A DNA stretch of 64,000 bases, taken from the NCBI GenBank assembly GCA_017437065.1, contig JAFSBX010000146.1:1-64000 (forward strand), given 5' to 3'. The stretch comes from Lachnospiraceae bacterium (GTDB lineage Bacteria; Bacillota; Clostridia; Lachnospirales; Lachnospiraceae). The position numbers and the translations under genes are program-made. This document shows positions 1-64,000 of the stretch, in pieces; the first letter of the stretch is position 1, and each line of letters begins with the position of its first letter. The notes beneath the pieces were generated by a model. The model ran no database searches. It was not told where the DNA came from and worked only from the letters and a program-made list of their open reading frames with translations.

Positions 1-1323
1 CCGAACAGTCAAAGCTGTAGAAAAATAGATACAGATCCACAGTGCTTTAAGTATTATAATGGAGTATTCAATAAAACCCAAGAGATTGGGAGAAAGGGGA
101 ATAATCCATTACCCTCAAAAGAGGATAGTTGGATTATACGTAAAAAAAGAATGGCAACTGCTGAATTTGTATTAAAAATTGAAAATGGAGAATTAGGAGT
201 AGAGGGAAAGATTCCATATTATAAATGTGAAAAGTTTCCCCAGATTACATTAAATAAAAATGCGGTTATAAAAGCAATGGAATTGAACCAATATGAACAG
301 TTTGAAAAACAAGTTGATGTACATGATGATTATTTCATAACATATTTTCTTGATTTAAAAGAAGATGGGATTATAAATATTTCATATACAACTCCCGTGG
401 AAGGATGGGATAACCTTATCAGTGAAGACTTAGTAGCAATTAGTTTATATTCCCATGCTTTTCCGGCTAATTTGCCGGATTATATACAGGATAGTATCTG
501 TTATTTCGGTAAAGGTTTTGAGAACTATGATATTTATAAAGCTTATGTGGATGAGGAAACAGGTCTATATGCGAAAGGGACAAAAAAATTGTTTGGAGAA
601 ATTGTAAATATCATTGGTATTCGAAAGGGAACTGTCAAGACATATAAACGGGATAAATTTTGTATAATTTATCGGGAAGGGTGTGATTGTGACAGTTTAT
701 GCGATAGTATATCCATAGGGGAAAGTGCATTTCAATATTATAATAAGATATATCCTGTCAGAGACATGGAACAGATAGATATAGTAGTGTTGGGAAATGG
801 AGATTTAGGTGGTGCATATATCAGGAATAATCTGATTGTTATGGGTGAACCACCGGCCGCAATGCCGGTTCAGGAAGAGGCTGAAATGCGGACATATCAG
901 TTGTTTGCACATGAGCTGGGGCATGTATGGTTTTGTAAGGCTGATGTAAATTCTTTTGAAGATTGGCTGAATGAAACCGGTGCAGAGTGGTCTCATATGT
1001 TGTTTTTGTTGGAAACAGGAAAAGAGGAGCTGTTTAATCGAATGATGGAATGGCGTTACGATGAACAGCATCGTATGGGTGAGGAAATCCGACCCAAAGA
1101 CGGACATCATCCGAATACAGTACATACTTCGGGAACAGTGCTGTTTCATATGATTTATGAGAGGTACGGAAAAGAAGCGGTTGTGAAAATTTTGCAAATT
1201 CTTAGTTCTATGGAACAGCAAAATACCGACAGCTTTTTGGCACGTGTTGAGATAGAATACAGCGTGGAAATAGCTGGATTTATACGGGAAAATTTAGATG
1301 AGAAAATCCATGGTAAAAAATAA
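1..1323 (+). CDS. M1-like (gluzincin) zinc metallopeptidase, 5' end outside window
   Basis: Probable zinc-dependent peptidase. Counting from the ATG at 151, HELGH lies at residues 254-258 (two His ligands plus catalytic Glu), followed by VWF and, 17 residues after the second His, WLNE with Glu275. The HELxHxWF...WLNE layout is that of M1-type gluzincins, with slightly closer spacing than the classical 18-residue gap. The frame stays open from base 1 to 151 with protein-like content and there is no Shine-Dalgarno before the ATG at 151. The true start is therefore probably left of the window and the ATG is internal. No signal peptide can be judged. The N-terminal part (to about residue 230) matches nothing I recognise. 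Substrate unknown. Confidence 0.75.
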   Translation, partial: PNSQSCRKIDTDPQCFKYYNGVFNKTQEIGRKGNNPLPSKEDSWIIRKKRMATAEFVLKIENGELGVEGKIPYYKCEKFPQITLNKNAVIKAMELNQYEQFEKQVDVHDDYFITYFLDLKEDGIINISYTTPVEGWDNLISEDLVAISLYSHAFPANLPDYIQDSICYFGKGFENYDIYKAYVDEETGLYAKGTKKLFGEIVNIIGIRKGTVKTYKRDKFCIIYREGCDCDSLCDSISIGESAFQYYNKIYPVRDMEQIDIVVLGNGDLGGAYIRNNLIVMGEPPAAMPVQEEAEMRTYQLFAHELGHVWFCKADVNSFEDWLNETGAEWSHMLFLLETGKEELFNRMMEWRYDEQHRMGEEIRPKDGHHPNTVHTSGTVLFHMIYERYGKEAVVKILQILSSMEQQNTDSFLARVEIEYSVEIAGFIRENLDEKIHGKK

Positions 1324-1408
1324 AAATCAGCCATATGTAAATTTAATTAGTATTGTAGTGCGGTATCTGAAATGTCAGTGATTATATAGCTTATAAACAA
1401 CGAAAACT

Positions 1409-1436
1409 GCATGTTGCATAAATTTATGCAACATGC
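1409..1436. repeat. 28-bp perfect palindrome between convergent genes
   Basis: Two perfect 14-nt arms (GCATGTTGCATAAA and its complement) meet with no loop, between the convergent metallopeptidase and AraC genes. There is no T-tract on either side, so it is not a typical intrinsic terminator. The core GCATGTTGCA recurs inside the inverted-repeat element at 9408-9717 (GGCATGTTGCACAAAA), so this may be a minimal relative of that repeat. A bidirectional RNA end or protein-binding site is also possible. Confidence 0.6.
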
Positions 1437-1469
1437 CAAACACAACTTAAATAAGTACCTTAAAAATGA

Positions 1470-2339
1470 TTAATTAGTCTCCTGTGAATCCCCTGCCTGA
1501 AGCTTCCGATATTCATTCGGCGTAGTATGAAATTCCTCATAAAACATCTTCCGAAACAATTTATAATTTGTAAATCCATGTTTCTCCAACAACGTCTTCA
1601 ACGGCAAATCTGTAGTGACTAAATCATGATGAATGTGTGACAACCGAAGCTCATTCAAATACTGAAAATAGGTAATCCCCATATTCCTTTTGAAAAAATG
1701 GCAAAAATAACTCTCTTCAAAACAGGCGATTACTGCAATTTCAGACAGTGTAATAGGTTCACTGTAATGTTCATCCGTATATTTTAATACAACATCAATT
1801 CGATTGAAATTCTTTTCTTTCTTTTTCAGAAGCTTTTCCGGCATAACCCGGGCAAAATTGTGGTACAACTGGAAAAGCAGTTCAAATACCAGACTATTAA
1901 ATCGCAGTATTCCACCATCCGGCTGAATATTGAAAATAACCTGCATCTGTTTGATAACATCAATCAGCTGAAGGATTTTTGTACGCAATATCGGGTCTGT
2001 GGTATGGCAGTCAAAAGAGAAATTCAAAGTATCAATATTAGGTATATATTTTTCCAGCATGGAGTATGGAAGTTGAATCAAAATTGCCGCATTGCCGTGA
2101 ATAGACATAGTGGAGTGTGGAATAATGGAATCAATAAGGTAAACATCTCCCGGTAGAAGAGTGATAGTCTGATTATTAATCGTTACATTTACAGAGCCTT
2201 CAAAAATGTACATAATCTCAATGGCTTTGTGCCAGTGAGTTGCAACATAACTGCTCTTGTCATGAAATTCCCAGAAAAAAATATCAAAACCGCTTGTAAT
2301 GCGGTCAGTTTCAAAATTAGTTGAAGAATCAATTCCCAT
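1470..2339 (-). CDS. AraC-family transcriptional regulator with cupin sensor domain
   Basis: Two-domain AraC/XylS activator of about 289 aa. Residues ~15-110 form a cupin-like sugar-binding region (HWH followed by an LLPGDVYLI turn). The last ~100 residues carry two helix-turn-helix motifs (LSEIAVIACFEESYFCHFF, then LKTLLEKHGFTNYKLFRKMF) and the family ending PNEYRK. I place the start at the ATG ending at 2339 (MGIDSS) because AAGGG lies about 10 nt upstream; the ATG seven codons earlier has no ribosome site. It is divergent from the ABC importer/GH30 operon and most likely its ligand-responsive activator. The ligand is inferred to be the sugar released or imported there. Confidence 0.88.
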   Translation of the reverse strand: MGIDSSTNFETDRITSGFDIFFWEFHDKSSYVATHWHKAIEIMYIFEGSVNVTINNQTITLLPGDVYLIDSIIPHSTMSIHGNAAILIQLPYSMLEKYIPNIDTLNFSFDCHTTDPILRTKILQLIDVIKQMQVIFNIQPDGGILRFNSLVFELLFQLYHNFARVMPEKLLKKKEKNFNRIDVVLKYTDEHYSEPITLSEIAVIACFEESYFCHFFKRNMGITYFQYLNELRLSHIHHDLVTTDLPLKTLLEKHGFTNYKLFRKMFYEEFHTTPNEYRKLQAGDSQETN

Positions 2340-2403
2340 TGCAGTAACGCCCTTTCCCATAATTTGTAAATCTGTGCCATGAATCAGCCAAGTCTTATTT
2401 TAA

Positions 2404-2432
2404 ATTATAGTACTATGTTTAGAAAAAAACAA
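2404..2432 (-). promoter_or_regulatory. Predicted promoter of the araC-type regulator
   Basis: Read on the minus strand, TTGTTT is followed after exactly 17 nt by TATAAT, about 65 nt upstream of the regulator start. Only the sequence match supports it. Confidence 0.55.
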
Positions 2433-2462
2433 TATTGACCTATCACAAAGCAACAGCGTCCC

Positions 2463-2491
2463 TTGTTGGAGCGAACATCCAATGATAGAAT
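2463..2491 (+). promoter_or_regulatory. Predicted promoter of the ABC importer/GH30 operon
   Basis: TTGTTG, 17 nt, TAGAAT, about 45 nt before the first permease. The weak -35 and -10 boxes fit a promoter needing an activator such as the divergent AraC protein. The roughly 50 bp between this and the opposing promoter would hold the activator site. Confidence 0.5.
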
Positions 2492-2536
2492 TTTATCAAG
2501 AACAAAGGAAATAAGCATCTTAAGAGGAGGTCAAAT

Positions 2537-3502
2537 GTGAAAGAGCAGACACAAACTATAAGTGCAAAACAAAAAGATACTATAAAAAACAGAGCAAAAA
2601 GGTTCGTTTCTGATTATCGAAAACAATTACCCTTACAGCTCATGGTAATACCGGGAATTATCTTCATGCTGATTTTCTGTTATTACCCGATTTATGGATT
2701 ATCCATAGCGTTTAAGAATTATACAGTAATTGACACACTTGATTCAGCAAAATGGGTTGGCTTTGAGAATTTCATTATCATATTTAAAGATAAGTATTTC
2801 TGGCAGTCCGTAGTAAATACATTGGGAATCAGCTTTTTGAAGCTGTTAATCGGTTTTACGACACCGATTGTTTTGTCCATTATGATTTATGAATTAAAAG
2901 ATGGACCATTCAAAAGAATTGTCCAGACAATATCATACCTACCACATTTTCTTTCCTGGATTATTTTAGGAGGAATGTTGACAAACTGGTTATCAACTAC
3001 GGGTATGTTAAATCAGATTCTTATGGGAATCGGTTTGATTGACCAGCCGGCAAACTATCTGTTGGATTCCAGTAAATATTGGTGGATTGCTTCCCTTTCT
3101 GATACATGGAAGGAAGCAGGCTGGGGAACGGTGCTTTATCTTGCAACCATGGCAGGCATTGATCCTACTTATTATGAAGCAGCAAGGATTGATGGAGCGG
3201 GACGTCTCAGACAGGTAGTGAGTATTACGCTTCCGATGCTTCGGACAATTATCAGTCTGAACTTTATTTTGACAGTAAGTGGATTGTTGAAATCCAATTT
3301 GGATCAGACACTTGTACTTATGAATTCGCAGAATCAGGTAAAAGCAGAAGTTATTGATTCTTATGTATATCGAATGGGTCTTGCACAGGGTGATTTCTCT
3401 TATGCGACGGCAGCAGGACTTGGAGTTTCTATCGTGTCAGTAATTCTGTTAGTTCTGGCGAATAAGCTGACCAGTAAAATTAATGATGAGTCAGTACTGT
3501 AG
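2537..3502 (+). CDS. ABC sugar importer permease, LplB-type
   Basis: Inner-membrane permease of a type I carbohydrate importer (321 aa). It has a hydrophilic N-terminus of about 35 residues, six predicted membrane helices and the cytoplasmic EAA loop EAARIDGAGRLRQ that docks the ATPase. The family is LplB (MalF-like, found with large lipoprotein binding proteins). It starts with GTG; the ribosome site AGGAGG lies 6 nt upstream and the overlapping ATG at 2535 runs straight into a stop. It is first in an operon with the second permease, binding protein and GH30. No ATPase is encoded here, so a shared MsmK/UgpC-type ATPase elsewhere is expected. An oligo-beta-glucoside substrate is inferred from GH30. 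Confidence 0.9.
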   Translation: MKEQTQTISAKQKDTIKNRAKRFVSDYRKQLPLQLMVIPGIIFMLIFCYYPIYGLSIAFKNYTVIDTLDSAKWVGFENFIIIFKDKYFWQSVVNTLGISFLKLLIGFTTPIVLSIMIYELKDGPFKRIVQTISYLPHFLSWIILGGMLTNWLSTTGMLNQILMGIGLIDQPANYLLDSSKYWWIASLSDTWKEAGWGTVLYLATMAGIDPTYYEAARIDGAGRLRQVVSITLPMLRTIISLNFILTVSGLLKSNLDQTLVLMNSQNQVKAEVIDSYVYRMGLAQGDFSYATAAGLGVSIVSVILLVLANKLTSKINDESVL

Positions 3503-3521
3503 AAAGGAATGGTTAAGAAAT

Positions 3522-4400
3522 ATGTTGAAAGTGAAAAAACCTACAGGAAATCAGATTTTCAATTTTTTCAATATTACTCTGATTACGCTGATTACCATTA
3601 TTATATTAGGACCGATTTTGAACGTAGTTGCATCATCTTTTGCAGACAGTAAAACATTGGCAGAAGGGAAATTTATATTCTTCCCGGACAGTGTCACATT
3701 GGATAACTACAAGGCAGTATTTAAAGATGAAAGTATTTGGAGAGCATTTTTTATCTCTGTGGCAAAAACGCTGATTGGCGTTGTGACTCACGTATTTTTC
3801 TGTTCCATGGTAGCCTATGGACTGAGTAAGAGAGATTTAAGGGGAAGAAAGCTTTATACCGTAATGGGTGTTGTTACATTGTTCTTTTCCGGTGGAATGA
3901 TTCCTACATATCTTCTTATGAAAGAACTTGGATTGTTAAACAACTTTATGGTGTATATCCTTCCGCAGTTGTTCAGCTATTATGACGTAGTAATTTTAAT
4001 GAACTTCTTCCGACAGGTTCCTTCTTCGTTGGAAGAGTCGGCACAGATTGACGGTGCAGGAGTGTGGAGAAGATTTCTTTCTATCGTCCTTCCGCTTTCC
4101 AAGCCGGCACTGGCAACCATTGCATTGTTTAATGGTGTGTTCCAGTGGAATGACTTTATGACGGCAAAGTTATACATGACGGATCAGAATTTGTATCCGG
4201 TGCAGATGAAATTGTATGAAATCATTGTACAACAGCAGGCAGCAAGCATGAATTCCATTGGGAATATTGCACTGTCTACAACATCCAAAGGAATCCAGCT
4301 TGCCACTATCGTTGTGACAACAGTTCCAATTATTATTATATATCCTCTGCTTCAGAAGCATTTCGTTTCAGGAATGATGCTTGGAGCAGTGAAGGAATAA
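3522..4400 (+). CDS. ABC sugar importer permease, LplC-type
   Basis: Second permease of the heteromeric pore, about 292 aa with six membrane helices and the EAA loop EESAQIDGAGVWRRF. The C-terminal ending FVSGMMLGAVKE is the usual signature of LplC/MalG-like subunits. I choose the ATG at 3522 (MLKVKK) because GAAAGGA lies about 13 nt upstream; an earlier in-frame ATG at 3483 would overlap the previous gene by 20 nt and add a non-typical N-terminus. It follows the first permease directly and is translated with it. Confidence 0.9.
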   Translation: MLKVKKPTGNQIFNFFNITLITLITIIILGPILNVVASSFADSKTLAEGKFIFFPDSVTLDNYKAVFKDESIWRAFFISVAKTLIGVVTHVFFCSMVAYGLSKRDLRGRKLYTVMGVVTLFFSGGMIPTYLLMKELGLLNNFMVYILPQLFSYYDVVILMNFFRQVPSSLEESAQIDGAGVWRRFLSIVLPLSKPALATIALFNGVFQWNDFMTAKLYMTDQNLYPVQMKLYEIIVQQQAASMNSIGNIALSTTSKGIQLATIVVTTVPIIIIYPLLQKHFVSGMMLGAVKE

Positions 4401-4444
4401 ATTAAAAAACTATATAATTATTTTAAAAGGAGAGGAAAAAAGTT

Positions 4445-6142
4445 ATGAAACATCGTATGGTAAAACGAGTAATTGCAACAGCAATGACAGCCGCAGTAAT
4501 GTGTGGAGCACTTACAGGCTGCGGAAGCAGTGAAAAAGCAACAGGCAGTCAAAGTAATGATGAGAAGGTAACTGCTGAGTATGTGGAGAAAAGTGAAGAG
4601 GACATTGCAGCTACCGCAGGTACAGTTGTAGAGGATGGAAGATATACTCTTGATCCGAACACACCGGCATGGCAGCTTGATACAAAAGAAAACAGCACAC
4701 TGACATGGTATGTAAATGCAGACTGGTGGAACACAGGCTGGGGTGAAGATGTTGTTACAAAGAAAATGAAAGAGGACTTAAAAGTAGATATTGAGTTTCT
4801 TGTTGGAGATGATACAAAGCTGAATACATTCTTTGCAGGCGGAGATATGCCGGATATCGTTACAATTTTCGATGCGTCCTCCAGTGTAGCACAGAAAGCG
4901 GACAGTTGGGCATATTCTTTACAGGAACTGGCTGATAATTATGACCCTTACTTCTATCAGGTGGCTTCTGAACAGACTATGAGCTGGTTTGCACTTTCTG
5001 ATGGAAAAACATACGGATATCCTGATTATTCCAACACACAGGAAGATTATGACAGTGGAGATTTATTTGCAAAAACAGCGTTTGTAATTCGTAAAGACGT
5101 TTATGAGGCACTTGGTTCACCGGCAATGGATACACCGGAAGCATTTCTTTCTACTTTGTCAGAAATTAAAGAACAGTACCCGGATTTAATTCCACTTGGA
5201 TTTAATGCTTTTGAAACAGATTCCACAGGTTCTTTAGGAGATGTTTTACAGGATTATATCGGTGTGCCGATTGCAAACGAAGACGGCAGCTTCTATGACC
5301 GTAATCTGGATGAGGATTACCTGACATGGATTAAAACATTTAATCAGGCATACAGAAACGGATGTATCAATGATGACAGTTTTACAGATGACGGTACTGC
5401 ACATGAAGAAAAAGTCAGCATCGGAAAATATGCATGTATTATGATGGATGGAACACCACAGAGATCCGGTTTCCTTACAACATTTGCAAATGACAATCCG
5501 GGATGTGAATATATCGCAATTGACGGACCTAAGAGTACAGTAGGAAATGAACCAATGTTAAATCAGGCAGGTATCAGCGGATGGATGATTACTTATGTAT
5601 CCAAAACATGTGCAGACCCTGCAAAAGCTATTCAGATTTATTCTTACTTATTAAGTGAAGAAGGACAGATTCTCGTAAACTATGGTGTAGAGGGTGAGAC
5701 ATATACAGTAGGCGAAGACGGAAGCTTCTATTTAACAGAAGAAATGAAAGAACTTCAGGCAACTGACAATGACCGTTTCAAACAGGAAATCCGTATTGGT
5801 GAGTTTATTCCTTTCGGTCATGACAAATATAAAGCATTAAGTGAAGATTCCTATCCGGATTCTATCAAACAGATGCAGGAGTGGGGCGAAGGCAAATTAG
5901 TACCACATTTCATTCTTGAGAACACAGATCCGGATGCAGGAAGTGCAGAAGCAAGAGCTTACAGTGCAATTAAGACAAACTGGGCAACTACGTTAGTATC
6001 TTTAATCCGTTCCGGCAGTGATGAAGAATTTAACAGCACATTAGAAGCTTACAAACAGTTCTTAAATGATAACAGCTGGGATGCAATTACTGCAATCAAG
6101 ACAGAAAAAATGCAGAAAAATAAAGAAAAATTAGGGCAGTAA
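4445..6142 (+). CDS. Extracellular sugar-binding lipoprotein (LplA-type)
   Basis: Substrate-binding lipoprotein of the importer, 565 aa. A lipoprotein signal peptide ends in LTGC (Cys26), giving an acylated protein on the outer face of the membrane. The size above 500 aa is typical of the LplA group rather than the 400-aa MalE group. AGGAGAGG lies about 8 nt before the ATG. It is third in the operon after both permeases and before the GH30, and would capture the ligand and deliver it to the permeases. The ligand cannot be read from the sequence; a beta-linked glucooligosaccharide or glucoside is inferred from context. Confidence 0.9.
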   Translation: MKHRMVKRVIATAMTAAVMCGALTGCGSSEKATGSQSNDEKVTAEYVEKSEEDIAATAGTVVEDGRYTLDPNTPAWQLDTKENSTLTWYVNADWWNTGWGEDVVTKKMKEDLKVDIEFLVGDDTKLNTFFAGGDMPDIVTIFDASSSVAQKADSWAYSLQELADNYDPYFYQVASEQTMSWFALSDGKTYGYPDYSNTQEDYDSGDLFAKTAFVIRKDVYEALGSPAMDTPEAFLSTLSEIKEQYPDLIPLGFNAFETDSTGSLGDVLQDYIGVPIANEDGSFYDRNLDEDYLTWIKTFNQAYRNGCINDDSFTDDGTAHEEKVSIGKYACIMMDGTPQRSGFLTTFANDNPGCEYIAIDGPKSTVGNEPMLNQAGISGWMITYVSKTCADPAKAIQIYSYLLSEEGQILVNYGVEGETYTVGEDGSFYLTEEMKELQATDNDRFKQEIRIGEFIPFGHDKYKALSEDSYPDSIKQMQEWGEGKLVPHFILENTDPDAGSAEARAYSAIKTNWATTLVSLIRSGSDEEFNSTLEAYKQFLNDNSWDAITAIKTEKMQKNKEKLGQ

Positions 6143-6160
6143 GAAAGGCTTGGGCGTAAA

Positions 6161-7480
6161 ATGAAATGCTATGTGACAAATGAATTACAACACATGAAAG
6201 AAATGCAGATTTCGCTCGAGAAAAGAGATGGCGGAGAAATGCAGCTGGTAAAGGTATATCCATCCGTTTCATACCAGGAAATTCTTGGTATGGGCGGAGC
6301 CTTTACCGAGGCTTCTGCCTATACTTATTCTCAAATGAGTGAAGAAAAGCAAAAGGAATTAATTTCACTATATTTTGGTGAGAATGGAAATAATTATAAT
6401 TTCTGCCGTACGCATATCCAGAGCTGTGATTTTGCACTTGGAAACTATGCGTATGTGGAAGACGAGACAGACCGTGATCTAGAGAGCTTTTCTATTGAAA
6501 ATGACAGAAAATATCTTCTTCCGTTAATCAAAGCGGCAATGAACGAAAAAGAGGATATTAAACTTCTGGCAAGTCCGTGGAGTCCGCCTGCGTTTATGAA
6601 AACAAACGGTGAAATGAATCATGGTGGAAAATTAAAAGAAGACTATCGTGGTATGTGGGCAGATATGATAGCCAGATACATCGATGAATATGAAAAAGAA
6701 GGCGTAAAAATAAGCAGACTGACCATTCAGAATGAGCCGGCTGCTACACAGACATGGGATTCCTGTCTGTTTTCGGGAACAGAAGAAGCAGAATTTGCAG
6801 CAAATTTCCTTCGTCCTGCATTAGATAAAGCCGGACACACTGACGTAAAAATCAGTATCTGGGATCATAATAAAGAAAAAATGCTGGACAGAGCAGAAGA
6901 AAGCTTTCGTGTAAACAATGCAGACAGTGCAATCGACGGAATCGCATTTCACTGGTATACAGGTGACCATTTTGAAGCATTACAGGAAACAGGGAAACAG
7001 TTCCCGAATAAGGAATTGATTTTTACGGAAGGTTGTGTGGAATATTCCAGATTTGCCGGAGACAATCAGGTGGCACATGCAGAAATGTATGCACATGATA
7101 TTATTGGTAATTTTAAGGCAGGCATGAACGGTTTTATTGACTGGAATTTGATTTTAGATGAAAAGGGCGGACCAAATCATGTTGGAAACTTCTGTGATGC
7201 GCCAATTATGTGTAAGACAAAAGAGGATTTGATTGATGTGAAATTGTCCTATTATTACATTGGACATTTCAGCAGATTTATTCAGCCGGGAGCAAAACGT
7301 ATTTTGGCATCCAGCTTTTCAAGACATTTGGAAGCTGTTGCTTTTGTTAATCCGGATGGAGAAAAGGTATTGGTTATTTTAAATACTTCAGATGAGGAAA
7401 TGAAGTTTACAATCACAGATACTGTGTTAAGTGGGGAAGTAAGTATAAAGGGACATTCAATTATGACACTTTGCTGGTAA
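6161..7480 (+). CDS. GH30 beta-glycosidase, cytoplasmic
   Basis: Family GH30 retaining glycosidase of 439 aa with a (beta/alpha)8 catalytic core and a short C-terminal beta part. The acid/base is Glu192 in TIQNEP and the nucleophile Glu290 in [16 protein letters not shown] near residue 43 is the family's N-terminal strand. There is no signal peptide, so it acts inside the cell on sugars delivered by the importer encoded just upstream (19-nt gap). Family members include glucosylceramidases, beta-1,6-glucanases and beta-glucosidases or xylosidases. The TIQNEP and TEGC layout suits the glucosidase branch, but the exact linkage is not determined. Confidence 0.88.
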
Positions 7481-7490
7481 GGGTGATGTT

Positions 7491-9323
7491 ATGCGTGATA
7501 AGAAAAATCGCAATAAAAATGTACCAAAACTGAATAAACACAAAATAAGCATGAGAAATATCAGTATCAGAATTAAGAGTATTTTTCCGATAGGACTTTT
7601 AGTTATATTATTGTTTGTATCCAGTGCCGTAGGGGTAATGAATATTAATAACATGATGAAAGTTGGTAAGGATATTTCAGAAAAATATAGTACAAATATG
7701 ATTCATATGCTACAGCTGTCTGCGAATTTTGAAACCATTCAAAAGACGTTGTATGCCCATTGTCTTACGGATGATTCACTGGAAAAAAAGAAGCTGACAG
7801 AGGAATATCAGAAGCTTTCCGAAAGTAATGCACAGATGATGAATGAACTGAGTGTGATACTGAAAGAATGTGAAGAAGAGGCGGCAGGAACTGAATTTGA
7901 GTCATTACAGATGATGGTAATGATTGATACATTTCTGAAATTTGAAAGTGATTATAGCAAATTTATATCTGTATACGATAAGACGATTGACCTAAGCAAC
8001 AGTGGAAAAAAGGAAGAAGCCGAAAAGATGGCAAATTCCACAATTTCACAGCTGGGAGAACAAATGACCGAAGAAATTACAAACATGGTTGCTGCCAATA
8101 AGGCAAGTATGGAGAATGCGGTAAAAATACAGGAAAGTACTTACAGTCAATCGTTAATGCTTGCTGTCTGTATTATAGTAGCAGGAATGATTGTGGCAGT
8201 GCTTGCAGTTGTATTAACCATTTTCGGAATTTTGGTTCCGTTAGGAAAAACTAACCGTCAGCTAAACAGAATTATTCGGGCAATCCAGCAGGGACAAGGA
8301 GATTTGACCGAAAGAGTAACAGACACCGGAAAGGATGAAATCAGCCAGTTGGCAAAAGGAATCAACCTTTTCATTGAGACATTGCAGGGAATTATGAAAA
8401 GGATTGTGGACAATTCCAACCGTTTGGATACCATTGTGTGTGATGTAAAGAGTAGTGTGTCAACTGCAAATAAGAGTTCAGAAGATATTTCAACGGTAAT
8501 GAGTGATTTGTCAGCCTTTATGGAAGAGGTTTCAGCAGGCACATCGGATGTAAACAAAAATGCAACGGATGTAGACCGGGAAATTAAAGAACTGGCGTCA
8601 GCATCGGAGAGTCTGCTTGCTTATGCGGAAGAAATGCAGGAGAGAGCTGTTGAGTTGGAAAGTACGGCGGTGGAGAATAAGCAGAATGCAAGTGGTGTAA
8701 TTAATGACATTCTTAGTACATTACGTGTTGCTATTGAAGACAGTAAGAGTATACACCGTGTAAATGAACTGACGGATGAAATCTTAAGCATTTCCGGTAA
8801 GACTAATTTGTTGGCATTAAATGCTTCTATTGAAGCGGCAAGGGCGGGAAGTGCAGGCAGAGGATTTGCAGTAGTTGCAGATGAAATCAGAATGCTTGCG
8901 GATTCCAGTCGCCAGACAGCAAGCAATATTCAGGAAATTAATGCTGCAGTAACTTCCGCCGTAAATGAATTGATTAAAAGTGCGGACGAAATGGTACGTT
9001 ATATTAATGAAAATATTCTGCCGGATTACGATGGTTTTGTAACCTCCGGCAAGCAATACAGTGCAGATGCATCCCATGTAAATGAAACCGTCAGTCGGTT
9101 TTTTACAATGGCTTCCAATCTGAAAAGTCTTGTAAAAGGTATTACAGAAGCAATAAAAGAAGTGACAGATGCCATTGATGATACCACAAATGACTTATCA
9201 GCGGCTGCTTTAAATACAAATCATCTTGCTCAGGATATCAGTAAGATTTCAGAAGAGATGGTAAGTAACAGCCAGGTGGCCGGTGATTTGATGACGGAGG
9301 CAAATGTATTTGTAAAATTATAA
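7491..9323 (+). CDS. Methyl-accepting chemotaxis protein, four-helix-bundle sensor
   Basis: Transmembrane chemoreceptor, 610 aa. It has a first membrane helix near residues 30-50, a helical extracellular sensor of about 170 residues, a second helix near 220-245, a HAMP linker, and a signalling domain with the CheA/CheW-binding hairpin tip [14 protein letters not shown] followed by [15 protein letters not shown]. It starts 10 nt after the GH30 stop with AAGGG about 8 nt upstream, so it is the last gene of the importer operon. Co-transcription suggests taxis towards the same sugar or towards its loaded binding protein (inference). A terminator follows at 9353. Confidence 0.9.
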
Positions 9324-9352
9324 AAAAGGAAGCTTCTAAATGATATTTTTTC

Positions 9353-9396
9353 ATCCCGCTATTCAAAGTGATTAGTTTGAGTAGTGGGATATTTTT
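9353..9396 (+). terminator. Intrinsic terminator after the chemoreceptor
   Basis: A 15-bp stem (ATCCCGCTATTCAAA with TTTGAGTAGTGGGAT, two G-U pairs) with an 8-nt loop is followed by ATTTTTG. It ends the araC-facing importer/GH30/chemoreceptor operon. Confidence 0.85.
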
Positions 9397-9407
9397 GTGT
9401 AATAGGG

Positions 9408-9717
9408 TTAGGGTGTCAAAAGGTGCTGTGGAAGGTTGTGTATGGCATGTTGCACAAAATTGTTTCACCCTTTGTTCCAAGTTACGGATATAAGATTTTG
9501 TAAATGTTCTGGGCAGGATGTTTGAAAACGGACGCAACCGGCTGAAATTCGCCATCCATGGCTCAGTTTCAGCCTTTCGTCAGCGTCGTGCTGACGAATT
9601 GCTGGATACCCTACAGAACATTAACAAAATCTAATATCCTGCACAAGTCACAAATGGCAAAACAATTTTGTGTAACATGCCAGTAGCAATTTTTGACAGC
9701 ACCTTTTGACACCCTAA
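9408..9717. mobile_element. 310-bp MITE-like inverted-repeat element
   Basis: The termini are perfect 22-nt inverted repeats beginning TTAGGGTGTCAAAAGG (9408-9429 and 9696-9717). Two more nested arm pairs lie inside: 9444-9465 with 9660-9681 (one mismatch) and 9486-9511 with 9614-9639 (two mismatches). A small hairpin, CGTCAGC/GCTGACG, sits near 9580-9597. The whole unit can fold into one long rod. It has no ORF, and both ends are preceded by TA when read inward, as IS630/Tc1-type miniature elements would be. Partial relatives occur at 12071 and 57551. A structured RNA is the alternative. Confidence 0.75.
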
Positions 9718-9878
9718 TCGCAGTAGGAAATTGCACGAGCCAAGTGGGGAGAAAAATACAGACTTATAATAAAAAAAAGTACCTTGTTGGTGTATGTTAA
9801 AGTGCTAAAATATGTTTTTAGATAAGGGAATAAAGTATACTGCGATGTTAATTGTAGTAAACATTTAAAGGAGGAAGT

Positions 9879-11966
9879 ATGTTTAAGGGTATAGTAAAAA
9901 GGTTAGGGAAAGTGATATGTATATCTGCGGGGGCGATGCTTATACTGGCAGGTTGCGGGAAGGATGCAGAAAGTACAAATAGTGGGGACGTGAGTCAAAA
10001 AGAGTCCGATGCAGAGGCAGTCATTCCGGCTGTGCCGTCAGGAGTTTCAATTACAAGAGACGGAGAGAATCTGGTGCTTTCGTGGACAGGCGATGAAAAT
10101 GCAAAGGGATATCGGATTTATCAGGGAAGCGGTCGTTTCAGCAATGATTATGAGGAAGTAACTGACAAGCCTGTAGAAGGAAATACATATGTAATTGAAG
10201 GAGCCGGATACGACTATTATAAAATTGCCGGGGTAAACGGTGACAAAGAATCCGAACTTTCGGAGGCAGTTTTCATGGAACAGGAAGTATTTGGAGAAAA
10301 TGTATATATTTACAGTCCCACAGACGATCCGAAAGAGGTAAATAAGGAACTGTTTTCGATGTATCTGAAGCAGGAAACTGCACAATTTGACAATCGCAGA
10401 TATGCGGTCATGTTTAAGCCGGGAGAATATTCTGAGGAAATAGAGGTAAATGTAGGCTTTTATATGGATGTGATGGGGCTGGGGCAGACACCGGTGGAAA
10501 CAACTCTTCAGAAGTTCCAGTGTACGGCACAGTGGCTGGGAGATGACAGCAACCACAATGCCACCTGTAATTTCTGGCGAGGTGTATCCAATCTGCAAAT
10601 TAACAGTGATGTAATGTGGGCGGTTTCTCAGGCTACATTTATGCGCCGTATGCAGATTAACGGAAATCTGGCATTGCATGATAATTACGGCTGGTCCAGC
10701 GGTGGTTTCTTATCGGATTCCGTAATTACCGGTCAGGTGGATTCCGGTTCTCAGCAGCAGTGGCTGTCAAGAAATTGTGACTGGAAAGTATGGGCAGGAG
10801 AAAACTGGAATATGGTGTTTGTTGGAATAGAGGAAGGAAAAGCTCCGACAAAGACTTGGCCGGTGGCGGCTTATACTGCAGTAGATAAAACACCGGTTGT
10901 TTCCGAGAAGCCATTTTTATTTTATGAGGATGGAAGCTACAAAGTATTTGTGCCGGAGTTGACAACAGAGACAGAAGGGATAACCTGGCAGAATGGAGTT
11001 CCGGGCAGCAGTATCTCATTAGATGAGTTTTATGTGGCACAGGCTAAGACAGATACGGCGGCAACAATGAACGAAGCATTGGCACAGGGCAAACATTTGC
11101 TTTTGACACCGGGAATTTACAAGCTGGAAGAAGCATTACAAATTTCAAATCCTGAAACAATTGTACTTGGAATCGGTTATGCAACATTAGAGTCCACCAA
11201 TGGAAATGCATGTATGACGGTAGCTGATGAAGAAGGCATCAGAATCGCAGGACTGTTGTTTGAAACGGGAGAAACAGAATCTCAGACCTTATTGCAGGTA
11301 GGAGAAGAGAAAAATGAAACAAGTCACAGTGAAAATCCGATTGTATTAAGCGATATGTTCTTCCGTGTAGGAGGTGCTTATAAAAATCCAACTGCAACAA
11401 AAAGCTGTGTTGTAATAAACAGTAATAACGTAATCGGAGATAATTTCTGGGTATGGAGGGCAGACCATGGAGATGGAGTGGCATGGGATACCAACACGGC
11501 ACCTAACGGAATTATTGTAAATGGTGATGATGTGACAATTTATGCCCTGATGGTAGAGCATTTTCAGGAATACCAGACAATTTGGAACGGAGAGCGAGGC
11601 AGCGTATATTTCTATCAGAGCGAGCTTCCGTATGATGTACCAAACCAGAGCGAGTGGCAGAGTCATGACGGAAAAATGAACGGATATGCTTCTTATTATG
11701 TAAATGAGAATGTCAGCGAGCATACAGCTTACGGTATAGGAATTTATTCATTCAACAGGGATGCCATTGTGGAAGAATACTGCGCAATGGAAGTACCGGA
11801 GGCAAATGGAATGAATCTGCATAATGTATGCAGTGTTATGATTACAGGAAATCCGGGGGTTAGTCATGTAATAAATTCGTATGGTTCTCCGGCATACTCG
11901 GCAGGAACAAGAAGTACGGTTATTGATTTTCAGAAAGAGCGTGCGAGGGCTGCAAAGAATCAGTAA
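9879..11966 (+). CDS. Secreted beta-helix lipoprotein, putative glycan-active enzyme
   Basis: Surface lipoprotein of 695 aa. The signal peptide ends in LAGC (Cys26), followed by a short linker, one fibronectin-III-like module (about 50-135, SGVSITRDGENLVLSW), then a long right-handed beta-helix. Motifs such as NFWRGVSNL, GWSSGGF, SGSQQQWLSRNCDW, WRADHGDG and VEHFQEYQTIWNG match what I remember of large secreted actinobacterial proteins annotated as coagulation factor 5/8 domain proteins. Some of those are glycan hydrolases, possibly of the alpha-1,3-glucanase type; I cannot confirm the family. The acidic WRADHGDG stretch is a candidate active site. GGAGG precedes the ATG, and a terminator at 12020 makes it monocistronic. 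Confidence 0.65.
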   Translation: MFKGIVKRLGKVICISAGAMLILAGCGKDAESTNSGDVSQKESDAEAVIPAVPSGVSITRDGENLVLSWTGDENAKGYRIYQGSGRFSNDYEEVTDKPVEGNTYVIEGAGYDYYKIAGVNGDKESELSEAVFMEQEVFGENVYIYSPTDDPKEVNKELFSMYLKQETAQFDNRRYAVMFKPGEYSEEIEVNVGFYMDVMGLGQTPVETTLQKFQCTAQWLGDDSNHNATCNFWRGVSNLQINSDVMWAVSQATFMRRMQINGNLALHDNYGWSSGGFLSDSVITGQVDSGSQQQWLSRNCDWKVWAGENWNMVFVGIEEGKAPTKTWPVAAYTAVDKTPVVSEKPFLFYEDGSYKVFVPELTTETEGITWQNGVPGSSISLDEFYVAQAKTDTAATMNEALAQGKHLLLTPGIYKLEEALQISNPETIVLGIGYATLESTNGNACMTVADEEGIRIAGLLFETGETESQTLLQVGEEKNETSHSENPIVLSDMFFRVGGAYKNPTATKSCVVINSNNVIGDNFWVWRADHGDGVAWDTNTAPNGIIVNGDDVTIYALMVEHFQEYQTIWNGERGSVYFYQSELPYDVPNQSEWQSHDGKMNGYASYYVNENVSEHTAYGIGIYSFNRDAIVEEYCAMEVPEANGMNLHNVCSVMITGNPGVSHVINSYGSPAYSAGTRSTVIDFQKERARAAKNQ

Positions 11967-12019
11967 TATTGGTCAAATAAGTGTTAATACTTGCATATTT
12001 TGTTATGGTAAGTTAAGAG

Positions 12020-12056
12020 AGAGTCGCAGGAAGTTAAATTCCTACGGCTCTTTTTG
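12020..12056 (+). terminator. Intrinsic terminator after the beta-helix lipoprotein
   Basis: A 13-bp stem (AGAGTCGCAGGAA with TTCCTACGGCTCT, two G-U pairs) with a 6-nt loop runs into TTTTT. Confidence 0.8.
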
Positions 12057-12070
12057 ATGTAATAGGATGC

Positions 12071-12086
12071 GGGTGTCAAAAGGTGC
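12071..12086 (+). repeat. Solo terminus of the 310-bp repeat family
   Basis: GGGTGTCAAAAGGTGC is identical to 16 nt of the terminal repeat at 9408. The upstream GTAATAGG also matches the bases before the 9408 copy. No second arm is found nearby, so this is an end fragment or a degenerate copy. Confidence 0.65.
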
Positions 12087-12214
12087 AAAATATTCAGAAA
12101 ATAATAGATGTCAGGATAGTATTTGTGATAAAATATAAGGGTAGTGTTAAGTGAAACATTAGGTGGATTAGTAGGAAAATATCGTATGCGGTAAAAGCCG
12201 GAAAGAGGTAGATT

Positions 12215-14140
12215 ATGAAGATTGCAGTTATTTTGGCGAGTATGGATATTGAGTATGTTCGGGAGACCCTGCAGGGAATTATGGAGCAGGCGAATGCGGA
12301 AAATAATGATTTGTATATTTTTAATATATACAGTAATTCAGATGAAACTCTTAAGCACAACGAGGGGGAATATAATTTATTTTCATTAATTAATTACCGT
12401 GAATTTGACGGTGTAATTTTATTTGCAAATATGATACAGGGGCATAGTGCATTCTTTAAAATCATTGAAACAATACGACAATCGGGGGTCCCTACGATTT
12501 GTATTGATACGGATATAGATGGCTTTTGTCATGTGGGTACAGACGGTTATAGCGGAATGAGAGATATTGTCGAACATTTTATAGTACATCATAAAATGAA
12601 TAAATTTGCGTATGTTTCCGGATTGGATTTTAATTCAGACAGTGAGCAGCGTTTACGGGCATTTAAGGATACATTGCAGGAACATGGTATTCCATTAGAC
12701 GAAAGTACTATTTATAAAGGCACTTTTTCGCTGGATTGTGGATTGAAGGTTGGACAGCAAATACTTGAGCGGGGAGAGTTGCCGCAGGCAGTTATCTGTG
12801 CAAGTGACAGTATTGCCATGGGTGTCAGAAGGGTTTTGGTTGATAATGGAATTAAAATTCCGGAGCAGGTGGCTTTAGCCGGATTTGATAATGCGTTTGA
12901 AGCAAGGAATTCTGTACCGGTGCTAACTACAGCGCAGCACAATCAACGAAAAATAGGAGCGGAAGCTGCCAAGAAAATTAGTATGTATATTCGGCATAAT
13001 ATAGTGATGACAAGTGAGGATTTTCCGGCACCTTTAATTATTGGAGAAAGCTGTGGATGTACAAGCTGTAACGGAGTAGATGAAAAAACGGTTCGTGAGC
13101 AATATATAGGATTAAAAGAACATTTTGAAACATATTTATATGAAACTAACATGATGGTGGAAGATTTAAATGACAGTAAGAATTATGATGATTTTATAGA
13201 ACGTCTGAAACCACATATGGAAATGTTGGAATGTAAAAGATTTTATATGTGTCTGTTGCCTGAAATTGTTGAGGAAATGAAAGAAGAAAATGAAAAAGCA
13301 ATAAAAGATAATTGGGAAGAACAATACTGCGTAGAAGGGTACTCTTCGGAGATGTGCATTATTCTGGCATATGAAGAGGGTAGATTTGTGGAACGGGAAA
13401 ATATCAAGACTTCCCGGATGATACCCGAAATAGAAAAAGTATCGGAAGAGGGAAGTGTTTATTGTTTCTCACCATTACACCATAGAGAACGTTGTTTAGG
13501 ATATCTGATAGCGGAAGGCAGTAAATTTGTAATGGAAAGTCCGCTATATCGTACATGGTTGATTGATTTGTCAAATTGTCTGGAGAATTTTAGAAAACAG
13601 GCTGTGTTACAGAAACTTTTAAAACGAGTGGACAGTATGTATGTTAAGGATGCACTGACAGGCTTGTATAATCGTTTTGGTTTTGAGCGTTATACGAAGG
13701 AAAGTTTTAGGAAGTGTATAGAAGAGAACATTGGATTTATGATTCTGTTTGTGGATTTGGATGGTTTAAAGAAGATTAATGACCAGAACGGACATGAAAA
13801 AGGTGATTTAGCCATCAGTACGGTGGCGGCTGCTTTACGGGAAAGCTGTATTGGGGAGGAAATCTGTGCCAGATTTGGCGGTGATGAGTATGTGGTGTAT
13901 GCGCAGGATTATCTGGAACAGGATGCCGTTGAGTTTGGAAAGCGACTGGAAGCACGGTTACAGCATTATAATGAGCAGCTAAAACAAAACTTTGAGATAA
14001 GTGCAAGCTATGGATTTAAGATTGTGTTCCCGAAACAAGGGGACATGATTGACAGTTATATTAATATGGCGGATGATGAAATGTACTTGTATAAAAAGAA
14101 AAAAAAGCAGCAAAGAGCATATAAAGAAAGCTGTTTTTAA
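12215..14140 (+). CDS. Cytosolic LacI-type sugar-sensor/GGDEF diguanylate cyclase
   Basis: A 641-aa soluble protein. Residues 1-~285 are a LacI/RbsB-like periplasmic-binding fold (MKIAVILASMD..., FDGVILFA, AVICASDSIAMGVRR, VALAGFDN) but the DNA-binding helix-turn-helix of LacI proteins is absent. A middle region (~290-470) is unrecognised. Residues ~480-640 are a GGDEF domain with LTGLYNRFGF, FVDLDGLKKIND and GGDEY at 555-559, a functional variant of GGDEF. There is no signal peptide or membrane helix, so it should sense a cytoplasmic sugar and make c-di-GMP. SD AAGAGG precedes the ATG. It stands alone between terminators. Confidence 0.85.
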   Translation: MKIAVILASMDIEYVRETLQGIMEQANAENNDLYIFNIYSNSDETLKHNEGEYNLFSLINYREFDGVILFANMIQGHSAFFKIIETIRQSGVPTICIDTDIDGFCHVGTDGYSGMRDIVEHFIVHHKMNKFAYVSGLDFNSDSEQRLRAFKDTLQEHGIPLDESTIYKGTFSLDCGLKVGQQILERGELPQAVICASDSIAMGVRRVLVDNGIKIPEQVALAGFDNAFEARNSVPVLTTAQHNQRKIGAEAAKKISMYIRHNIVMTSEDFPAPLIIGESCGCTSCNGVDEKTVREQYIGLKEHFETYLYETNMMVEDLNDSKNYDDFIERLKPHMEMLECKRFYMCLLPEIVEEMKEENEKAIKDNWEEQYCVEGYSSEMCIILAYEEGRFVERENIKTSRMIPEIEKVSEEGSVYCFSPLHHRERCLGYLIAEGSKFVMESPLYRTWLIDLSNCLENFRKQAVLQKLLKRVDSMYVKDALTGLYNRFGFERYTKESFRKCIEENIGFMILFVDLDGLKKINDQNGHEKGDLAISTVAAALRESCIGEEICARFGGDEYVVYAQDYLEQDAVEFGKRLEARLQHYNEQLKQNFEISASYGFKIVFPKQGDMIDSYINMADDEMYLYKKKKKQQRAYKESCF

Positions 14141-14165
14141 TCAATTGCAAGTTTTTTATGTGCGG

Positions 14166-14216
14166 AAAACCCCCTTTTTGTCAGACAAAATTAAGTCTGA
14201 TTGAAGGGGGTTTTGT
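14166..14216 (+). terminator. Intrinsic terminator after the sensor/GGDEF gene
   Basis: A long stem (AAAACCCCCTTTTTGTCAGAC with GTCTGATTGAAGGGGGTTTT) has an 8-nt loop and runs into TTTTG. Confidence 0.85.
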
Positions 14217-14272
14217 ATATTTTGTAAAAATATTAACTTGTAAATTTTGCTAAAACGTACAAAAGGCAAGTC

Positions 14273-14301
14273 TTGTTAAACGAAAAGAACGGTGTTACAA
14301 T
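14273..14301 (+). promoter_or_regulatory. Predicted promoter of the Cache chemoreceptor
   Basis: TTGTTA, 17 nt, TACAAT, directly followed by the palindromic operator at 14303, so repressor binding would cover the start point. Confidence 0.65.
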
Positions 14302-14302
14302 A

Positions 14303-14318
14303 AGTTTAACGTTAAACT
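14303..14318. promoter_or_regulatory. LacI-family operator at the chemoreceptor promoter
   Basis: AGTTTAACGTTAAACT is a perfect 16-bp palindrome with the central CG typical of LacI-family sites. Its 14-bp core is identical to the two copies upstream of the binding-protein gene and nearly identical to the one before the LacI gene at 24761-25771. Confidence 0.85.
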
Positions 14319-14361
14319 AAATATAAAAACATCTGACTGTTGTATTGGAGGTGACGTACAT

Positions 14362-16440
14362 ATGAAATTAAAAAAAGTCAAAAAGCGTCCTAAGTCACAA
14401 AAAGGAGGTCTACTGGTAAAACTGTTGTTGGGATATTCCGTATCCATTGTGTTAATGATAGCTCTTGGTAGTATTTCTTATACGCAGGCATCTAAAGTAA
14501 TTACGGATAATTATAAAAATACGGTTACAGAAACTATTCGATCTATAGCGAGATATTATGAATTGTCAATGAACGTGGTTTCAAACAAAGTACAGGAGCT
14601 TAGAAATGATTCTGAATTGATAGCCTATTATACCAAAGATGATTCAGAGGAGAAAACATCACTTTATAAGGACATAAAATCCAATCTTATGTCCATGAAA
14701 TCAAATACGGATGGTGTAAATGCAATTTATGTCATAGGTAGTGGGACAGCAGGAAAGAACGATAAGACACATGCATTAAAGCCGTTTTCTACATCGGGAG
14801 AGTTGTCGGACAATGTGTATGCGGAGTTTCTGGAGTCAGCCGAGGTGGAAAGCTGGCAGAGTATTGGCAGTAAGGACGGATGGTTCGGATACCATACATT
14901 TTTGGATGAAAAATCAGGAAAAACTTCTGATAAGTATTCCATTGCGTTGGTACGCGCATTAGGTAAAGGCGAAGGCTATATCGTTGTTGACATGAATATG
15001 GACAGTGTCGTTTCCACACTGGAAGAAATAAACATGGGTGAAGAATGCAAAGCGGCATTTGTTACGGCAGATGGAAGAGAAATTCGTACATCTGCATCAA
15101 CGGAAGAAGGAAATATGTATGAGCAAATTTCATGTTTTAATGAAGTGATGGAATCAGAAGAGGAAACAGGTTCTTATACCATTAATTATAAAGGGAAAAG
15201 TTACTTGTTTACTTTTGCTAAAATCGGTGATACAGGTACGATTGTATACATATTAATTCCGGAATCCTTTATTTTATCGCAGGTGCAGGGAATTAAAACT
15301 AACACGATGCTTGTTGTGGTGCTTGCTTCTATAGTTGCGATATTAATAGGACTTGTTCTTGCGCTTGGAATTAACAAAAATATTGTTTCCATTATAAAGA
15401 ATCTGGAAAAAGCATCAAAGGGCGATATGACAGTCAGCTTTAAAACAAAACGTAAAGATGAATTTGCGATGCTGACAGTAAGCCTGAATTCGATGATGGA
15501 TAGTATCCGTAAGCTGATTGTACAGGTTTCGGGAGTGGGAACACAGGTAAATACTACTTCTGAGGAAGTATGCGAAAGTGCGGAAGTTCTTTTGAAAGCA
15601 ATAGGTGATGTAACTTTGGCTGTACAGGAAATTAATGCAGGAAACGGACAGCAGGCAGAAGATACTACGGATTGTGCGTTACTAATGCAGCAATTGTCAG
15701 AACAGATTGAGGCAGTATCGAATCGTTCCAAAGAGATGGATACGATTGCCAAGGATGCAAATGACATTGTAGAGGAAGGAATGCTCATTTTAGAAGATTT
15801 GAATGACAAATCCAAAGAAACAACTAAGATTACACATGTTGTTATTAACGGTATTGAAGAACTGGACGAAAAAACTGTCAAAATTCATGATATCGTGGAC
15901 ACTATTAATGAAATAGCAGAGCAGACCAATCTGTTGTCACTGAATGCGTCCATTGAAGCAGCAAGAGCAGGGGATGCAGGAAGAGGATTTGCAGTAGTTG
16001 CAGATGAAATCCGTAAATTGGCAGATCAGTCTATAAGTGCGGCAGGAACCATTCAGGAAATTATAGAAGATATCCAGAACAGTACTTCTGAAACGGCAGG
16101 ACTTGCAAAAAAAGCAGATAAAATCATGCAGTCACAGGAAGTGGCTCTTGAAAATACAATTCAGACGTTTAATTCCATCAATGAGCATGTTACTTCTCTG
16201 ACGGAAAATCTTTCAACTGTTTCGGGAGAATTGTTTGCAATTGATGAAGCGAGACAGAATACACTGGAAGTAATCCGAAATATAGCTGCGCTTTCAGAGG
16301 AATCGGCTGCCACTTCACAGTTAATTGAAGAGACAATCGAACAACAGAATAAATCTGTTGAAAATCTGGCACAAAAAGCTGAGGTATTAGCCGGAGATGC
16401 GAAAAATCTCCAGAAGACTATCGGATATTTTACGGTGTAG
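14362..16440 (+). CDS. Methyl-accepting chemotaxis protein with Cache-type sensor
   Basis: Chemoreceptor of 692 aa. It has a basic N-terminus, a membrane helix near residues 18-42, a large extracellular sensor (about 45-300) with dCache-like spacing ([23 protein letters not shown]), a second helix near 310-335, a HAMP region and a signalling domain with the tip [14 protein letters not shown] and [23 protein letters not shown] sits 7 nt before the ATG. Its promoter carries the same palindromic operator as the downstream importer operon, so the receptor should be made only when that sugar is present. Direct ligand versus binding-protein-mediated sensing cannot be told from sequence. Confidence 0.92.
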
Positions 16441-16592
16441 TGATTAATTTGGGTAAATATATAAAAGGTTACATGAATAAAAGTATGTATAGTGCTAAAG
16501 TGTACAAAATGACGGTTGGAGCATATACTTTTGTGAGATGAAACAAGAAAATGCTGTCAAAATGCACATGAGAAATTTTTTGAAAAAACATA

Positions 16593-16621
16593 TTGACAGC
16601 AATATGTCTAGATGTTAATAT
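16593..16621 (+). promoter_or_regulatory. Strong predicted promoter of the alpha-glucoside operon
   Basis: TTGACA, 17 nt, TAATAT: a near-consensus vegetative promoter. The first operator begins 2 nt after the -10 box. Confidence 0.8.
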
Positions 16622-16623
16622 TA

Positions 16624-16637
16624 GTTTAACGTTAAAC
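16624..16637. promoter_or_regulatory. LacI-family operator O1 of the alpha-glucoside operon
   Basis: GTTTAACGTTAAAC, a perfect palindrome overlapping the expected transcription start of the promoter at 16593. Confidence 0.85.
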
Positions 16638-16707
16638 CAATATTAAAATAAAAATACAACAGTGTATATAATCTAAATTAAAAAAATAAATCTTTATAGA
16701 TTGAAAA

Positions 16708-16721
16708 GTTTAACGTTAAAC
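16708..16721. promoter_or_regulatory. LacI-family operator O2 of the alpha-glucoside operon
   Basis: A second exact GTTTAACGTTAAAC, 84 bp downstream of O1 in the leader. The spacing equals eight helical turns, which would suit repressor looping or a roadblock. Confidence 0.85.
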
Positions 16722-16756
16722 GTTCACTATTTTCAGATTTGAAAGGAGAAAGAGAA

Positions 16757-18259
16757 ATGAAAGTGAAAAAGTTATTAAGTATTATGCTTGCAACATCAAT
16801 GTTAGCAGCAACATTAACCGGATGTGGAAAATCTTCCGAAACAAGCATAAAAGCAGAATCAACAGCAGATGCAACAGCAACTGTTGAAAAGACTGATGAG
16901 GGAGCAACAAATACAACAGATTCAGCTGATGCAGATGCAGAAACAGAAGCTGCAAGTGGTGAACCGGTAGAAGTTACTCTTGGTATCTGGCCGGAAGACA
17001 CTATGACAGCCGACATCGAAATTCATGAAGGTTATGTAGCAACTTTAGCAGAAAGAAATCCTAATGTAACATATACACCGGCATATTACAAATATGCAAC
17101 AGATACATTTATGCCAATGGTTGAAGCAGGAACTGTTCCAACTGTTTTTGAAACATGGTTCACTGAGCCGCAGAAATTAATTAAGAATGGTGCAGTAGCT
17201 GATATTACAGATGAACTGGAAGCAAGAGGATGGTTAGAAAAAATGAATCCATCCATTAAAGAACTTCTTTCCGATGAAAACGGAAGAGTATATGGTGTGC
17301 CTCGTGACGGATATGCTTTAGGCATGATGATTAATGTTGAATTATTTGAAGAAGCAGGTCTTGTTGATGAAAACGGTTATCCATTATACCCGAAGACATG
17401 GGAAGAACTTGCACAGACAGCTAAAACAATTAAAGATGCAACAGGTTCCGCAGGACTTTGCTTATTGGCAAAAGATAATTCCGGTGGATGGCATTTCTCC
17501 AATATTGCATGGGCATTTGGTGCTTCGTTAACATTGGATAATGGAGATGGTACATTTACAGCAAACTTAGCAAGTGATGAAGCAATCGCAGCTATGGAAT
17601 ATATTAAATCCTTAAAATGGGAATATGATGTATTAACAGCTGACCCTACAAGCGAAGACTGGGGAACAGGATTCATGCAGCTTGGTACAGGTGGAGCAGC
17701 AATGTATATCGGAGCTAATGATGCTGTTGCACAGCCTACACAGGTAAACGGACTTCCGGTTGATAAATTAGCTATGTGCCCGATTCCGGAAGGACCTGGC
17801 GGACAGTATTCTTTATTTGGTGGTACACCTTATATGTTCTCAGCAGATGCTACATCTGAAGAAATTAATGCAGCCTTAGATTATCTTGAAGTTATGGGTA
17901 AAGCTCCGGTTGCAACTGACGAAGCAATTGCAGGTATGAAGTCAGGTGCTGAAAAGAGTGTTGCAGAAGGTGTTCCTGTAATCCAGGGATTCCCTTGTTG
18001 GACAGATCAGGCAAAGCTTGATGCAGAGGCAGCAATTGTTGAAGAATACGGAAACGTTGATTCTCAGATGTTTAAGCCATATTTTGATGCAACATCAGCT
18101 GACGGATTAAGAAGTGAAGAACCGGGGTTGACACAGGATATGTACGCTGAGTTAACTAAAGTTCTTCAGGAAGTAATTACAAATCAGGATGCAGATGTAA
18201 CAGCATTAATGCAGCAGGCAAATACGAACTATCAGGCACTTTTAGATGCTGCAAAATAA
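16757..18259 (+). CDS. Sugar-binding lipoprotein of a MalEFG-type importer
   Basis: Extracellular solute-binding lipoprotein of family 1, 500 aa. The signal peptide ends in LTGC (Cys23), followed by a Thr/Ala/Glu-rich linker to about residue 70 and then the two-lobed binding fold. I start at the ATG at 16757 (MKVKKLL), with AAAGGAG about 9 nt upstream; the frame reaches a TTG six codons earlier that lacks a ribosome site. It is first in the operon of two permeases and two GH65 phosphorylases, so the cargo is probably an alpha-linked gluco-disaccharide or oligosaccharide (inference). A hairpin after the stop (18285) likely sets high expression relative to the permeases. Confidence 0.9.
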   Translation: MKVKKLLSIMLATSMLAATLTGCGKSSETSIKAESTADATATVEKTDEGATNTTDSADADAETEAASGEPVEVTLGIWPEDTMTADIEIHEGYVATLAERNPNVTYTPAYYKYATDTFMPMVEAGTVPTVFETWFTEPQKLIKNGAVADITDELEARGWLEKMNPSIKELLSDENGRVYGVPRDGYALGMMINVELFEEAGLVDENGYPLYPKTWEELAQTAKTIKDATGSAGLCLLAKDNSGGWHFSNIAWAFGASLTLDNGDGTFTANLASDEAIAAMEYIKSLKWEYDVLTADPTSEDWGTGFMQLGTGGAAMYIGANDAVAQPTQVNGLPVDKLAMCPIPEGPGGQYSLFGGTPYMFSADATSEEINAALDYLEVMGKAPVATDEAIAGMKSGAEKSVAEGVPVIQGFPCWTDQAKLDAEAAIVEEYGNVDSQMFKPYFDATSADGLRSEEPGLTQDMYAELTKVLQEVITNQDADVTALMQQANTNYQALLDAAK

Positions 18260-18284
18260 GTAATATACATCAAAGGTAATAAAA

Positions 18285-18315
18285 TCTGCCGGAAGCCAGT
18301 TGGTTCTCCGGCAGA
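18285..18315 (+). other. Intercistronic hairpin between binding protein and permease
   Basis: A 9-bp perfect stem, TCTGCCGGA/TCCGGCAGA, with a 13-nt loop. It has no T-run, so it is more likely an mRNA stabiliser or partial attenuator that raises the binding-protein:permease ratio, as in other maltose-type operons. Confidence 0.6.
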
Positions 18316-18383
18316 AAACTTATATAGAAGGAATTTGGGACTGGGTTACAACATGTTTTTAGATAAAACGAGGAGGTTTGAAA

Positions 18384-19268
18384 ATGAAAACAAAGACCAA
18401 GTTTAAGAAAAGCGATTTAGTAGGTTGGTTAATCATGTTGCCGACACTTATTTTGTTTGCTTTTTACATATGGCAGCCATTTATTGAAAATGTCAGATTA
18501 TCACTTTTTTCGACGGTAAGATATGAAATTCAGGAATTTGTTGGTTTGGATAATTACATCAGGGTATTAAAAAATCCTGACTTTTTAGCAGCATTAAAAA
18601 ATACGTTTTTATATACATTTTGGTCCTTTTTAATTGGATTTGTAACACCGATTGTACTGGCTGTTTTAATTTCTGAGACTGTACATTTAAGAGGACTTTT
18701 CAGAACAGGGATTTATTTCCCGAATATTGTTCCGGGTATTGCAACTATATGGATTTGGAATTACTTTTTCACTCCGGGCGATACAGGTGTCTTGAATATT
18801 TTACTTAGTAAGATTGGCATAGAGCCACAGGTTTGGCTGAATAACACAACATGGACGATTCCGCTGATAGTAATTGTAATGACATGGAAAAGTGCAGGCT
18901 CTACAGCATTAATATATATGGCAAATATAAGTAGTATCAGCCCGGATTTGTATGAGGCTGCAACAATTGATGGTGCAAATATCTGGAAGAGAATCCGACA
19001 CATAACATTGCCGAGCGTAATGGGACTTGCAAAAACATTGGCAATTCTTCAGTTTATTTCCGTATTCCAGATTATGTATGAACCGATGATTTTGAAGAAT
19101 GGTGGTCCGAACAATGCAAGTATCTCATTGATGATGTTACAGTATCGTTATGCCTTCAGAGACTTTGATTTCTCAGGTGGTGCGGCATTATCTGCAATGA
19201 TTTGTGTGATTCTGGTTATTTTGAGTGCTGTTTATATGAAAATTACAGCTAAAAAAGAAGAATATTAG
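18384..19268 (+). CDS. ABC sugar importer permease, MalF-type
   Basis: Inner-membrane permease of the alpha-glucoside importer, about 294 aa with six membrane helices and the EAA loop YEAATIDGANIWKRIRHITLP. I start at the ATG at 18384, 7 nt after AGGAGG; the frame could open two codons earlier at a TTG. It pairs with the next gene, 12 nt downstream. No ATPase is encoded in the operon, so a shared MsmK-type ATPase is expected elsewhere. Confidence 0.92.
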   Translation: MKTKTKFKKSDLVGWLIMLPTLILFAFYIWQPFIENVRLSLFSTVRYEIQEFVGLDNYIRVLKNPDFLAALKNTFLYTFWSFLIGFVTPIVLAVLISETVHLRGLFRTGIYFPNIVPGIATIWIWNYFFTPGDTGVLNILLSKIGIEPQVWLNNTTWTIPLIVIVMTWKSAGSTALIYMANISSISPDLYEAATIDGANIWKRIRHITLPSVMGLAKTLAILQFISVFQIMYEPMILKNGGPNNASISLMMLQYRYAFRDFDFSGGAALSAMICVILVILSAVYMKITAKKEEY

Positions 19269-19280
19269 GAGGGAAGGACT

Positions 19281-20159
19281 ATGTTTTTTGAGAAGTATAC
19301 TAAAAAGAAGGATGGCGTAATTCGTGGATATGATGTTCATTCCACTCCTGTCAAAATTGCATGTATTCTGATTATGATAGCATGTTTTGCAATTGTACTG
19401 TGCTGTATATTTCCGATTATCTGGCTGTTTCTTGCCAGCTTTAAGGACATTAAAGAATTTAATCGAAACGTAACTATTTTCCCGGCGGCTTTTGATTTTT
19501 CGAGAATAGCGGAAACATGGAACGCATTTAACTTCCTAAAATATTACAGAAACTCCTTGTTTTCTGTTGTAGGTTGTGTCGTATGTGCAGTTATCTTTAA
19601 CGGTATTCTGGCATATGTGCTGGCAATATTGAAACCGAAAGGAAACAAGATAGTATCAGGTTTGGTAATGCTGAGTTTATTAATCCCTTCTTCAACCAGT
19701 ATTATCTCCCTTTTCCGTAACATTAACGTATTAAACTTAGGTGGATCATTTATTCCAATCTGGCTGGCAGCCGGTGCGAATGCATTCCATATCGTAATGT
19801 TTAAGGAATTTTTTGAAGGGATACCAAAAGAGCTTTTGGAAGCAGCAAAGCTTGACGGATGTGGTGTTTTAAAGGTATTTTCAGCGATTGTACTTCCACT
19901 CTCAAAACCAATAATTATGGTAGTTGCAATTTTTGCCCTGACAGGAGCGTGGTCAGATTTCCTTCTGCCATATTTAACATTGAACGGAACAGGAAAAGAA
20001 ACAGTTATGGTTAAACTGTTTGCATTTAAAGATACACCTACAGATGCGGTTAGTATGCTTAGAGCATGTTTCTTCGCAATCATACCGCCAACCATTATCT
20101 TTTCCATTTTCCAGAAGCAGATTACAGATGGTGCATCAGCAGGTGCGGTGAAAGGTTAA
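19281..20159 (+). CDS. ABC sugar importer permease, MalG-type
   Basis: Second permease, 292 aa with six membrane helices. The EAA loop is LEAAKLDGCGVLKVFSAIVLP and the C-terminus TDGASAGAVKG is the MalG-like ending. The ribosome site AGGAGGGA lies 8 nt before the ATG. It follows the MalF-type subunit and precedes the first GH65 gene by 42 nt, so import and phosphorolysis are on one transcript. Confidence 0.92.
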   Translation: MFFEKYTKKKDGVIRGYDVHSTPVKIACILIMIACFAIVLCCIFPIIWLFLASFKDIKEFNRNVTIFPAAFDFSRIAETWNAFNFLKYYRNSLFSVVGCVVCAVIFNGILAYVLAILKPKGNKIVSGLVMLSLLIPSSTSIISLFRNINVLNLGGSFIPIWLAAGANAFHIVMFKEFFEGIPKELLEAAKLDGCGVLKVFSAIVLPLSKPIIMVVAIFALTGAWSDFLLPYLTLNGTGKETVMVKLFAFKDTPTDAVSMLRACFFAIIPPTIIFSIFQKQITDGASAGAVKG

Positions 20160-20201
20160 TGGTGTTAGCCAACACATTATAAAGAAACGAGGTAAAGAAA
20201 A

Positions 20202-22520
20202 ATGGCAAAAGTAGCAGATATGTATTTTACTACAGACCCTTGGGAAATTATAGAAGAAGGATTTGATTCACAGTATTCTACAGTGGCAGAATCGGTTTTT
20301 TCTCTTGGAAACGAATACATGGGTATCCGTGGAATTATGGAAGAAGGATATTCGGGAGATACGCTGGTTGGAAGTTATTTTAATGGAATTTATGAAAGAA
20401 TTATGCAGAATAAATCCTATAAAGGAATTACGGATTGCAGCGAATATATGGTAAACAGCGTAAACTGGCTTGCACTGAATATTACAGTGAATGAAGAAAA
20501 GCTGGATTTAGGCAAAGTGAAATTTGAAGACTTTAAAAGAGTTCTGAATTTAAAGAATGGTGTATTAACACGTTCGTTTACATGGGTTCTTGCTGACGGA
20601 AAGAAGATGGAGGTTGCATTTGAACGTTTCTTATCTATGGAGCAGTCAAAAGTAGGAGCACAGAAGATTGCGTTAAGGCCCATTAATTTCAGTGGTACAG
20701 CAACAGTAACCATGAAACTTGATTTTTCCATGATTCATCAATCCGTGGGAGAAAACATGTGGGATTGTGAAGAAGGAACATGCGAAGGTAATTTTATCAG
20801 TATTTTAGGTACAACGAAAAAAACAAAGCAGCAGGTATATTCCTGTTGTGTAGTATCCGGTAGTGATGTAGTATCGGAAAAAGAATTTAGGGCAGAAAAG
20901 CAAACCGGAAAAACATTGGAATTTGAATTGGAAGAAAGGAAAACCACTTTTATAGAAAGAATTGCATATAACATTGTCAGAAAAGAAGTGGAAGAGAATC
21001 CGAACTATGCACAGAGCAAAGTAAAATTTGCAAAAGAAGTAGAAACAGCAAGAGAAATTGTATCTGCTTATTCTTATGATGCATTGAAACAAGAAAATGG
21101 TGCATGGTGGCAGCGTGTATGGGAAAAATCAGATATTGTAATTGAAGGAGATGAGCAGAATCAGCAGGGAATCCGTTTCTGTATCTTCCAGATGTATCAG
21201 ACATATCACGGAACAGAACCGGGTACGAATATTGGAGCTAAAGGCCTTACCGGTGAAGCATATAGCGGGAATGCTTTCTGGGATACAGAAACATATTGCC
21301 TGCCGTTTTATATTTTCAATGACTTGAGTGCAGCTAAAAATCTGCTTTTGTTCCGTTACATTACTTTGGCAGAAGCAAAGCTTCGTGCTGTAGCACTGGA
21401 TTGTAAAGGAGCATTTTATCCGATTGCAACCATAAGTGGTAAGGAATGTTGTAATCTTTGGCAGCATGCCAGCCTTCAGTTGCAGGCATCTACAGCAGTA
21501 GCTTACGGAATCTGGTTTTATACAAAATTGACAGGGGATGTAGATTTTCTGGCTGATTATGGACTGGAAATGCTGGTGGAAATCAGCCGTATGCTGGCAA
21601 CCAGAGGTGATTATACAGAAAACGGCACAAAATACAGTTTCTACTGTGTCATGGGTCCGGATGAGTTCCAGATGATGGTAAATCATAATTTCTATACAAA
21701 TTATATGGGACGTTTTACGTTAAACTATACTCTGGAAGTAATTGAAAAACTAAAAGAAAAAGATGCAGCAAAAGTAGAAACTATGTTGTCACAATTTGGT
21801 GTGACAAAAGGCGAACAGCAGGAGTGGAAGAAAATTGCCGATTGTATGTATTTGCCACAGGATAAAGAAACGGGATTATTTGAACAGCATGAAGGATTTT
21901 TCAAGCTTCCTCATGTGGATGTGGATGCAATTCCAATGGAGGATTTCCCATTATATCATCACTGGTCATATGACCGCATTTACAGAAATGACATGATTAA
22001 ACAGCCGGACGTATTGATGGCAATGCTGTTGTTTAATTCAGATTTTACACAGGAACAGTTGGAAAAGAATTATGAGTACTATGAGCCAAGATGTATTCAT
22101 GAAAGTTCATTATCTCCGTCCGTTCATTCCATTCTGGCAGCACAGTTGAAAAAGCGTAAAGAAGCATATGATTTCTTTGGTTTTGCAACAAGACTGGATC
22201 TTGACAATTATAACCGTAATACCAACGAGGGATTACATACAACATCAATTGCAGCAGCATGGATGAACATTATTTATGGATTCGGCGGAATGCGTTCTGA
22301 TGGTGATACTTTGAACTTTAACCCGTCTATTCCTGAACAATGGAGCAGTTACTCTTTCCGCATTACATATCAGAGCGAAGTCATTATGGTTAAGGTAGAA
22401 CCGGATTATGTTTCAATTAACACAAAAGACGGAAAAGAAATTTCAGTTGTGGTATACGGCAAGGAAGTGAAGCTTTCAAAAGAAGAGACAAAGATTTCAA
22501 TTCCGGATGAATGGAAATAA
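20202..22520 (+). CDS. GH65 alpha-glucoside phosphorylase (copy 1)
   Basis: Cytoplasmic inverting phosphorylase of 772 aa that cleaves an alpha-glucoside with phosphate to give beta-glucose 1-phosphate. It has an N-terminal super-sandwich (residues ~1-280), a linker, an (alpha/alpha)6 barrel and a small C-terminal beta domain, at normal family length. The general acid is Glu488 in MGPDEFQMMVN, the position of Glu487 in the Lactobacillus maltose phosphorylase as I recall it. The DEFQ variant in place of the common DEYHE suggests a specificity other than plain maltose. The gene ends only 41 nt before copy 2. Kojibiose, nigerose, trehalose and glucosyl-rhamnose phosphorylases are all in the family, so I do not assign a substrate. 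Confidence 0.88.
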   Translation: MAKVADMYFTTDPWEIIEEGFDSQYSTVAESVFSLGNEYMGIRGIMEEGYSGDTLVGSYFNGIYERIMQNKSYKGITDCSEYMVNSVNWLALNITVNEEKLDLGKVKFEDFKRVLNLKNGVLTRSFTWVLADGKKMEVAFERFLSMEQSKVGAQKIALRPINFSGTATVTMKLDFSMIHQSVGENMWDCEEGTCEGNFISILGTTKKTKQQVYSCCVVSGSDVVSEKEFRAEKQTGKTLEFELEERKTTFIERIAYNIVRKEVEENPNYAQSKVKFAKEVETAREIVSAYSYDALKQENGAWWQRVWEKSDIVIEGDEQNQQGIRFCIFQMYQTYHGTEPGTNIGAKGLTGEAYSGNAFWDTETYCLPFYIFNDLSAAKNLLLFRYITLAEAKLRAVALDCKGAFYPIATISGKECCNLWQHASLQLQASTAVAYGIWFYTKLTGDVDFLADYGLEMLVEISRMLATRGDYTENGTKYSFYCVMGPDEFQMMVNHNFYTNYMGRFTLNYTLEVIEKLKEKDAAKVETMLSQFGVTKGEQQEWKKIADCMYLPQDKETGLFEQHEGFFKLPHVDVDAIPMEDFPLYHHWSYDRIYRNDMIKQPDVLMAMLLFNSDFTQEQLEKNYEYYEPRCIHESSLSPSVHSILAAQLKKRKEAYDFFGFATRLDLDNYNRNTNEGLHTTSIAAAWMNIIYGFGGMRSDGDTLNFNPSIPEQWSSYSFRITYQSEVIMVKVEPDYVSINTKDGKEISVVVYGKEVKLSKEETKISIPDEWK

Positions 22521-22561
22521 GAGAATTGTTTCCGGCAGGTAACAATGGTAAGGAGAGTATC

Positions 22562-24754
22562 ATGAAAAATTTATGGATTGTAGAGGAACAGGGATTCCAT
22601 AAAGAAGGGATTGCAGATAACGGTAACCGTTTCTTGATAGGAAACGGTTACATGGGAATAAGAGGAACATTGGATGAGTTCACAAAAGAGCAGCTTGTGG
22701 CAATCAATTTGGCGGGAATCTATGACAAAGTGGGTGATGGCTGGCGTGAACCGCTTAACGCTCCTAATCCGATTTATACAGTTTTGCATGTTGACGGAGA
22801 AAAGTATGGAGTATTAGAAAAAGAAGCGATAGAGCATACGGTTACATTAAATTTCAGAGAAGCTGTACTTTGCAGAAAAACAGTTTTTCAAACACAAAAA
22901 GGAAATGTAACATTTCAGGCAACACGTTTTCTGAATATGGAAAATCCACATCTTATTCATGCACAATATGAAGTTATTTGTGACTTTGATGCAGATGTAG
23001 AGTTTAGAACAGGTATTGATATAGATGTATGGGATATATACGGACCGCATTTTGAGAAATATGAATGTGGACAGGAACAGATTTTTTCCGTAAAGGCATC
23101 CATTCAGGAAGAACGTGAGCAGGTGTGGGTTTTGGAAAAGACACAAGGAGCAGGCAATGAAACAGTGTTGAAAGAAAATGACAAACTGCTTCGTGTATTT
23201 TCCTATCGTGCCGTGAAAGGTGAGACGGCAGTTTTTACAAAACAGTGTGCAATATATACCTCTAAGGATAAAGAACTTGCAGCCGGCAACCTGACAATAA
23301 ATATAGATGATTTGTTTGCAAAGGATATGGAAGCTGCCTACGAGAAAGAAAAGGCAGAACACATTGCATGGTGGGAAGAAAAATGGAACACTTCGCAGGT
23401 AGTGATCGATGGTGATGACGAGGCAATGTGTGCATTGAACTATTCACTGTACCATTTACATTCTATTGCACCGAGACACAGTGACAGTCTTTCCATTGCA
23501 GCGAGAGGTTTATCGGGACAGACATACAAAGGTGCTGTTTTCTGGGATACGGAAATGTTTATCCTTGATTTCTTCTTATATACTGAGCCTTCTGTTGCGA
23601 AAACGTTGTTAAAGTATCGAATTGATACCCTGGACGGTGCCAGACAGAAGGCAAAAGATTACGGATATCAGGGAGCATTTTATGCATGGGAAAGTCAGGA
23701 AGGTGGCTTTGATGCCTGCTCTGACTATAATGTAACAGATGTATTTACCGGAAGACCGATGAGAACATATTTTAAGGATAAGCAGATTCACATTTCGGCA
23801 GCTATTGTTTCAGGAATCATGCGATATGTGGAACATACGAAGGATTATTCTGTTCTGGAAGAGGGCGGAATTGAAACAATTGTGGAATGTGCACGTTTCT
23901 ATTACAGTTTGCTGATAAAGAAAGTAAACGGAGCAGTATATGAATTGCATGATGTAATCGGACCGGACGAATACCATGAGCGTGTAAATAATAACGGCTA
24001 TACAAACCGTATGGCAAAGTATTCTTTTGAAAAAGCATATGAACTGTTAAGTAATGTCGAAAAATTTTCAGAGAGTACTCAGAAAAAGCTTGCGGAGAAA
24101 TTTGACGTAAGCGCGTTGAAAGAAGAATTTAAGGACGCGGCAGAAAATATTTATATTCCTGCTCCGAATGAAGAAGGAGTTATTGAGCAGTTTGACGGCT
24201 ACTTAGGTCTGGAAGATGTATCTGTTGAAGAGGTAAGAAAAAGGCTTCTTCATGAAAAGGAGTATTGGGGCGGTGCTTATGGTGTGGCTTCACATACACA
24301 AATTATTAAGCAGGCAGATGTTGTAACGTGGCTGACATTGTTTGCAAATGAATTTTCAAAGGAAGTTCTTGCGAAGAATTGGGAGTATTATGAGCCAAGA
24401 ACAGAACATGGTTCTTCGCTGAGTGCATGTATGTATGCATGGCTTGCCTGCATTAATGGATACCCTGAGAAAGCATATCCATTTTTCTTAAAGTCAGCGA
24501 TGGCTGATTTAAAGGGCGGAGGAAAGCAATGGGCAGGACTTGTTTATATTGGAGGAACGCATCCGGCAGCAAGTGGTGGAGCTTATATGAATGCTATCCA
24601 CGGCTTTGCAGGTGTTTCTTTTGAAGACGGAAAAATAAAGGTAAACCCGGTTCTTCCGCCGAACTGGAAGAGCATGAAGTTTACCGTATCCTATCAGTCG
24701 AAACAATATGCAATTGAAATTAACGGAAAGAAATCCACGGTTACCGAGCTGTAA
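22562..24754 (+). CDS. GH65 alpha-glucoside phosphorylase (copy 2)
   Basis: Second GH65 enzyme, 730 aa, with the same domain order. The catalytic Glu470 sits in GPDEYHERVNNNGYTN, the canonical form. I start at the ATG at 22562 (MKNLWIVEEQGF) with AAGGAGA about 8 nt upstream; the frame opens earlier inside copy 1. It differs from copy 1 in length and active-site wording, so the two probably act on different linkages or chain lengths rather than being a recent duplication. Its product, beta-glucose 1-phosphate, is the substrate of the PgmB-type mutase at 25949. It ends 6 nt from the convergent LacI gene with no obvious terminator between. Confidence 0.88.
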   Translation: MKNLWIVEEQGFHKEGIADNGNRFLIGNGYMGIRGTLDEFTKEQLVAINLAGIYDKVGDGWREPLNAPNPIYTVLHVDGEKYGVLEKEAIEHTVTLNFREAVLCRKTVFQTQKGNVTFQATRFLNMENPHLIHAQYEVICDFDADVEFRTGIDIDVWDIYGPHFEKYECGQEQIFSVKASIQEEREQVWVLEKTQGAGNETVLKENDKLLRVFSYRAVKGETAVFTKQCAIYTSKDKELAAGNLTINIDDLFAKDMEAAYEKEKAEHIAWWEEKWNTSQVVIDGDDEAMCALNYSLYHLHSIAPRHSDSLSIAARGLSGQTYKGAVFWDTEMFILDFFLYTEPSVAKTLLKYRIDTLDGARQKAKDYGYQGAFYAWESQEGGFDACSDYNVTDVFTGRPMRTYFKDKQIHISAAIVSGIMRYVEHTKDYSVLEEGGIETIVECARFYYSLLIKKVNGAVYELHDVIGPDEYHERVNNNGYTNRMAKYSFEKAYELLSNVEKFSESTQKKLAEKFDVSALKEEFKDAAENIYIPAPNEEGVIEQFDGYLGLEDVSVEEVRKRLLHEKEYWGGAYGVASHTQIIKQADVVTWLTLFANEFSKEVLAKNWEYYEPRTEHGSSLSACMYAWLACINGYPEKAYPFFLKSAMADLKGGGKQWAGLVYIGGTHPAASGGAYMNAIHGFAGVSFEDGKIKVNPVLPPNWKSMKFTVSYQSKQYAIEINGKKSTVTEL

Positions 24755-24760
24755 AATCGG

Positions 24761-25771
24761 TTATATGGAACGGACACTTTCTCGTTCAATCAGCTTGGTG
24801 GACAGGATAATTTGCGAATGCCGGGGGGGATTGCCTTCCAGCTTTTGCAACATCATGTCTACCGCAAGAGAACCCTTTAAAGGGATATCCTGATGAATAG
24901 TAGTTAATGGCGGTGTAATCAGGCGCGAGAGCGCAATATCGTCGAAGCCTACGATGGAGATATCATCCGGAATGGATTTGCCGCCTGCTTTGAGGTGCAC
25001 CATGATGTTAGCAGCCATAATATCTGCAGTTGTAACAAGAGCCGTAACATGGGAAAGTTTACAGAGTTTATCACTTACTGCCTTACAGGAATCATAATCC
25101 ATTTCGCTTTCCAGTACGAGAGCTTTATCAAACGGAATGGAGGCATCACAAAGTGCCTGACAGTAACCGTCAAAACGTTCTTTAACAACACCGCTTTCCT
25201 TGATGCTTGGAGAGGCAAAAGCAATATTCCGGTGTCCGCGGTCAATCAGGTATTTGGTGGAAGTATAACAGCCGTTATAGTCTTCCAAGCCCACATTAAA
25301 TACATTCAGCTGTTCGGTATAACTGTCAATCAATACGACAGGAATTTGGATAGAACTGAGTGCTTCAAAAAAAGTATCTTTAAACACACCGGTAAAAAAC
25401 AGACCATCTACATTCCAGGTTCGTAAAAAGGTTAAAAGTTCTTCGGAGGTTTCCACTGTGCGATACATCAGATAGTAACCGTGTTCACGAAGCTTTTGTT
25501 CCAATATATTAGTAAAAATTGAGTGGAATGGGTCATCTATGATGTTCTGAGTCTTTTTAGGTATTGTGTGGTTAATATAACCGATTACCTTAGAAGAATT
25601 GGATACGAGTGTACGTGCCGACATATTTGGAACATAACCAAGTGTCTTAATGGCACTATTTATTTTTTCCACTGTTTCAGCAGATACTCGGTTTGCTCTT
25701 CCATGTATGACATTTGAAACCGTCGTAGCGCTTACACCGGTGACTTTAGCAATATCTTTTATCGTTACCAT
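24761..25771 (-). CDS. LacI-family repressor of the alpha-glucoside regulon
   Basis: A 336-aa LacI/GalR regulator. The N-terminal helix-turn-helix is MVTIKDIAKVTGVSATTVSNVIHGR with the hinge VPNMSARTLVSN, followed by a periplasmic-binding-type effector domain (~60-336: GLFFTGVF, VVLIDSY, SIVGFDDIALSRLITPPLTTI). It lies between GH65 copy 2 and pgmB on the opposite strand. A GTTTAACGTTAAA site just upstream of its start implies autorepression, and exact matches upstream of the chemoreceptor and importer define a local regulon. The inducer is probably the imported disaccharide or a glucose phosphate (inference). Confidence 0.92.
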   Translation of the reverse strand: MVTIKDIAKVTGVSATTVSNVIHGRANRVSAETVEKINSAIKTLGYVPNMSARTLVSNSSKVIGYINHTIPKKTQNIIDDPFHSIFTNILEQKLREHGYYLMYRTVETSEELLTFLRTWNVDGLFFTGVFKDTFFEALSSIQIPVVLIDSYTEQLNVFNVGLEDYNGCYTSTKYLIDRGHRNIAFASPSIKESGVVKERFDGYCQALCDASIPFDKALVLESEMDYDSCKAVSDKLCKLSHVTALVTTADIMAANIMVHLKAGGKSIPDDISIVGFDDIALSRLITPPLTTIHQDIPLKGSLAVDMMLQKLEGNPPRHSQIILSTKLIERESVRSI

Positions 25772-25793
25772 GTAGTTGTGTCCTTTCTGAAAA

Positions 25794-25807
25794 GTTTAAC
25801 GTTAAAG
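25794..25807. promoter_or_regulatory. LacI-family operator upstream of the repressor gene
   Basis: GTTTAACGTTAAAG, one mismatch from the operators at 14303, 16624 and 16708. It lies between the repressor's -10 box and its start codon, so it would autorepress. It could also affect the divergent pgmB. Confidence 0.8.
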
Positions 25808-25817
25808 CTATACAGAT

Positions 25818-25846
25818 AATATAGCAATATTTGGCTGATTATGCAA
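25818..25846 (-). promoter_or_regulatory. Predicted promoter of the LacI-family repressor
   Basis: On the minus strand, TTGCAT, 17 nt, TATATT, ending about 11 nt before the operator at 25794-25807. Confidence 0.6.
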
Positions 25847-25948
25847 ATAAAAAGATTATAAAACAGGGGAAGTGTATTTCCCACTTAAAAGAAATTTAAA
25901 GAAAAATGCGTGAAAAGTAAAGTTTTATTTAACAATTGGAGGTTAACA

Positions 25949-26599
25949 ATGATTAAGAGTGTAATTTTTGATTTAGATGGTGTTTTAGTATCAACAGATG
26001 AGCTTCATTACAATGCATGGAAAAAACTGGCAGATGAACTTGGTATTACTGAATTTACAAAGGAAGACAACGAAAAACAGAGAGGTGTCAGCAGAATGGA
26101 ATCTCTGGAGGTTGTTTTAAGTAAAGGAAATAAAGAGTATAGCGAAGAAGAGAAGATAGCGTTAGCAGACCGCAAAAATAACTACTACATAGAAATGTTG
26201 GAAAGCATTGATGAAAGCGTTATTTTGGGGGGAGCAACAGAAACGTTAAAAATGCTTCGCGAAAGAGGAATTAAAGTAGGGGTTGGTTCTGCAAGTAAAA
26301 ATACCCCGATGATTCTTGCCAAAACCGGACTTGAGAAATATATAGATAAAGTCAGCTGTGGATTGGATACAACAAAATCAAAACCGGATCCGGAAGTATT
26401 TGTAATCGCAGCACAGAAGCTGGAGACACCACATGAAGAATGTCTGGTTGTAGAAGATTCGGCAGCAGGAATCGTGGCGGCAAAAGCAGCAGGAATGAAG
26501 AGTCTTGGTGTGGGACCTTATTATGAAACATTGAAAGCAGATTATGAAGCACGTACTTTAAAGGCAGTTGATGACTGGAACATTGTGCTGGATGTATAA
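25949..26599 (+). CDS. pgmB: Beta-phosphoglucomutase
   Basis: HAD-superfamily mutase, 216 aa, that converts beta-glucose 1-phosphate to glucose 6-phosphate and so completes GH65 phosphorolysis. The nucleophile loop DLDGVLVSTDELH is at residues 8-20, with the Asp pair, and the cap helical region follows. VGSASKN is the Thr/Ser motif, and KPDPEVF with VVEDSAAGIVAAKAAGM supplies the Lys and metal-binding acids. I start at the ATG at 25949 because TTGGAGG lies 5 nt upstream; an earlier in-frame ATG at 25910 lacks this. It is divergent from the LacI gene, with 177 bp of shared regulatory DNA. Confidence 0.93.
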   Translation: MIKSVIFDLDGVLVSTDELHYNAWKKLADELGITEFTKEDNEKQRGVSRMESLEVVLSKGNKEYSEEEKIALADRKNNYYIEMLESIDESVILGGATETLKMLRERGIKVGVGSASKNTPMILAKTGLEKYIDKVSCGLDTTKSKPDPEVFVIAAQKLETPHEECLVVEDSAAGIVAAKAAGMKSLGVGPYYETLKADYEARTLKAVDDWNIVLDV

Positions 26600-26637
26600 T
26601 AAATTACATGGATATGGGGAAATAAAGGAGGATGGCA

Positions 26638-28203
26638 ATGGAAAAAACAAAAGGTAAAAAGAGTGAATTTATAATGATTATTTTGCTTGTTATTGCAATT
26701 GCTGTTATGTGCGGATTTATTGTTAAGAAAAAATTAAGCGAGCAGGGAAAGAATGCCAATATATTTGAAAATTCAAAACTGGTTTTATATGAAGGACCAA
26801 AGTCATTAAAAGATGCAACAGAGGAAGATTTAAAAGCCACATCAGAAGTAATGAGGGATTTTTCTTTAATGCATTGTATGGATACAACAGTTACGGTTAA
26901 TGGATATGACTGTTATGTATATGATACAAACGTGAACCATTCAAGAACATGGTCAAACAGTTATTATCCATCAATTTCAAGAACGCCGATTACATATTTT
27001 GATTTTGAGGGTGCGGCAGAAATCAAAGTTACTGTTCCGGGTAGAGAGTTGGAGTCTGTTAAGATAAGTCCGGTTTCTTATGGAATCGAGCCTCAGATTG
27101 ATTTGGAAACATCTACAATTACCTTTACGATTACCGAGCCGGATAATTATACATTAACCTTTAATGGAACCCCGGACAGAGCACTTCATATATTTGCCAA
27201 TCCAATCGAAACAGACATACCGGATGCAAATGATGAAAATGTAGTTTATATCGGACCGGGAGAATGGAACATAGAGGCAATTGTATTGGAGGAGGGACAG
27301 ACACTTTATCTTTCAGGCGGTGCAGTTGTTCATGGCGTTGTTAACGGCAATAATACAAAAAATGTTACCGTAAAAGGAAGAGGAATTATTGATGGTTCTC
27401 ATTATGAAGGCTGGAAGGGAAAAACAGCATACGTTCCGCTGAAATTTGACAATTGCGAAAATGTTACACTGGAAGACATCATTGTTTTAAATGCTAATGC
27501 ATGGGTATGTCAGGCATATTGTTCGGAGAATGGTGTAATTGATGGTTTAAGAATCATATCTCCAAGACCAAATGGCGATGGTATTTCATTGCAGTCCTGT
27601 CAGAATTATGAAGTAAAAAACTGTTTTGTCAGAAGCTGGGATGATTCTCTTGTTGTTAAGAATTATGTGGGAAGTTCAAAAGATATTTACTTCCATGATA
27701 CACAGTTATGGACAGATTTTGCCCAGTCAATGGAGCTTGGATATGAAACCAATAAGGGAAGCTTAAATAATGTCAGCATGACGAATGTTACTTTTGAAAA
27801 CATTACAGTACTGAATAACTTCCATAAACCGGTTGTATCTGTACATAATGCAGATGATGCACTGGTATCGGATATTCTTTTCAAGAATATCATTGTTGAG
27901 GATAACAGAGTAGGAAGTGGCGATGCATCCACGATGCCGTATCTGATCGATATTAATATTGCACAGAGTTCTAACTGGTCTACAACAAAAGAAAGAGGAA
28001 CTATTTCAAATGTGACAATCGAAAATATGCAAGTGCTCTCCGGTAATTTCCCAAAATCCAGAATAAACGGATTTGATGCAGAGCATAAGGCTGAAAATAT
28101 TACAATTAAAAATCTGAGTATTCTTGGTGAGGATATCAAAGATTTTGAGGGCGGAAAGTTTGAAATTAATCAGGATACAACGGCAAATCTGGTAATCGAA
28201 TAG
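26638..28203 (+). CDS. Membrane-anchored beta-helix glycoside hydrolase (GH28/GH49-like)
   Basis: A 521-aa protein with one N-terminal membrane anchor (residues ~12-32) and the rest outside. Residues ~75-205 are a beta-sandwich like the N-terminal domain of dextranase-type enzymes (TYFDFEGAAEIKVTV, SYGIEPQ, LHIFANPIE). Residues ~205-515 are a right-handed parallel beta-helix. NGDGIS and SWDDSLVVK provide the closely placed Asp residues used by clan GH-N (GH28 polygalacturonases, GH49 dextranases). An exo- or endo-alpha-glucanase would suit the neighbourhood, but a pectinase cannot be excluded. I choose the ATG at 26638, 6 nt after AGGAGG; the one at 26632 touches the ribosome site. Confidence 0.75.
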   Translation: MEKTKGKKSEFIMIILLVIAIAVMCGFIVKKKLSEQGKNANIFENSKLVLYEGPKSLKDATEEDLKATSEVMRDFSLMHCMDTTVTVNGYDCYVYDTNVNHSRTWSNSYYPSISRTPITYFDFEGAAEIKVTVPGRELESVKISPVSYGIEPQIDLETSTITFTITEPDNYTLTFNGTPDRALHIFANPIETDIPDANDENVVYIGPGEWNIEAIVLEEGQTLYLSGGAVVHGVVNGNNTKNVTVKGRGIIDGSHYEGWKGKTAYVPLKFDNCENVTLEDIIVLNANAWVCQAYCSENGVIDGLRIISPRPNGDGISLQSCQNYEVKNCFVRSWDDSLVVKNYVGSSKDIYFHDTQLWTDFAQSMELGYETNKGSLNNVSMTNVTFENITVLNNFHKPVVSVHNADDALVSDILFKNIIVEDNRVGSGDASTMPYLIDINIAQSSNWSTTKERGTISNVTIENMQVLSGNFPKSRINGFDAEHKAENITIKNLSILGEDIKDFEGGKFEINQDTTANLVIE

Positions 28204-28212
28204 GAGAAGTTT

Positions 28213-28836
28213 ATGAAATCTAGAAAAATTATTATTTTTATACTGGCTGCTATTCTTATTCTTATGATAGGTTATTGTTTCATTGGAGAAAAGGAAGAAG
28301 TTCAGAAAATGAAAGAAGAAAATCTGACAATCGTGGAAGCACCTGACCAGACGGAAGCAATGGAACATCCGGATTTTGTAGTAGAGGATGTTGTGGTTGA
28401 AACACCGGAGGGAACGAATGTTGCGTTAGATGCCAAGATTGAGGCGGATAGTGTAACAGGTGCATTTACAGCAGATAAAGCGATCGATGGTGATCCGGAA
28501 GGTGCTTCTTATTGGGAGGCAGGCGCGAATGTATATCCCAATAACCTGACTCTTGAACTGCAGGAAGAAAAGAATATTCATGCAATCAGAATTCGTTTGT
28601 GTCCGGATCTTATCTGGGGGAAACGTACCCAAACCTTTGCAGTGTATGGCGGTAGTGATCCGGAGAATCTGACAGAATTGGTGCCGGAGAAAGTTTATGA
28701 GTTTGATCCGCAGACAGGCAATGCGGTTGTGGTGGAATTTGACGAAATAAATACAAAGTTTGTACGATTTGTATTTACCGATAATACCGGTTCACATGGT
28801 GCGCAGGTGGCGGAAGCTGAAATATATTCAAGATAA
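28213..28836 (+). CDS. Membrane-anchored F5/8 type C (discoidin-like) protein
   Basis: A 207-aa protein with a hydrophobic N-terminal anchor (residues ~4-24), an acidic linker to about 60, and one F5/8-type (CBM32-like) beta-sandwich (NVALDAKIEADS, DKAIDGDPEGASYWEA, LELQEEKNIHAIRIRL, VRFVFTDNTG...VAEAEIYS). Discoidin modules of this type commonly bind carbohydrate at the cell surface. There is no catalytic domain. It begins 9 nt after the beta-helix hydrolase and is presumably co-translated as its surface binding partner. Ends at the terminator at 28850. Confidence 0.78.
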   Translation: MKSRKIIIFILAAILILMIGYCFIGEKEEVQKMKEENLTIVEAPDQTEAMEHPDFVVEDVVVETPEGTNVALDAKIEADSVTGAFTADKAIDGDPEGASYWEAGANVYPNNLTLELQEEKNIHAIRIRLCPDLIWGKRTQTFAVYGGSDPENLTELVPEKVYEFDPQTGNAVVVEFDEINTKFVRFVFTDNTGSHGAQVAEAEIYSR

Positions 28837-28849
28837 ATTGAAATAAGAG

Positions 28850-28882
28850 CCTTCAGGTCAAATAAAGACTTGAGGGTTTTTA
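28850..28882 (+). terminator. Intrinsic terminator of the pgmB operon
   Basis: A 10-bp stem including G-U pairs (CCTTCAGGTC with GACTTGAGGG), with a 7-nt loop, is followed by TTTTTATTT. Confidence 0.65.
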
Positions 28883-29046
28883 TTTGTATTTTAAACTGGT
28901 ATGGTTTAAAATGTGAAAAGTGGATATTTTCACAATGCCAATATTGATATACATTATATTACGGCATAAAAAATAAATGCAAGTTTTTAAAATGATGATG
29001 TTTGAATAAAAAAAGGTTGTATTTATGAGAATCAGCAGGAGGCAAA

Positions 29047-29895
29047 ATGAAAAGAATTGCATTAATAAATGATTTATCAGGATTTGGAAAATGTTCTCTT
29101 ACAGCGGCAATTCCGGCGATTTCCGTAATGGGAATTCAGGCATGTCCCCTTCCAACAGCGGTATTATCGGCACAGACGGGATTTGAGAATTATTATTGTG
29201 ATGATTTTACGGATAGAATGGATTATTTTATAGATGAATGGAAGAAGATGGATGTATCTTTTGATGGAATCTATTCAGGATATCTGGCAAGTCCTTTACA
29301 GATAGATAAGGTTCTTCGCTTTTTGGAGGAGTTTGAGGGGGAGAATACGTTATATCTGGCAGATCCGGTATTGGGGGATCAGGGAAAGAAGTATCATGTT
29401 TTTAGTGAGGAGCTTCTTGCAGGAATGAAGAAACTGACTTTAAAGGCAGATGTGATTACGCCAAACCTGACAGAGCTTTGTTTTTTGGCAGACGAAGATT
29501 ATGCAGAAGTAATTAAGCATAAAAAGGATTGTGATTATGACAAAATAATACAGGGTATTTGTGAAAAGATTTTAGTGAGAGCAGAAAGAAAGCAGACTAT
29601 CATTGTTACCGGAATTATTAGAGAGGAAGCCGGAAAGGAATATGTAGGAAATGTGACGGTTTCAGAGAAAGAAAAATTTTATCTGGAAGCACCTTATTTT
29701 GGAAGGAGCTTTTCAGGAACAGGAGATTTGTTTGCATCGATTATCAGTGGGGCATTGGTGAAAGGCTTGTCTATACGGGAAGCCATAGAAAAAGCATCGG
29801 ATTTCTTGGAGGAAGCAATTGAAGATGCAGTGAAGGAAAATATACCATCCAACCATGGAGTTCAATTCGAGAAGTACTTATTCCGGTTATTATAG
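29047..29895 (+). CDS. Pyridoxamine/pyridoxal kinase-like protein (PfkB/ThiD fold)
   Basis: A 282-aa ribokinase-fold kinase of the PdxY/ThiD type. The opening MKRIALINDLSGFGKCSL is the substrate-binding turn, LADPVLGDQGKKY and VITPNLTEL are the ATP/metal region, and FSGTGDLFASIISGALVKG holds the GTGD catalytic-base loop. It would phosphorylate pyridoxamine or a related hydroxymethyl pyri(mi)dine in the cytosol. The downstream ECF substrate-binding subunit begins at 29908 and its ribosome site overlaps this stop codon, so uptake and trapping by phosphorylation of a B6-type vitamin is the natural reading (inference). The ribosome site AGGAGG lies close before the ATG. Confidence 0.85.
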   Translation: MKRIALINDLSGFGKCSLTAAIPAISVMGIQACPLPTAVLSAQTGFENYYCDDFTDRMDYFIDEWKKMDVSFDGIYSGYLASPLQIDKVLRFLEEFEGENTLYLADPVLGDQGKKYHVFSEELLAGMKKLTLKADVITPNLTELCFLADEDYAEVIKHKKDCDYDKIIQGICEKILVRAERKQTIIVTGIIREEAGKEYVGNVTVSEKEKFYLEAPYFGRSFSGTGDLFASIISGALVKGLSIREAIEKASDFLEEAIEDAVKENIPSNHGVQFEKYLFRLL

Positions 29896-29907
29896 GAGGT
29901 ATTGATA

Positions 29908-30471
29908 ATGAGTACACAAATTATATTGAAAGAAAAAAAGGGAGAGCAGCTGGAAAAAGCGGTAACAGGAACATCTAAGGTGAAGTATATTACGATGACG
30001 GGGATTATGGCAGCGTTGATTACTCTTATGACGGCGTATATTTGTCATATCCCGATAGGAGTAAACGGAGGATATGTTCATTTTGGTGATTCTTTGATTT
30101 ATTTAGCGGCAGTAGTGCTCCCGACACCTTATGCATTGGCGGCAGCGGCTATTGGCGGGGGGCTTGCGGATTTGTTAACAGCTCCGATGTGGATGCCTGC
30201 CACAGTTATTATAAAAATGTTGATTACCATTCCTTTTACGAATAAATCAAAGAAAATTGTGACACCTCGCAATGTCATTGCAACTGTATTGGCATATTTG
30301 ATTTCAGGTTTTGGATATTTTCTGGCAGAGTATGTGCTGTTTGGAACGTGGACAGTTCTGCTTGTATCAATGTCCCAGAGTCTGATACAGTCTTTCGGTA
30401 GTGCTGTATTTTTTATTGTGTTAGGAATGGCTTTGGATAAAGCTCATGTAAAAGCACGATTTTTTGGATAA
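29908..30471 (+). CDS. ECF transporter S component (TIGR04002-like)
   Basis: A 187-aa integral membrane protein with about six helices and the ECF S-unit signature HIPIGVNGGYVHFGDSLIYLAA followed by GGGLADLLTAPMW. S components bind a vitamin and dock with a shared EcfA/A'/T module, which is not encoded here. I use the ATG at 29908, 8 nt after AGGAGG that overlaps the kinase stop; a TTG two codons earlier is less likely. It resembles the TIGR04002 group, which to my memory is repeatedly found beside a small radical SAM protein, as it is here. Pyridoxine-type substrate is inferred from the kinase. Confidence 0.8.
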   Translation: MSTQIILKEKKGEQLEKAVTGTSKVKYITMTGIMAALITLMTAYICHIPIGVNGGYVHFGDSLIYLAAVVLPTPYALAAAAIGGGLADLLTAPMWMPATVIIKMLITIPFTNKSKKIVTPRNVIATVLAYLISGFGYFLAEYVLFGTWTVLLVSMSQSLIQSFGSAVFFIVLGMALDKAHVKARFFG

Positions 30472-30495
30472 TGGAAAAAGAAGGGAAATAAAATA

Positions 30496-31092
30496 ATGGC
30501 AGATATATTGTATACTTATAAAAATCAGATATATGCAAATATAACAAATAAATGCGATTGTAGTTGTCAATTTTGCATTCGCTCTCATAAGGACAGTGTC
30601 GGGGAGGCTGAAAACTTATGGTTTAAGTCAGAACCTACGTTGGAAGAAATAAAAAAAGCAATGGATGAGTTTGATTTTACAGGATATGAAGAACTTGTTT
30701 TTTGTGGTTACGGTGAACCCACTTGTGCCTTAGAAAATCTGCTTGCCGGTGCAGCTTATGCAAAAGAGAAGTATGGTATTAAAATCCGTCTGAATACAAA
30801 TGGATTGGCGAATTTGTACCATAAGAGAAATATAGTGCCGGAATTGGCAGAGGTGATAGACAGTGTTTCTATCAGTCTGAATGCACCTACGGCTGAGAAA
30901 TATCAGGAAGTGACAAGACCGCAGTTTGAAAATGCGTTTCCTGCCATGTTGGAGTTTGCATCCTTGGCACAGGAGACATTTTCACATACACAGCTTTCGA
31001 TTGTGGATGTATTGCCGGAGGATGAAATTAAGACGTGTCAGAGGATTGCGGATGAGAGAGGGATTTATTTGAAGATTAGGAAGTTTTCGTAA
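30496..31092 (+). CDS. Small radical SAM protein (TIGR04100/TatD-associated type)
   Basis: A 198-aa radical SAM enzyme core. ITNKCDCSCQFCIR carries the CxxxCxxC cluster motif, and VFCGYGEPT is the GGE-like SAM-binding motif. IRLNTNGLAN, SISLNAP and LSIVDVLP are later core strands. It has no C-terminal SPASM or auxiliary cluster domain, so it is near the minimum size of the fold. Sequence style is that of the small TatD-associated or TIGR04100 radical SAM proteins, whose reaction is unknown to me. It sits 24 nt after the ECF subunit and abuts the antiporter gene, so it is one operon with the kinase and transporter. Confidence 0.85.
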   Translation: MADILYTYKNQIYANITNKCDCSCQFCIRSHKDSVGEAENLWFKSEPTLEEIKKAMDEFDFTGYEELVFCGYGEPTCALENLLAGAAYAKEKYGIKIRLNTNGLANLYHKRNIVPELAEVIDSVSISLNAPTAEKYQEVTRPQFENAFPAMLEFASLAQETFSHTQLSIVDVLPEDEIKTCQRIADERGIYLKIRKFS

Positions 31093-31116
31093 ATGATTGT
31101 GAGGAAGGGAGCTTTT

Positions 31117-32430
31117 ATGAAAAAAGCTAATTATATGGCGTTACTGCCGATTGGTGTATTTCTTGTTTTGTATTTAGGCTTGGGGATTTTATTTGAGTAT
31201 GGGTTGAAGATTCCTATGGGATTTTATAGTATTCCGATTGTGGTAATTTTTCTTGTTGCTTTGCTGGTGGCATGTGTGCAGAATCCGAAGGTTTCTTTTG
31301 AGGAGAAATTAGAGATTATGGCAAAGGGTGTAGGCGATAAGAATATTATTACGATGGTGTTGATTTTTATGGCAGCAGGTATTTTTGTTGGTGTGGTAGG
31401 GCGAAGCAGTGCAGAAAGTGTGGCGTATTTTCTTCTTTCCATTATTCCGGCAAGATTTGCGGTGATGGTGTTGTTTGTGGTAAGTGCATTTGTGTCTCTT
31501 GCCATGGGTACATCTGTGGGAACGATTACGTTGATTGTGCCGATTGCGGTGGCTGTAGCGAATGGTTCGGGCTTTAGTGTTCCGTTCTGTGTCGGTTCGG
31601 TGGTAGGCGGTGCAATGTTTGGCGATAATCTTTCGTTTATATCGGATACAACCATTGCGGCATGTAATGGACAGGGCTGTGCAATGAAAGATAAGTTTAA
31701 GGAAAATTTCGGAATTGCATTTCCGGCGGCGATGGTGACGCTGGTGATTATTGCGGTGAAATCCATGGGAACGGATGTTGGTGATGCGGTTATCATGGAG
31801 TACAATTTGATTCAAATTATTCCATATATCCTTGTGTTGATAGGTGGTATTATTGGAATGAATGTGTTTGTGGTGTTATTGATAGGAATTGTATGCGGTG
31901 CGGTAATTATGCTTGCAACGGGTGCTACGGCGGCAACGGATATGCTTGCCAATATGGGTACGGGTGTGTCGGGAATGTTTGAAACATCTATGGTTGCAAT
32001 TCTCGTATCTGCTATTTGTGCGTTAATTGAAGCATATGGCGGATTCGCGGCGCTGTTGCAGTTGATTAAGAAAGTGTTTAAAGGAGAAAAGGGCGGTAAG
32101 CTTGGAATGGGACTGTTGGTAGGTGCTATGGATATAGCTACTGCGAATAATACGGTTGCAATTGTTATGGCGAACCCGATTGCAAAGGAAATGGCTGAGA
32201 CTTATCATGTTTCTCCGAGGAAAGCGGCATCTATACTGGATACGTTTTCGTGTATTTTTCAGGGAATTATTCCTTATGGTGCACAGATGCTTGTGGCGGT
32301 TTCGGTGGCAACGGAGCTGGGAAGTGCGGTGTCGGCGTTTGAGATTATACCGAATTTGTTTTATCCGTATATGTTGCTTTTGAGTTCGTTGGTGTTTGTG
32401 TTTTTGGTGCCGGAGAAGAAAAGGAAATAA
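31117..32430 (+). CDS. NhaC-type Na+/H+ antiporter family transporter
   Basis: Integral membrane protein of about 437 aa with 11-12 predicted helices. The intramembrane motifs GTSVGTITLIVPIAVAV, GAMFGDNLSFISDTTIAA and the second-half TANNTVAIVMANPIAKE are those of the NhaC/ion-transporter clan, members of which exchange Na+ for H+ or for organic acids or amino acids. I choose the ATG at 31117, about 7 nt after GAGGAAGGGAG; an ATG at 31093 directly abuts the radical SAM stop without a ribosome site. Within the B6/radical SAM operon it may move a related organic ion, but this is conjecture. Confidence 0.85.
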   Translation: MKKANYMALLPIGVFLVLYLGLGILFEYGLKIPMGFYSIPIVVIFLVALLVACVQNPKVSFEEKLEIMAKGVGDKNIITMVLIFMAAGIFVGVVGRSSAESVAYFLLSIIPARFAVMVLFVVSAFVSLAMGTSVGTITLIVPIAVAVANGSGFSVPFCVGSVVGGAMFGDNLSFISDTTIAACNGQGCAMKDKFKENFGIAFPAAMVTLVIIAVKSMGTDVGDAVIMEYNLIQIIPYILVLIGGIIGMNVFVVLLIGIVCGAVIMLATGATAATDMLANMGTGVSGMFETSMVAILVSAICALIEAYGGFAALLQLIKKVFKGEKGGKLGMGLLVGAMDIATANNTVAIVMANPIAKEMAETYHVSPRKAASILDTFSCIFQGIIPYGAQMLVAVSVATELGSAVSAFEIIPNLFYPYMLLLSSLVFVFLVPEKKRK

Positions 32431-32444
32431 TTGAGGAGAAAGTT

Positions 32445-32867
32445 ATGTCTGAAAAAAAAGTGTTACCCAATAATAAGAAGTCACCGTTTGTTTGGGTGAT
32501 TTCTCTTGTTATTCTGGCTCTTGCATCCTATGTCGGAATAGATTTGTCAGGAGTGACAGAAAGTAATAATAGTACGGCAGAAGTACAGAGTTATCAGGTT
32601 TCCTATCAGTTTCGTAATGAAGAATATTTGCAGGAGCATTTTCAGAAGCATGGGGCAGAATTTGCTTATGAGTCTGCACAGGAATATGAGGAAGGGGCAA
32701 ATAAGGTGATTGCTGCCCCAGAGGTATTACATAAAATCGAAGCTGAGGATGGGGACGATGTTTATTATGTGGAAAGTACGAATGAATTTGTGATTGTCTC
32801 AACAGATGGTTATATTCGCACTTATTTTAAGCCGGAGGATGGAATTGAATATTATAACAGGCAGTAG
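32445..32867 (+). CDS. Small membrane-anchored protein with BECR-nuclease-like domain
   Basis: A 140-aa protein with one N-terminal membrane segment (residues ~14-33) and an outward-facing C-terminal domain. The pattern EHFQKHGAEFAYESAQEYEEGA ... DDVYYVESTNEFVIVSTDGYIRTYFKPEDG reminds me of RNase-like domains of the barnase/EndoU/colicin/RelE (BECR) group, with a His early and S/T-x-x-Y-x-R near the end. Family assignment is tentative. It begins 14 nt after the antiporter with GAGGAG upstream, so it is last in that operon. No immunity-like partner is visible, so a toxin role is not supported. Confidence 0.55.
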   Translation: MSEKKVLPNNKKSPFVWVISLVILALASYVGIDLSGVTESNNSTAEVQSYQVSYQFRNEEYLQEHFQKHGAEFAYESAQEYEEGANKVIAAPEVLHKIEAEDGDDVYYVESTNEFVIVSTDGYIRTYFKPEDGIEYYNRQ

Positions 32868-32898
32868 AAAACAGATAAAAGTCCTTCCCAAAATGTAT

Positions 32899-32927
32899 TT
32901 GACGGCAATGAAACACTGTGCTAAAAT
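32899..32927 (+). promoter_or_regulatory. Predicted promoter of the first Rpn gene
   Basis: TTGACG, 17 nt, TAAAAT, about 150 nt upstream of the Rpn start. No other gene lies between. Confidence 0.55.
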
Positions 32928-33080
32928 TCCTAAAAAGCATAAAAGATTTCTATAATCAAATTAAGGAAAATCCATTCTTTTTTATTCTAATAAATTCAGA
33001 AAATCTATGCTTTTATTACCCAAATTACTAATTGAAAAAGCAGGAGATTTTGCATGTCTCCCGCGGAGTGGAGGCACAGA

Positions 33081-34103
33081 ATGAAAAATGATGTACTGAC
33101 GAAAGAATTTTTTTCTGATGATGAGCGTTACGCAGATCTGATTAATGGTCTTGGGTGTGACGGGAAACAGATTGTGAGAAAAGAAGATTTACAGGAGCTG
33201 GATACCCAGACAGGCATATGGAAATCATCCTTTCAGGGAAAAAACAGAAGACGGAAAATGCGCGACAGGGATTTAGTCAGAAGAACTGCATTTGGTGTGA
33301 ATTTTGCTGTAATAGGAATTGAAAATCAGGAAGTGATTGACTATGCTCTTCCGCTGCGTAATATGTCTTATGATGTAAGTGAGTATGAAAAGCAGGCAGC
33401 ACGGATAAAAAAAGAAGTGCGGAAAGACAGTAGCGGACTTAATCCGGGGGAGTATCTCTACGGATTTAAGAAGGACAGTAAGCTGCATCCGGTAGTTACA
33501 TTTGTCTTATACTATGGAAAAGAAGAATGGAATGGTGCGCTGGATTTACATAGTATTATTGATTTTGAAGGAATTCCTGATGAAATAAAGAAACTTGTAC
33601 AAAATTTTAAGGTTCATGTAGTGGAAGTTCGGAAGCTAAAAGATACAAGCATGTTTCAGACGGATGTCAGACAGGTATTTGATATTATCCGGTATTCGGA
33701 AGACCCGGAAAAATTAAAAAAATTAATGAAAAATGATGCGGCGTATCAAAATATGGAAGAAGATGCGTATGACATGGTGGCATCGTATACGCATGCGGAG
33801 GAATTAATAAGCATGAAGGATTTACACAAGAAACGGGGAGGAAAGGTTGATATGTGCGGAGCAATTGCCGGATTAATAGCAGAGGGAAAACTGGAAGGAA
33901 AAATTGAAGGTGAAGAGTGTAAGCTTGTTAAACAAGTGTGTAAAAAATTAAAAAAGAACAAATCAGTGGAAACTATTGCAGAGGAGTTGGAGGAAGAGCA
34001 GGAGAAAATCCAAAGTATTTGTGAAGCAGCAAAGGAGTATGCACCGGAGTTTGATTGTGAAAAAGTATATCAGACATGGAAAGAAAGATATAAGTTATTA
34101 TAA
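33081..34103 (+). CDS. Rpn-family recombination-promoting nuclease/putative transposase (copy 1)
   Basis: A 340-aa protein of the Rpn/YhgA-like PD-(D/E)XK family. The N-terminal VLTKEFFSDDERYADLINGL, the RDLVRR and FAVIGIENQE strand (catalytic Glu in ENQ) and the later HPVVTFVLYYG strand are the typical core. The second half is helical with a charged GKLEGKIEGEE stretch, where Rpn genes often carry internal starts. I choose the ATG at 33081 because GGAGG lies 6 nt upstream and it gives the usual N-terminus; an ATG at 33054 is possible. Immediately downstream is a histidine-kinase remnant. Rpn proteins are DNA endonucleases promoting RecA-independent recombination, and recent work links them to phage defence. 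Confidence 0.85.
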   Translation: MKNDVLTKEFFSDDERYADLINGLGCDGKQIVRKEDLQELDTQTGIWKSSFQGKNRRRKMRDRDLVRRTAFGVNFAVIGIENQEVIDYALPLRNMSYDVSEYEKQAARIKKEVRKDSSGLNPGEYLYGFKKDSKLHPVVTFVLYYGKEEWNGALDLHSIIDFEGIPDEIKKLVQNFKVHVVEVRKLKDTSMFQTDVRQVFDIIRYSEDPEKLKKLMKNDAAYQNMEEDAYDMVASYTHAEELISMKDLHKKRGGKVDMCGAIAGLIAEGKLEGKIEGEECKLVKQVCKKLKKNKSVETIAEELEEEQEKIQSICEAAKEYAPEFDCEKVYQTWKERYKLL

Positions 34104-34120
34104 AATTACAAAAAGGATAA

Positions 34121-34321
34121 GATTATCAACATGCAAAAGAAATTGATGTTTCACAGGTATTTGAGCGTTTTTACAAGCAGGATAAAGCCAGAAGTCAGAC
34201 GTCTACAGGACTTGGATTGTCTATTGCGAAGGAGTTTGTGTGCAAAATGAATGGGCAGATTGGAGCAGATATTGTGGAAAAGGAATTTTGTATTACAATT
34301 AGTATTCCTTTAATGAAATAG
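34121..34321 (+). pseudogene. 3' remnant of a sensor histidine kinase
   Basis: After the Rpn stop, one frame reads 66 codons to TAG containing VFERFYKQDKARSQTSTGLGLSIAKEFVCKMNG, that is the F-box and G2 box of a HATPase_c domain plus its last strands. The dimerisation region, N box and G1 box are missing and there is no credible start. It is therefore the tail end of a kinase gene whose first ~80% was lost, probably at the junction with the Rpn gene. Confidence 0.85.
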
Positions 34322-34355
34322 AATAGCTTCTGATATAATGAATCGGAAAATAAAG

Positions 34356-34384
34356 TTGACATCTTTCACAACAAAATGCACAAT
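34356..34384 (+). promoter_or_regulatory. Predicted promoter of the TIR gene
   Basis: Perfect TTGACA, 17 nt, CACAAT, about 105 nt before the TIR start; the leader between them has no other feature. Confidence 0.5.
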
Positions 34385-34488
34385 AAACCCATAGAAGCAG
34401 AGTCACAAAGATGAACAGCGGGTAAAACGGCAGAAGAGATACTGCGATAAAATAACGAGCTGAAACAGCTTCATAGAGGAGACGTACA

Positions 34489-35838
34489 ATGGCAATATTT
34501 ATATCACATTCTTCGAAGGATGCGGATGTTGCTTTAAAAATATGTAACATACTTGAAAAAAACGGAAAGAACTGTTTTATTGCCCCCAGAGATATACGAA
34601 TGGGTAAGGAATATGCAGAAGAAATTATAAACGGCATCGATGGGGCAGAGGCAATGCTACTACTGATGTCCGAATCTGCTAACAAATCACCGCATGTATT
34701 AAGGGAAGTAGAAAGAGCGGTAAGTAAATCAGTTCCAATTTTAGTGTACACACTTGAAAACGTAGAGTTATCCAAATCAATGGAATACTTTTTGATGTCG
34801 CATCAGTGGATGAACGTAGAAGCAGGAGGCGACTATACAGAAATTGTAAAATTTGTCTGTGATTTGAAACAGAAAAACAGTACAGTGCAACCGGAAACAT
34901 CCGTAATTTCAACTGTGCCGTCAAAGAAGAAAAAGATTTACAGTATACTGGCAGTTGCCGTTAGCATGGTTCTGGTGGCAGTGATTGCGGCATATGGCGG
35001 ATATTATTTTGCAAAAAATGATGGAGTGCAGGAATCTGCCCGAAATAATATGCAAGTGGGGGATACAGTAACATTCGGTAACTACAACGGTGAAGCAATA
35101 AGCTGGCGGGTGTTGAAAATAAATGAGGATAAAGAAGAGGCTGTTCTAATATCAAAGAATATTCTTACCATGAAAGCATTTGATGCGGCGGAAAGCGGAA
35201 AATTTAATTATAACGGAACAGATGATTACTGGAAAGAAGATTCTTTAGCGGATACGGATATGGAATTGCAGGCACAGGTAAGAGGAAACAGTGACTGGAG
35301 CGTTTCCAATATCAGAACGTGGCTTAATTCGACGGATGAAGTAGTAGAATATGCGGATCAGCCACCGAAGGTAACTGCTATGGCAGAGCATAAAAACGGT
35401 TATGATACTGAAGCAGGTTTTTTGAACGGATTTACGGAAGAAGAACTTTCTGCAATACGTGAGCAGGAGATTATTACTCAAACAAATGCATTATCCGAAA
35501 AGGAATCTGTTGTGACCAGGGATAGGGTATATCTTTTATCTTTAGATGAGCTTTCGTGGTTTGAAGAGGCCGGAATCAGTGTTCTGGCTGTACCGACACA
35601 GGCAGCGGTTGAACAGGATAAGAGTAACTGGTACGCGGTTGAGCTGTCAGAATTCGGTATAAAAGAATATTGCTGGTGGCTTCGGGAGCCGGTAGAGGAT
35701 ATGGCAAGCAAATGCTATATGGTTGGAAACGGCTATTATGAAGAAAATATACGAAAAGAGAATGCAGGATTGGAAGGGTATGGGGTTCGTCCGGCGATTA
35801 CGGTAGATTTACAGTCGGATAGTTTAAAAATCGAATAA
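34489..35838 (+). CDS. TIR-domain membrane protein with extracellular DUF6273-like domain
   Basis: A 449-aa protein. Residues 1-~130 are a TIR_2-type TIR domain (AIFISHSSKDADVALKICNIL, CFIAPRDIRMG, MLLLMSESANKSPHVLREVERA). The Glu in LREVERA corresponds to the catalytic glutamate of NAD-cleaving TIR domains. Residues ~155-178 are one membrane helix. Residues ~190-449 are a DUF6273-type domain (VGDTVTFGNYNGEAISWRVL, SNIRTWLN, YCWWLREP, GYGVRPAI) related to sulfatase-modifying-factor-like folds and expected outside. GAGGAG precedes the ATG. No CBASS or Thoeris partner gene is adjacent, and a terminator follows, so it is monocistronic. A sensor that signals through NAD hydrolysis is one possible reading. 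Confidence 0.85.
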   Translation: MAIFISHSSKDADVALKICNILEKNGKNCFIAPRDIRMGKEYAEEIINGIDGAEAMLLLMSESANKSPHVLREVERAVSKSVPILVYTLENVELSKSMEYFLMSHQWMNVEAGGDYTEIVKFVCDLKQKNSTVQPETSVISTVPSKKKKIYSILAVAVSMVLVAVIAAYGGYYFAKNDGVQESARNNMQVGDTVTFGNYNGEAISWRVLKINEDKEEAVLISKNILTMKAFDAAESGKFNYNGTDDYWKEDSLADTDMELQAQVRGNSDWSVSNIRTWLNSTDEVVEYADQPPKVTAMAEHKNGYDTEAGFLNGFTEEELSAIREQEIITQTNALSEKESVVTRDRVYLLSLDELSWFEEAGISVLAVPTQAAVEQDKSNWYAVELSEFGIKEYCWWLREPVEDMASKCYMVGNGYYEENIRKENAGLEGYGVRPAITVDLQSDSLKIE

Positions 35839-35856
35839 ATGTGCATAGAGAGTAAG

Positions 35857-35880
35857 AGGTATCCGGGCGATACCTTTTAT
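35857..35880 (+). terminator. Intrinsic terminator after the TIR gene
   Basis: A 7-bp stem AGGTATC/GATACCT with a 5-nt loop is followed by TTTATTTTATT. Confidence 0.7.
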
Positions 35881-35937
35881 TTTATTGCCTATTATGCTAT
35901 AATAAAGAGCATATAACAATCTTGCGTAGGAGTACTT

Positions 35938-38900
35938 ATGAAGAAAAATTTGTTCAGAAATATTTTGGCGGGAGTTGCTGTTATTTCACAGTTGTGCAGT
36001 TTTAATAATACAGTTGTATATGCGACAGAAACCGGAAATAAAGATATTCAGGCGAATATTGAAGTTTCATCTAATATTTCAGAAGAGGATATGAAAGAGT
36101 ATCTGGATGGTTTTCAGCAGAAATACCCGGGGATTACGATAGAGTATAACTGTTATTCTGATTATGAAAATGAAATCAAAGCGAAGATGGATCAGAATGA
36201 TTATGGGGATGTACTATTTATACCGGGGTATGTCGGTTCTCATGAATATGCAAAGTATTTTGCACCATTGGGAAATTTGGAGCAATTAAACAAGAAGTAT
36301 AATTATCTGGAGACCAGTAAAATAAAAGATGAGATTATTTATGGGATTCCGTCATCTGCTTATGTAGTGGGAATCATGTATAATAAAGATGTCTTTGACA
36401 TGGCAGGGATTACAGAGCCACCCAAATCCATTGATGAATTTGAACTGGCACTTCAATCCATTAAGGAACGAACGGATGCTGTTCCGTTTTATACAAATTA
36501 TGCGGCAGACTGGCCATTACAGTTTTGGAGACAGTTTCCGTTTTTAGAAATGACGGGGAATCCAAATTATAGGGAGAATGGATTTGTAAATGAACTGAAT
36601 CCTTTTTTGGAAGGAACAACCCATTATGACGTGTATAGGATGTTGTATGATATTGTTCAAAATGATTTGAGTGAAGAAAATCCTTCTGAGACAGACTGGG
36701 AATTATCGAAGTCTATGTTGAATGAGGGGAAAATCGGTTGTATGGCAATTGGTTCATGGGCATTAATTCAAGTAAAGGAAGCGGGAGAAAATGGAGATGC
36801 CGTTGCTTTTATGCCGTTTCCGAATGAAAAAGACGGAAAACAGTACATGACGGTAGTGACTGATTATAGTTATGGAATTAATGCAAACAGTACAGAAAAG
36901 GAAGCGGCGAGGCTTTACGTTGATTACATGCTGGATGAATCGGGGTATGCACTGGATCATGAAAATCTGTCTCTTGTAAAGACGGATCCGTTTCCGGAGA
37001 GTTTTGGTGACATGGAGCATGTAGTCTGCCTGAGTAATATGGTAGCTACCAGTGAAAATTATGAGAAGAGAACTGCTTTATCAGAAAAATTAAACATACT
37101 GGATAGTAACGAGGAAATAAAAAGGGTTATTGAAGCGGCTTCAGGTATGACTTCGGAGAGCTTTGATGACATAGCAAAAGACTGGAATGAGCGGTGGGAG
37201 TCTTCGAGAACAGAAGAGATGATGCCGGAGGAAAGTGAAATTGTTCAGGTTCAAAGCGGTATAATTACTGATGAATATGAAGTGAACTTTTCGGAAACAG
37301 AAAAGGAATATTTGCAATCTGTATCAACGTTAAAGGTTGGTTATTTGAAAAATATGGCACCTTATCAATATGATACAAAAGATGGTTTTCAGGGAGTATC
37401 AGCAAATATTTTGCAAATTGTCAGCGATCATATCCGTGTATCCATGGAATATTATGGTTATGACAATACGGAGCAGATGATACAGGCATTAACTAATGGT
37501 GATATCGACATGGTTGCCGGTGTTGAGAAATCAGAAGAATATGATGACGTTGTTAAATATTCCAGAGATTATGTAGATTATATGAACGTTATTGTAAAAA
37601 GCGATACATTAATGACCTATCAGTTGGAAAGTGGCAGAGAAGCGGTTGTTGAAGGAGAAAATAACCGATATACAGAGGATGAAGATGCAAAGGTAGTTGT
37701 AACAGAGAGTTTGCGGGAAGGCATAAAGAGTGTAGAGTCTTTGAAAGCAGACTTTATTGTATCTAACTTTTACAGTGCAGATTATTATATAAAGGAAGAG
37801 GAGTGCGAACATGTTACATTGCTTCCAATGGCAGAAAATGAAAGTTTGTACTTTGCATTTCCAAAAGATGTAGATACCAGACTGGTGTCTGTATGCAATA
37901 AATGTCTTTATAGCATACCATCGGGGAATGTACAGATTATGCTGATGGAGCATATGGAGCCTGCTGCACAGGATATTACATTAAGACGTTTTGTGGAAGC
38001 GAATCCCGTGTTGTGTCTGGTGACAGTTTCCATAGTGTTTATGCTTGTGGTTGCAGTAATTATAGTAATTATGCATGAAAGAGAGAAAAGTGCAAGAAAA
38101 CATGCTATGGATGTAAAACGTTATGAAATGCTGTCTGCACTTGTGGATGAGTATGTATTTGAGCATGATACGAACACGAACATTATTCATTTTGATAAGA
38201 AATTTACAAAAAAATTTAGTTTCAGCGGAGATGTGGATTTAAATACATATCAAAATGACAATGAAGAAATGAATACTGTTCTGGAGCAGCTTACATCGGT
38301 AAAAAAGAGTGCGGAAAATATTTCTGTTGCCTTTACCATCAGGATGAAAACAGGAGAAAAGCAATGGTATAAATTAATTGCATATACAATTAATGATGCC
38401 AAGGGAAATACTGCGCATGTAATTGGAAAACTGGTAAGTGCACAGGAAGAAATGGAAGAAAAACAGCAGATACAGGATAAAGCACAAAGAGATCCATTGA
38501 CAGGACTTTATAATCGTGATGGTTTAAAAGAAAATTTTGAAAAAATATATCGCGATTCATTACTGCCGATAACATTTGCAATTATGGATATTGATAATTT
38601 TAAAGGTGTAAATGATACACTGGGGCATGATGGCGGAGATGAAGCATTGAAGCTGTTGACGCAGAAGCTGAAAGAAATCTTTGAAAAAACAGCGGTAATA
38701 GCAAGATATGGCGGAGACGAATTTATCTTATGTGTTTATAAGTCAGACAGGCAGGAAACAGAGAAAATGTTGGAAGAGCTTGTGAAAAAAATGGACAGAG
38801 ATTTCCAATATGGTGATAACCATGTGAAGCTGTCTATCAGTCTTGGCGCGGTATTCAGTGAAGAAAAAATAGCCTATGAAGAACTTTTTAGGAAAAGTGA

Positions 38901-38961
38901 TAACGTTCTTTATAAGGTGAAGGAAAATGGAAAAAATAATTACAGTATAAAGAACATATAA
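35938..38961 (+). CDS. Double solute-binding-domain/GGDEF diguanylate cyclase
   Basis: A 1,007-aa membrane protein with modules in the order: signal sequence (1-~30), a carbohydrate-type family-1 solute-binding domain (~35-415; YGVSGIP-like pocket strand IIYGIPSSAYVVGIMYNKDVF), an amino-acid-type family-3 solute-binding domain (~455-680; LKVGYLKNMAPYQYDTKDGFQG, DIDMVAGVEKSEEY), a membrane helix (~693-715), a PAS-like region (~735-835) and a GGDEF domain with DPLTGLYNRDGL and GGDEF at 925-929. The intact motif predicts c-di-GMP synthesis. Two different binding-protein families stacked on one receptor suggests integration of two ligands. GTAGGAG precedes the ATG, and a terminator follows. Confidence 0.88.
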   Translation: MKKNLFRNILAGVAVISQLCSFNNTVVYATETGNKDIQANIEVSSNISEEDMKEYLDGFQQKYPGITIEYNCYSDYENEIKAKMDQNDYGDVLFIPGYVGSHEYAKYFAPLGNLEQLNKKYNYLETSKIKDEIIYGIPSSAYVVGIMYNKDVFDMAGITEPPKSIDEFELALQSIKERTDAVPFYTNYAADWPLQFWRQFPFLEMTGNPNYRENGFVNELNPFLEGTTHYDVYRMLYDIVQNDLSEENPSETDWELSKSMLNEGKIGCMAIGSWALIQVKEAGENGDAVAFMPFPNEKDGKQYMTVVTDYSYGINANSTEKEAARLYVDYMLDESGYALDHENLSLVKTDPFPESFGDMEHVVCLSNMVATSENYEKRTALSEKLNILDSNEEIKRVIEAASGMTSESFDDIAKDWNERWESSRTEEMMPEESEIVQVQSGIITDEYEVNFSETEKEYLQSVSTLKVGYLKNMAPYQYDTKDGFQGVSANILQIVSDHIRVSMEYYGYDNTEQMIQALTNGDIDMVAGVEKSEEYDDVVKYSRDYVDYMNVIVKSDTLMTYQLESGREAVVEGENNRYTEDEDAKVVVTESLREGIKSVESLKADFIVSNFYSADYYIKEEECEHVTLLPMAENESLYFAFPKDVDTRLVSVCNKCLYSIPSGNVQIMLMEHMEPAAQDITLRRFVEANPVLCLVTVSIVFMLVVAVIIVIMHEREKSARKHAMDVKRYEMLSALVDEYVFEHDTNTNIIHFDKKFTKKFSFSGDVDLNTYQNDNEEMNTVLEQLTSVKKSAENISVAFTIRMKTGEKQWYKLIAYTINDAKGNTAHVIGKLVSAQEEMEEKQQIQDKAQRDPLTGLYNRDGLKENFEKIYRDSLLPITFAIMDIDNFKGVNDTLGHDGGDEALKLLTQKLKEIFEKTAVIARYGGDEFILCVYKSDRQETEKMLEELVKKMDRDFQYGDNHVKLSISLGAVFSEEKIAYEELFRKSDNVLYKVKENGKNNYSIKNI

Positions 38962-39042
38962 AATATACAGGGAGCGGTGTTGTAGTAGCGGAGACAAAAA
39001 GTTATTTAGAAAGTTTGAAAAAATAAAGCAGATAAAAAATGG

Positions 39043-39076
39043 GGAATTTGTGATTTGGTTGCAAATTCCTTTTTTT
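39043..39076 (+). terminator. Intrinsic terminator after the solute-binding/GGDEF gene
   Basis: An 8-bp stem GGAATTTG/CAAATTCC with an 11-nt loop is followed by a run of seven or more T. Confidence 0.75.
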
Positions 39077-39110
39077 GGATTAAAAAATTGTTGAAAATGC
39101 TGTGGTTTAG

Positions 39111-39139
39111 TTGTGGAAATAGAAAAAATATGTTAATAT
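39111..39139 (+). promoter_or_regulatory. Predicted promoter of the GGDEF-EAL gene
   Basis: TTGTGG, 17 nt, TAATAT, about 30 nt before the start codon. Confidence 0.55.
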
Positions 39140-39170
39140 TTAACTATACGTGATTTAAGAGGAATAGTAT

Positions 39171-40841
39171 ATGGGAGAAAAAAGAAAAGAGGGTACATTT
39201 AACCAGATTAAAGAAGTAATTAATATTTTAAGTCCGAGTGTTGATAATTATTTATATGTTATGGATATCAAAAATGATATATATTTTATTTCGGCAAATG
39301 CAATGGAGAGATTTTCAATACAAAAACAGGAATTTCATAATGTTATGGAAACATTAATGAAATTTGTGTATCCAAGTGACATTGAAATCTTACAGGAGGA
39401 CTTAAATCAGTTATTACGGAGAGAAAAGAATTTTCATAACTTACAATACAGGTGGGTAAGCAAAGAAGGAAATGCAGTATGGATTAATTGCAGAGGAAGT
39501 GTGATTTCAGATGAAGAAGGTGAGCTGAAGTTTTTAGTAGGCTGTATTAATGAAATCGGAGAAAAACAGAAAGCGGATAATGTCAGCGGTCTTCTTGGTG
39601 AGTTCAGCTTACAGGAGGAAATCAGTAATTATAAAGGAGAGCGTAAAACCGGATTTATGATTCGTCTTGGAATTGATAATTTCAAAGAAATTAACGAAAA
39701 CCGAGGTATGGATTACGGGGATATGGTTTTAAAAAGAACTGCGGAATGCATTGAATCAGTTATATTACCTTCGCAGATGCTCTATCGAATTGTAGCGGAT
39801 GAATTTGTTATTTTGGATTTTTCTAAAAGAGGAATTAAAGAAGCAGAGAAGCTGTTTGATGAAATTCGTTGGAAGATTAATCTGTTTATTGAAGATAATC
39901 AGTATGAGGTATTTTTTACTGTTTCAGCCGGAATTATTGATTTTGCGACAGTGCAGGGGCAGGATTATTCTGAGTTGATGAAACGTGCAGAATTTTCGTT
40001 AAATAAAGCAAAAGAAAATGGTAAGAATACGGGATATGTTTATGATGAGCAGGATTATAATTTGTCACTGCGTCATAGGAAGTTAGTTCAGATTATGCGT
40101 CAGTCTGTAAGTCATGATTTTGAAGGATTTGAAACCTATTTTCAGCCGATTATGAATATGAAGGAAGGGCGTTTGGCAAACGCTGAGACATTGTTGCGTT
40201 TTTGCAATGAAGAAATGGGAATGGTTTCACCGGCAGAGTTTATTCCGTTGTTGGAAGAGAGTGGTTTGATTATACCGGTAGGAAAGTGGGTACTATATCA
40301 GGCCATGGAGGCATGCAAAGAAATCCAGAAGAAAATACCGGATTTTAAAATATCGGTAAATTTGTCATATATACAGGTGCTAAAAAGTGATGTATTGAAA
40401 GAAATTTTATATGGCGTAAGAAAATATGAGTTACAGCCCGAAAGCCTGATAATTGAATTGACAGAGAGCGGATTTTTAGAGTCGGATGCTAATTTTATCG
40501 GTTTTTGTGATGGATTAAAAGAAAATGGTATTTTATTAGCACTGGATGATTTTGGGACAGGATATTCCAACTTCCATTATTTATATAATCTTAGTCCTAA
40601 TACAATAAAAATTGATCGTTCCTTTACGTTAAAGGCATTAAAGAATAATTATGAATTTAATTTACTTCGATATATGGTGGATATGGTTCACAGTATTAAT
40701 CTTAAGCTTTGTATTGAAGGAATTGAGACAGAGCAGGAATTAAGCAAAATATGCGAAATAGAGCCTGATTATATTCAAGGATATTATTTTGGAAAACCAA
40801 GTCCTCTCAATCGGTTTTTGGATGATTTTGTTAATGTATAA
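39171..40841 (+). CDS. PAS-GGDEF(degenerate)-EAL c-di-GMP phosphodiesterase
   Basis: A soluble 556-aa protein. Residues ~15-130 are a PAS fold with a PAC-like end (WVSKEGNAVWINCRGSVI). Residues ~140-290 are a GGDEF domain whose signature is replaced by VADEF (208-212), so cyclase activity is unlikely and the domain may bind GTP as a regulator. Residues ~300-552 are an EAL domain: the motif reads ETL (339-341, catalytic Glu kept), and LIIELTESGF, LDDFGTGYSNFHYL and IKIDRSF with the later CIEGIET supply the metal and catalytic residues. Net function is therefore probably c-di-GMP hydrolysis, opposing the cyclase encoded just upstream. Confidence 0.88.
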   Translation: MGEKRKEGTFNQIKEVINILSPSVDNYLYVMDIKNDIYFISANAMERFSIQKQEFHNVMETLMKFVYPSDIEILQEDLNQLLRREKNFHNLQYRWVSKEGNAVWINCRGSVISDEEGELKFLVGCINEIGEKQKADNVSGLLGEFSLQEEISNYKGERKTGFMIRLGIDNFKEINENRGMDYGDMVLKRTAECIESVILPSQMLYRIVADEFVILDFSKRGIKEAEKLFDEIRWKINLFIEDNQYEVFFTVSAGIIDFATVQGQDYSELMKRAEFSLNKAKENGKNTGYVYDEQDYNLSLRHRKLVQIMRQSVSHDFEGFETYFQPIMNMKEGRLANAETLLRFCNEEMGMVSPAEFIPLLEESGLIIPVGKWVLYQAMEACKEIQKKIPDFKISVNLSYIQVLKSDVLKEILYGVRKYELQPESLIIELTESGFLESDANFIGFCDGLKENGILLALDDFGTGYSNFHYLYNLSPNTIKIDRSFTLKALKNNYEFNLLRYMVDMVHSINLKLCIEGIETEQELSKICEIEPDYIQGYYFGKPSPLNRFLDDFVNV

Positions 40842-40882
40842 CAGTGGTTTGAGAGAGTTAAGAAGGGAAGCCGGATATAGAA

Positions 40883-41053
40883 ATGTTAGTTTGCGATTAT
40901 GTAGTAGAAAGAATTGATGGTGATTATGCTTATTTGAAAAGAGAAGATTTGCCGGAGGAAGAGTGCAAGCTGGTAGCAAGAGCGCTTTTGCCGGAGGAAA
41001 TTTCAGAAGGCAGCAGATTACACTATGAAATGATGCAGTATACAATTATATAA
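40883..41053 (+). CDS. Small DUF3006-like protein
   Basis: A 56-aa ORF starting MLVCDYVVERIDGDYAYL, with ARALLPEEISEGSRL in its second half. The pattern V-x-R-I-x-G-D-Y-A ... LLPE-x2-EG resembles the small DUF3006 family found across Firmicutes, function unknown. GAAGGGA lies about 13 nt upstream. It is 41 nt after the GGDEF-EAL stop and before a terminator, so it is probably the second gene of that operon. Confidence 0.7.
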   Translation: MLVCDYVVERIDGDYAYLKREDLPEEECKLVARALLPEEISEGSRLHYEMMQYTII

Positions 41054-41066
41054 TTATGACTTAAGA

Positions 41067-41107
41067 AAATCCCGATTTTACGTTAAAAGTAGAATCGGGA
41101 TTTTTTT
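41067..41107 (+). terminator. Intrinsic terminator after the GGDEF-EAL operon
   Basis: A 14-bp stem (AAATCCCGATTTTA with TAGAATCGGGATTT, one G-U pair) is followed by TTTTTTT. Confidence 0.88.
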
Positions 41108-41174
41108 GAGCTATTTTGTAATATGAAATTTATGATTTTATTCTAATTTGTGGAATGTGTTGTAAAATATATTG

Positions 41175-41190
41175 TTGCGCGATTGCGCAA
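41175..41190. promoter_or_regulatory. Operator-like inverted repeat upstream of the galactanase
   Basis: TTGCGC-GATT-GCGCAA, 6-bp arms, in the 340-bp leader of the GH53 gene. It shares the GCGCAA/TTGCGC half-sites with the cluster at 41297. Confidence 0.55.
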
Positions 41191-41296
41191 AAAAAAGATA
41201 AATACGTTGTAATTTTTTCACAAATGGGAGAAGAAATATTCGGATAAAAAGCCAATGGTAACAAGCTGTAAAAAAATGTAAGATATAAGCATAAAG

Positions 41297-41329
41297 GCGC
41301 AATCGGTTGCGCAACGGTTGCGTAAATAT
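41297..41329. promoter_or_regulatory. Clustered LacI-like operator half-sites upstream of the galactanase
   Basis: GCGCAATCGGTTGCGC (41297-41312) is a palindrome with the LacI-family core AA-n-CG-n-TT, immediately overlapped by TTGCGCAACGGTTGCG. The repeated TTGCG half-site every ~11 bp suggests cooperative binding on one helix face. The half-sites differ from those of both LacI genes in the window, so the regulator is probably elsewhere. Confidence 0.55.
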
Positions 41330-41336
41330 TTAATAA

Positions 41337-48038
<6,702 letters not shown>

Positions 48039-48062
48039 CTTGTATTAAATATTATATTAAAT

Positions 48063-48095
48063 AAAAGACGGTTCACATTGTGCGAACCGTCTTTT
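48063..48095. terminator. Bidirectional terminator between GH53 and GH94 genes
   Basis: A perfect 12-bp stem (AAAAGACGGTTC with GAACCGTCTTTT), 9-nt loop. The A/T flanks give a T-run in both directions, serving the two convergent genes. Confidence 0.9.
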
Positions 48096-48109
48096 ACACT
48101 GGAAATATT

Positions 48110-50545
48110 TTAACCCATTGTAACAACTACATCGTAGTTTGATTTTCCTTTTTCGTAAGGAATTATACAGCCTTCAATTACATTACCATCAACAGTAATG
48201 TTCTTAATTCCTTTCTCAACATTATCAGGATTTACAACCTTGATGTTGTAAGTTCCTTCACGGAATTTTCTTGTCAGTGTAAAGTCACCGAAGCCCTTTG
48301 GAACACAAGGATTTACGGAAAGTCCTGTATGAGTCGGATATACACCTAAAATATACTGTGAAATATTTACAAAAGTCCATGCTGCTGTACCTGTTAACCA
48401 GCTGTTCTTTGCTTCGCCGTGGAATTTGGCATCCCTTCCGGCTACCATCTGGGAGTAAACATATGGCTCTGTACGATGAATTTCACTGATTTCTTCTACA
48501 TAAGCAGGACAGGTTTTGCGGTAAATTTCAAAAGCTCTGTCACCTCTGCCGATAACGGTTTCTGCGATAGATACCCATGGATTGTTGTGGCAGAAGATAC
48601 CTGCATTTTCTTTGTATCCCGGTGGGTAAGAAGAAACCTCACCAAGTTCTAAGTGGTATCTGGTGTAAGCCGGTTGTAAAATCATGACACCGTAGTCGGT
48701 ATCCAGTCTTTCTTTCACGGAATTTAATGCTTTTTCGGCAAGTCCTTCTTTGACACCAACGCCTGCAAGTACGCAGAAGCCTTGTGGCTCAATGAAAATC
48801 TGACCTTCTTCACATTCTTTGGATCCGATTTTCTGACTGTAAGCATCGTAAGCACGAACGAACCAGTCGCCATCCCAGCCATCTTTTAAGATAGCAGCAT
48901 TCATAATTTCTACTTCTTTTCTTGCTCTTTCTGCTTCAGCAGTGTCGCCTAATAATTCTGCAAGTTGAGCATATTCTTCACCATATTTTACAAACATTCC
49001 GGCAATGAATACGGATTCTGCAACAGGGCCTTCGCTTGGACCAAATGTCTGGAAGGATTCGCCCGGATGTTCGGAGAAACAGTTTAAGTTCAGACAGTCA
49101 TTCCAGTCTGCACGTCCGATTAAAGGCAAGTTATGAGGTCCTTTATGATTGATAATGTAATCCAAAGAACGTTTTAAGTGCTCCATAAGAGTAGTTGCTA
49201 CGGACATATCGTTATCGTAAGGAACCATTTCTGTCAAAATGGAAGTATCACCGGTTTCTCTTACATAAGCGCTTGTTCCGGCAATCAGCCATAACGGGTC
49301 ATCATTGAAGCCGCTGCCGATGTCAGAATTTCCCTTCTTAGTAAGTGGCTGGTACTGATGATAAGCACTACCATCCTGAAACTGAGTGGAAGCAATATCA
49401 ATAATTCTTTCTCTTGCACGGTCAGGAATTAAATGTACGAAACCAAGTAAGTCCTGACAGGAATCACGGAAGCCCATACCACGTCCGATACCGGATTCAT
49501 AATAAGAAGCGGAACGGGACATGTTAAAGGTTACCATGCACTGATACTGATTCCAGATATTAACCATACGGTCAACTTTGTCGTTGGAAGAGTTTACATT
49601 GTATTTGGAAAGTAAGTCTTCCCAGTATTTATTTAATGCAGCAAATGCTTTTTCAACGTCTGCATCGGTCTGATATTTGGAAAGCATTGCATCTGCCGGT
49701 TTTTTATTGATGATTCCGTAGGATTCCCACTTGTCATCTTCCGGATTTTCAACATAACCAAGTACGAAAACGTAGGATTTTGTTTCGCCCGGCTCTAAAG
49801 TAACGTTAATCTGATGGGAGGCGATTGGTGACCATCCGCTTGCCATGGAATTTCTGCATTTGCCTTCTTCAACTGCGATTGGAGCTTCGGCACCGCGGTA
49901 AGCACCGAGGAATTCATCACGGCTTGTATCAAATCCGTCAATCTTTGTGTTAACAGAGTAAACAGCATAGTGATTACGGCGTTCTCTGTATTCGGTTTTG
50001 TGATAAATCGTAGAGTCCACAACTTCAACTTCGCCGATACTTAAGTTACGCTGGAAGTTTTTCATATCGTCGTCTGCATTCCAGAGACACCATTCTACAT
50101 AAGAGAAGAGTGTAAGTTCTTTCTTTTCGGAAGAGTTATTTGTAAGTTTTAAGCTGCTTACTTCACAGTTATCGTCTGTGGGGACAAAAGTGAGTACGGA
50201 AGCCTCTACGTTGTTTTTGGAACCGGTAAAGCGGCTGTAACCGATACCGTGGCGACATTCGTAGGAGTCAAGCTCTGTCTGGGTAGGTTTCCAACCCGGA
50301 TTCCACACGGTTTCACCATCTTTTATGTAAAAGTATTTACCGTTAATATCGCCCGGTACATTGTTGTAGCGGTATCTGGTAAGACGTAAAAGCTTTGCAT
50401 CTTTATAGAAGGTATAACCACCGCATGTATTGGAAATTAAAGTGAAAAACTCGTTGCTTCCGAGGTAGTTAATCCATGGAAGGGGAGTTTTTGGGGTTGT
50501 AATCACATATTCTTTGTTGCTGTCGTCGAAATATCCGAATTTCAT
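48110..50545 (-). CDS. GH94 cellobiose phosphorylase
   Basis: Cytoplasmic inverting phosphorylase of 811 aa, close to the usual cellobiose phosphorylase length. It converts cellobiose and phosphate to alpha-glucose 1-phosphate and glucose. It starts with the typical [15 protein letters not shown]. The N-terminal beta-sandwich carries HGIGYSRF, and the barrel has [13 protein letters not shown] and [10 protein letters not shown] with the general acid at Asp483 by analogy to characterised enzymes. I choose the ATG at 50545, 6 nt after GGAGG; four codons upstream another ATG lacks a site. It is monocistronic, with a strong promoter overlapping a LacI-type operator, and faces the LacI gene at 50806. 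Confidence 0.92.
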
Positions 50546-50621
50546 AGCGTCCTCCATTCTTTCTTTACTCTTTTAAAGTTAATATTAAAGTGAATTTGAT
50601 TTTATTTTCTAAGTTAAGCCA

Positions 50622-50650
50622 ATTATAGTAAACGTTTAAGTAAAAGTCAA
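50622..50650 (-). promoter_or_regulatory. GH94 promoter with embedded LacI-type operator
   Basis: On the minus strand, TTGACT, 17 nt, TATAAT. The spacer holds AAACGTTT (50630-50637), a LacI/CcpA-like core, so binding would block RNA polymerase directly. A catabolite (cre) site is the alternative reading. Confidence 0.75.
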
Positions 50651-50711
50651 TATATATTTATTGCGGAAAGTAATGTAATAGTTAAAAATATCTAAAGAAT
50701 ACACACAATAA

Positions 50712-50740
50712 TTGCATTTTGGCTGAAAAAGAGTTATAGT
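50712..50740 (+). promoter_or_regulatory. Predicted promoter of the LacI gene at 50806
   Basis: TTGCAT, 17 nt, TATAGT. A LacI-type core AAACGATT (50750-50757) starts 10 nt after the -10 box and would allow autorepression. Confidence 0.6.
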
Positions 50741-50805
50741 TAATTTCGAAAACGATTAAGAATATGGATTGAAGAGTCAAATAAAAAAAGAAATGAGGCT
50801 GCATC

Positions 50806-51819
50806 ATGGTTTCAATGAAAGATATCGCCATTGCCTGTGAAGTTTCAATAGCAACGGTGAGCAAGGCATTAAATGATCATAGTGATATAGGAAAAGCAAC
50901 AAAAGAATATATTAAGCAGACAGCAAAAGAAATGGGATATTTTCCGAATTCGGCGGCAAAAGCATTGAAGACAAACAAATCCTACAATATAGGAGTGCTT
51001 TTTGCGGACGAGGCAGGAAGCGGATTGAAGCATGATTACTTTACGGAGGTACTGGACAGTTTTAAGCGGGCTGTGGAGGAAAAGGGTTATGACATGACTT
51101 TCATTAACTGTTCCAAAACCGGGAAAAATAAGATGTCCTATTTAGAACATGCCAGATACCGCGGATTTGACGGAGTGGCGATTGCATGTATTGACTTTAA
51201 TAATCCGGAAGTCTTGGAGCTTGTGAACAGTGATATTCCGTTAGTGACAATTGACCATTTGTTTCATAATCGGATTGCCGTTATTTCGGATAATGTAAAG
51301 GGCATGAGAGATTTATTTACTTATGTATACAAAAAAGGACATCGACGGATTGCTTATGTACATGGGGCAGATTCGGCAGTAACACAGAATCGACTTTCTT
51401 CTTTTTATAAAACGGCGGAGGAGCTTGGAGTGGAAATTCCTGATGAATACGTGAAAGAAGCCGCTTATCGGGATACAAAAGCAACTTATGAAAGAACGCT
51501 AGAGCTGTTGGATTTGCCGGAACCGCCGACCTGTATTTTATACCCGGATGATTTTGCAAGCTTTGGCGGGATTAATGCAATTAAGGAACGGGGGCTGCGT
51601 ATCCCGGAGGATATTTCCATAGCCGGATATGATGGGATTCGGATTGGGCGACATTTGGAACCGCAGCTGACAACGCTCAGACAGGATACGGAACAGACGG
51701 GAGCGAAAGCGGCAGAGTATCTGATTGATTTAATAGAAAGACCTAAGACGACGGTGATTGGACAGATTGTGATTTCCGGAGCTGTCTTTGAAGGAAAGAC
51801 GGTAGGACAGTATGAATAG
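50806..51819 (+). CDS. LacI-family repressor, probable cellobiose phosphorylase regulator
   Basis: A 337-aa LacI/GalR protein: helix-turn-helix [25 protein letters not shown], hinge [12 protein letters not shown], then an effector-binding domain ([33 protein letters not shown]-like strand [30 protein letters not shown]). It lies divergent to GH94 with 260 bp between the starts, in which AAACGTTT and AAACGATT sit on the two promoters. It most likely represses GH94 and itself in the absence of cellobiose or a related glucoside. Confidence 0.9.
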
Positions 51820-51864
51820 GATTTGGGTTAACGACGGAAAGGCAGGGAAGGAGGAATGAAGAAA

Positions 51865-52356
51865 ATGGCAGAAACAGAAAGGCAACATCATGAATTTGAG
51901 CCGGTATTTGATGAGCGGTCGGAAATTCTTATTCTGGGCACATTTCCTTCCGTAAAATCCCGGGAAAATCAATTTTATTACGGACATCCGCAAAACCGGT
52001 TTTGGAAAGTATTGGCGGCACTGACAGACAGTGAGTTACCGGAAACGATAGAAGATAAGAAAAAAATGCTTCTCGACAATCGCATTGCGATATGGGACGT
52101 GATTGCACAGTGTGATATTGCCGGCTCCAGTGACAGCAGTATTAAAAATGTGGTTCCGGCGGATATTGGACGGGTATTGAAAGACAGTAATATTCAAAAA
52201 ATATATGCAAACGGTAACACGGCGAAAAAGCTGTATGACAAGTATGTGTTGCCTAAGGTTCAGATAGAAATTGAGGGTTTGCCTTCTACCAGCCCGGCAA
52301 ATGCCGGGTATTCATTAGACAGACTAATAGAGGCGTGGGGGAAAATTAAAGTATAA
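51865..52356 (+). CDS. DNA-deoxyinosine glycosylase (UDG family 6)
   Basis: DNA repair glycosylase of 163 aa in the uracil-DNA glycosylase superfamily. The catalytic Asn-containing motif is GTFPSVKSRENQFYYGHPQNRFWKVL and the C-terminal motif is LPSTSPANAGYS, as in hypoxanthine-DNA glycosylases. It should remove hypoxanthine arising from adenine deamination. I place the start at the ATG at 51865, 10 nt after GAAGGAGG; the ATG at 51856 is only 1 nt from that site. Its last 11 bases overlap the end of the convergent aminotransferase gene. Confidence 0.85.
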   Translation: MAETERQHHEFEPVFDERSEILILGTFPSVKSRENQFYYGHPQNRFWKVLAALTDSELPETIEDKKKMLLDNRIAIWDVIAQCDIAGSSDSSIKNVVPADIGRVLKDSNIQKIYANGNTAKKLYDKYVLPKVQIEIEGLPSTSPANAGYSLDRLIEAWGKIKV

Positions 52357-53452
52357 CTTCCTGCACACATTCCAGTAGTCTGTCATTATCCTCCGGCATC
52401 ATAAAGCAAAGGCGGAAAAACTTATTATCCAGCCCTTCAAAGGTAGAACAATTGCGTATCATTAAACAACGACGGATAGCTGTATCAAATAAAATATCTG
52501 CATCAGCAGTTTCTTTTTCTATTTTTACAAGCACGAAATTTGCAGTCGGTTCATATACTTTGAGTCCGGGAATAGAGCGAAGTATATTACATACACGTTC
52601 TCTTTCCGAAAAAATCAGTTCTTTTGTCCTGTTGATATAGTCGGTATCCGTAAACAGGATTTTGCCGGCAGCTTCCGCAAGAGAATTAATGGTCCATGGA
52701 TTTTTTGTTTCGTTTATTTCTTTTATTAATGTCTTATTTCCGGTTAGTCCATATCCGAGACGGAGTCCCGGAGAGGCAAAAAACTTAGAAATTCCACGCA
52801 AAATAATAAAATTATCAAAATGCTGCAAAAGCGGAATGGCAGTTACAGAATCGTAATCAGTGGCAAATTCCACATAAGTTTCATCTATCATTACAAAAAC
52901 ATGATGTTCCTGACAAAAGCTCAAGATTTCTGTAAGCGTGTCTGTGTGCAGTGCTGTCGAAGTCGGATTATTAGGGTTGCAAAGTACAAGAAGCTCTGAT
53001 TTTGTTTCTGTAAGAAGAGAAAAAAGTGCTTCCGTGTGCAATGTAAAATTATCTTCCGGTTTTAACTGATAATAAACACATTTCCCGCCGTTTAAGGAAA
53101 TTTCCCGTTCATATTCAGAATAAGTAGGCGAAATCAGACAGGCGGTTTTGGGATTTTTAAGTTTTATAACAGCGGAAATTAATTCCGTAGAGCCATTGCC
53201 TACAAGAATATTTTTATAATCCGTGTTGCAGTAAGTGCCGATAGTTTTGCGAAGCTCGGTATATTCTCTGTCGGGATATGTAGTGATTACATCAAGGCAG
53301 TTTTTTAATTCTTCGCAAAGCTTTGGGGAAATCCCAAGAGGATTTACATTGGCGGAAAAGCTGACAATCGCATCTTTGTTGATGCCATATATTTTTTCTA
53401 TTTTTTCTAAATCACTTCCGTGAAAATGTTCTGTATGTGTTATCATAATCAT
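52346..53452 (-). CDS. PLP-dependent aminotransferase, HisC/CobD-type
   Basis: Fold-type I PLP enzyme of 368 aa. It opens with HGSDLEKIEKIYG and FSANVNPLGIS, typical of the class II aminotransferases annotated as histidinol-phosphate aminotransferase or threonine-phosphate decarboxylase (CobD). LVGNGSTELI and CNPNNPTSTAL bind the cofactor phosphate and ring, DETYVEF holds the Asp/Tyr pair, RGISKFFASPGLRLGYG carries the PLP Lys, and FFRLCF the substrate-binding Arg. No other cobalamin or histidine genes are nearby, so the substrate stays open. I start at the ATG ending at 53452, 5 nt after AGGAAGG; the frame extends to a TTG. Confidence 0.85.
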   Translation of the reverse strand: MIMITHTEHFHGSDLEKIEKIYGINKDAIVSFSANVNPLGISPKLCEELKNCLDVITTYPDREYTELRKTIGTYCNTDYKNILVGNGSTELISAVIKLKNPKTACLISPTYSEYEREISLNGGKCVYYQLKPEDNFTLHTEALFSLLTETKSELLVLCNPNNPTSTALHTDTLTEILSFCQEHHVFVMIDETYVEFATDYDSVTAIPLLQHFDNFIILRGISKFFASPGLRLGYGLTGNKTLIKEINETKNPWTINSLAEAAGKILFTDTDYINRTKELIFSERERVCNILRSIPGLKVYEPTANFVLVKIEKETADADILFDTAIRRCLMIRNCSTFEGLDNKFFRLCFMMPEDNDRLLECVQEVIL

Positions 53453-53499
53453 TCTGACCTTCCTATTATACAAGTTAAAGGTAATTATTCAGTACCTTC

Positions 53500-53518
53500 G
53501 TAATGTGATTTGCATTAC
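53500..53518. promoter_or_regulatory. Inverted repeat between divergent genes
   Basis: GTAATG-N7-CATTAC, 6-bp perfect arms, about 50 bp upstream of the aminotransferase start and 150 bp before the pyrophosphatase. A possible operator; nothing identifies a regulator. Confidence 0.3.
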
Positions 53519-53664
53519 CTTTCGAAAAATTATATCGCAGTAAATGAATTTGTCAATGAAACATTTTGCTTTTCATATTTCTGTATGGTAAAATTTTTCT
53601 AAATATAGATAAATTATACAAATTTGTGAAAAAGTTAAAATGTGGAAAAGGCATGGTGGTTGAG

Positions 53665-55314
53665 ATGGGAAAAAGAAAGCAGAAAGTGTTTGTGGTAGGA
53701 CATAGAAATCCGGACACGGATTCCATATGTTCAGCAATTTGTTATGCAAATTTAAAATGTGCTTTAAATGATGAGGAAGAATATATCGCCATGCGTGCAG
53801 GGCATATTAACGAAGAAACCCAGTATGTGCTTGACAGGTTAGGCATACAGCCGCCTTTATATTTAAAGGATGTGCGTACACAGGTGAGAGATATTGAGAT
53901 TCGTGAAACCGAAGGAGCATCTCAGGATATTTCACTAAAAAAAGCATGGAATCTTATGAAAGACAGTAATGTAGTAACTCTTCCGATTACGGAAAAAAAC
54001 AAGCTTGCAGGCATTATCAGCATCAGTGATATTGCCACATCATATATGGACGTATATGACAGCAAAATTCTTGCAACTGCGAAAACAAAATATAAAAATA
54101 TTCTGGAAACGCTGGATGCCACACTGGTTGTAGGTGATGAGGAAGCCTTTTTTGATAAAGGAAAAGTGTTAATTGCCGCAGCGAATCCGGATTTGATGGA
54201 AACTTATATTGAAGAACATGACTTGGTAATTCTGGGAAACCGTTATGAATCACAGCTTTGTGCCATTGAAATGAAAGCAGACTGTATTATTGTATGTGAA
54301 GGTGCGGCTGTTTCCATTACTATTAAGAAAATGGCAGAAGAAAAAGGGTGTACGGTAATTAGTACGCCACATGATACTTATACGGTAGCAAGACTGATTA
54401 ATCAGAGTATGCCGATTGCTCACTTTATGCGAAAAGATGATTTGATTACGTTTAGAATGGATGATTTTACCGATACCATCAAAGAAACAATGGCGAAGAA
54501 AAGACATCGTGATTTTCCGGTACTTGATAAGTATGGCAACTATATCGGTATGATTTCCAGACGAAATCTTTTGAATATGTCTCCGAAGAAAATTATTTTA
54601 GTAGACCACAATGAGAAAAATCAGGCGGTAGAAGGCGTGGAAAATGCGGAAATTTTAGAGATTATTGACCATCACCGTCTGGGAAGTCTGGAGACAATTT
54701 CACCGGTATTTTTCCGAAACCAGCCACTGGGATGTACGGCAACAATTATTTATCAGATGTATCGTGAAAATAATGTGGAAATTACAAAAACAATTGCAGC
54801 ACTTTTGTGTGCGGCAATTTTGTCGGATACTTTGATGTATCGTTCTCCTACTTGTACAGCTTATGACAAACAGGTTGCGGAAGAACTTGCAAAAATTGCG
54901 GAAATTCAGGTAGAAGAGTTTGCACGGGAAATGTTTAAGGCGGGAAGTAACTTGAAATCGAAAGGGCCTGAAGAAATCTTTTATCAGGATTTCAAAACAT
55001 TTTCCATCAATGATGTATCTTTTGGTGTTGGTCAGATTAATGCCATGACAAGAGAAGAACTGGCAGAAATTAAAGAAAGAATTAAACCTTACATGGAAGC
55101 AGCAATTGGAAAAATGAGCGTGAACATGATTTTCTTTATGCTGACGGATATTATCGGTGAGTCTACGGAGTTGCTGTTTGTAGGAAATAATGCGGAAGAG
55201 TTAATTGAAAATGCATTCAGTGTGTCACGGGATGGAGATTCCTTCAGACTGGATGGGGTGATTTCGAGAAAGAAACAGCTGATACCGGCATTGATGTCGA
55301 TTATGCAGCAATAA
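53665..55314 (+). CDS. ppaC: Manganese-dependent inorganic pyrophosphatase with CBS-DRTGG insert
   Basis: Family II pyrophosphatase, about 549 aa, hydrolysing PPi to phosphate in the cytosol. Metal-site motifs are GHRNPDTDSICSA near the N-terminus and IIDHHRLGS (DHH) later, followed by a DHHA2 domain. Between them (~65-310) is the regulatory insert of a CBS pair split by a DRTGG domain (VVTLPITEKNKLAGIISI, DFPVLDKYGNYIGMISR), which in this subtype confers inhibition by AMP/ADP and activation by ATP or diadenosine polyphosphates. This explains the length against ~310 aa for the simple form. Start is uncertain: 53665 (MGKRKQK) or 53653; neither has a strong ribosome site. Confidence 0.92.
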   Translation: MGKRKQKVFVVGHRNPDTDSICSAICYANLKCALNDEEEYIAMRAGHINEETQYVLDRLGIQPPLYLKDVRTQVRDIEIRETEGASQDISLKKAWNLMKDSNVVTLPITEKNKLAGIISISDIATSYMDVYDSKILATAKTKYKNILETLDATLVVGDEEAFFDKGKVLIAAANPDLMETYIEEHDLVILGNRYESQLCAIEMKADCIIVCEGAAVSITIKKMAEEKGCTVISTPHDTYTVARLINQSMPIAHFMRKDDLITFRMDDFTDTIKETMAKKRHRDFPVLDKYGNYIGMISRRNLLNMSPKKIILVDHNEKNQAVEGVENAEILEIIDHHRLGSLETISPVFFRNQPLGCTATIIYQMYRENNVEITKTIAALLCAAILSDTLMYRSPTCTAYDKQVAEELAKIAEIQVEEFAREMFKAGSNLKSKGPEEIFYQDFKTFSINDVSFGVGQINAMTREELAEIKERIKPYMEAAIGKMSVNMIFFMLTDIIGESTELLFVGNNAEELIENAFSVSRDGDSFRLDGVISRKKQLIPALMSIMQQ

Positions 55315-55404
55315 CAGCACAAAAAGAAAATCTAAGCCTGTGGCAATTCTTTTAAATTTGCGGACATGGATTATGAGTTATAAAAAGGGAAAGGATATAT
55401 TGGC

Positions 55405-55611
55405 ATGGAGAAAAGTTTTAAAGAAATGTATCTTGCCGGAGAAGTGGAGTTTGAGGCAATTGATGATTTTAGTTATGAGTGGGGAATGAGTGATGATGAG
55501 AGGACACTTGCGCAGTATCTTGGATTGAATGAGGAAGAAGAGGATGCGTGGGTAAGTGTCAGTGAGGATGCTTTGCGGGAAATGTTGGTTAAGGAAAAGG
55601 AAGCACGTTAG
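55405..55611 (+). CDS. Small acidic protein of unknown function
   Basis: A 68-aa, strongly acidic protein (MEKSFKEMYLAGEVEFEAIDDF ... GLNEEEEDAWVSVSEDAL), predicted helical, without membrane segment or known motif. AAAGGA precedes the ATG. The stop codon is separated from the ATG of the NYN/OST-HTH gene by one nucleotide, so the two are translationally coupled and may interact. I recognise no family. Confidence 0.75.
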   Translation: MEKSFKEMYLAGEVEFEAIDDFSYEWGMSDDERTLAQYLGLNEEEEDAWVSVSEDALREMLVKEKEAR

Positions 55612-55612
55612 T

Positions 55613-56620
55613 ATGGAAGATAAGAAATTTGCAGTTTTGATTGACTCGGATAATATATCATCGAAATATATAACAGCTATTTTAGACGAAATGACGAAGC
55701 ATGGAATTACTACCTACAGAAGAGTGTATGGGGATTGGACAAGCAGTCATGCAAAAGGCTGGAAGCAAAAGTTGGCGGAATGTTCTATTACACCAATACA
55801 GCAGTTCAGTAATACTGTGGGAAAGAATTCTACAGATTCTACGTTAATTATTGATGCAATGGATATTTTGTATACGGGGAACGTGGATGGGTTCTGTATA
55901 GTGTCAAGTGATGGGGATTTTACACGACTTGCCAGCAGGTTAAGGGAATCAGGTATGATGGTAATCGGTATGGGTGAGGAGAAAACGCCGCGTTCTTTTA
56001 GGGCTGCATGCTCCCGATTTACGGTATTGGAGAATCTGATTGATACGGATGAGGAATTGATGGGAGAAGAAGCTGTAGGTGAAGAAGCAGCATCAGAAAA
56101 GAGTGAAAAATCACAAAAAGCAAATACAAAAAGTGAGGCTATGAAAAAAGAATCCACTGTCATTAGTAAAGAGGTTATTGAAAGCTCGATTATTAACATT
56201 ATTACAGAGAATGAAAACAAGGGAAGAGAAACAGGACTTGCAGAGGTTGGAAATCGTCTGATTAACAAGTATCCTGATTTTGACACCAGAAATTATGGTT
56301 ACAGTCTGCTTTCTAAGTTTTTGGAGGAAGTACCGAGTCTTGAACTGATTAAGACAGAAAATAAAGGAATTAACGTAAAAATCAAAGCAAATACAGAGTC
56401 TGAGGATGAAATCATTTTTGACATCAAAACAATTGTAAATCAAAAAGGTAAAAAGGGCATGGGTGTGAACGAATTAAGCAATATGCTTCATAAAAAATAT
56501 GTCCGTTTTAATGTGAAAGATTATGGTTACTCTCAGTTTACAAAGTTTCTTCAAAGTATACCGGAACTTGAGATTTTTGAGGATGCAAGTAAGCGGAAGA
56601 GGGTAAAAAACGCAGAATAA
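55613..56620 (+). CDS. NYN-domain/OST-HTH putative RNA-processing protein
   Basis: A 335-aa protein. Residues 1-~145 are a NYN (LabA/DUF88, PIN-like) ribonuclease fold: the acids are in VLIDSDNISSKY, STLIIDAMDIL and VSSDGDFTRLASRLR. After a Lys/Glu-rich linker, two OST-HTH/LOTUS winged-helix domains follow (about 195-260 and 272-330), each ending in the repeated pattern NYGYS-x-LSKFL / DYGYS-x-FTKFL. NYN plus OST-HTH is known from MARF1-like and bacterial LabA proteins, thought to bind and cut RNA or bind G-quadruplex RNA. It starts 1 nt after the small acidic gene. Confidence 0.88.
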   Translation: MEDKKFAVLIDSDNISSKYITAILDEMTKHGITTYRRVYGDWTSSHAKGWKQKLAECSITPIQQFSNTVGKNSTDSTLIIDAMDILYTGNVDGFCIVSSDGDFTRLASRLRESGMMVIGMGEEKTPRSFRAACSRFTVLENLIDTDEELMGEEAVGEEAASEKSEKSQKANTKSEAMKKESTVISKEVIESSIINIITENENKGRETGLAEVGNRLINKYPDFDTRNYGYSLLSKFLEEVPSLELIKTENKGINVKIKANTESEDEIIFDIKTIVNQKGKKGMGVNELSNMLHKKYVRFNVKDYGYSQFTKFLQSIPELEIFEDASKRKRVKNAE

Positions 56621-56666
56621 GATGTGAAGTTGGTGTTTAAAATACCGGAAAATAACAGGACATAAG

Positions 56667-57548
56667 TTGGAAAATGACATGGATAAACTCAGAATAGAAA
56701 AAATAAAGCTTATTACATCAATGTGTATATTCGGAACAATCGGAATTTTCGTGCGATACATCCCTTTGCCAAGCAGTGTTATTGCTTTTGCCAGAGGGCT
56801 TGTGGGCATGCTCTTTTTATTAGCGGTTGTTTTTATAAAAAAGACAGAAATATCTGTTGAGGATATCAAGAGAAATCTGTTATGGCTTATTTTATCAGGT
56901 ACTTGTCTGGGAATGAACTGGATATTATTATTTGAATCTTATCGGTTTACCTCCGTTGCGACATCTACATTGTGCTATTATCTGGCACCGATTATTGTAA
57001 TATTGGTTTCGCCGTTAATATTAAAAGAAAAACTGACAATACGAAAAGGGATATGCACTGTTGTGGCATTGAGCGGTATGGTTTTGGTTTCAGGTGTTTT
57101 ACAGACGGGTATGCCGGAGATAAATGAAATAAAAGGGATTCTTTTTGGTCTTGGAGCAGCAGTTTTGTATGCATGCATTATGTTAATCAATAAGAAAATA
57201 CAAGATATATCTGCATACGATAAAACGATAGTGCAACTTGGGATTTCCGCAGCTGTGATATTACCCTATTGTCTTCTGACAGAAGATGTGGCAGCATTGC
57301 CGTTTTCGGGGAAGGTTCTTTTTATGCTCCTTTTCGTGGGAATTTTGCATACAGGTGTTACATATTTTTTATATTTCGGCTCTATGGGACATTTGAAGGG
57401 ACAGACTGTGGCGATTATCAGTTATGTAGATCCGGTAGTGGCGGTTTTGATTTCCGTTTTTGTGCTGAGAGAGGGCATGGATATTTGGGGAATTATAGGA
57501 GCGGTACTGATTTTAGGGGCAGCACTGGTAAGTGAATTGAAGTCATAG
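56667..57548 (+). CDS. DMT/EamA-family exporter
   Basis: A 293-aa membrane protein with ten predicted helices in two EamA repeats (first ~1-140, second ~145-290; LSGTCLGMNWILLFESYRFTSVATSTLCYYLAPI is the first-half signature). Family members export amino acids or other small metabolites by proton exchange; the substrate is unknown. The frame opens at TTG 56667, which has AGGA 7 nt upstream; the ATG at 56679 lacks a good site, so a TTG start is plausible. The stop is two nucleotides before a fragment of the 310-bp repeat family. Confidence 0.85.
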   Translation: MENDMDKLRIEKIKLITSMCIFGTIGIFVRYIPLPSSVIAFARGLVGMLFLLAVVFIKKTEISVEDIKRNLLWLILSGTCLGMNWILLFESYRFTSVATSTLCYYLAPIIVILVSPLILKEKLTIRKGICTVVALSGMVLVSGVLQTGMPEINEIKGILFGLGAAVLYACIMLINKKIQDISAYDKTIVQLGISAAVILPYCLLTEDVAALPFSGKVLFMLLFVGILHTGVTYFLYFGSMGHLKGQTVAIISYVDPVVAVLISVFVLREGMDIWGIIGAVLILGAALVSELKS

Positions 57549-57550
57549 AA

Positions 57551-57586
57551 GTGTCGAAAGGTGCTGTGAAAGGTTGTGCAACAAAA
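57551..57586 (+). repeat. Fragment of the 310-bp repeat family at a gene breakpoint
   Basis: GTGTCGAAAGGTGCTGTG followed by AAAGGTTGTGCAACAAAAT aligns with the left end of the 9408 element (two substitutions and a short internal deletion). It lies exactly where the minus-strand response-regulator homology stops, so the insertion or its excision probably cut that gene. Confidence 0.7.
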
Positions 57587-57985
57587 TATAAAATTTCGTT
57601 TATTGGGATTTTTTGCGTGTTTCCGTGGCTGGAAATCATAATCATTTTGTACAGTTTCAGTTCATCCATGCAGGCATCCATATTTGTACAAAGTTCACTA
57701 TAATCAAAAGTTTTTGTCATAAAGCGAAAAGCTTTGGCAATGTATCCTTCTTTATATCTTTCTTCATAAGCAGTCAGAATCAGAACGAGCGTCTGTGGAA
57801 ATTGTTGATGTATTTTGGTTGACCACAAAATTCCATCTTCGCTTTTAGAGCCAAATTCCAAATCCATGAAAATGATATCTACGGGATTTTGTTGCGTATA
57901 AGCATACAGTGCCGACGGAGTTGGGAAGTAAACAATATTAATTTCCAGTAATTTTTCTCTGGCGTAATCCCGAAGCTGATTTTGT
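57587..57985 (-). pseudogene. LytTR-type response regulator, truncated at both ends
   Basis: The minus-strand frame reads the middle and end of an AgrA/LytTR-like receiver domain (VDIIFMDLEF with the phospho-acceptor Asp, LVLILTAYEERYKEGYIAKAFRF, SELCTNMDACMDELK), then the first strand of a LytTR domain (PINEILYF). The first ~12 residues with the acidic pocket are missing: the frame begins right after the kinase stop. The rest of the DNA-binding domain is replaced by repeat sequence. Not a working regulator. Confidence 0.85.
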
Positions 57986-57987
57986 AA

Positions 57988-58773
57988 TTAAAGAGGCAGG
58001 TAAACGGTAGTTATAATTTGTTTAGTTTGCATGCTTTGATGAAAAATACCGTTGTATTTTTCGCAAATATTCTTCATTTTATATATTCCATAGCCATGGT
58101 TACGGTCTGAGGTATTTCGCTTTTTTATTGTTCGGTTTGCAGAATAGTCATCAGAAATTGAATTAACAATTGTAATGGAAAAATATTGAGAACCGTAATC
58201 AAAACTGATGGTTAATTGCGGCATTTCCTGCGGCGGACATTGATTAACCGCATGAATTGCATTGGACAACATATTGCTAAAAATAGTACATAGGTCAATA
58301 GAAGACACAGTGGAAACATCCGTCAGGACTCCGGATACATTCTTCTGAACATGGGAAGCACACAGATTATGCAAATCATAATTAATAATGGAATCAATAA
58401 TCAGGTTTCCAGAAAAATATAGTCGCTCCTGAAAAGCAAAAGAGTCTTGCAGGTCATTAAAATAACATGTCAGTTCTTCGTAGTTTTGTTTTTCTAATAA
58501 ATAACCCATTCCAAGAAAATGTCCCTTTATGTCATGGCGGAATTTTCTTAGTTCACGATCCATCATGTCACAGTTCTGATAATATTCCAATTGCTTCTCC
58601 ATAAGAAAAATATTCTCAGCTTCTTCTTCCTGTTGTTGCATCAAAAATTTCTGAACAAAAAATGTAATAAACACTACACTGAGCGAAGTAAGCAGGTATA
58701 CTACAATACGAAAAGACATGATTTCCAGCTCAGTACCGGGAGCATGCCAGTGTGCAGGACTTTTATATACCAC
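57988..58773 (-). pseudogene. AgrC-like sensor histidine kinase lacking its sensor region
   Basis: Reads 261 residues of a GHKL-type kinase: one membrane helix (~25-45), the H-box region RKFRHDIKGHFLGM, and a HATPase_c part (NMLSNAIHAVNQCP, HGYGIYKMKNICEKYNG, TTVYLPL). Intact relatives carry five to six further membrane helices before this. The only starts are a GTG without ribosome site. Upstream the frame enters the chemoreceptor remnant on the other strand. Kinase residues look intact, so a truncated but expressed protein cannot be excluded; loss of the sensor and of its regulator argues for decay. Confidence 0.7.
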
Positions 58774-60208
58774 TGAGAAGCTATTGGGGTTATTTCCGAT
58801 GGTTAGCTGGAGTTCGTTAATTGTGTTTGATTTTACCTGTCTGATTTATATGGCAATTGGTATTTATTTTGTACGGACGGGATTTGAAAATGGCTGTGTA
58901 GCACCTTCCAAGCAGAAAGCTGCAAAAAGCTTTCTGCTGATTATTATGTTTACTCAGTACAATTTTATTCTTTATATGATACCGTCCACGGAGTTTTGGG
59001 GATATGCACTTTTATTTGTCATAGCAACCGCTTTCTTTTTGGATGTAAAATTAGTACTTGGAACCGCGACTGAAATTACGGTTTCATTAATAGTTTCAGC
59101 GTTTATAAGTGGAGATACGCTCTTGCCGGTGCAGGATATCTTGTTTATTCCTAATATTGTTGCACGAATTGTATGTATTGTTTTAACTTTAGCATTTATT
59201 GTAATATTTACATATTTAGTAAGCCGTTTTCTTGTGAATGCTAAGAAAGATGAAATGGAACGCAACAATGAACATGTACAGAATGTATTGTTGGCAGTGC
59301 AGTCTTTATCGGAAAATTTATATGCAGCAGGTACGAATCTGTTCCAAATTTCTGAAAATGAAAGTGCATCTGCAGAAGAATTAGCGGCTACAAGTGAGGT
59401 CTTATTAGAGAGCAGTAATATGTTAGGCGAGAAAACAGAAAAAAGTATGTTTAATCTCAGCGAATTGAATAAATGGGAAGTAGTTGTTGCTGACAATGTG
59501 GAAAAAGTGGAATTAACGTCTAAAGAATTATTGGAAAATGCAAAAGACAATGAAAAATTACTGAGCGGTTTACAATCCGTTAATAGTGAAGTGTCAACTT
59601 CTATGCTGACAACCATAGAAGTTGCGGAAAAATTATCCGGGGCTGTAAATGAAATTGGTGTGACTTTAAAACTGATAAATGAAATCTCTTCATCTACCAA
59701 TCTGTTAGCATTAAATGCTTCCATTGAAGCAGCAAGAGCAGGCGAAGCAGGTCGGGGGTTTGCGGTAGTTGCGCAGGAAGTGGGTAATTTGGCAAACAGT
59801 ACGAAGGAATCCTTAGAAGTGGTAGAAACTGTGATTGCAAGAGTACAAAATAATGTGAATGAAATAACATTGCATGTGGAAGAAAATTCACAAAAGCTTG
59901 AAAAACAGAATGAATATTTCAGTAATGTTTTCAAAAGTATACAGGATATGACGAATTTGCTGAATGTATCTGTAGATGCCATAAATACAATGGGAGAAGC
60001 ACATAACGAACAGGCAGCAGTAATTAAAAACACGGTGTCTATTAATCAGGATATTGCAGAAAGTATTCGAAATGAAAATCACTAGTTTATCTCTATTAAT
60101 GAAATGGTGGAAAGCAATGTCAACGATATAACAGGTATGACTGAACAAATTAATGTTATTAACGGAATGGTTGATGAAATGAATCAATTGTTGAAAGCAG
60201 AGGGGTAA
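58718..60208 (+). pseudogene. Chemotaxis receptor, 5' truncated and with in-frame stop
   Basis: A chemoreceptor with a multi-helix membrane N-terminus and a signalling domain tip [29 protein letters not shown]. Recognisable homology starts near 58775 with part of the membrane region; the bases before it read as kinase on the other strand. At 60083-60085 a TAG interrupts the last helix, yet the same frame continues for 40 codons (FISINEMVESNVNDITGM...) to TAA at 60206, which is the normal end of such proteins. A single CAG-to-TAG or GAG-to-TAG change explains it. Confidence 0.85.
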
Positions 60209-60269
60209 AGAACGGTAAATTAGTGACTTAGTGAATTTAGTGAATTAGATAGAAAAATCTTGATATCAG

Positions 60270-60310
60270 AAAAGCTTTGTGATACATTAAATGTCACAGA
60301 GCTTTTTCTT
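60270..60310 (+). terminator. Hairpin/terminator, left copy flanking Rpn copy 2
   Basis: AAAAGCTTTGTGATACATTA opens an inverted repeat closing with TGTCACAGAGCTTTTT, then TCTTT. The first 20 nt are identical to the hairpin at 61427 on the other side of the Rpn gene. Confidence 0.7.
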
Positions 60311-60430
60311 TACGTGGAAAACTTTTTAGTTATAGAGTGTTTTCATGTTTCTGATAAGCGTATCTAAGTTAATCAGGCAGTTCTGCCGTAGATTCAAAGA
60401 AATAAAAACAAAAGAACAGGAGTGGGCGTT

Positions 60431-61387
60431 ATGGGTGAAAAGAATGATACCATGTGCAGTTATCTGGCAGTACCCGAAATTTTTGCAGATTTCATTAACG
60501 GAATTTTATTTGACGGCAGAAGCCGGATTGAAAAAGAAGAGGTAATGAGTCATGATAGTGTGTATTATGAGAAAGTTGTAAGTGGAAACGGAGCGAAGTT
60601 AAAGCTGAACCGGACACGGGACGTGGTTAAAGGGATTGCAAAAGGAAATAAATATGCAATTGTAGGCGTGGAAAATCAAAATAAAGTGCACCATGCGATG
60701 CCTTTGCGGTGTATGGAATATGAAGTGGCAGAGTACATAAAGCAGTTAAAGTATATTCGAAAAAACTATCAAAAGACAGACGGAACAGCGGAAGAGTTCT
60801 TGTCACGGATGAGTAAGGATGAGAAGTTAAATCCGGTGGTAGTCATTATGTTTTACCATGGAAATGGGAACTATGAAGGTTGTACGGATTTGCATGGTAT
60901 GTTAGACTTTGAGGGAGAAAATGAAGTTTATAGGGAGTTTATTACGAATTATCGGATGAACCTGATAACGTTACAGGATATAAAGGAAGAGAATTTTAAA
61001 ACAGGTTTGAAGCAGCTGTTTGGTGTTATGAAACGTAGTGAAGATAAAAAGGCATTACGTGAGTATATAGAAGAAAATGCTGATGAATTTTCACATTTAG
61101 ATGAAGACACATTTGATGTGATGAGCGTTATGGTGAACCAGAAGGATTTAGTAAAGTATAAAGAAAGTTGTAAAAGTGAACGAGGTGAGATGGATATGTG
61201 TAAAGCGATTGAAGATATAAGAGAAGAGGGCAGGGAGGAAGGAAGAGAAGAAGGAATATGTGCTTTGGTAGCTGTATGTAAAGAACTTGGCGTACCAAAG
61301 GAAGAAGTGGTGGTTAAGTTGATGACTCAGTTTTCCATTACAAAGGAAAAAGCAGAGAGATATATTGAAAAATACTGGAAAATATAA
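60431..61387 (+). CDS. Rpn-family recombination-promoting nuclease/putative transposase (copy 2)
   Basis: A 318-aa Rpn-type PD-(D/E)XK protein related to copy 1 at 33081. The core shows EIFADFINGILFDG, RTRDVVKGIA, YAIVGVENQNKVH with the catalytic Glu, NPVVVIMFYHG and TDLHGMLDF. Near the C-terminus REEGREEGREEG is the repetitive charged linker common in this family, followed by a short helical tail. The start is the ATG at 60431, 9 nt after AGGAG; a GTG three codons earlier is possible. It is bracketed by near-identical hairpins (60270 and 61427) and follows a zone of broken genes. Active-site residues look intact. Confidence 0.85.
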   Translation: MGEKNDTMCSYLAVPEIFADFINGILFDGRSRIEKEEVMSHDSVYYEKVVSGNGAKLKLNRTRDVVKGIAKGNKYAIVGVENQNKVHHAMPLRCMEYEVAEYIKQLKYIRKNYQKTDGTAEEFLSRMSKDEKLNPVVVIMFYHGNGNYEGCTDLHGMLDFEGENEVYREFITNYRMNLITLQDIKEENFKTGLKQLFGVMKRSEDKKALREYIEENADEFSHLDEDTFDVMSVMVNQKDLVKYKESCKSERGEMDMCKAIEDIREEGREEGREEGICALVAVCKELGVPKEEVVVKLMTQFSITKEKAERYIEKYWKI

Positions 61388-61426
61388 AACTAAAATATTG
61401 TGAAAAAACAAAAATATTGTAAATGA

Positions 61427-61466
61427 AAAAGCTTTGTGATACATTAGGTTTCGCAAAGCTTTTTGA
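61427..61466 (+). terminator. Hairpin/terminator, right copy flanking Rpn copy 2
   Basis: AAAAGCTTTGTGATACATTA repeats the left copy exactly for 20 nt, then closes with TTTCGCAAAGCTTTTT. It should end Rpn transcription. Confidence 0.75.
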
Positions 61467-61565
61467 TACAGGAATTAGAAATAAATATTATGAAGTATGG
61501 AAAAATTTTAGAAAAATGATTGTTAATATAATTAATAAAAAAATATATTGAAAAATGGAAACATA

Positions 61566-61594
61566 TTGTGTGAATTGTCATTCTATTTTATAAT
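61566..61594 (+). promoter_or_regulatory. Predicted promoter of the HD-GYP response regulator
   Basis: TTGTGT, 17 nt, TATAAT, about 50 nt before the start codon. Confidence 0.65.
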
Positions 61595-61646
61595 ATATAA
61601 TATGATGCAGGGCGGTATTAGCAAAAGAACACAAAGAGGATAAAGG

Positions 61647-62711
61647 ATGAGCGAAGTAATTTTAGTAGTAGACGATGATAAAGCAAATTTAATGTTAGCG
61701 CAGAAAATTCTTGGTGGAACATATCGAATTGCAGCGGCAAATTCCGGAGCCGTGGCATTTAAGTATCTGGAAAAAAATAAACCGGATTTAATTTTGCTGG
61801 ATATAAATATGCCGGAGATGAGTGGCTTTGAAGCCATGGAAAAACTTAAGATGGACGAGAGATACAGTTCTATTCCGGTTGTTTTTCTTACTGCAGATAA
61901 GAGTGTCGAAACAGAAACAAAATGTTTTCAGGTTGGAGCCGTAGATTTTGTTGGTAAACCTTTTGTACCGGACATTCTCATAAGCCGGGTAAAGAGAACG
62001 CTGGAATTGGAAAAATATCGTTCTAATCTGGAGGATATTGTAAAAGATCAGACAAAGCAGCTCGAAGAACGTTCAAAGCGTATCAGTGAGATACAAAATC
62101 ATGTTATTGTGGGTATGGCGAATCTGATTGAAAGCAGAGACGGAAGTACGGGAAAGCATGTTAAAAACACGCAAATATATGTTCGTATGATTGTGAATGA
62201 ATTAAAGAGACTCGGATACTTTTCGGAATCTCTGGATGATGAATATATGGAGAATATATGTAAGGCAGCTCCACTTCATGATATTGGGAAAATTAAAGTG
62301 CCGGACAGCATTCTGCAAAAGCCGGGAAGACTTACGGAAGAAGAATTTATGGAAATGAAACGTCATACGGAGTACAGTATTGACATTATTAAAGATATCA
62401 TCGGTGACGTGGAAGATGAGAAATATGTGAAAATTGCAAGTGATATTGCGTTGTATCATCATGAACGCTGGGATGGTACCGGATATCCGAAGGGACTGGC
62501 AGCAGAACAGATTCCGCTTTGTGCCAGAATTATGGCAGTGGCAGATGTTTTTGATGCGTTGTATGAAGAACGTTGTTACAAGTCGCCAATACGTCCCGCC
62601 GGAAAAGTACTGGAAATATTGGAAAAAGGAAAAAGCACTCAGTTTGATCCGATTATTGTAGATGTATTTGTAAGTCTGGAGCAGGATTTAAAAGAGCTTC
62701 TGGGTGAATAA
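61647..62711 (+). CDS. Response regulator with HD-GYP c-di-GMP phosphodiesterase domain
   Basis: RpfG-type protein, 354 aa. Residues 1-~120 are a receiver (VDDDKANL, phospho-acceptor Asp52 in LLDINMP, Thr in FLTAD, Lys in GKPF). A coiled-coil linker (~125-155) leads to an HD-GYP domain: LHDIGKIKVPD with His211-Asp212, RHTEYS, HHERWDGTGYPKG with GYP at 279-281, and ARIMAVADVFDAL. It should hydrolyse c-di-GMP when phosphorylated. The kinase gene starting about 12 nt downstream is the natural partner. AAAGAGGATAAAGG precedes the ATG. Confidence 0.92.
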   Translation: MSEVILVVDDDKANLMLAQKILGGTYRIAAANSGAVAFKYLEKNKPDLILLDINMPEMSGFEAMEKLKMDERYSSIPVVFLTADKSVETETKCFQVGAVDFVGKPFVPDILISRVKRTLELEKYRSNLEDIVKDQTKQLEERSKRISEIQNHVIVGMANLIESRDGSTGKHVKNTQIYVRMIVNELKRLGYFSESLDDEYMENICKAAPLHDIGKIKVPDSILQKPGRLTEEEFMEMKRHTEYSIDIIKDIIGDVEDEKYVKIASDIALYHHERWDGTGYPKGLAAEQIPLCARIMAVADVFDALYEERCYKSPIRPAGKVLEILEKGKSTQFDPIIVDVFVSLEQDLKELLGE

Positions 62712-62722
62712 CATATAGGTTG

Positions 62723-64000
62723 GTGAAGCATTTGGAAAAGAAAACGTATACAGTGGAAAATGGAAGACGTAGAGAACGAAGTATTTTGATTGTTTATGTT
62801 GTGTATACAATTGCGATAACTTTGGTCTCAGTTTCTATGGACTGGGCTACATGGATTCCCCAGTTGATTAATACCGGTATGGTAGCCAGTGTGGTAATGT
62901 ATTTAAAGGAATATAAAAGCTATCAATTCAGGGCTCTTTTTACGACTGCCATGATATGGTTGAATTTTGTGGTTTATGGTATGAATGTAGAGGATTTGTT
63001 GGGATTTTTGCCCCTTATGTGTGCAATAACGGTATTTCTGGGGCTTTATTCTATTCCTGAGACGGTATATCTGGCAGTAGTGGCATCCTTGTTTTTGGTG
63101 GTATATCACGGACTCTTTTTGTCGCGTATACATATTAGTTCTCTTAATGAAGGGACAATTATGGTGATGCGTTTTATCTGTGTATTTTTGACGGAATATG
63201 TCACTTATTTTCTGATAAAAAAACAGGCAGAGAGCAGCCGGAGACTTATGGAAACTATCGAAAGTCTGAAAAAGGCAGAAAAAAGTAAAGATGATTTTAT
63301 GGCAAATGTATCCCATGAAATTCGTACGCCTATTAATACAGTTTGCGGTATGACGGAAATGATACTCAGGGAAGATATTTCGGATGTTGTAAGAAAAGAT
63401 GTATTTGATATACAGACGGCAGGACGAAATTTATTGACTGTAGTAAGTGATATTCTGGATTTTTCGGAGCTGGAATCGGGTAAGATGGAAATTATAGAGG
63501 AACCGTATAATATCACATCTACTATCAATGATATTATGAACATGACCAGTGCAAGAAAAAATAATAAAAACATTGAAATCATAGTAAATTGTGATGCTAA
63601 TATCCCAAGCGGACTTGTAGGTGATGAGCAGAAAATCAGAAGAGCTGTTATGAACATTGTTGACAATGCTGTTAAATTTACCAATGAGGGTGGTGTTGTT
63701 ATCAATGTTTCAGCAAGAAAAGAAGAGTATGGTGTGAATCTTTGTATTGGAGTAAAAGATACCGGTATCGGCATGACTGAAGAAACAATGGAAAAATTGT
63801 TTACCAGTTTTAATCAGGTAGATACAAAGAGAAACCGTCAGGAAGGCGGTATTGGTCTGGGTCTTGCCATAGCACAGGCAATTGTCAGCGGAATGGGAGG
63901 ATTTATTACCGTTAAGAGTACGTTGGGGAAAGGTAGTGAGTTTCAGATTGTTATTCCACAGAAAGTATTTGAGGAAACTCCGATTGTATCACTCAAACAT
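62723..64000 (+). CDS. Membrane sensor histidine kinase, runs off right edge
   Basis: About 426 residues are visible. Residues ~18-165 are a membrane region of five to six helices, followed by a coiled coil. The H box is FMANVSHEIRTPINTVCGM (phosphorylated His). The ATPase domain has the N box NIVDNAVKFTNEG, the G1 box KDTGIGM and the G2 box GGIGLGLAIAQAI. The frame is open at the window end after VSLKH, so a receiver and/or Hpt module typical of hybrid kinases probably follows. Start is uncertain: GTG 62723, TTG 62720 or TTG 62732 (best ribosome-site spacing). It is 11 nt from the HD-GYP regulator and is presumably its kinase. Confidence 0.88.
   Translation, partial: MKHLEKKTYTVENGRRRERSILIVYVVYTIAITLVSVSMDWATWIPQLINTGMVASVVMYLKEYKSYQFRALFTTAMIWLNFVVYGMNVEDLLGFLPLMCAITVFLGLYSIPETVYLAVVASLFLVVYHGLFLSRIHISSLNEGTIMVMRFICVFLTEYVTYFLIKKQAESSRRLMETIESLKKAEKSKDDFMANVSHEIRTPINTVCGMTEMILREDISDVVRKDVFDIQTAGRNLLTVVSDILDFSELESGKMEIIEEPYNITSTINDIMNMTSARKNNKNIEIIVNCDANIPSGLVGDEQKIRRAVMNIVDNAVKFTNEGGVVINVSARKEEYGVNLCIGVKDTGIGMTEETMEKLFTSFNQVDTKRNRQEGGIGLGLAIAQAIVSGMGGFITVKSTLGKGSEFQIVIPQKVFEETPIVSLKH

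Follow-up and report, generated by a model that had tools for sequence, protein, structure and literature searches.

Bacterial MITEs such as Correia/NEMIS, RUP and REP/BIME are short and non-coding, are bounded by terminal inverted repeats, duplicate their target and occur in tens of copies. The element described here resembles them in each of these features, and differs from Correia/NEMIS, RUP and REP/BIME in that some 168 nt of its interior form an RNA-like core whose conserved loops look like protein-binding sites. That core is TwoAYGGAY (RF01731), an RNA family which is listed in a table of its discovery paper as a probable RNA, probably not cis-regulatory (PMC2864571), and for which a CsrA-binding role has already been proposed from a motif scan (PMC4333381). 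The CsrA site selected by SELEX, RUACARGGAUGU, has fully conserved ACA and GGA, the GGA lying within a hairpin loop (PMC4347634). A CsrB-like sRNA of B. subtilis is also mentioned there, and the idea of decoys in Firmicutes is therefore not new (PMC4347634). With the CsrA-binding decoy RNAs CsrB, CsrC and RsmX/Y/Z the element has in common the presence of GGA in hairpin loops, whereas it carries two sites per RNA, is present in many copies per genome and rides on a transposable carrier, and as a decoy it is putative. The Rfam 12 paper, the one paper found on CsrA together with MITEs, discusses plant MITEs that had been taken for microRNAs. In a literature search in which subscription journals are sparsely covered, no link was found between TwoAYGGAY or RF01731 and a mobile element, and nothing relevant by title was found on transposon-derived CsrA sponges or on MITEs in Lachnospiraceae. 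The locus is a MITE whose core is a catalogued RNA; the mobile-element link seems to be new, while the CsrA proposal is already in print.

A palindromic element with a TwoAYGGAY core

The window analyzed is a stretch of 64,000 nucleotides from the genome of a Lachnospiraceae bacterium (G000). A first-pass annotation had described a 310-bp palindrome at 9408-9717, and this was confirmed, with both arms and fold far beyond chance. The left rod arm (9408..9511, plus strand) and the right rod arm (9614..9717, minus strand), delimited by their complementarity, are 104 nt each and 80% complementary. The first 22 positions from the ends pair at 22/22, as had been claimed, and the inner arm pairs, given earlier as 21/22 and 24/26, were measured as 22/23 and 24/26 in near-agreement. 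Folding of positions 9400-9725 gave -165.9 kcal/mol compared to -82.0 +/- 4.7 kcal/mol for 100 shuffles (z = -18), and the opposite strand folded with z = -16. The extent required correction: once the terminal repeat of the family was used as a guide, the whole unit was found to be 312 bp (9407..9718, minus strand, that of the TwoAYGGAY core). Its left terminal inverted repeat (9407..9423, plus) has two mismatches to ATTCGGGTGTCAAAAGG and its right one (9702..9718, minus) a single mismatch, both located by pattern search. As stated earlier, the element is short and has no coding capacity, yet a mechanically listed ORF of 105 aa (9238-9555, minus) overlaps it. It is flanked by a methyl-accepting chemotaxis gene (7491-9323, plus) and an ORF of 695 aa with no Pfam match (9879-11966, plus), both on the strand opposite to the core.

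RF01731 was the only Rfam family above threshold in the whole window, scoring 129.5 bits (cut-off 43) over the full model (1-168) at 9479..9646 on the minus strand. The likeness to TwoAYGGAY is one of full length, with two hairpins, a junction and a closing stem, but the window element is extended on either side by some 70 nt of paired arm and ends in the terminal repeats. Hairpin 2 (9551..9562, minus; GCCAUGGAUGGC) has a loop resembling a CsrA site, with GGA. Hairpin 1 (9576..9598, minus) has the loop CACGACG and differs from RF01731 in lacking GGA; the AYGGAY motif is present as AUGGAU in loop 2 and replaced by ACGAC in loop 1. With one GGA loop only, the window copy is at best a half-site. 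The annotation had offered a MITE and a selected RNA structure as alternatives; each was right in part, the RNA family being the core of the MITE.

The genome of the window contains 15 TwoAYGGAY copies over the Rfam cut-off and one fragment under it, and BLAST against this genome, with the window copy excluded, returned eleven matches of about 190-320 bases at 79-89% identity together with many shorter fragments. It is these near-full copies that bear out the earlier claim of a family. The partial relatives cited for it, at 12071 and 57551, do belong to the same family but are remnants of one end only, the first a solitary terminal repeat (12067..12083, plus) and the second a decayed left end (57548..57567, plus).

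Terminal repeats, target duplication and dispersal

In a second genome (G176) nine copies could be aligned end to end, with common termini matching ATTCGGGTGTCAAAAGG with few mismatches and divergent sequence beyond. Within two mismatches, ATTCGGGTGTCAAAAGG was found at 21 sites in G000, 75 in G176 and 17 in G122, and at none in seven other genomes searched, two of the same genus among these; the reversed pattern, used as control, gave 0-2 sites per genome. A scan of named genomes for exact ATTCGGGTGTCAAAAGG recovered at least 111 stretches, and those listed were labelled as Lachnospiraceae or its genera (93), other Clostridia (7) or taxa outside Firmicutes (11). The last group comprised Muribaculum, Muribaculaceae, Gastranaerophilales, Chitinophaga, Sphingobacterium, Balneolales, Anaerolineaceae and Rhodohalobacter, and one of its records, from a Muribaculaceae bin (L320), contains a full unit with TwoAYGGAY. 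These records may represent misbinned contigs, chance or transfer.

Within the 111 listed loci, ATTCGGGTGTCAAAAGG bounded 57 paired units of 36-373 bp, 56 of which had full flanks. A test for a 9-bp duplication, performed first on 42 units (80 loci) and later on the 56 units of all 111 listed loci, gave a mean flank identity of 0.64 compared to 0.41 for swapped flanks. Flanks were identical at 8/9 positions or more in 18/56 units (3 exact), compared to 1.3% when swapped, and at lengths of 7, 8, 10 and 11 at most 1/56 units each showed a duplication, which is no signal. This locus set and the G176 copies overlap, as one genome stands in both. In the window, the left flank (9398..9406, TGTAATAGG) can be read, from the family-level 9-bp signal, as a degenerate target-site duplication, and it is identical to the right flank (9719..9727, CGCAGTAGG) at 6/9 positions; the TA duplication which had been suggested at the element ends was not borne out.

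Units of 290-380 bp recovered by the terminal repeat alone, in a search blind to the core, carried RF01731 in 26/26 cases. RF01731 was present in 0/25 Rfam-scanned loci with only shorter ATTCGGGTGTCAAAAGG units, the scan covering all but five of the shorter units. Core-less units of some 36-250 bp with ATTCGGGTGTCAAAAGG at both ends occur as well, in G176 and in loci L306-L416, and some core-less units of the window's own genome resemble deletion derivatives of the 312-bp element.

Comparison of occupied and empty sites gave one positive case. On contig C14 of G176 a unit has inserted into a second repeat (in the order TCTTATAGG, element, CCTTATAGG), and the empty counterpart of this site, CTTATAGG, occurs once in the host-repeat copies of L411, L356 and L314, which are 78-90% identical; the duplication obtained from this comparison is 8-9 bp. 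The host is a second repeat family, CTTATAGGAA...CTTTCACGC...CTATAAGA, seen in L080, L176, L314, L356 and L411. For the window copy no empty site was found, as a 4.5-kb query had no orthologous site in two genomes of the same genus; in both, this query matched the chemotaxis-receptor domain, in G031 also two TwoAYGGAY copies, and nothing else. At an orthologous site shared by L344 and L319, a full unit is present in one and a left-end remnant in the other, which indicates decay and not absence. Full-length copies, which the annotation had asked for, were found in other genomes, and among genomes with more than one copy the closest relative was in the same genome for 150/166 copies, compared to 5.4 expected. 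Plasmid and phage records gave no match to the 310-bp element at E 1e-5. That the window element is a dispersed palindromic MITE which has been mobile is near certain.

A transposase with the same termini was searched for, as the annotation had proposed, and none was found. No unit of 450-5000 bp which could be an autonomous relative with the same ends was present in the 111 listed loci of up to 8 kb, and no transposase was recognised by eye in the ORFs of nine terminal-repeat loci. The IS256 and ISLre2 (UPF0236) families, in which the duplication length is 8-9 bp, resemble the element in this respect and were considered as a possible source; however, when UPF0236 and IS256 transposases were checked in three genomes, the copies in G122 and G176 did not have paired ATTCGGGTGTCAAAAGG ends, and neither family was found in G000. 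One ATTCGGGTGTCAAAAGG-like site with three mismatches precedes an IS256-type fragment in G176 (L274), where it lies inside an ORF of 272 aa and has no partner. With no transposase found that has these ends, the element is here an orphan MITE.

Arms, GGA loops and CsrA

Arms were studied in a set of 142 copies from 28 of the 45 TwoAYGGAY-positive genomes of a family sample, consisting of 15 copies from the window's own genome and 127 others, with 14 listed others left out. Five copies with flanks shorter than 150 nt were left out of the count, leaving 137 copies from the 28 genomes. Pairing continued past the Rfam model (score >10) in 136/137, and the median arm pairing score was 30.6 compared to 1.0 when arms were exchanged between genomes (187 draws, maximum 25.8); exchange within a genome gave a median of 11.0 (143 draws, 95th percentile 44). 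Outside the window's own family, arm pairing was observed in 32/40 copies (20 genomes) compared to 9/142 swaps, and was absent in eight copies. The arms differ in sequence between genomes yet remain complementary, and the compensating changes that the annotation had asked about were found. The one copy of the 137 without arms, G168 C18:235-401 (L107), lies near a contig end and comes from the single TwoAYGGAY-positive genome in the family sample with no CsrA hit; it is possibly on a contaminating contig. Arms of some 190-250 nt, with 250 nt as the reach of the arm search, were found in eight copies of G066 (L170 among them), four of which share the outer ends TAGGGACGGATACC. These ends differ from the termini of the window family, so that the core is carried by elements with more than one type of end. 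Accordingly, the evidence for the ATTCGGG/9-bp rule covers G000, G176, G122 and the named loci and does not extend to every TwoAYGGAY element.

In alignment columns of the 137 copies, GGA was present in both loops of 103, in one loop of 27 and in neither of 7, and hence in at least one loop of 130/137; the usual substitute was CACGANG. The class-level copies fetched had at least one GGA loop in 40/40. In the window's own genome GGA was lost from at least one loop in 14/15 copies and from both in 2/15. Loops and junction were constant while stems changed in 28 family-sample genomes and in 20 genomes of other families, and the common loop form, ACANGGAUGU, matches the CsrA SELEX consensus RUACARGGAUGU (consensus from PMC4347634).

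The family sample of 299 genomes contained TwoAYGGAY in 45 (E <=0.001), CsrA in 154 and both in 44. CsrA was therefore found in 44/45 positive genomes compared to 110/254 negative ones (Fisher 1.7e-13, kinship uncorrected). In a class sample of 391 genomes, TwoAYGGAY was present in 36, CsrA in 125 and both in 31, which gives CsrA in 31/36 positive compared to 94/355 negative genomes (Fisher 2e-12, kinship uncorrected). The two samples have six positive genomes in common. When matches over the Rfam cut-off only were counted, CsrA was found in 42/43 (family) and 23/27 (class). Outside the window's own family CsrA was found in 25/30 positive genomes, in 11 families. The genome searches used strict filters, and with no more than 9 (family) or 7 (class) candidates scored per genome the copy numbers are lower bounds and absences are no proof. 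TwoAYGGAY occurred with no CsrA hit in G168 in the family sample and in G472, G513, G552, G570 and G612 in the class sample; completeness was below 90% for G472, G513 and G552. The own-genome CsrA (87.3 bits) is encoded directly beside FliW and near FlaG. This co-occurrence of TwoAYGGAY with CsrA is new in this analysis.

The reading we favor, with a probability of roughly 0.58, is that of a non-autonomous DNA transposon (MITE) whose cargo, the TwoAYGGAY RNA, would be expressed and bind CsrA as a transposable decoy. It builds on what was observed: the terminal repeats, the 9-bp duplications of related units, the dispersal of the element, a single site compared occupied and empty, the core matched by Rfam, and loops in which GGA is conserved. 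The element would be transcribed on the TwoAYGGAY strand (minus in the window), its arms would fold into a long rod presenting the two hairpins, and these could bind a CsrA dimer. Many copies together would then act as a decoy which lowers free CsrA, and the transposase moving the element would act in trans. A CsrA-decoy function of the element has about even odds. Speaking against it are the loss of GGA from copies of the window's own genome, the positive genomes with no CsrA hit, and the wobble, terminator, promoter and gene-orientation results given below. Similar TwoAYGGAY cores are present in other clostridial families, and a wider version of the proposal would be that transposable CsrA-decoy RNAs occur throughout the class, as a GGA-hairpin module carried by palindromic elements with varied arms and ends in many clostridial families. 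This would add that the module survives almost only alongside CsrA and that a sponge for a host regulator is spread by transposition; taken as a whole this extension is tentative and falls somewhat short of even odds.

TwoAYGGAY, a curated RNA family, is the core of a mobile element, at least in Lachnospiraceae lineages with ATTCGGGTGTCAAAAGG, and this affects the interpretation of its covariation, its copy number and its 'Cis-reg' label. Should CsrA indeed bind these loops, gut bacteria would be receiving decoys for a global regulator by way of a mobile element, and the number of copies would act as an inherited setting for CsrA-controlled functions.

Covariation, expression signals and alternative explanations

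The strongest alternative is an ordinary MITE with no present RNA function, in which the core is kept by template-switch correction or by a need for a DNA hairpin, and the Rfam entry is a transposon. In 33 cores, two-sided changes were observed at 38/39 pairs, with a covariation score of 0.731 compared to 0.205 after shuffling and no more than 0.234 with slid partners; the structure scored was itself obtained from this alignment. On its own strand, an RNA stem under selection is expected to tolerate G-U. In the core stems, G-U and A-C cells numbered 35 and 40 with one copy per genome and 170 and 145 with all 139 copies; on the reverse strand the corresponding counts were 37 and 35, and 202 and 120. 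As the copies are related, these wobble counts are not independent. With one copy per genome there were also many other non-pairing cells (168), which probably reflect noise in the alignment. An FMN riboswitch control (30 loci, same family) gave G-U 21 and A-C 2, and 27 and 18 on the reverse strand. The G-U/A-C ratio was 1.43 in the closing stem, 1.1 in the first 40 nt of the arm and 0.41 and 0.8 farther out. At a distance of 41-80 nt from the core, in the outer arms, A-C outnumbered G-U on the Rfam strand by 204 to 83, being ahead in 19 genomes with G-U ahead in 6 and 2 ties.

Strong covariation with no preference for G-U over A-C means that covariation alone is no evidence of an RNA. The earlier suggestion of a selected RNA structure holds insofar as the inner arms belong to a catalogued RNA, and is not supported by wobble preference as regards selection at the RNA level. 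Template switching in palindromes is a mechanism by which complementarity is restored. Taken most simply, the data point to DNA as the level at which complementarity is either restored, for example in this way, or needed; as a caution, long palindromes may covary with no selection on an RNA. The ordinary-MITE explanation is consistent with the core stems, which on either strand show no G-U preference beyond a modest excess, and with the excess of A-C in the outer arms. It also agrees with the expression signals. Terminator-like sites after the 3' arm were at background level (7/131 compared to 43/777), promoter-like sites around 133 copies showed no excess (46 into the RNA, 35 antisense, 55 in the outward control), and the gene on the 3' side was on the TwoAYGGAY strand in only 45/124 copies as judged from mechanical ORFs. 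Against it stand the loops and junction, which were constant while stems changed in the 28 family-sample and 20 other-family genomes, and the strong association with CsrA in two samples, six positive genomes being common to both. We consider this explanation rather unlikely, though the most serious of the competitors to a transposable CsrA decoy.

Terminator-like hairpins pointing at the element were found in 19 and 16 of 131 copies on its two sides, about twice the background of 43/777, which on both sides indicates insertion near gene ends.

Integron attC sites and REP hairpins are single-stranded DNA hairpins read by a recombinase, and the element could be another such hairpin, its loops and a conserved T-T mismatch serving as recognition points. 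The conservation of structure with little conservation of sequence and no wobble preference would fit, as would the recurrence of the T-T mismatch within TTAG/CTTA in the rod. But the 9-bp duplication test also included short core-less units bounded by ATTCGGGTGTCAAAAGG, so that the core is seemingly not needed for movement, and we regard such a role as improbable. Either side of the rod has TTAG...TCTTA in the closing stem of the core (A1 columns 14-28 with 149-163), and two T-T mismatches, spaced by roughly one turn of the helix, result from this.

A cis-regulatory leader, as implied by the Rfam type 'Cis-reg', is more improbable still. The label, which is the point in its favor, is not supported by gene orientation, as the downstream gene is on the same strand in no more than the 45/124 copies given above and both neighbors of the window copy are on the opposite strand, and the table of the discovery paper speaks against it (PMC2864571). 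Lastly, the IS630/Tc1-type MITE with TA duplication that the first-pass annotation had proposed, and which the outer arm bases TTA/TAA might recall, was rejected, since the duplication in the 56 units is 9 bp, with no signal at 7, 8, 10 or 11, and the occupied/empty site gives 8-9 bp.

Among the matches listed, nine pairs of TwoAYGGAY copies were separated by less than 500 bp. The six spacers read between paired copies showed no promoter that both could use. Seven of the pairs were divergent, with 5' ends facing, two were tandem and none convergent. Two divergent pairs are in G000 (C134 56141-/56497+; C124 52752-/53111+), and the others are in G037 (C123 25808-/26152+), G008 (C47 139778-/140187+; C33 53805-/54268+), G208 (C69 180277-/180638+) and G472 (C47 4850-/5123+). 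The tandem pairs are located on C36 of G166 and on C1 of G515, the latter below the cut-off.
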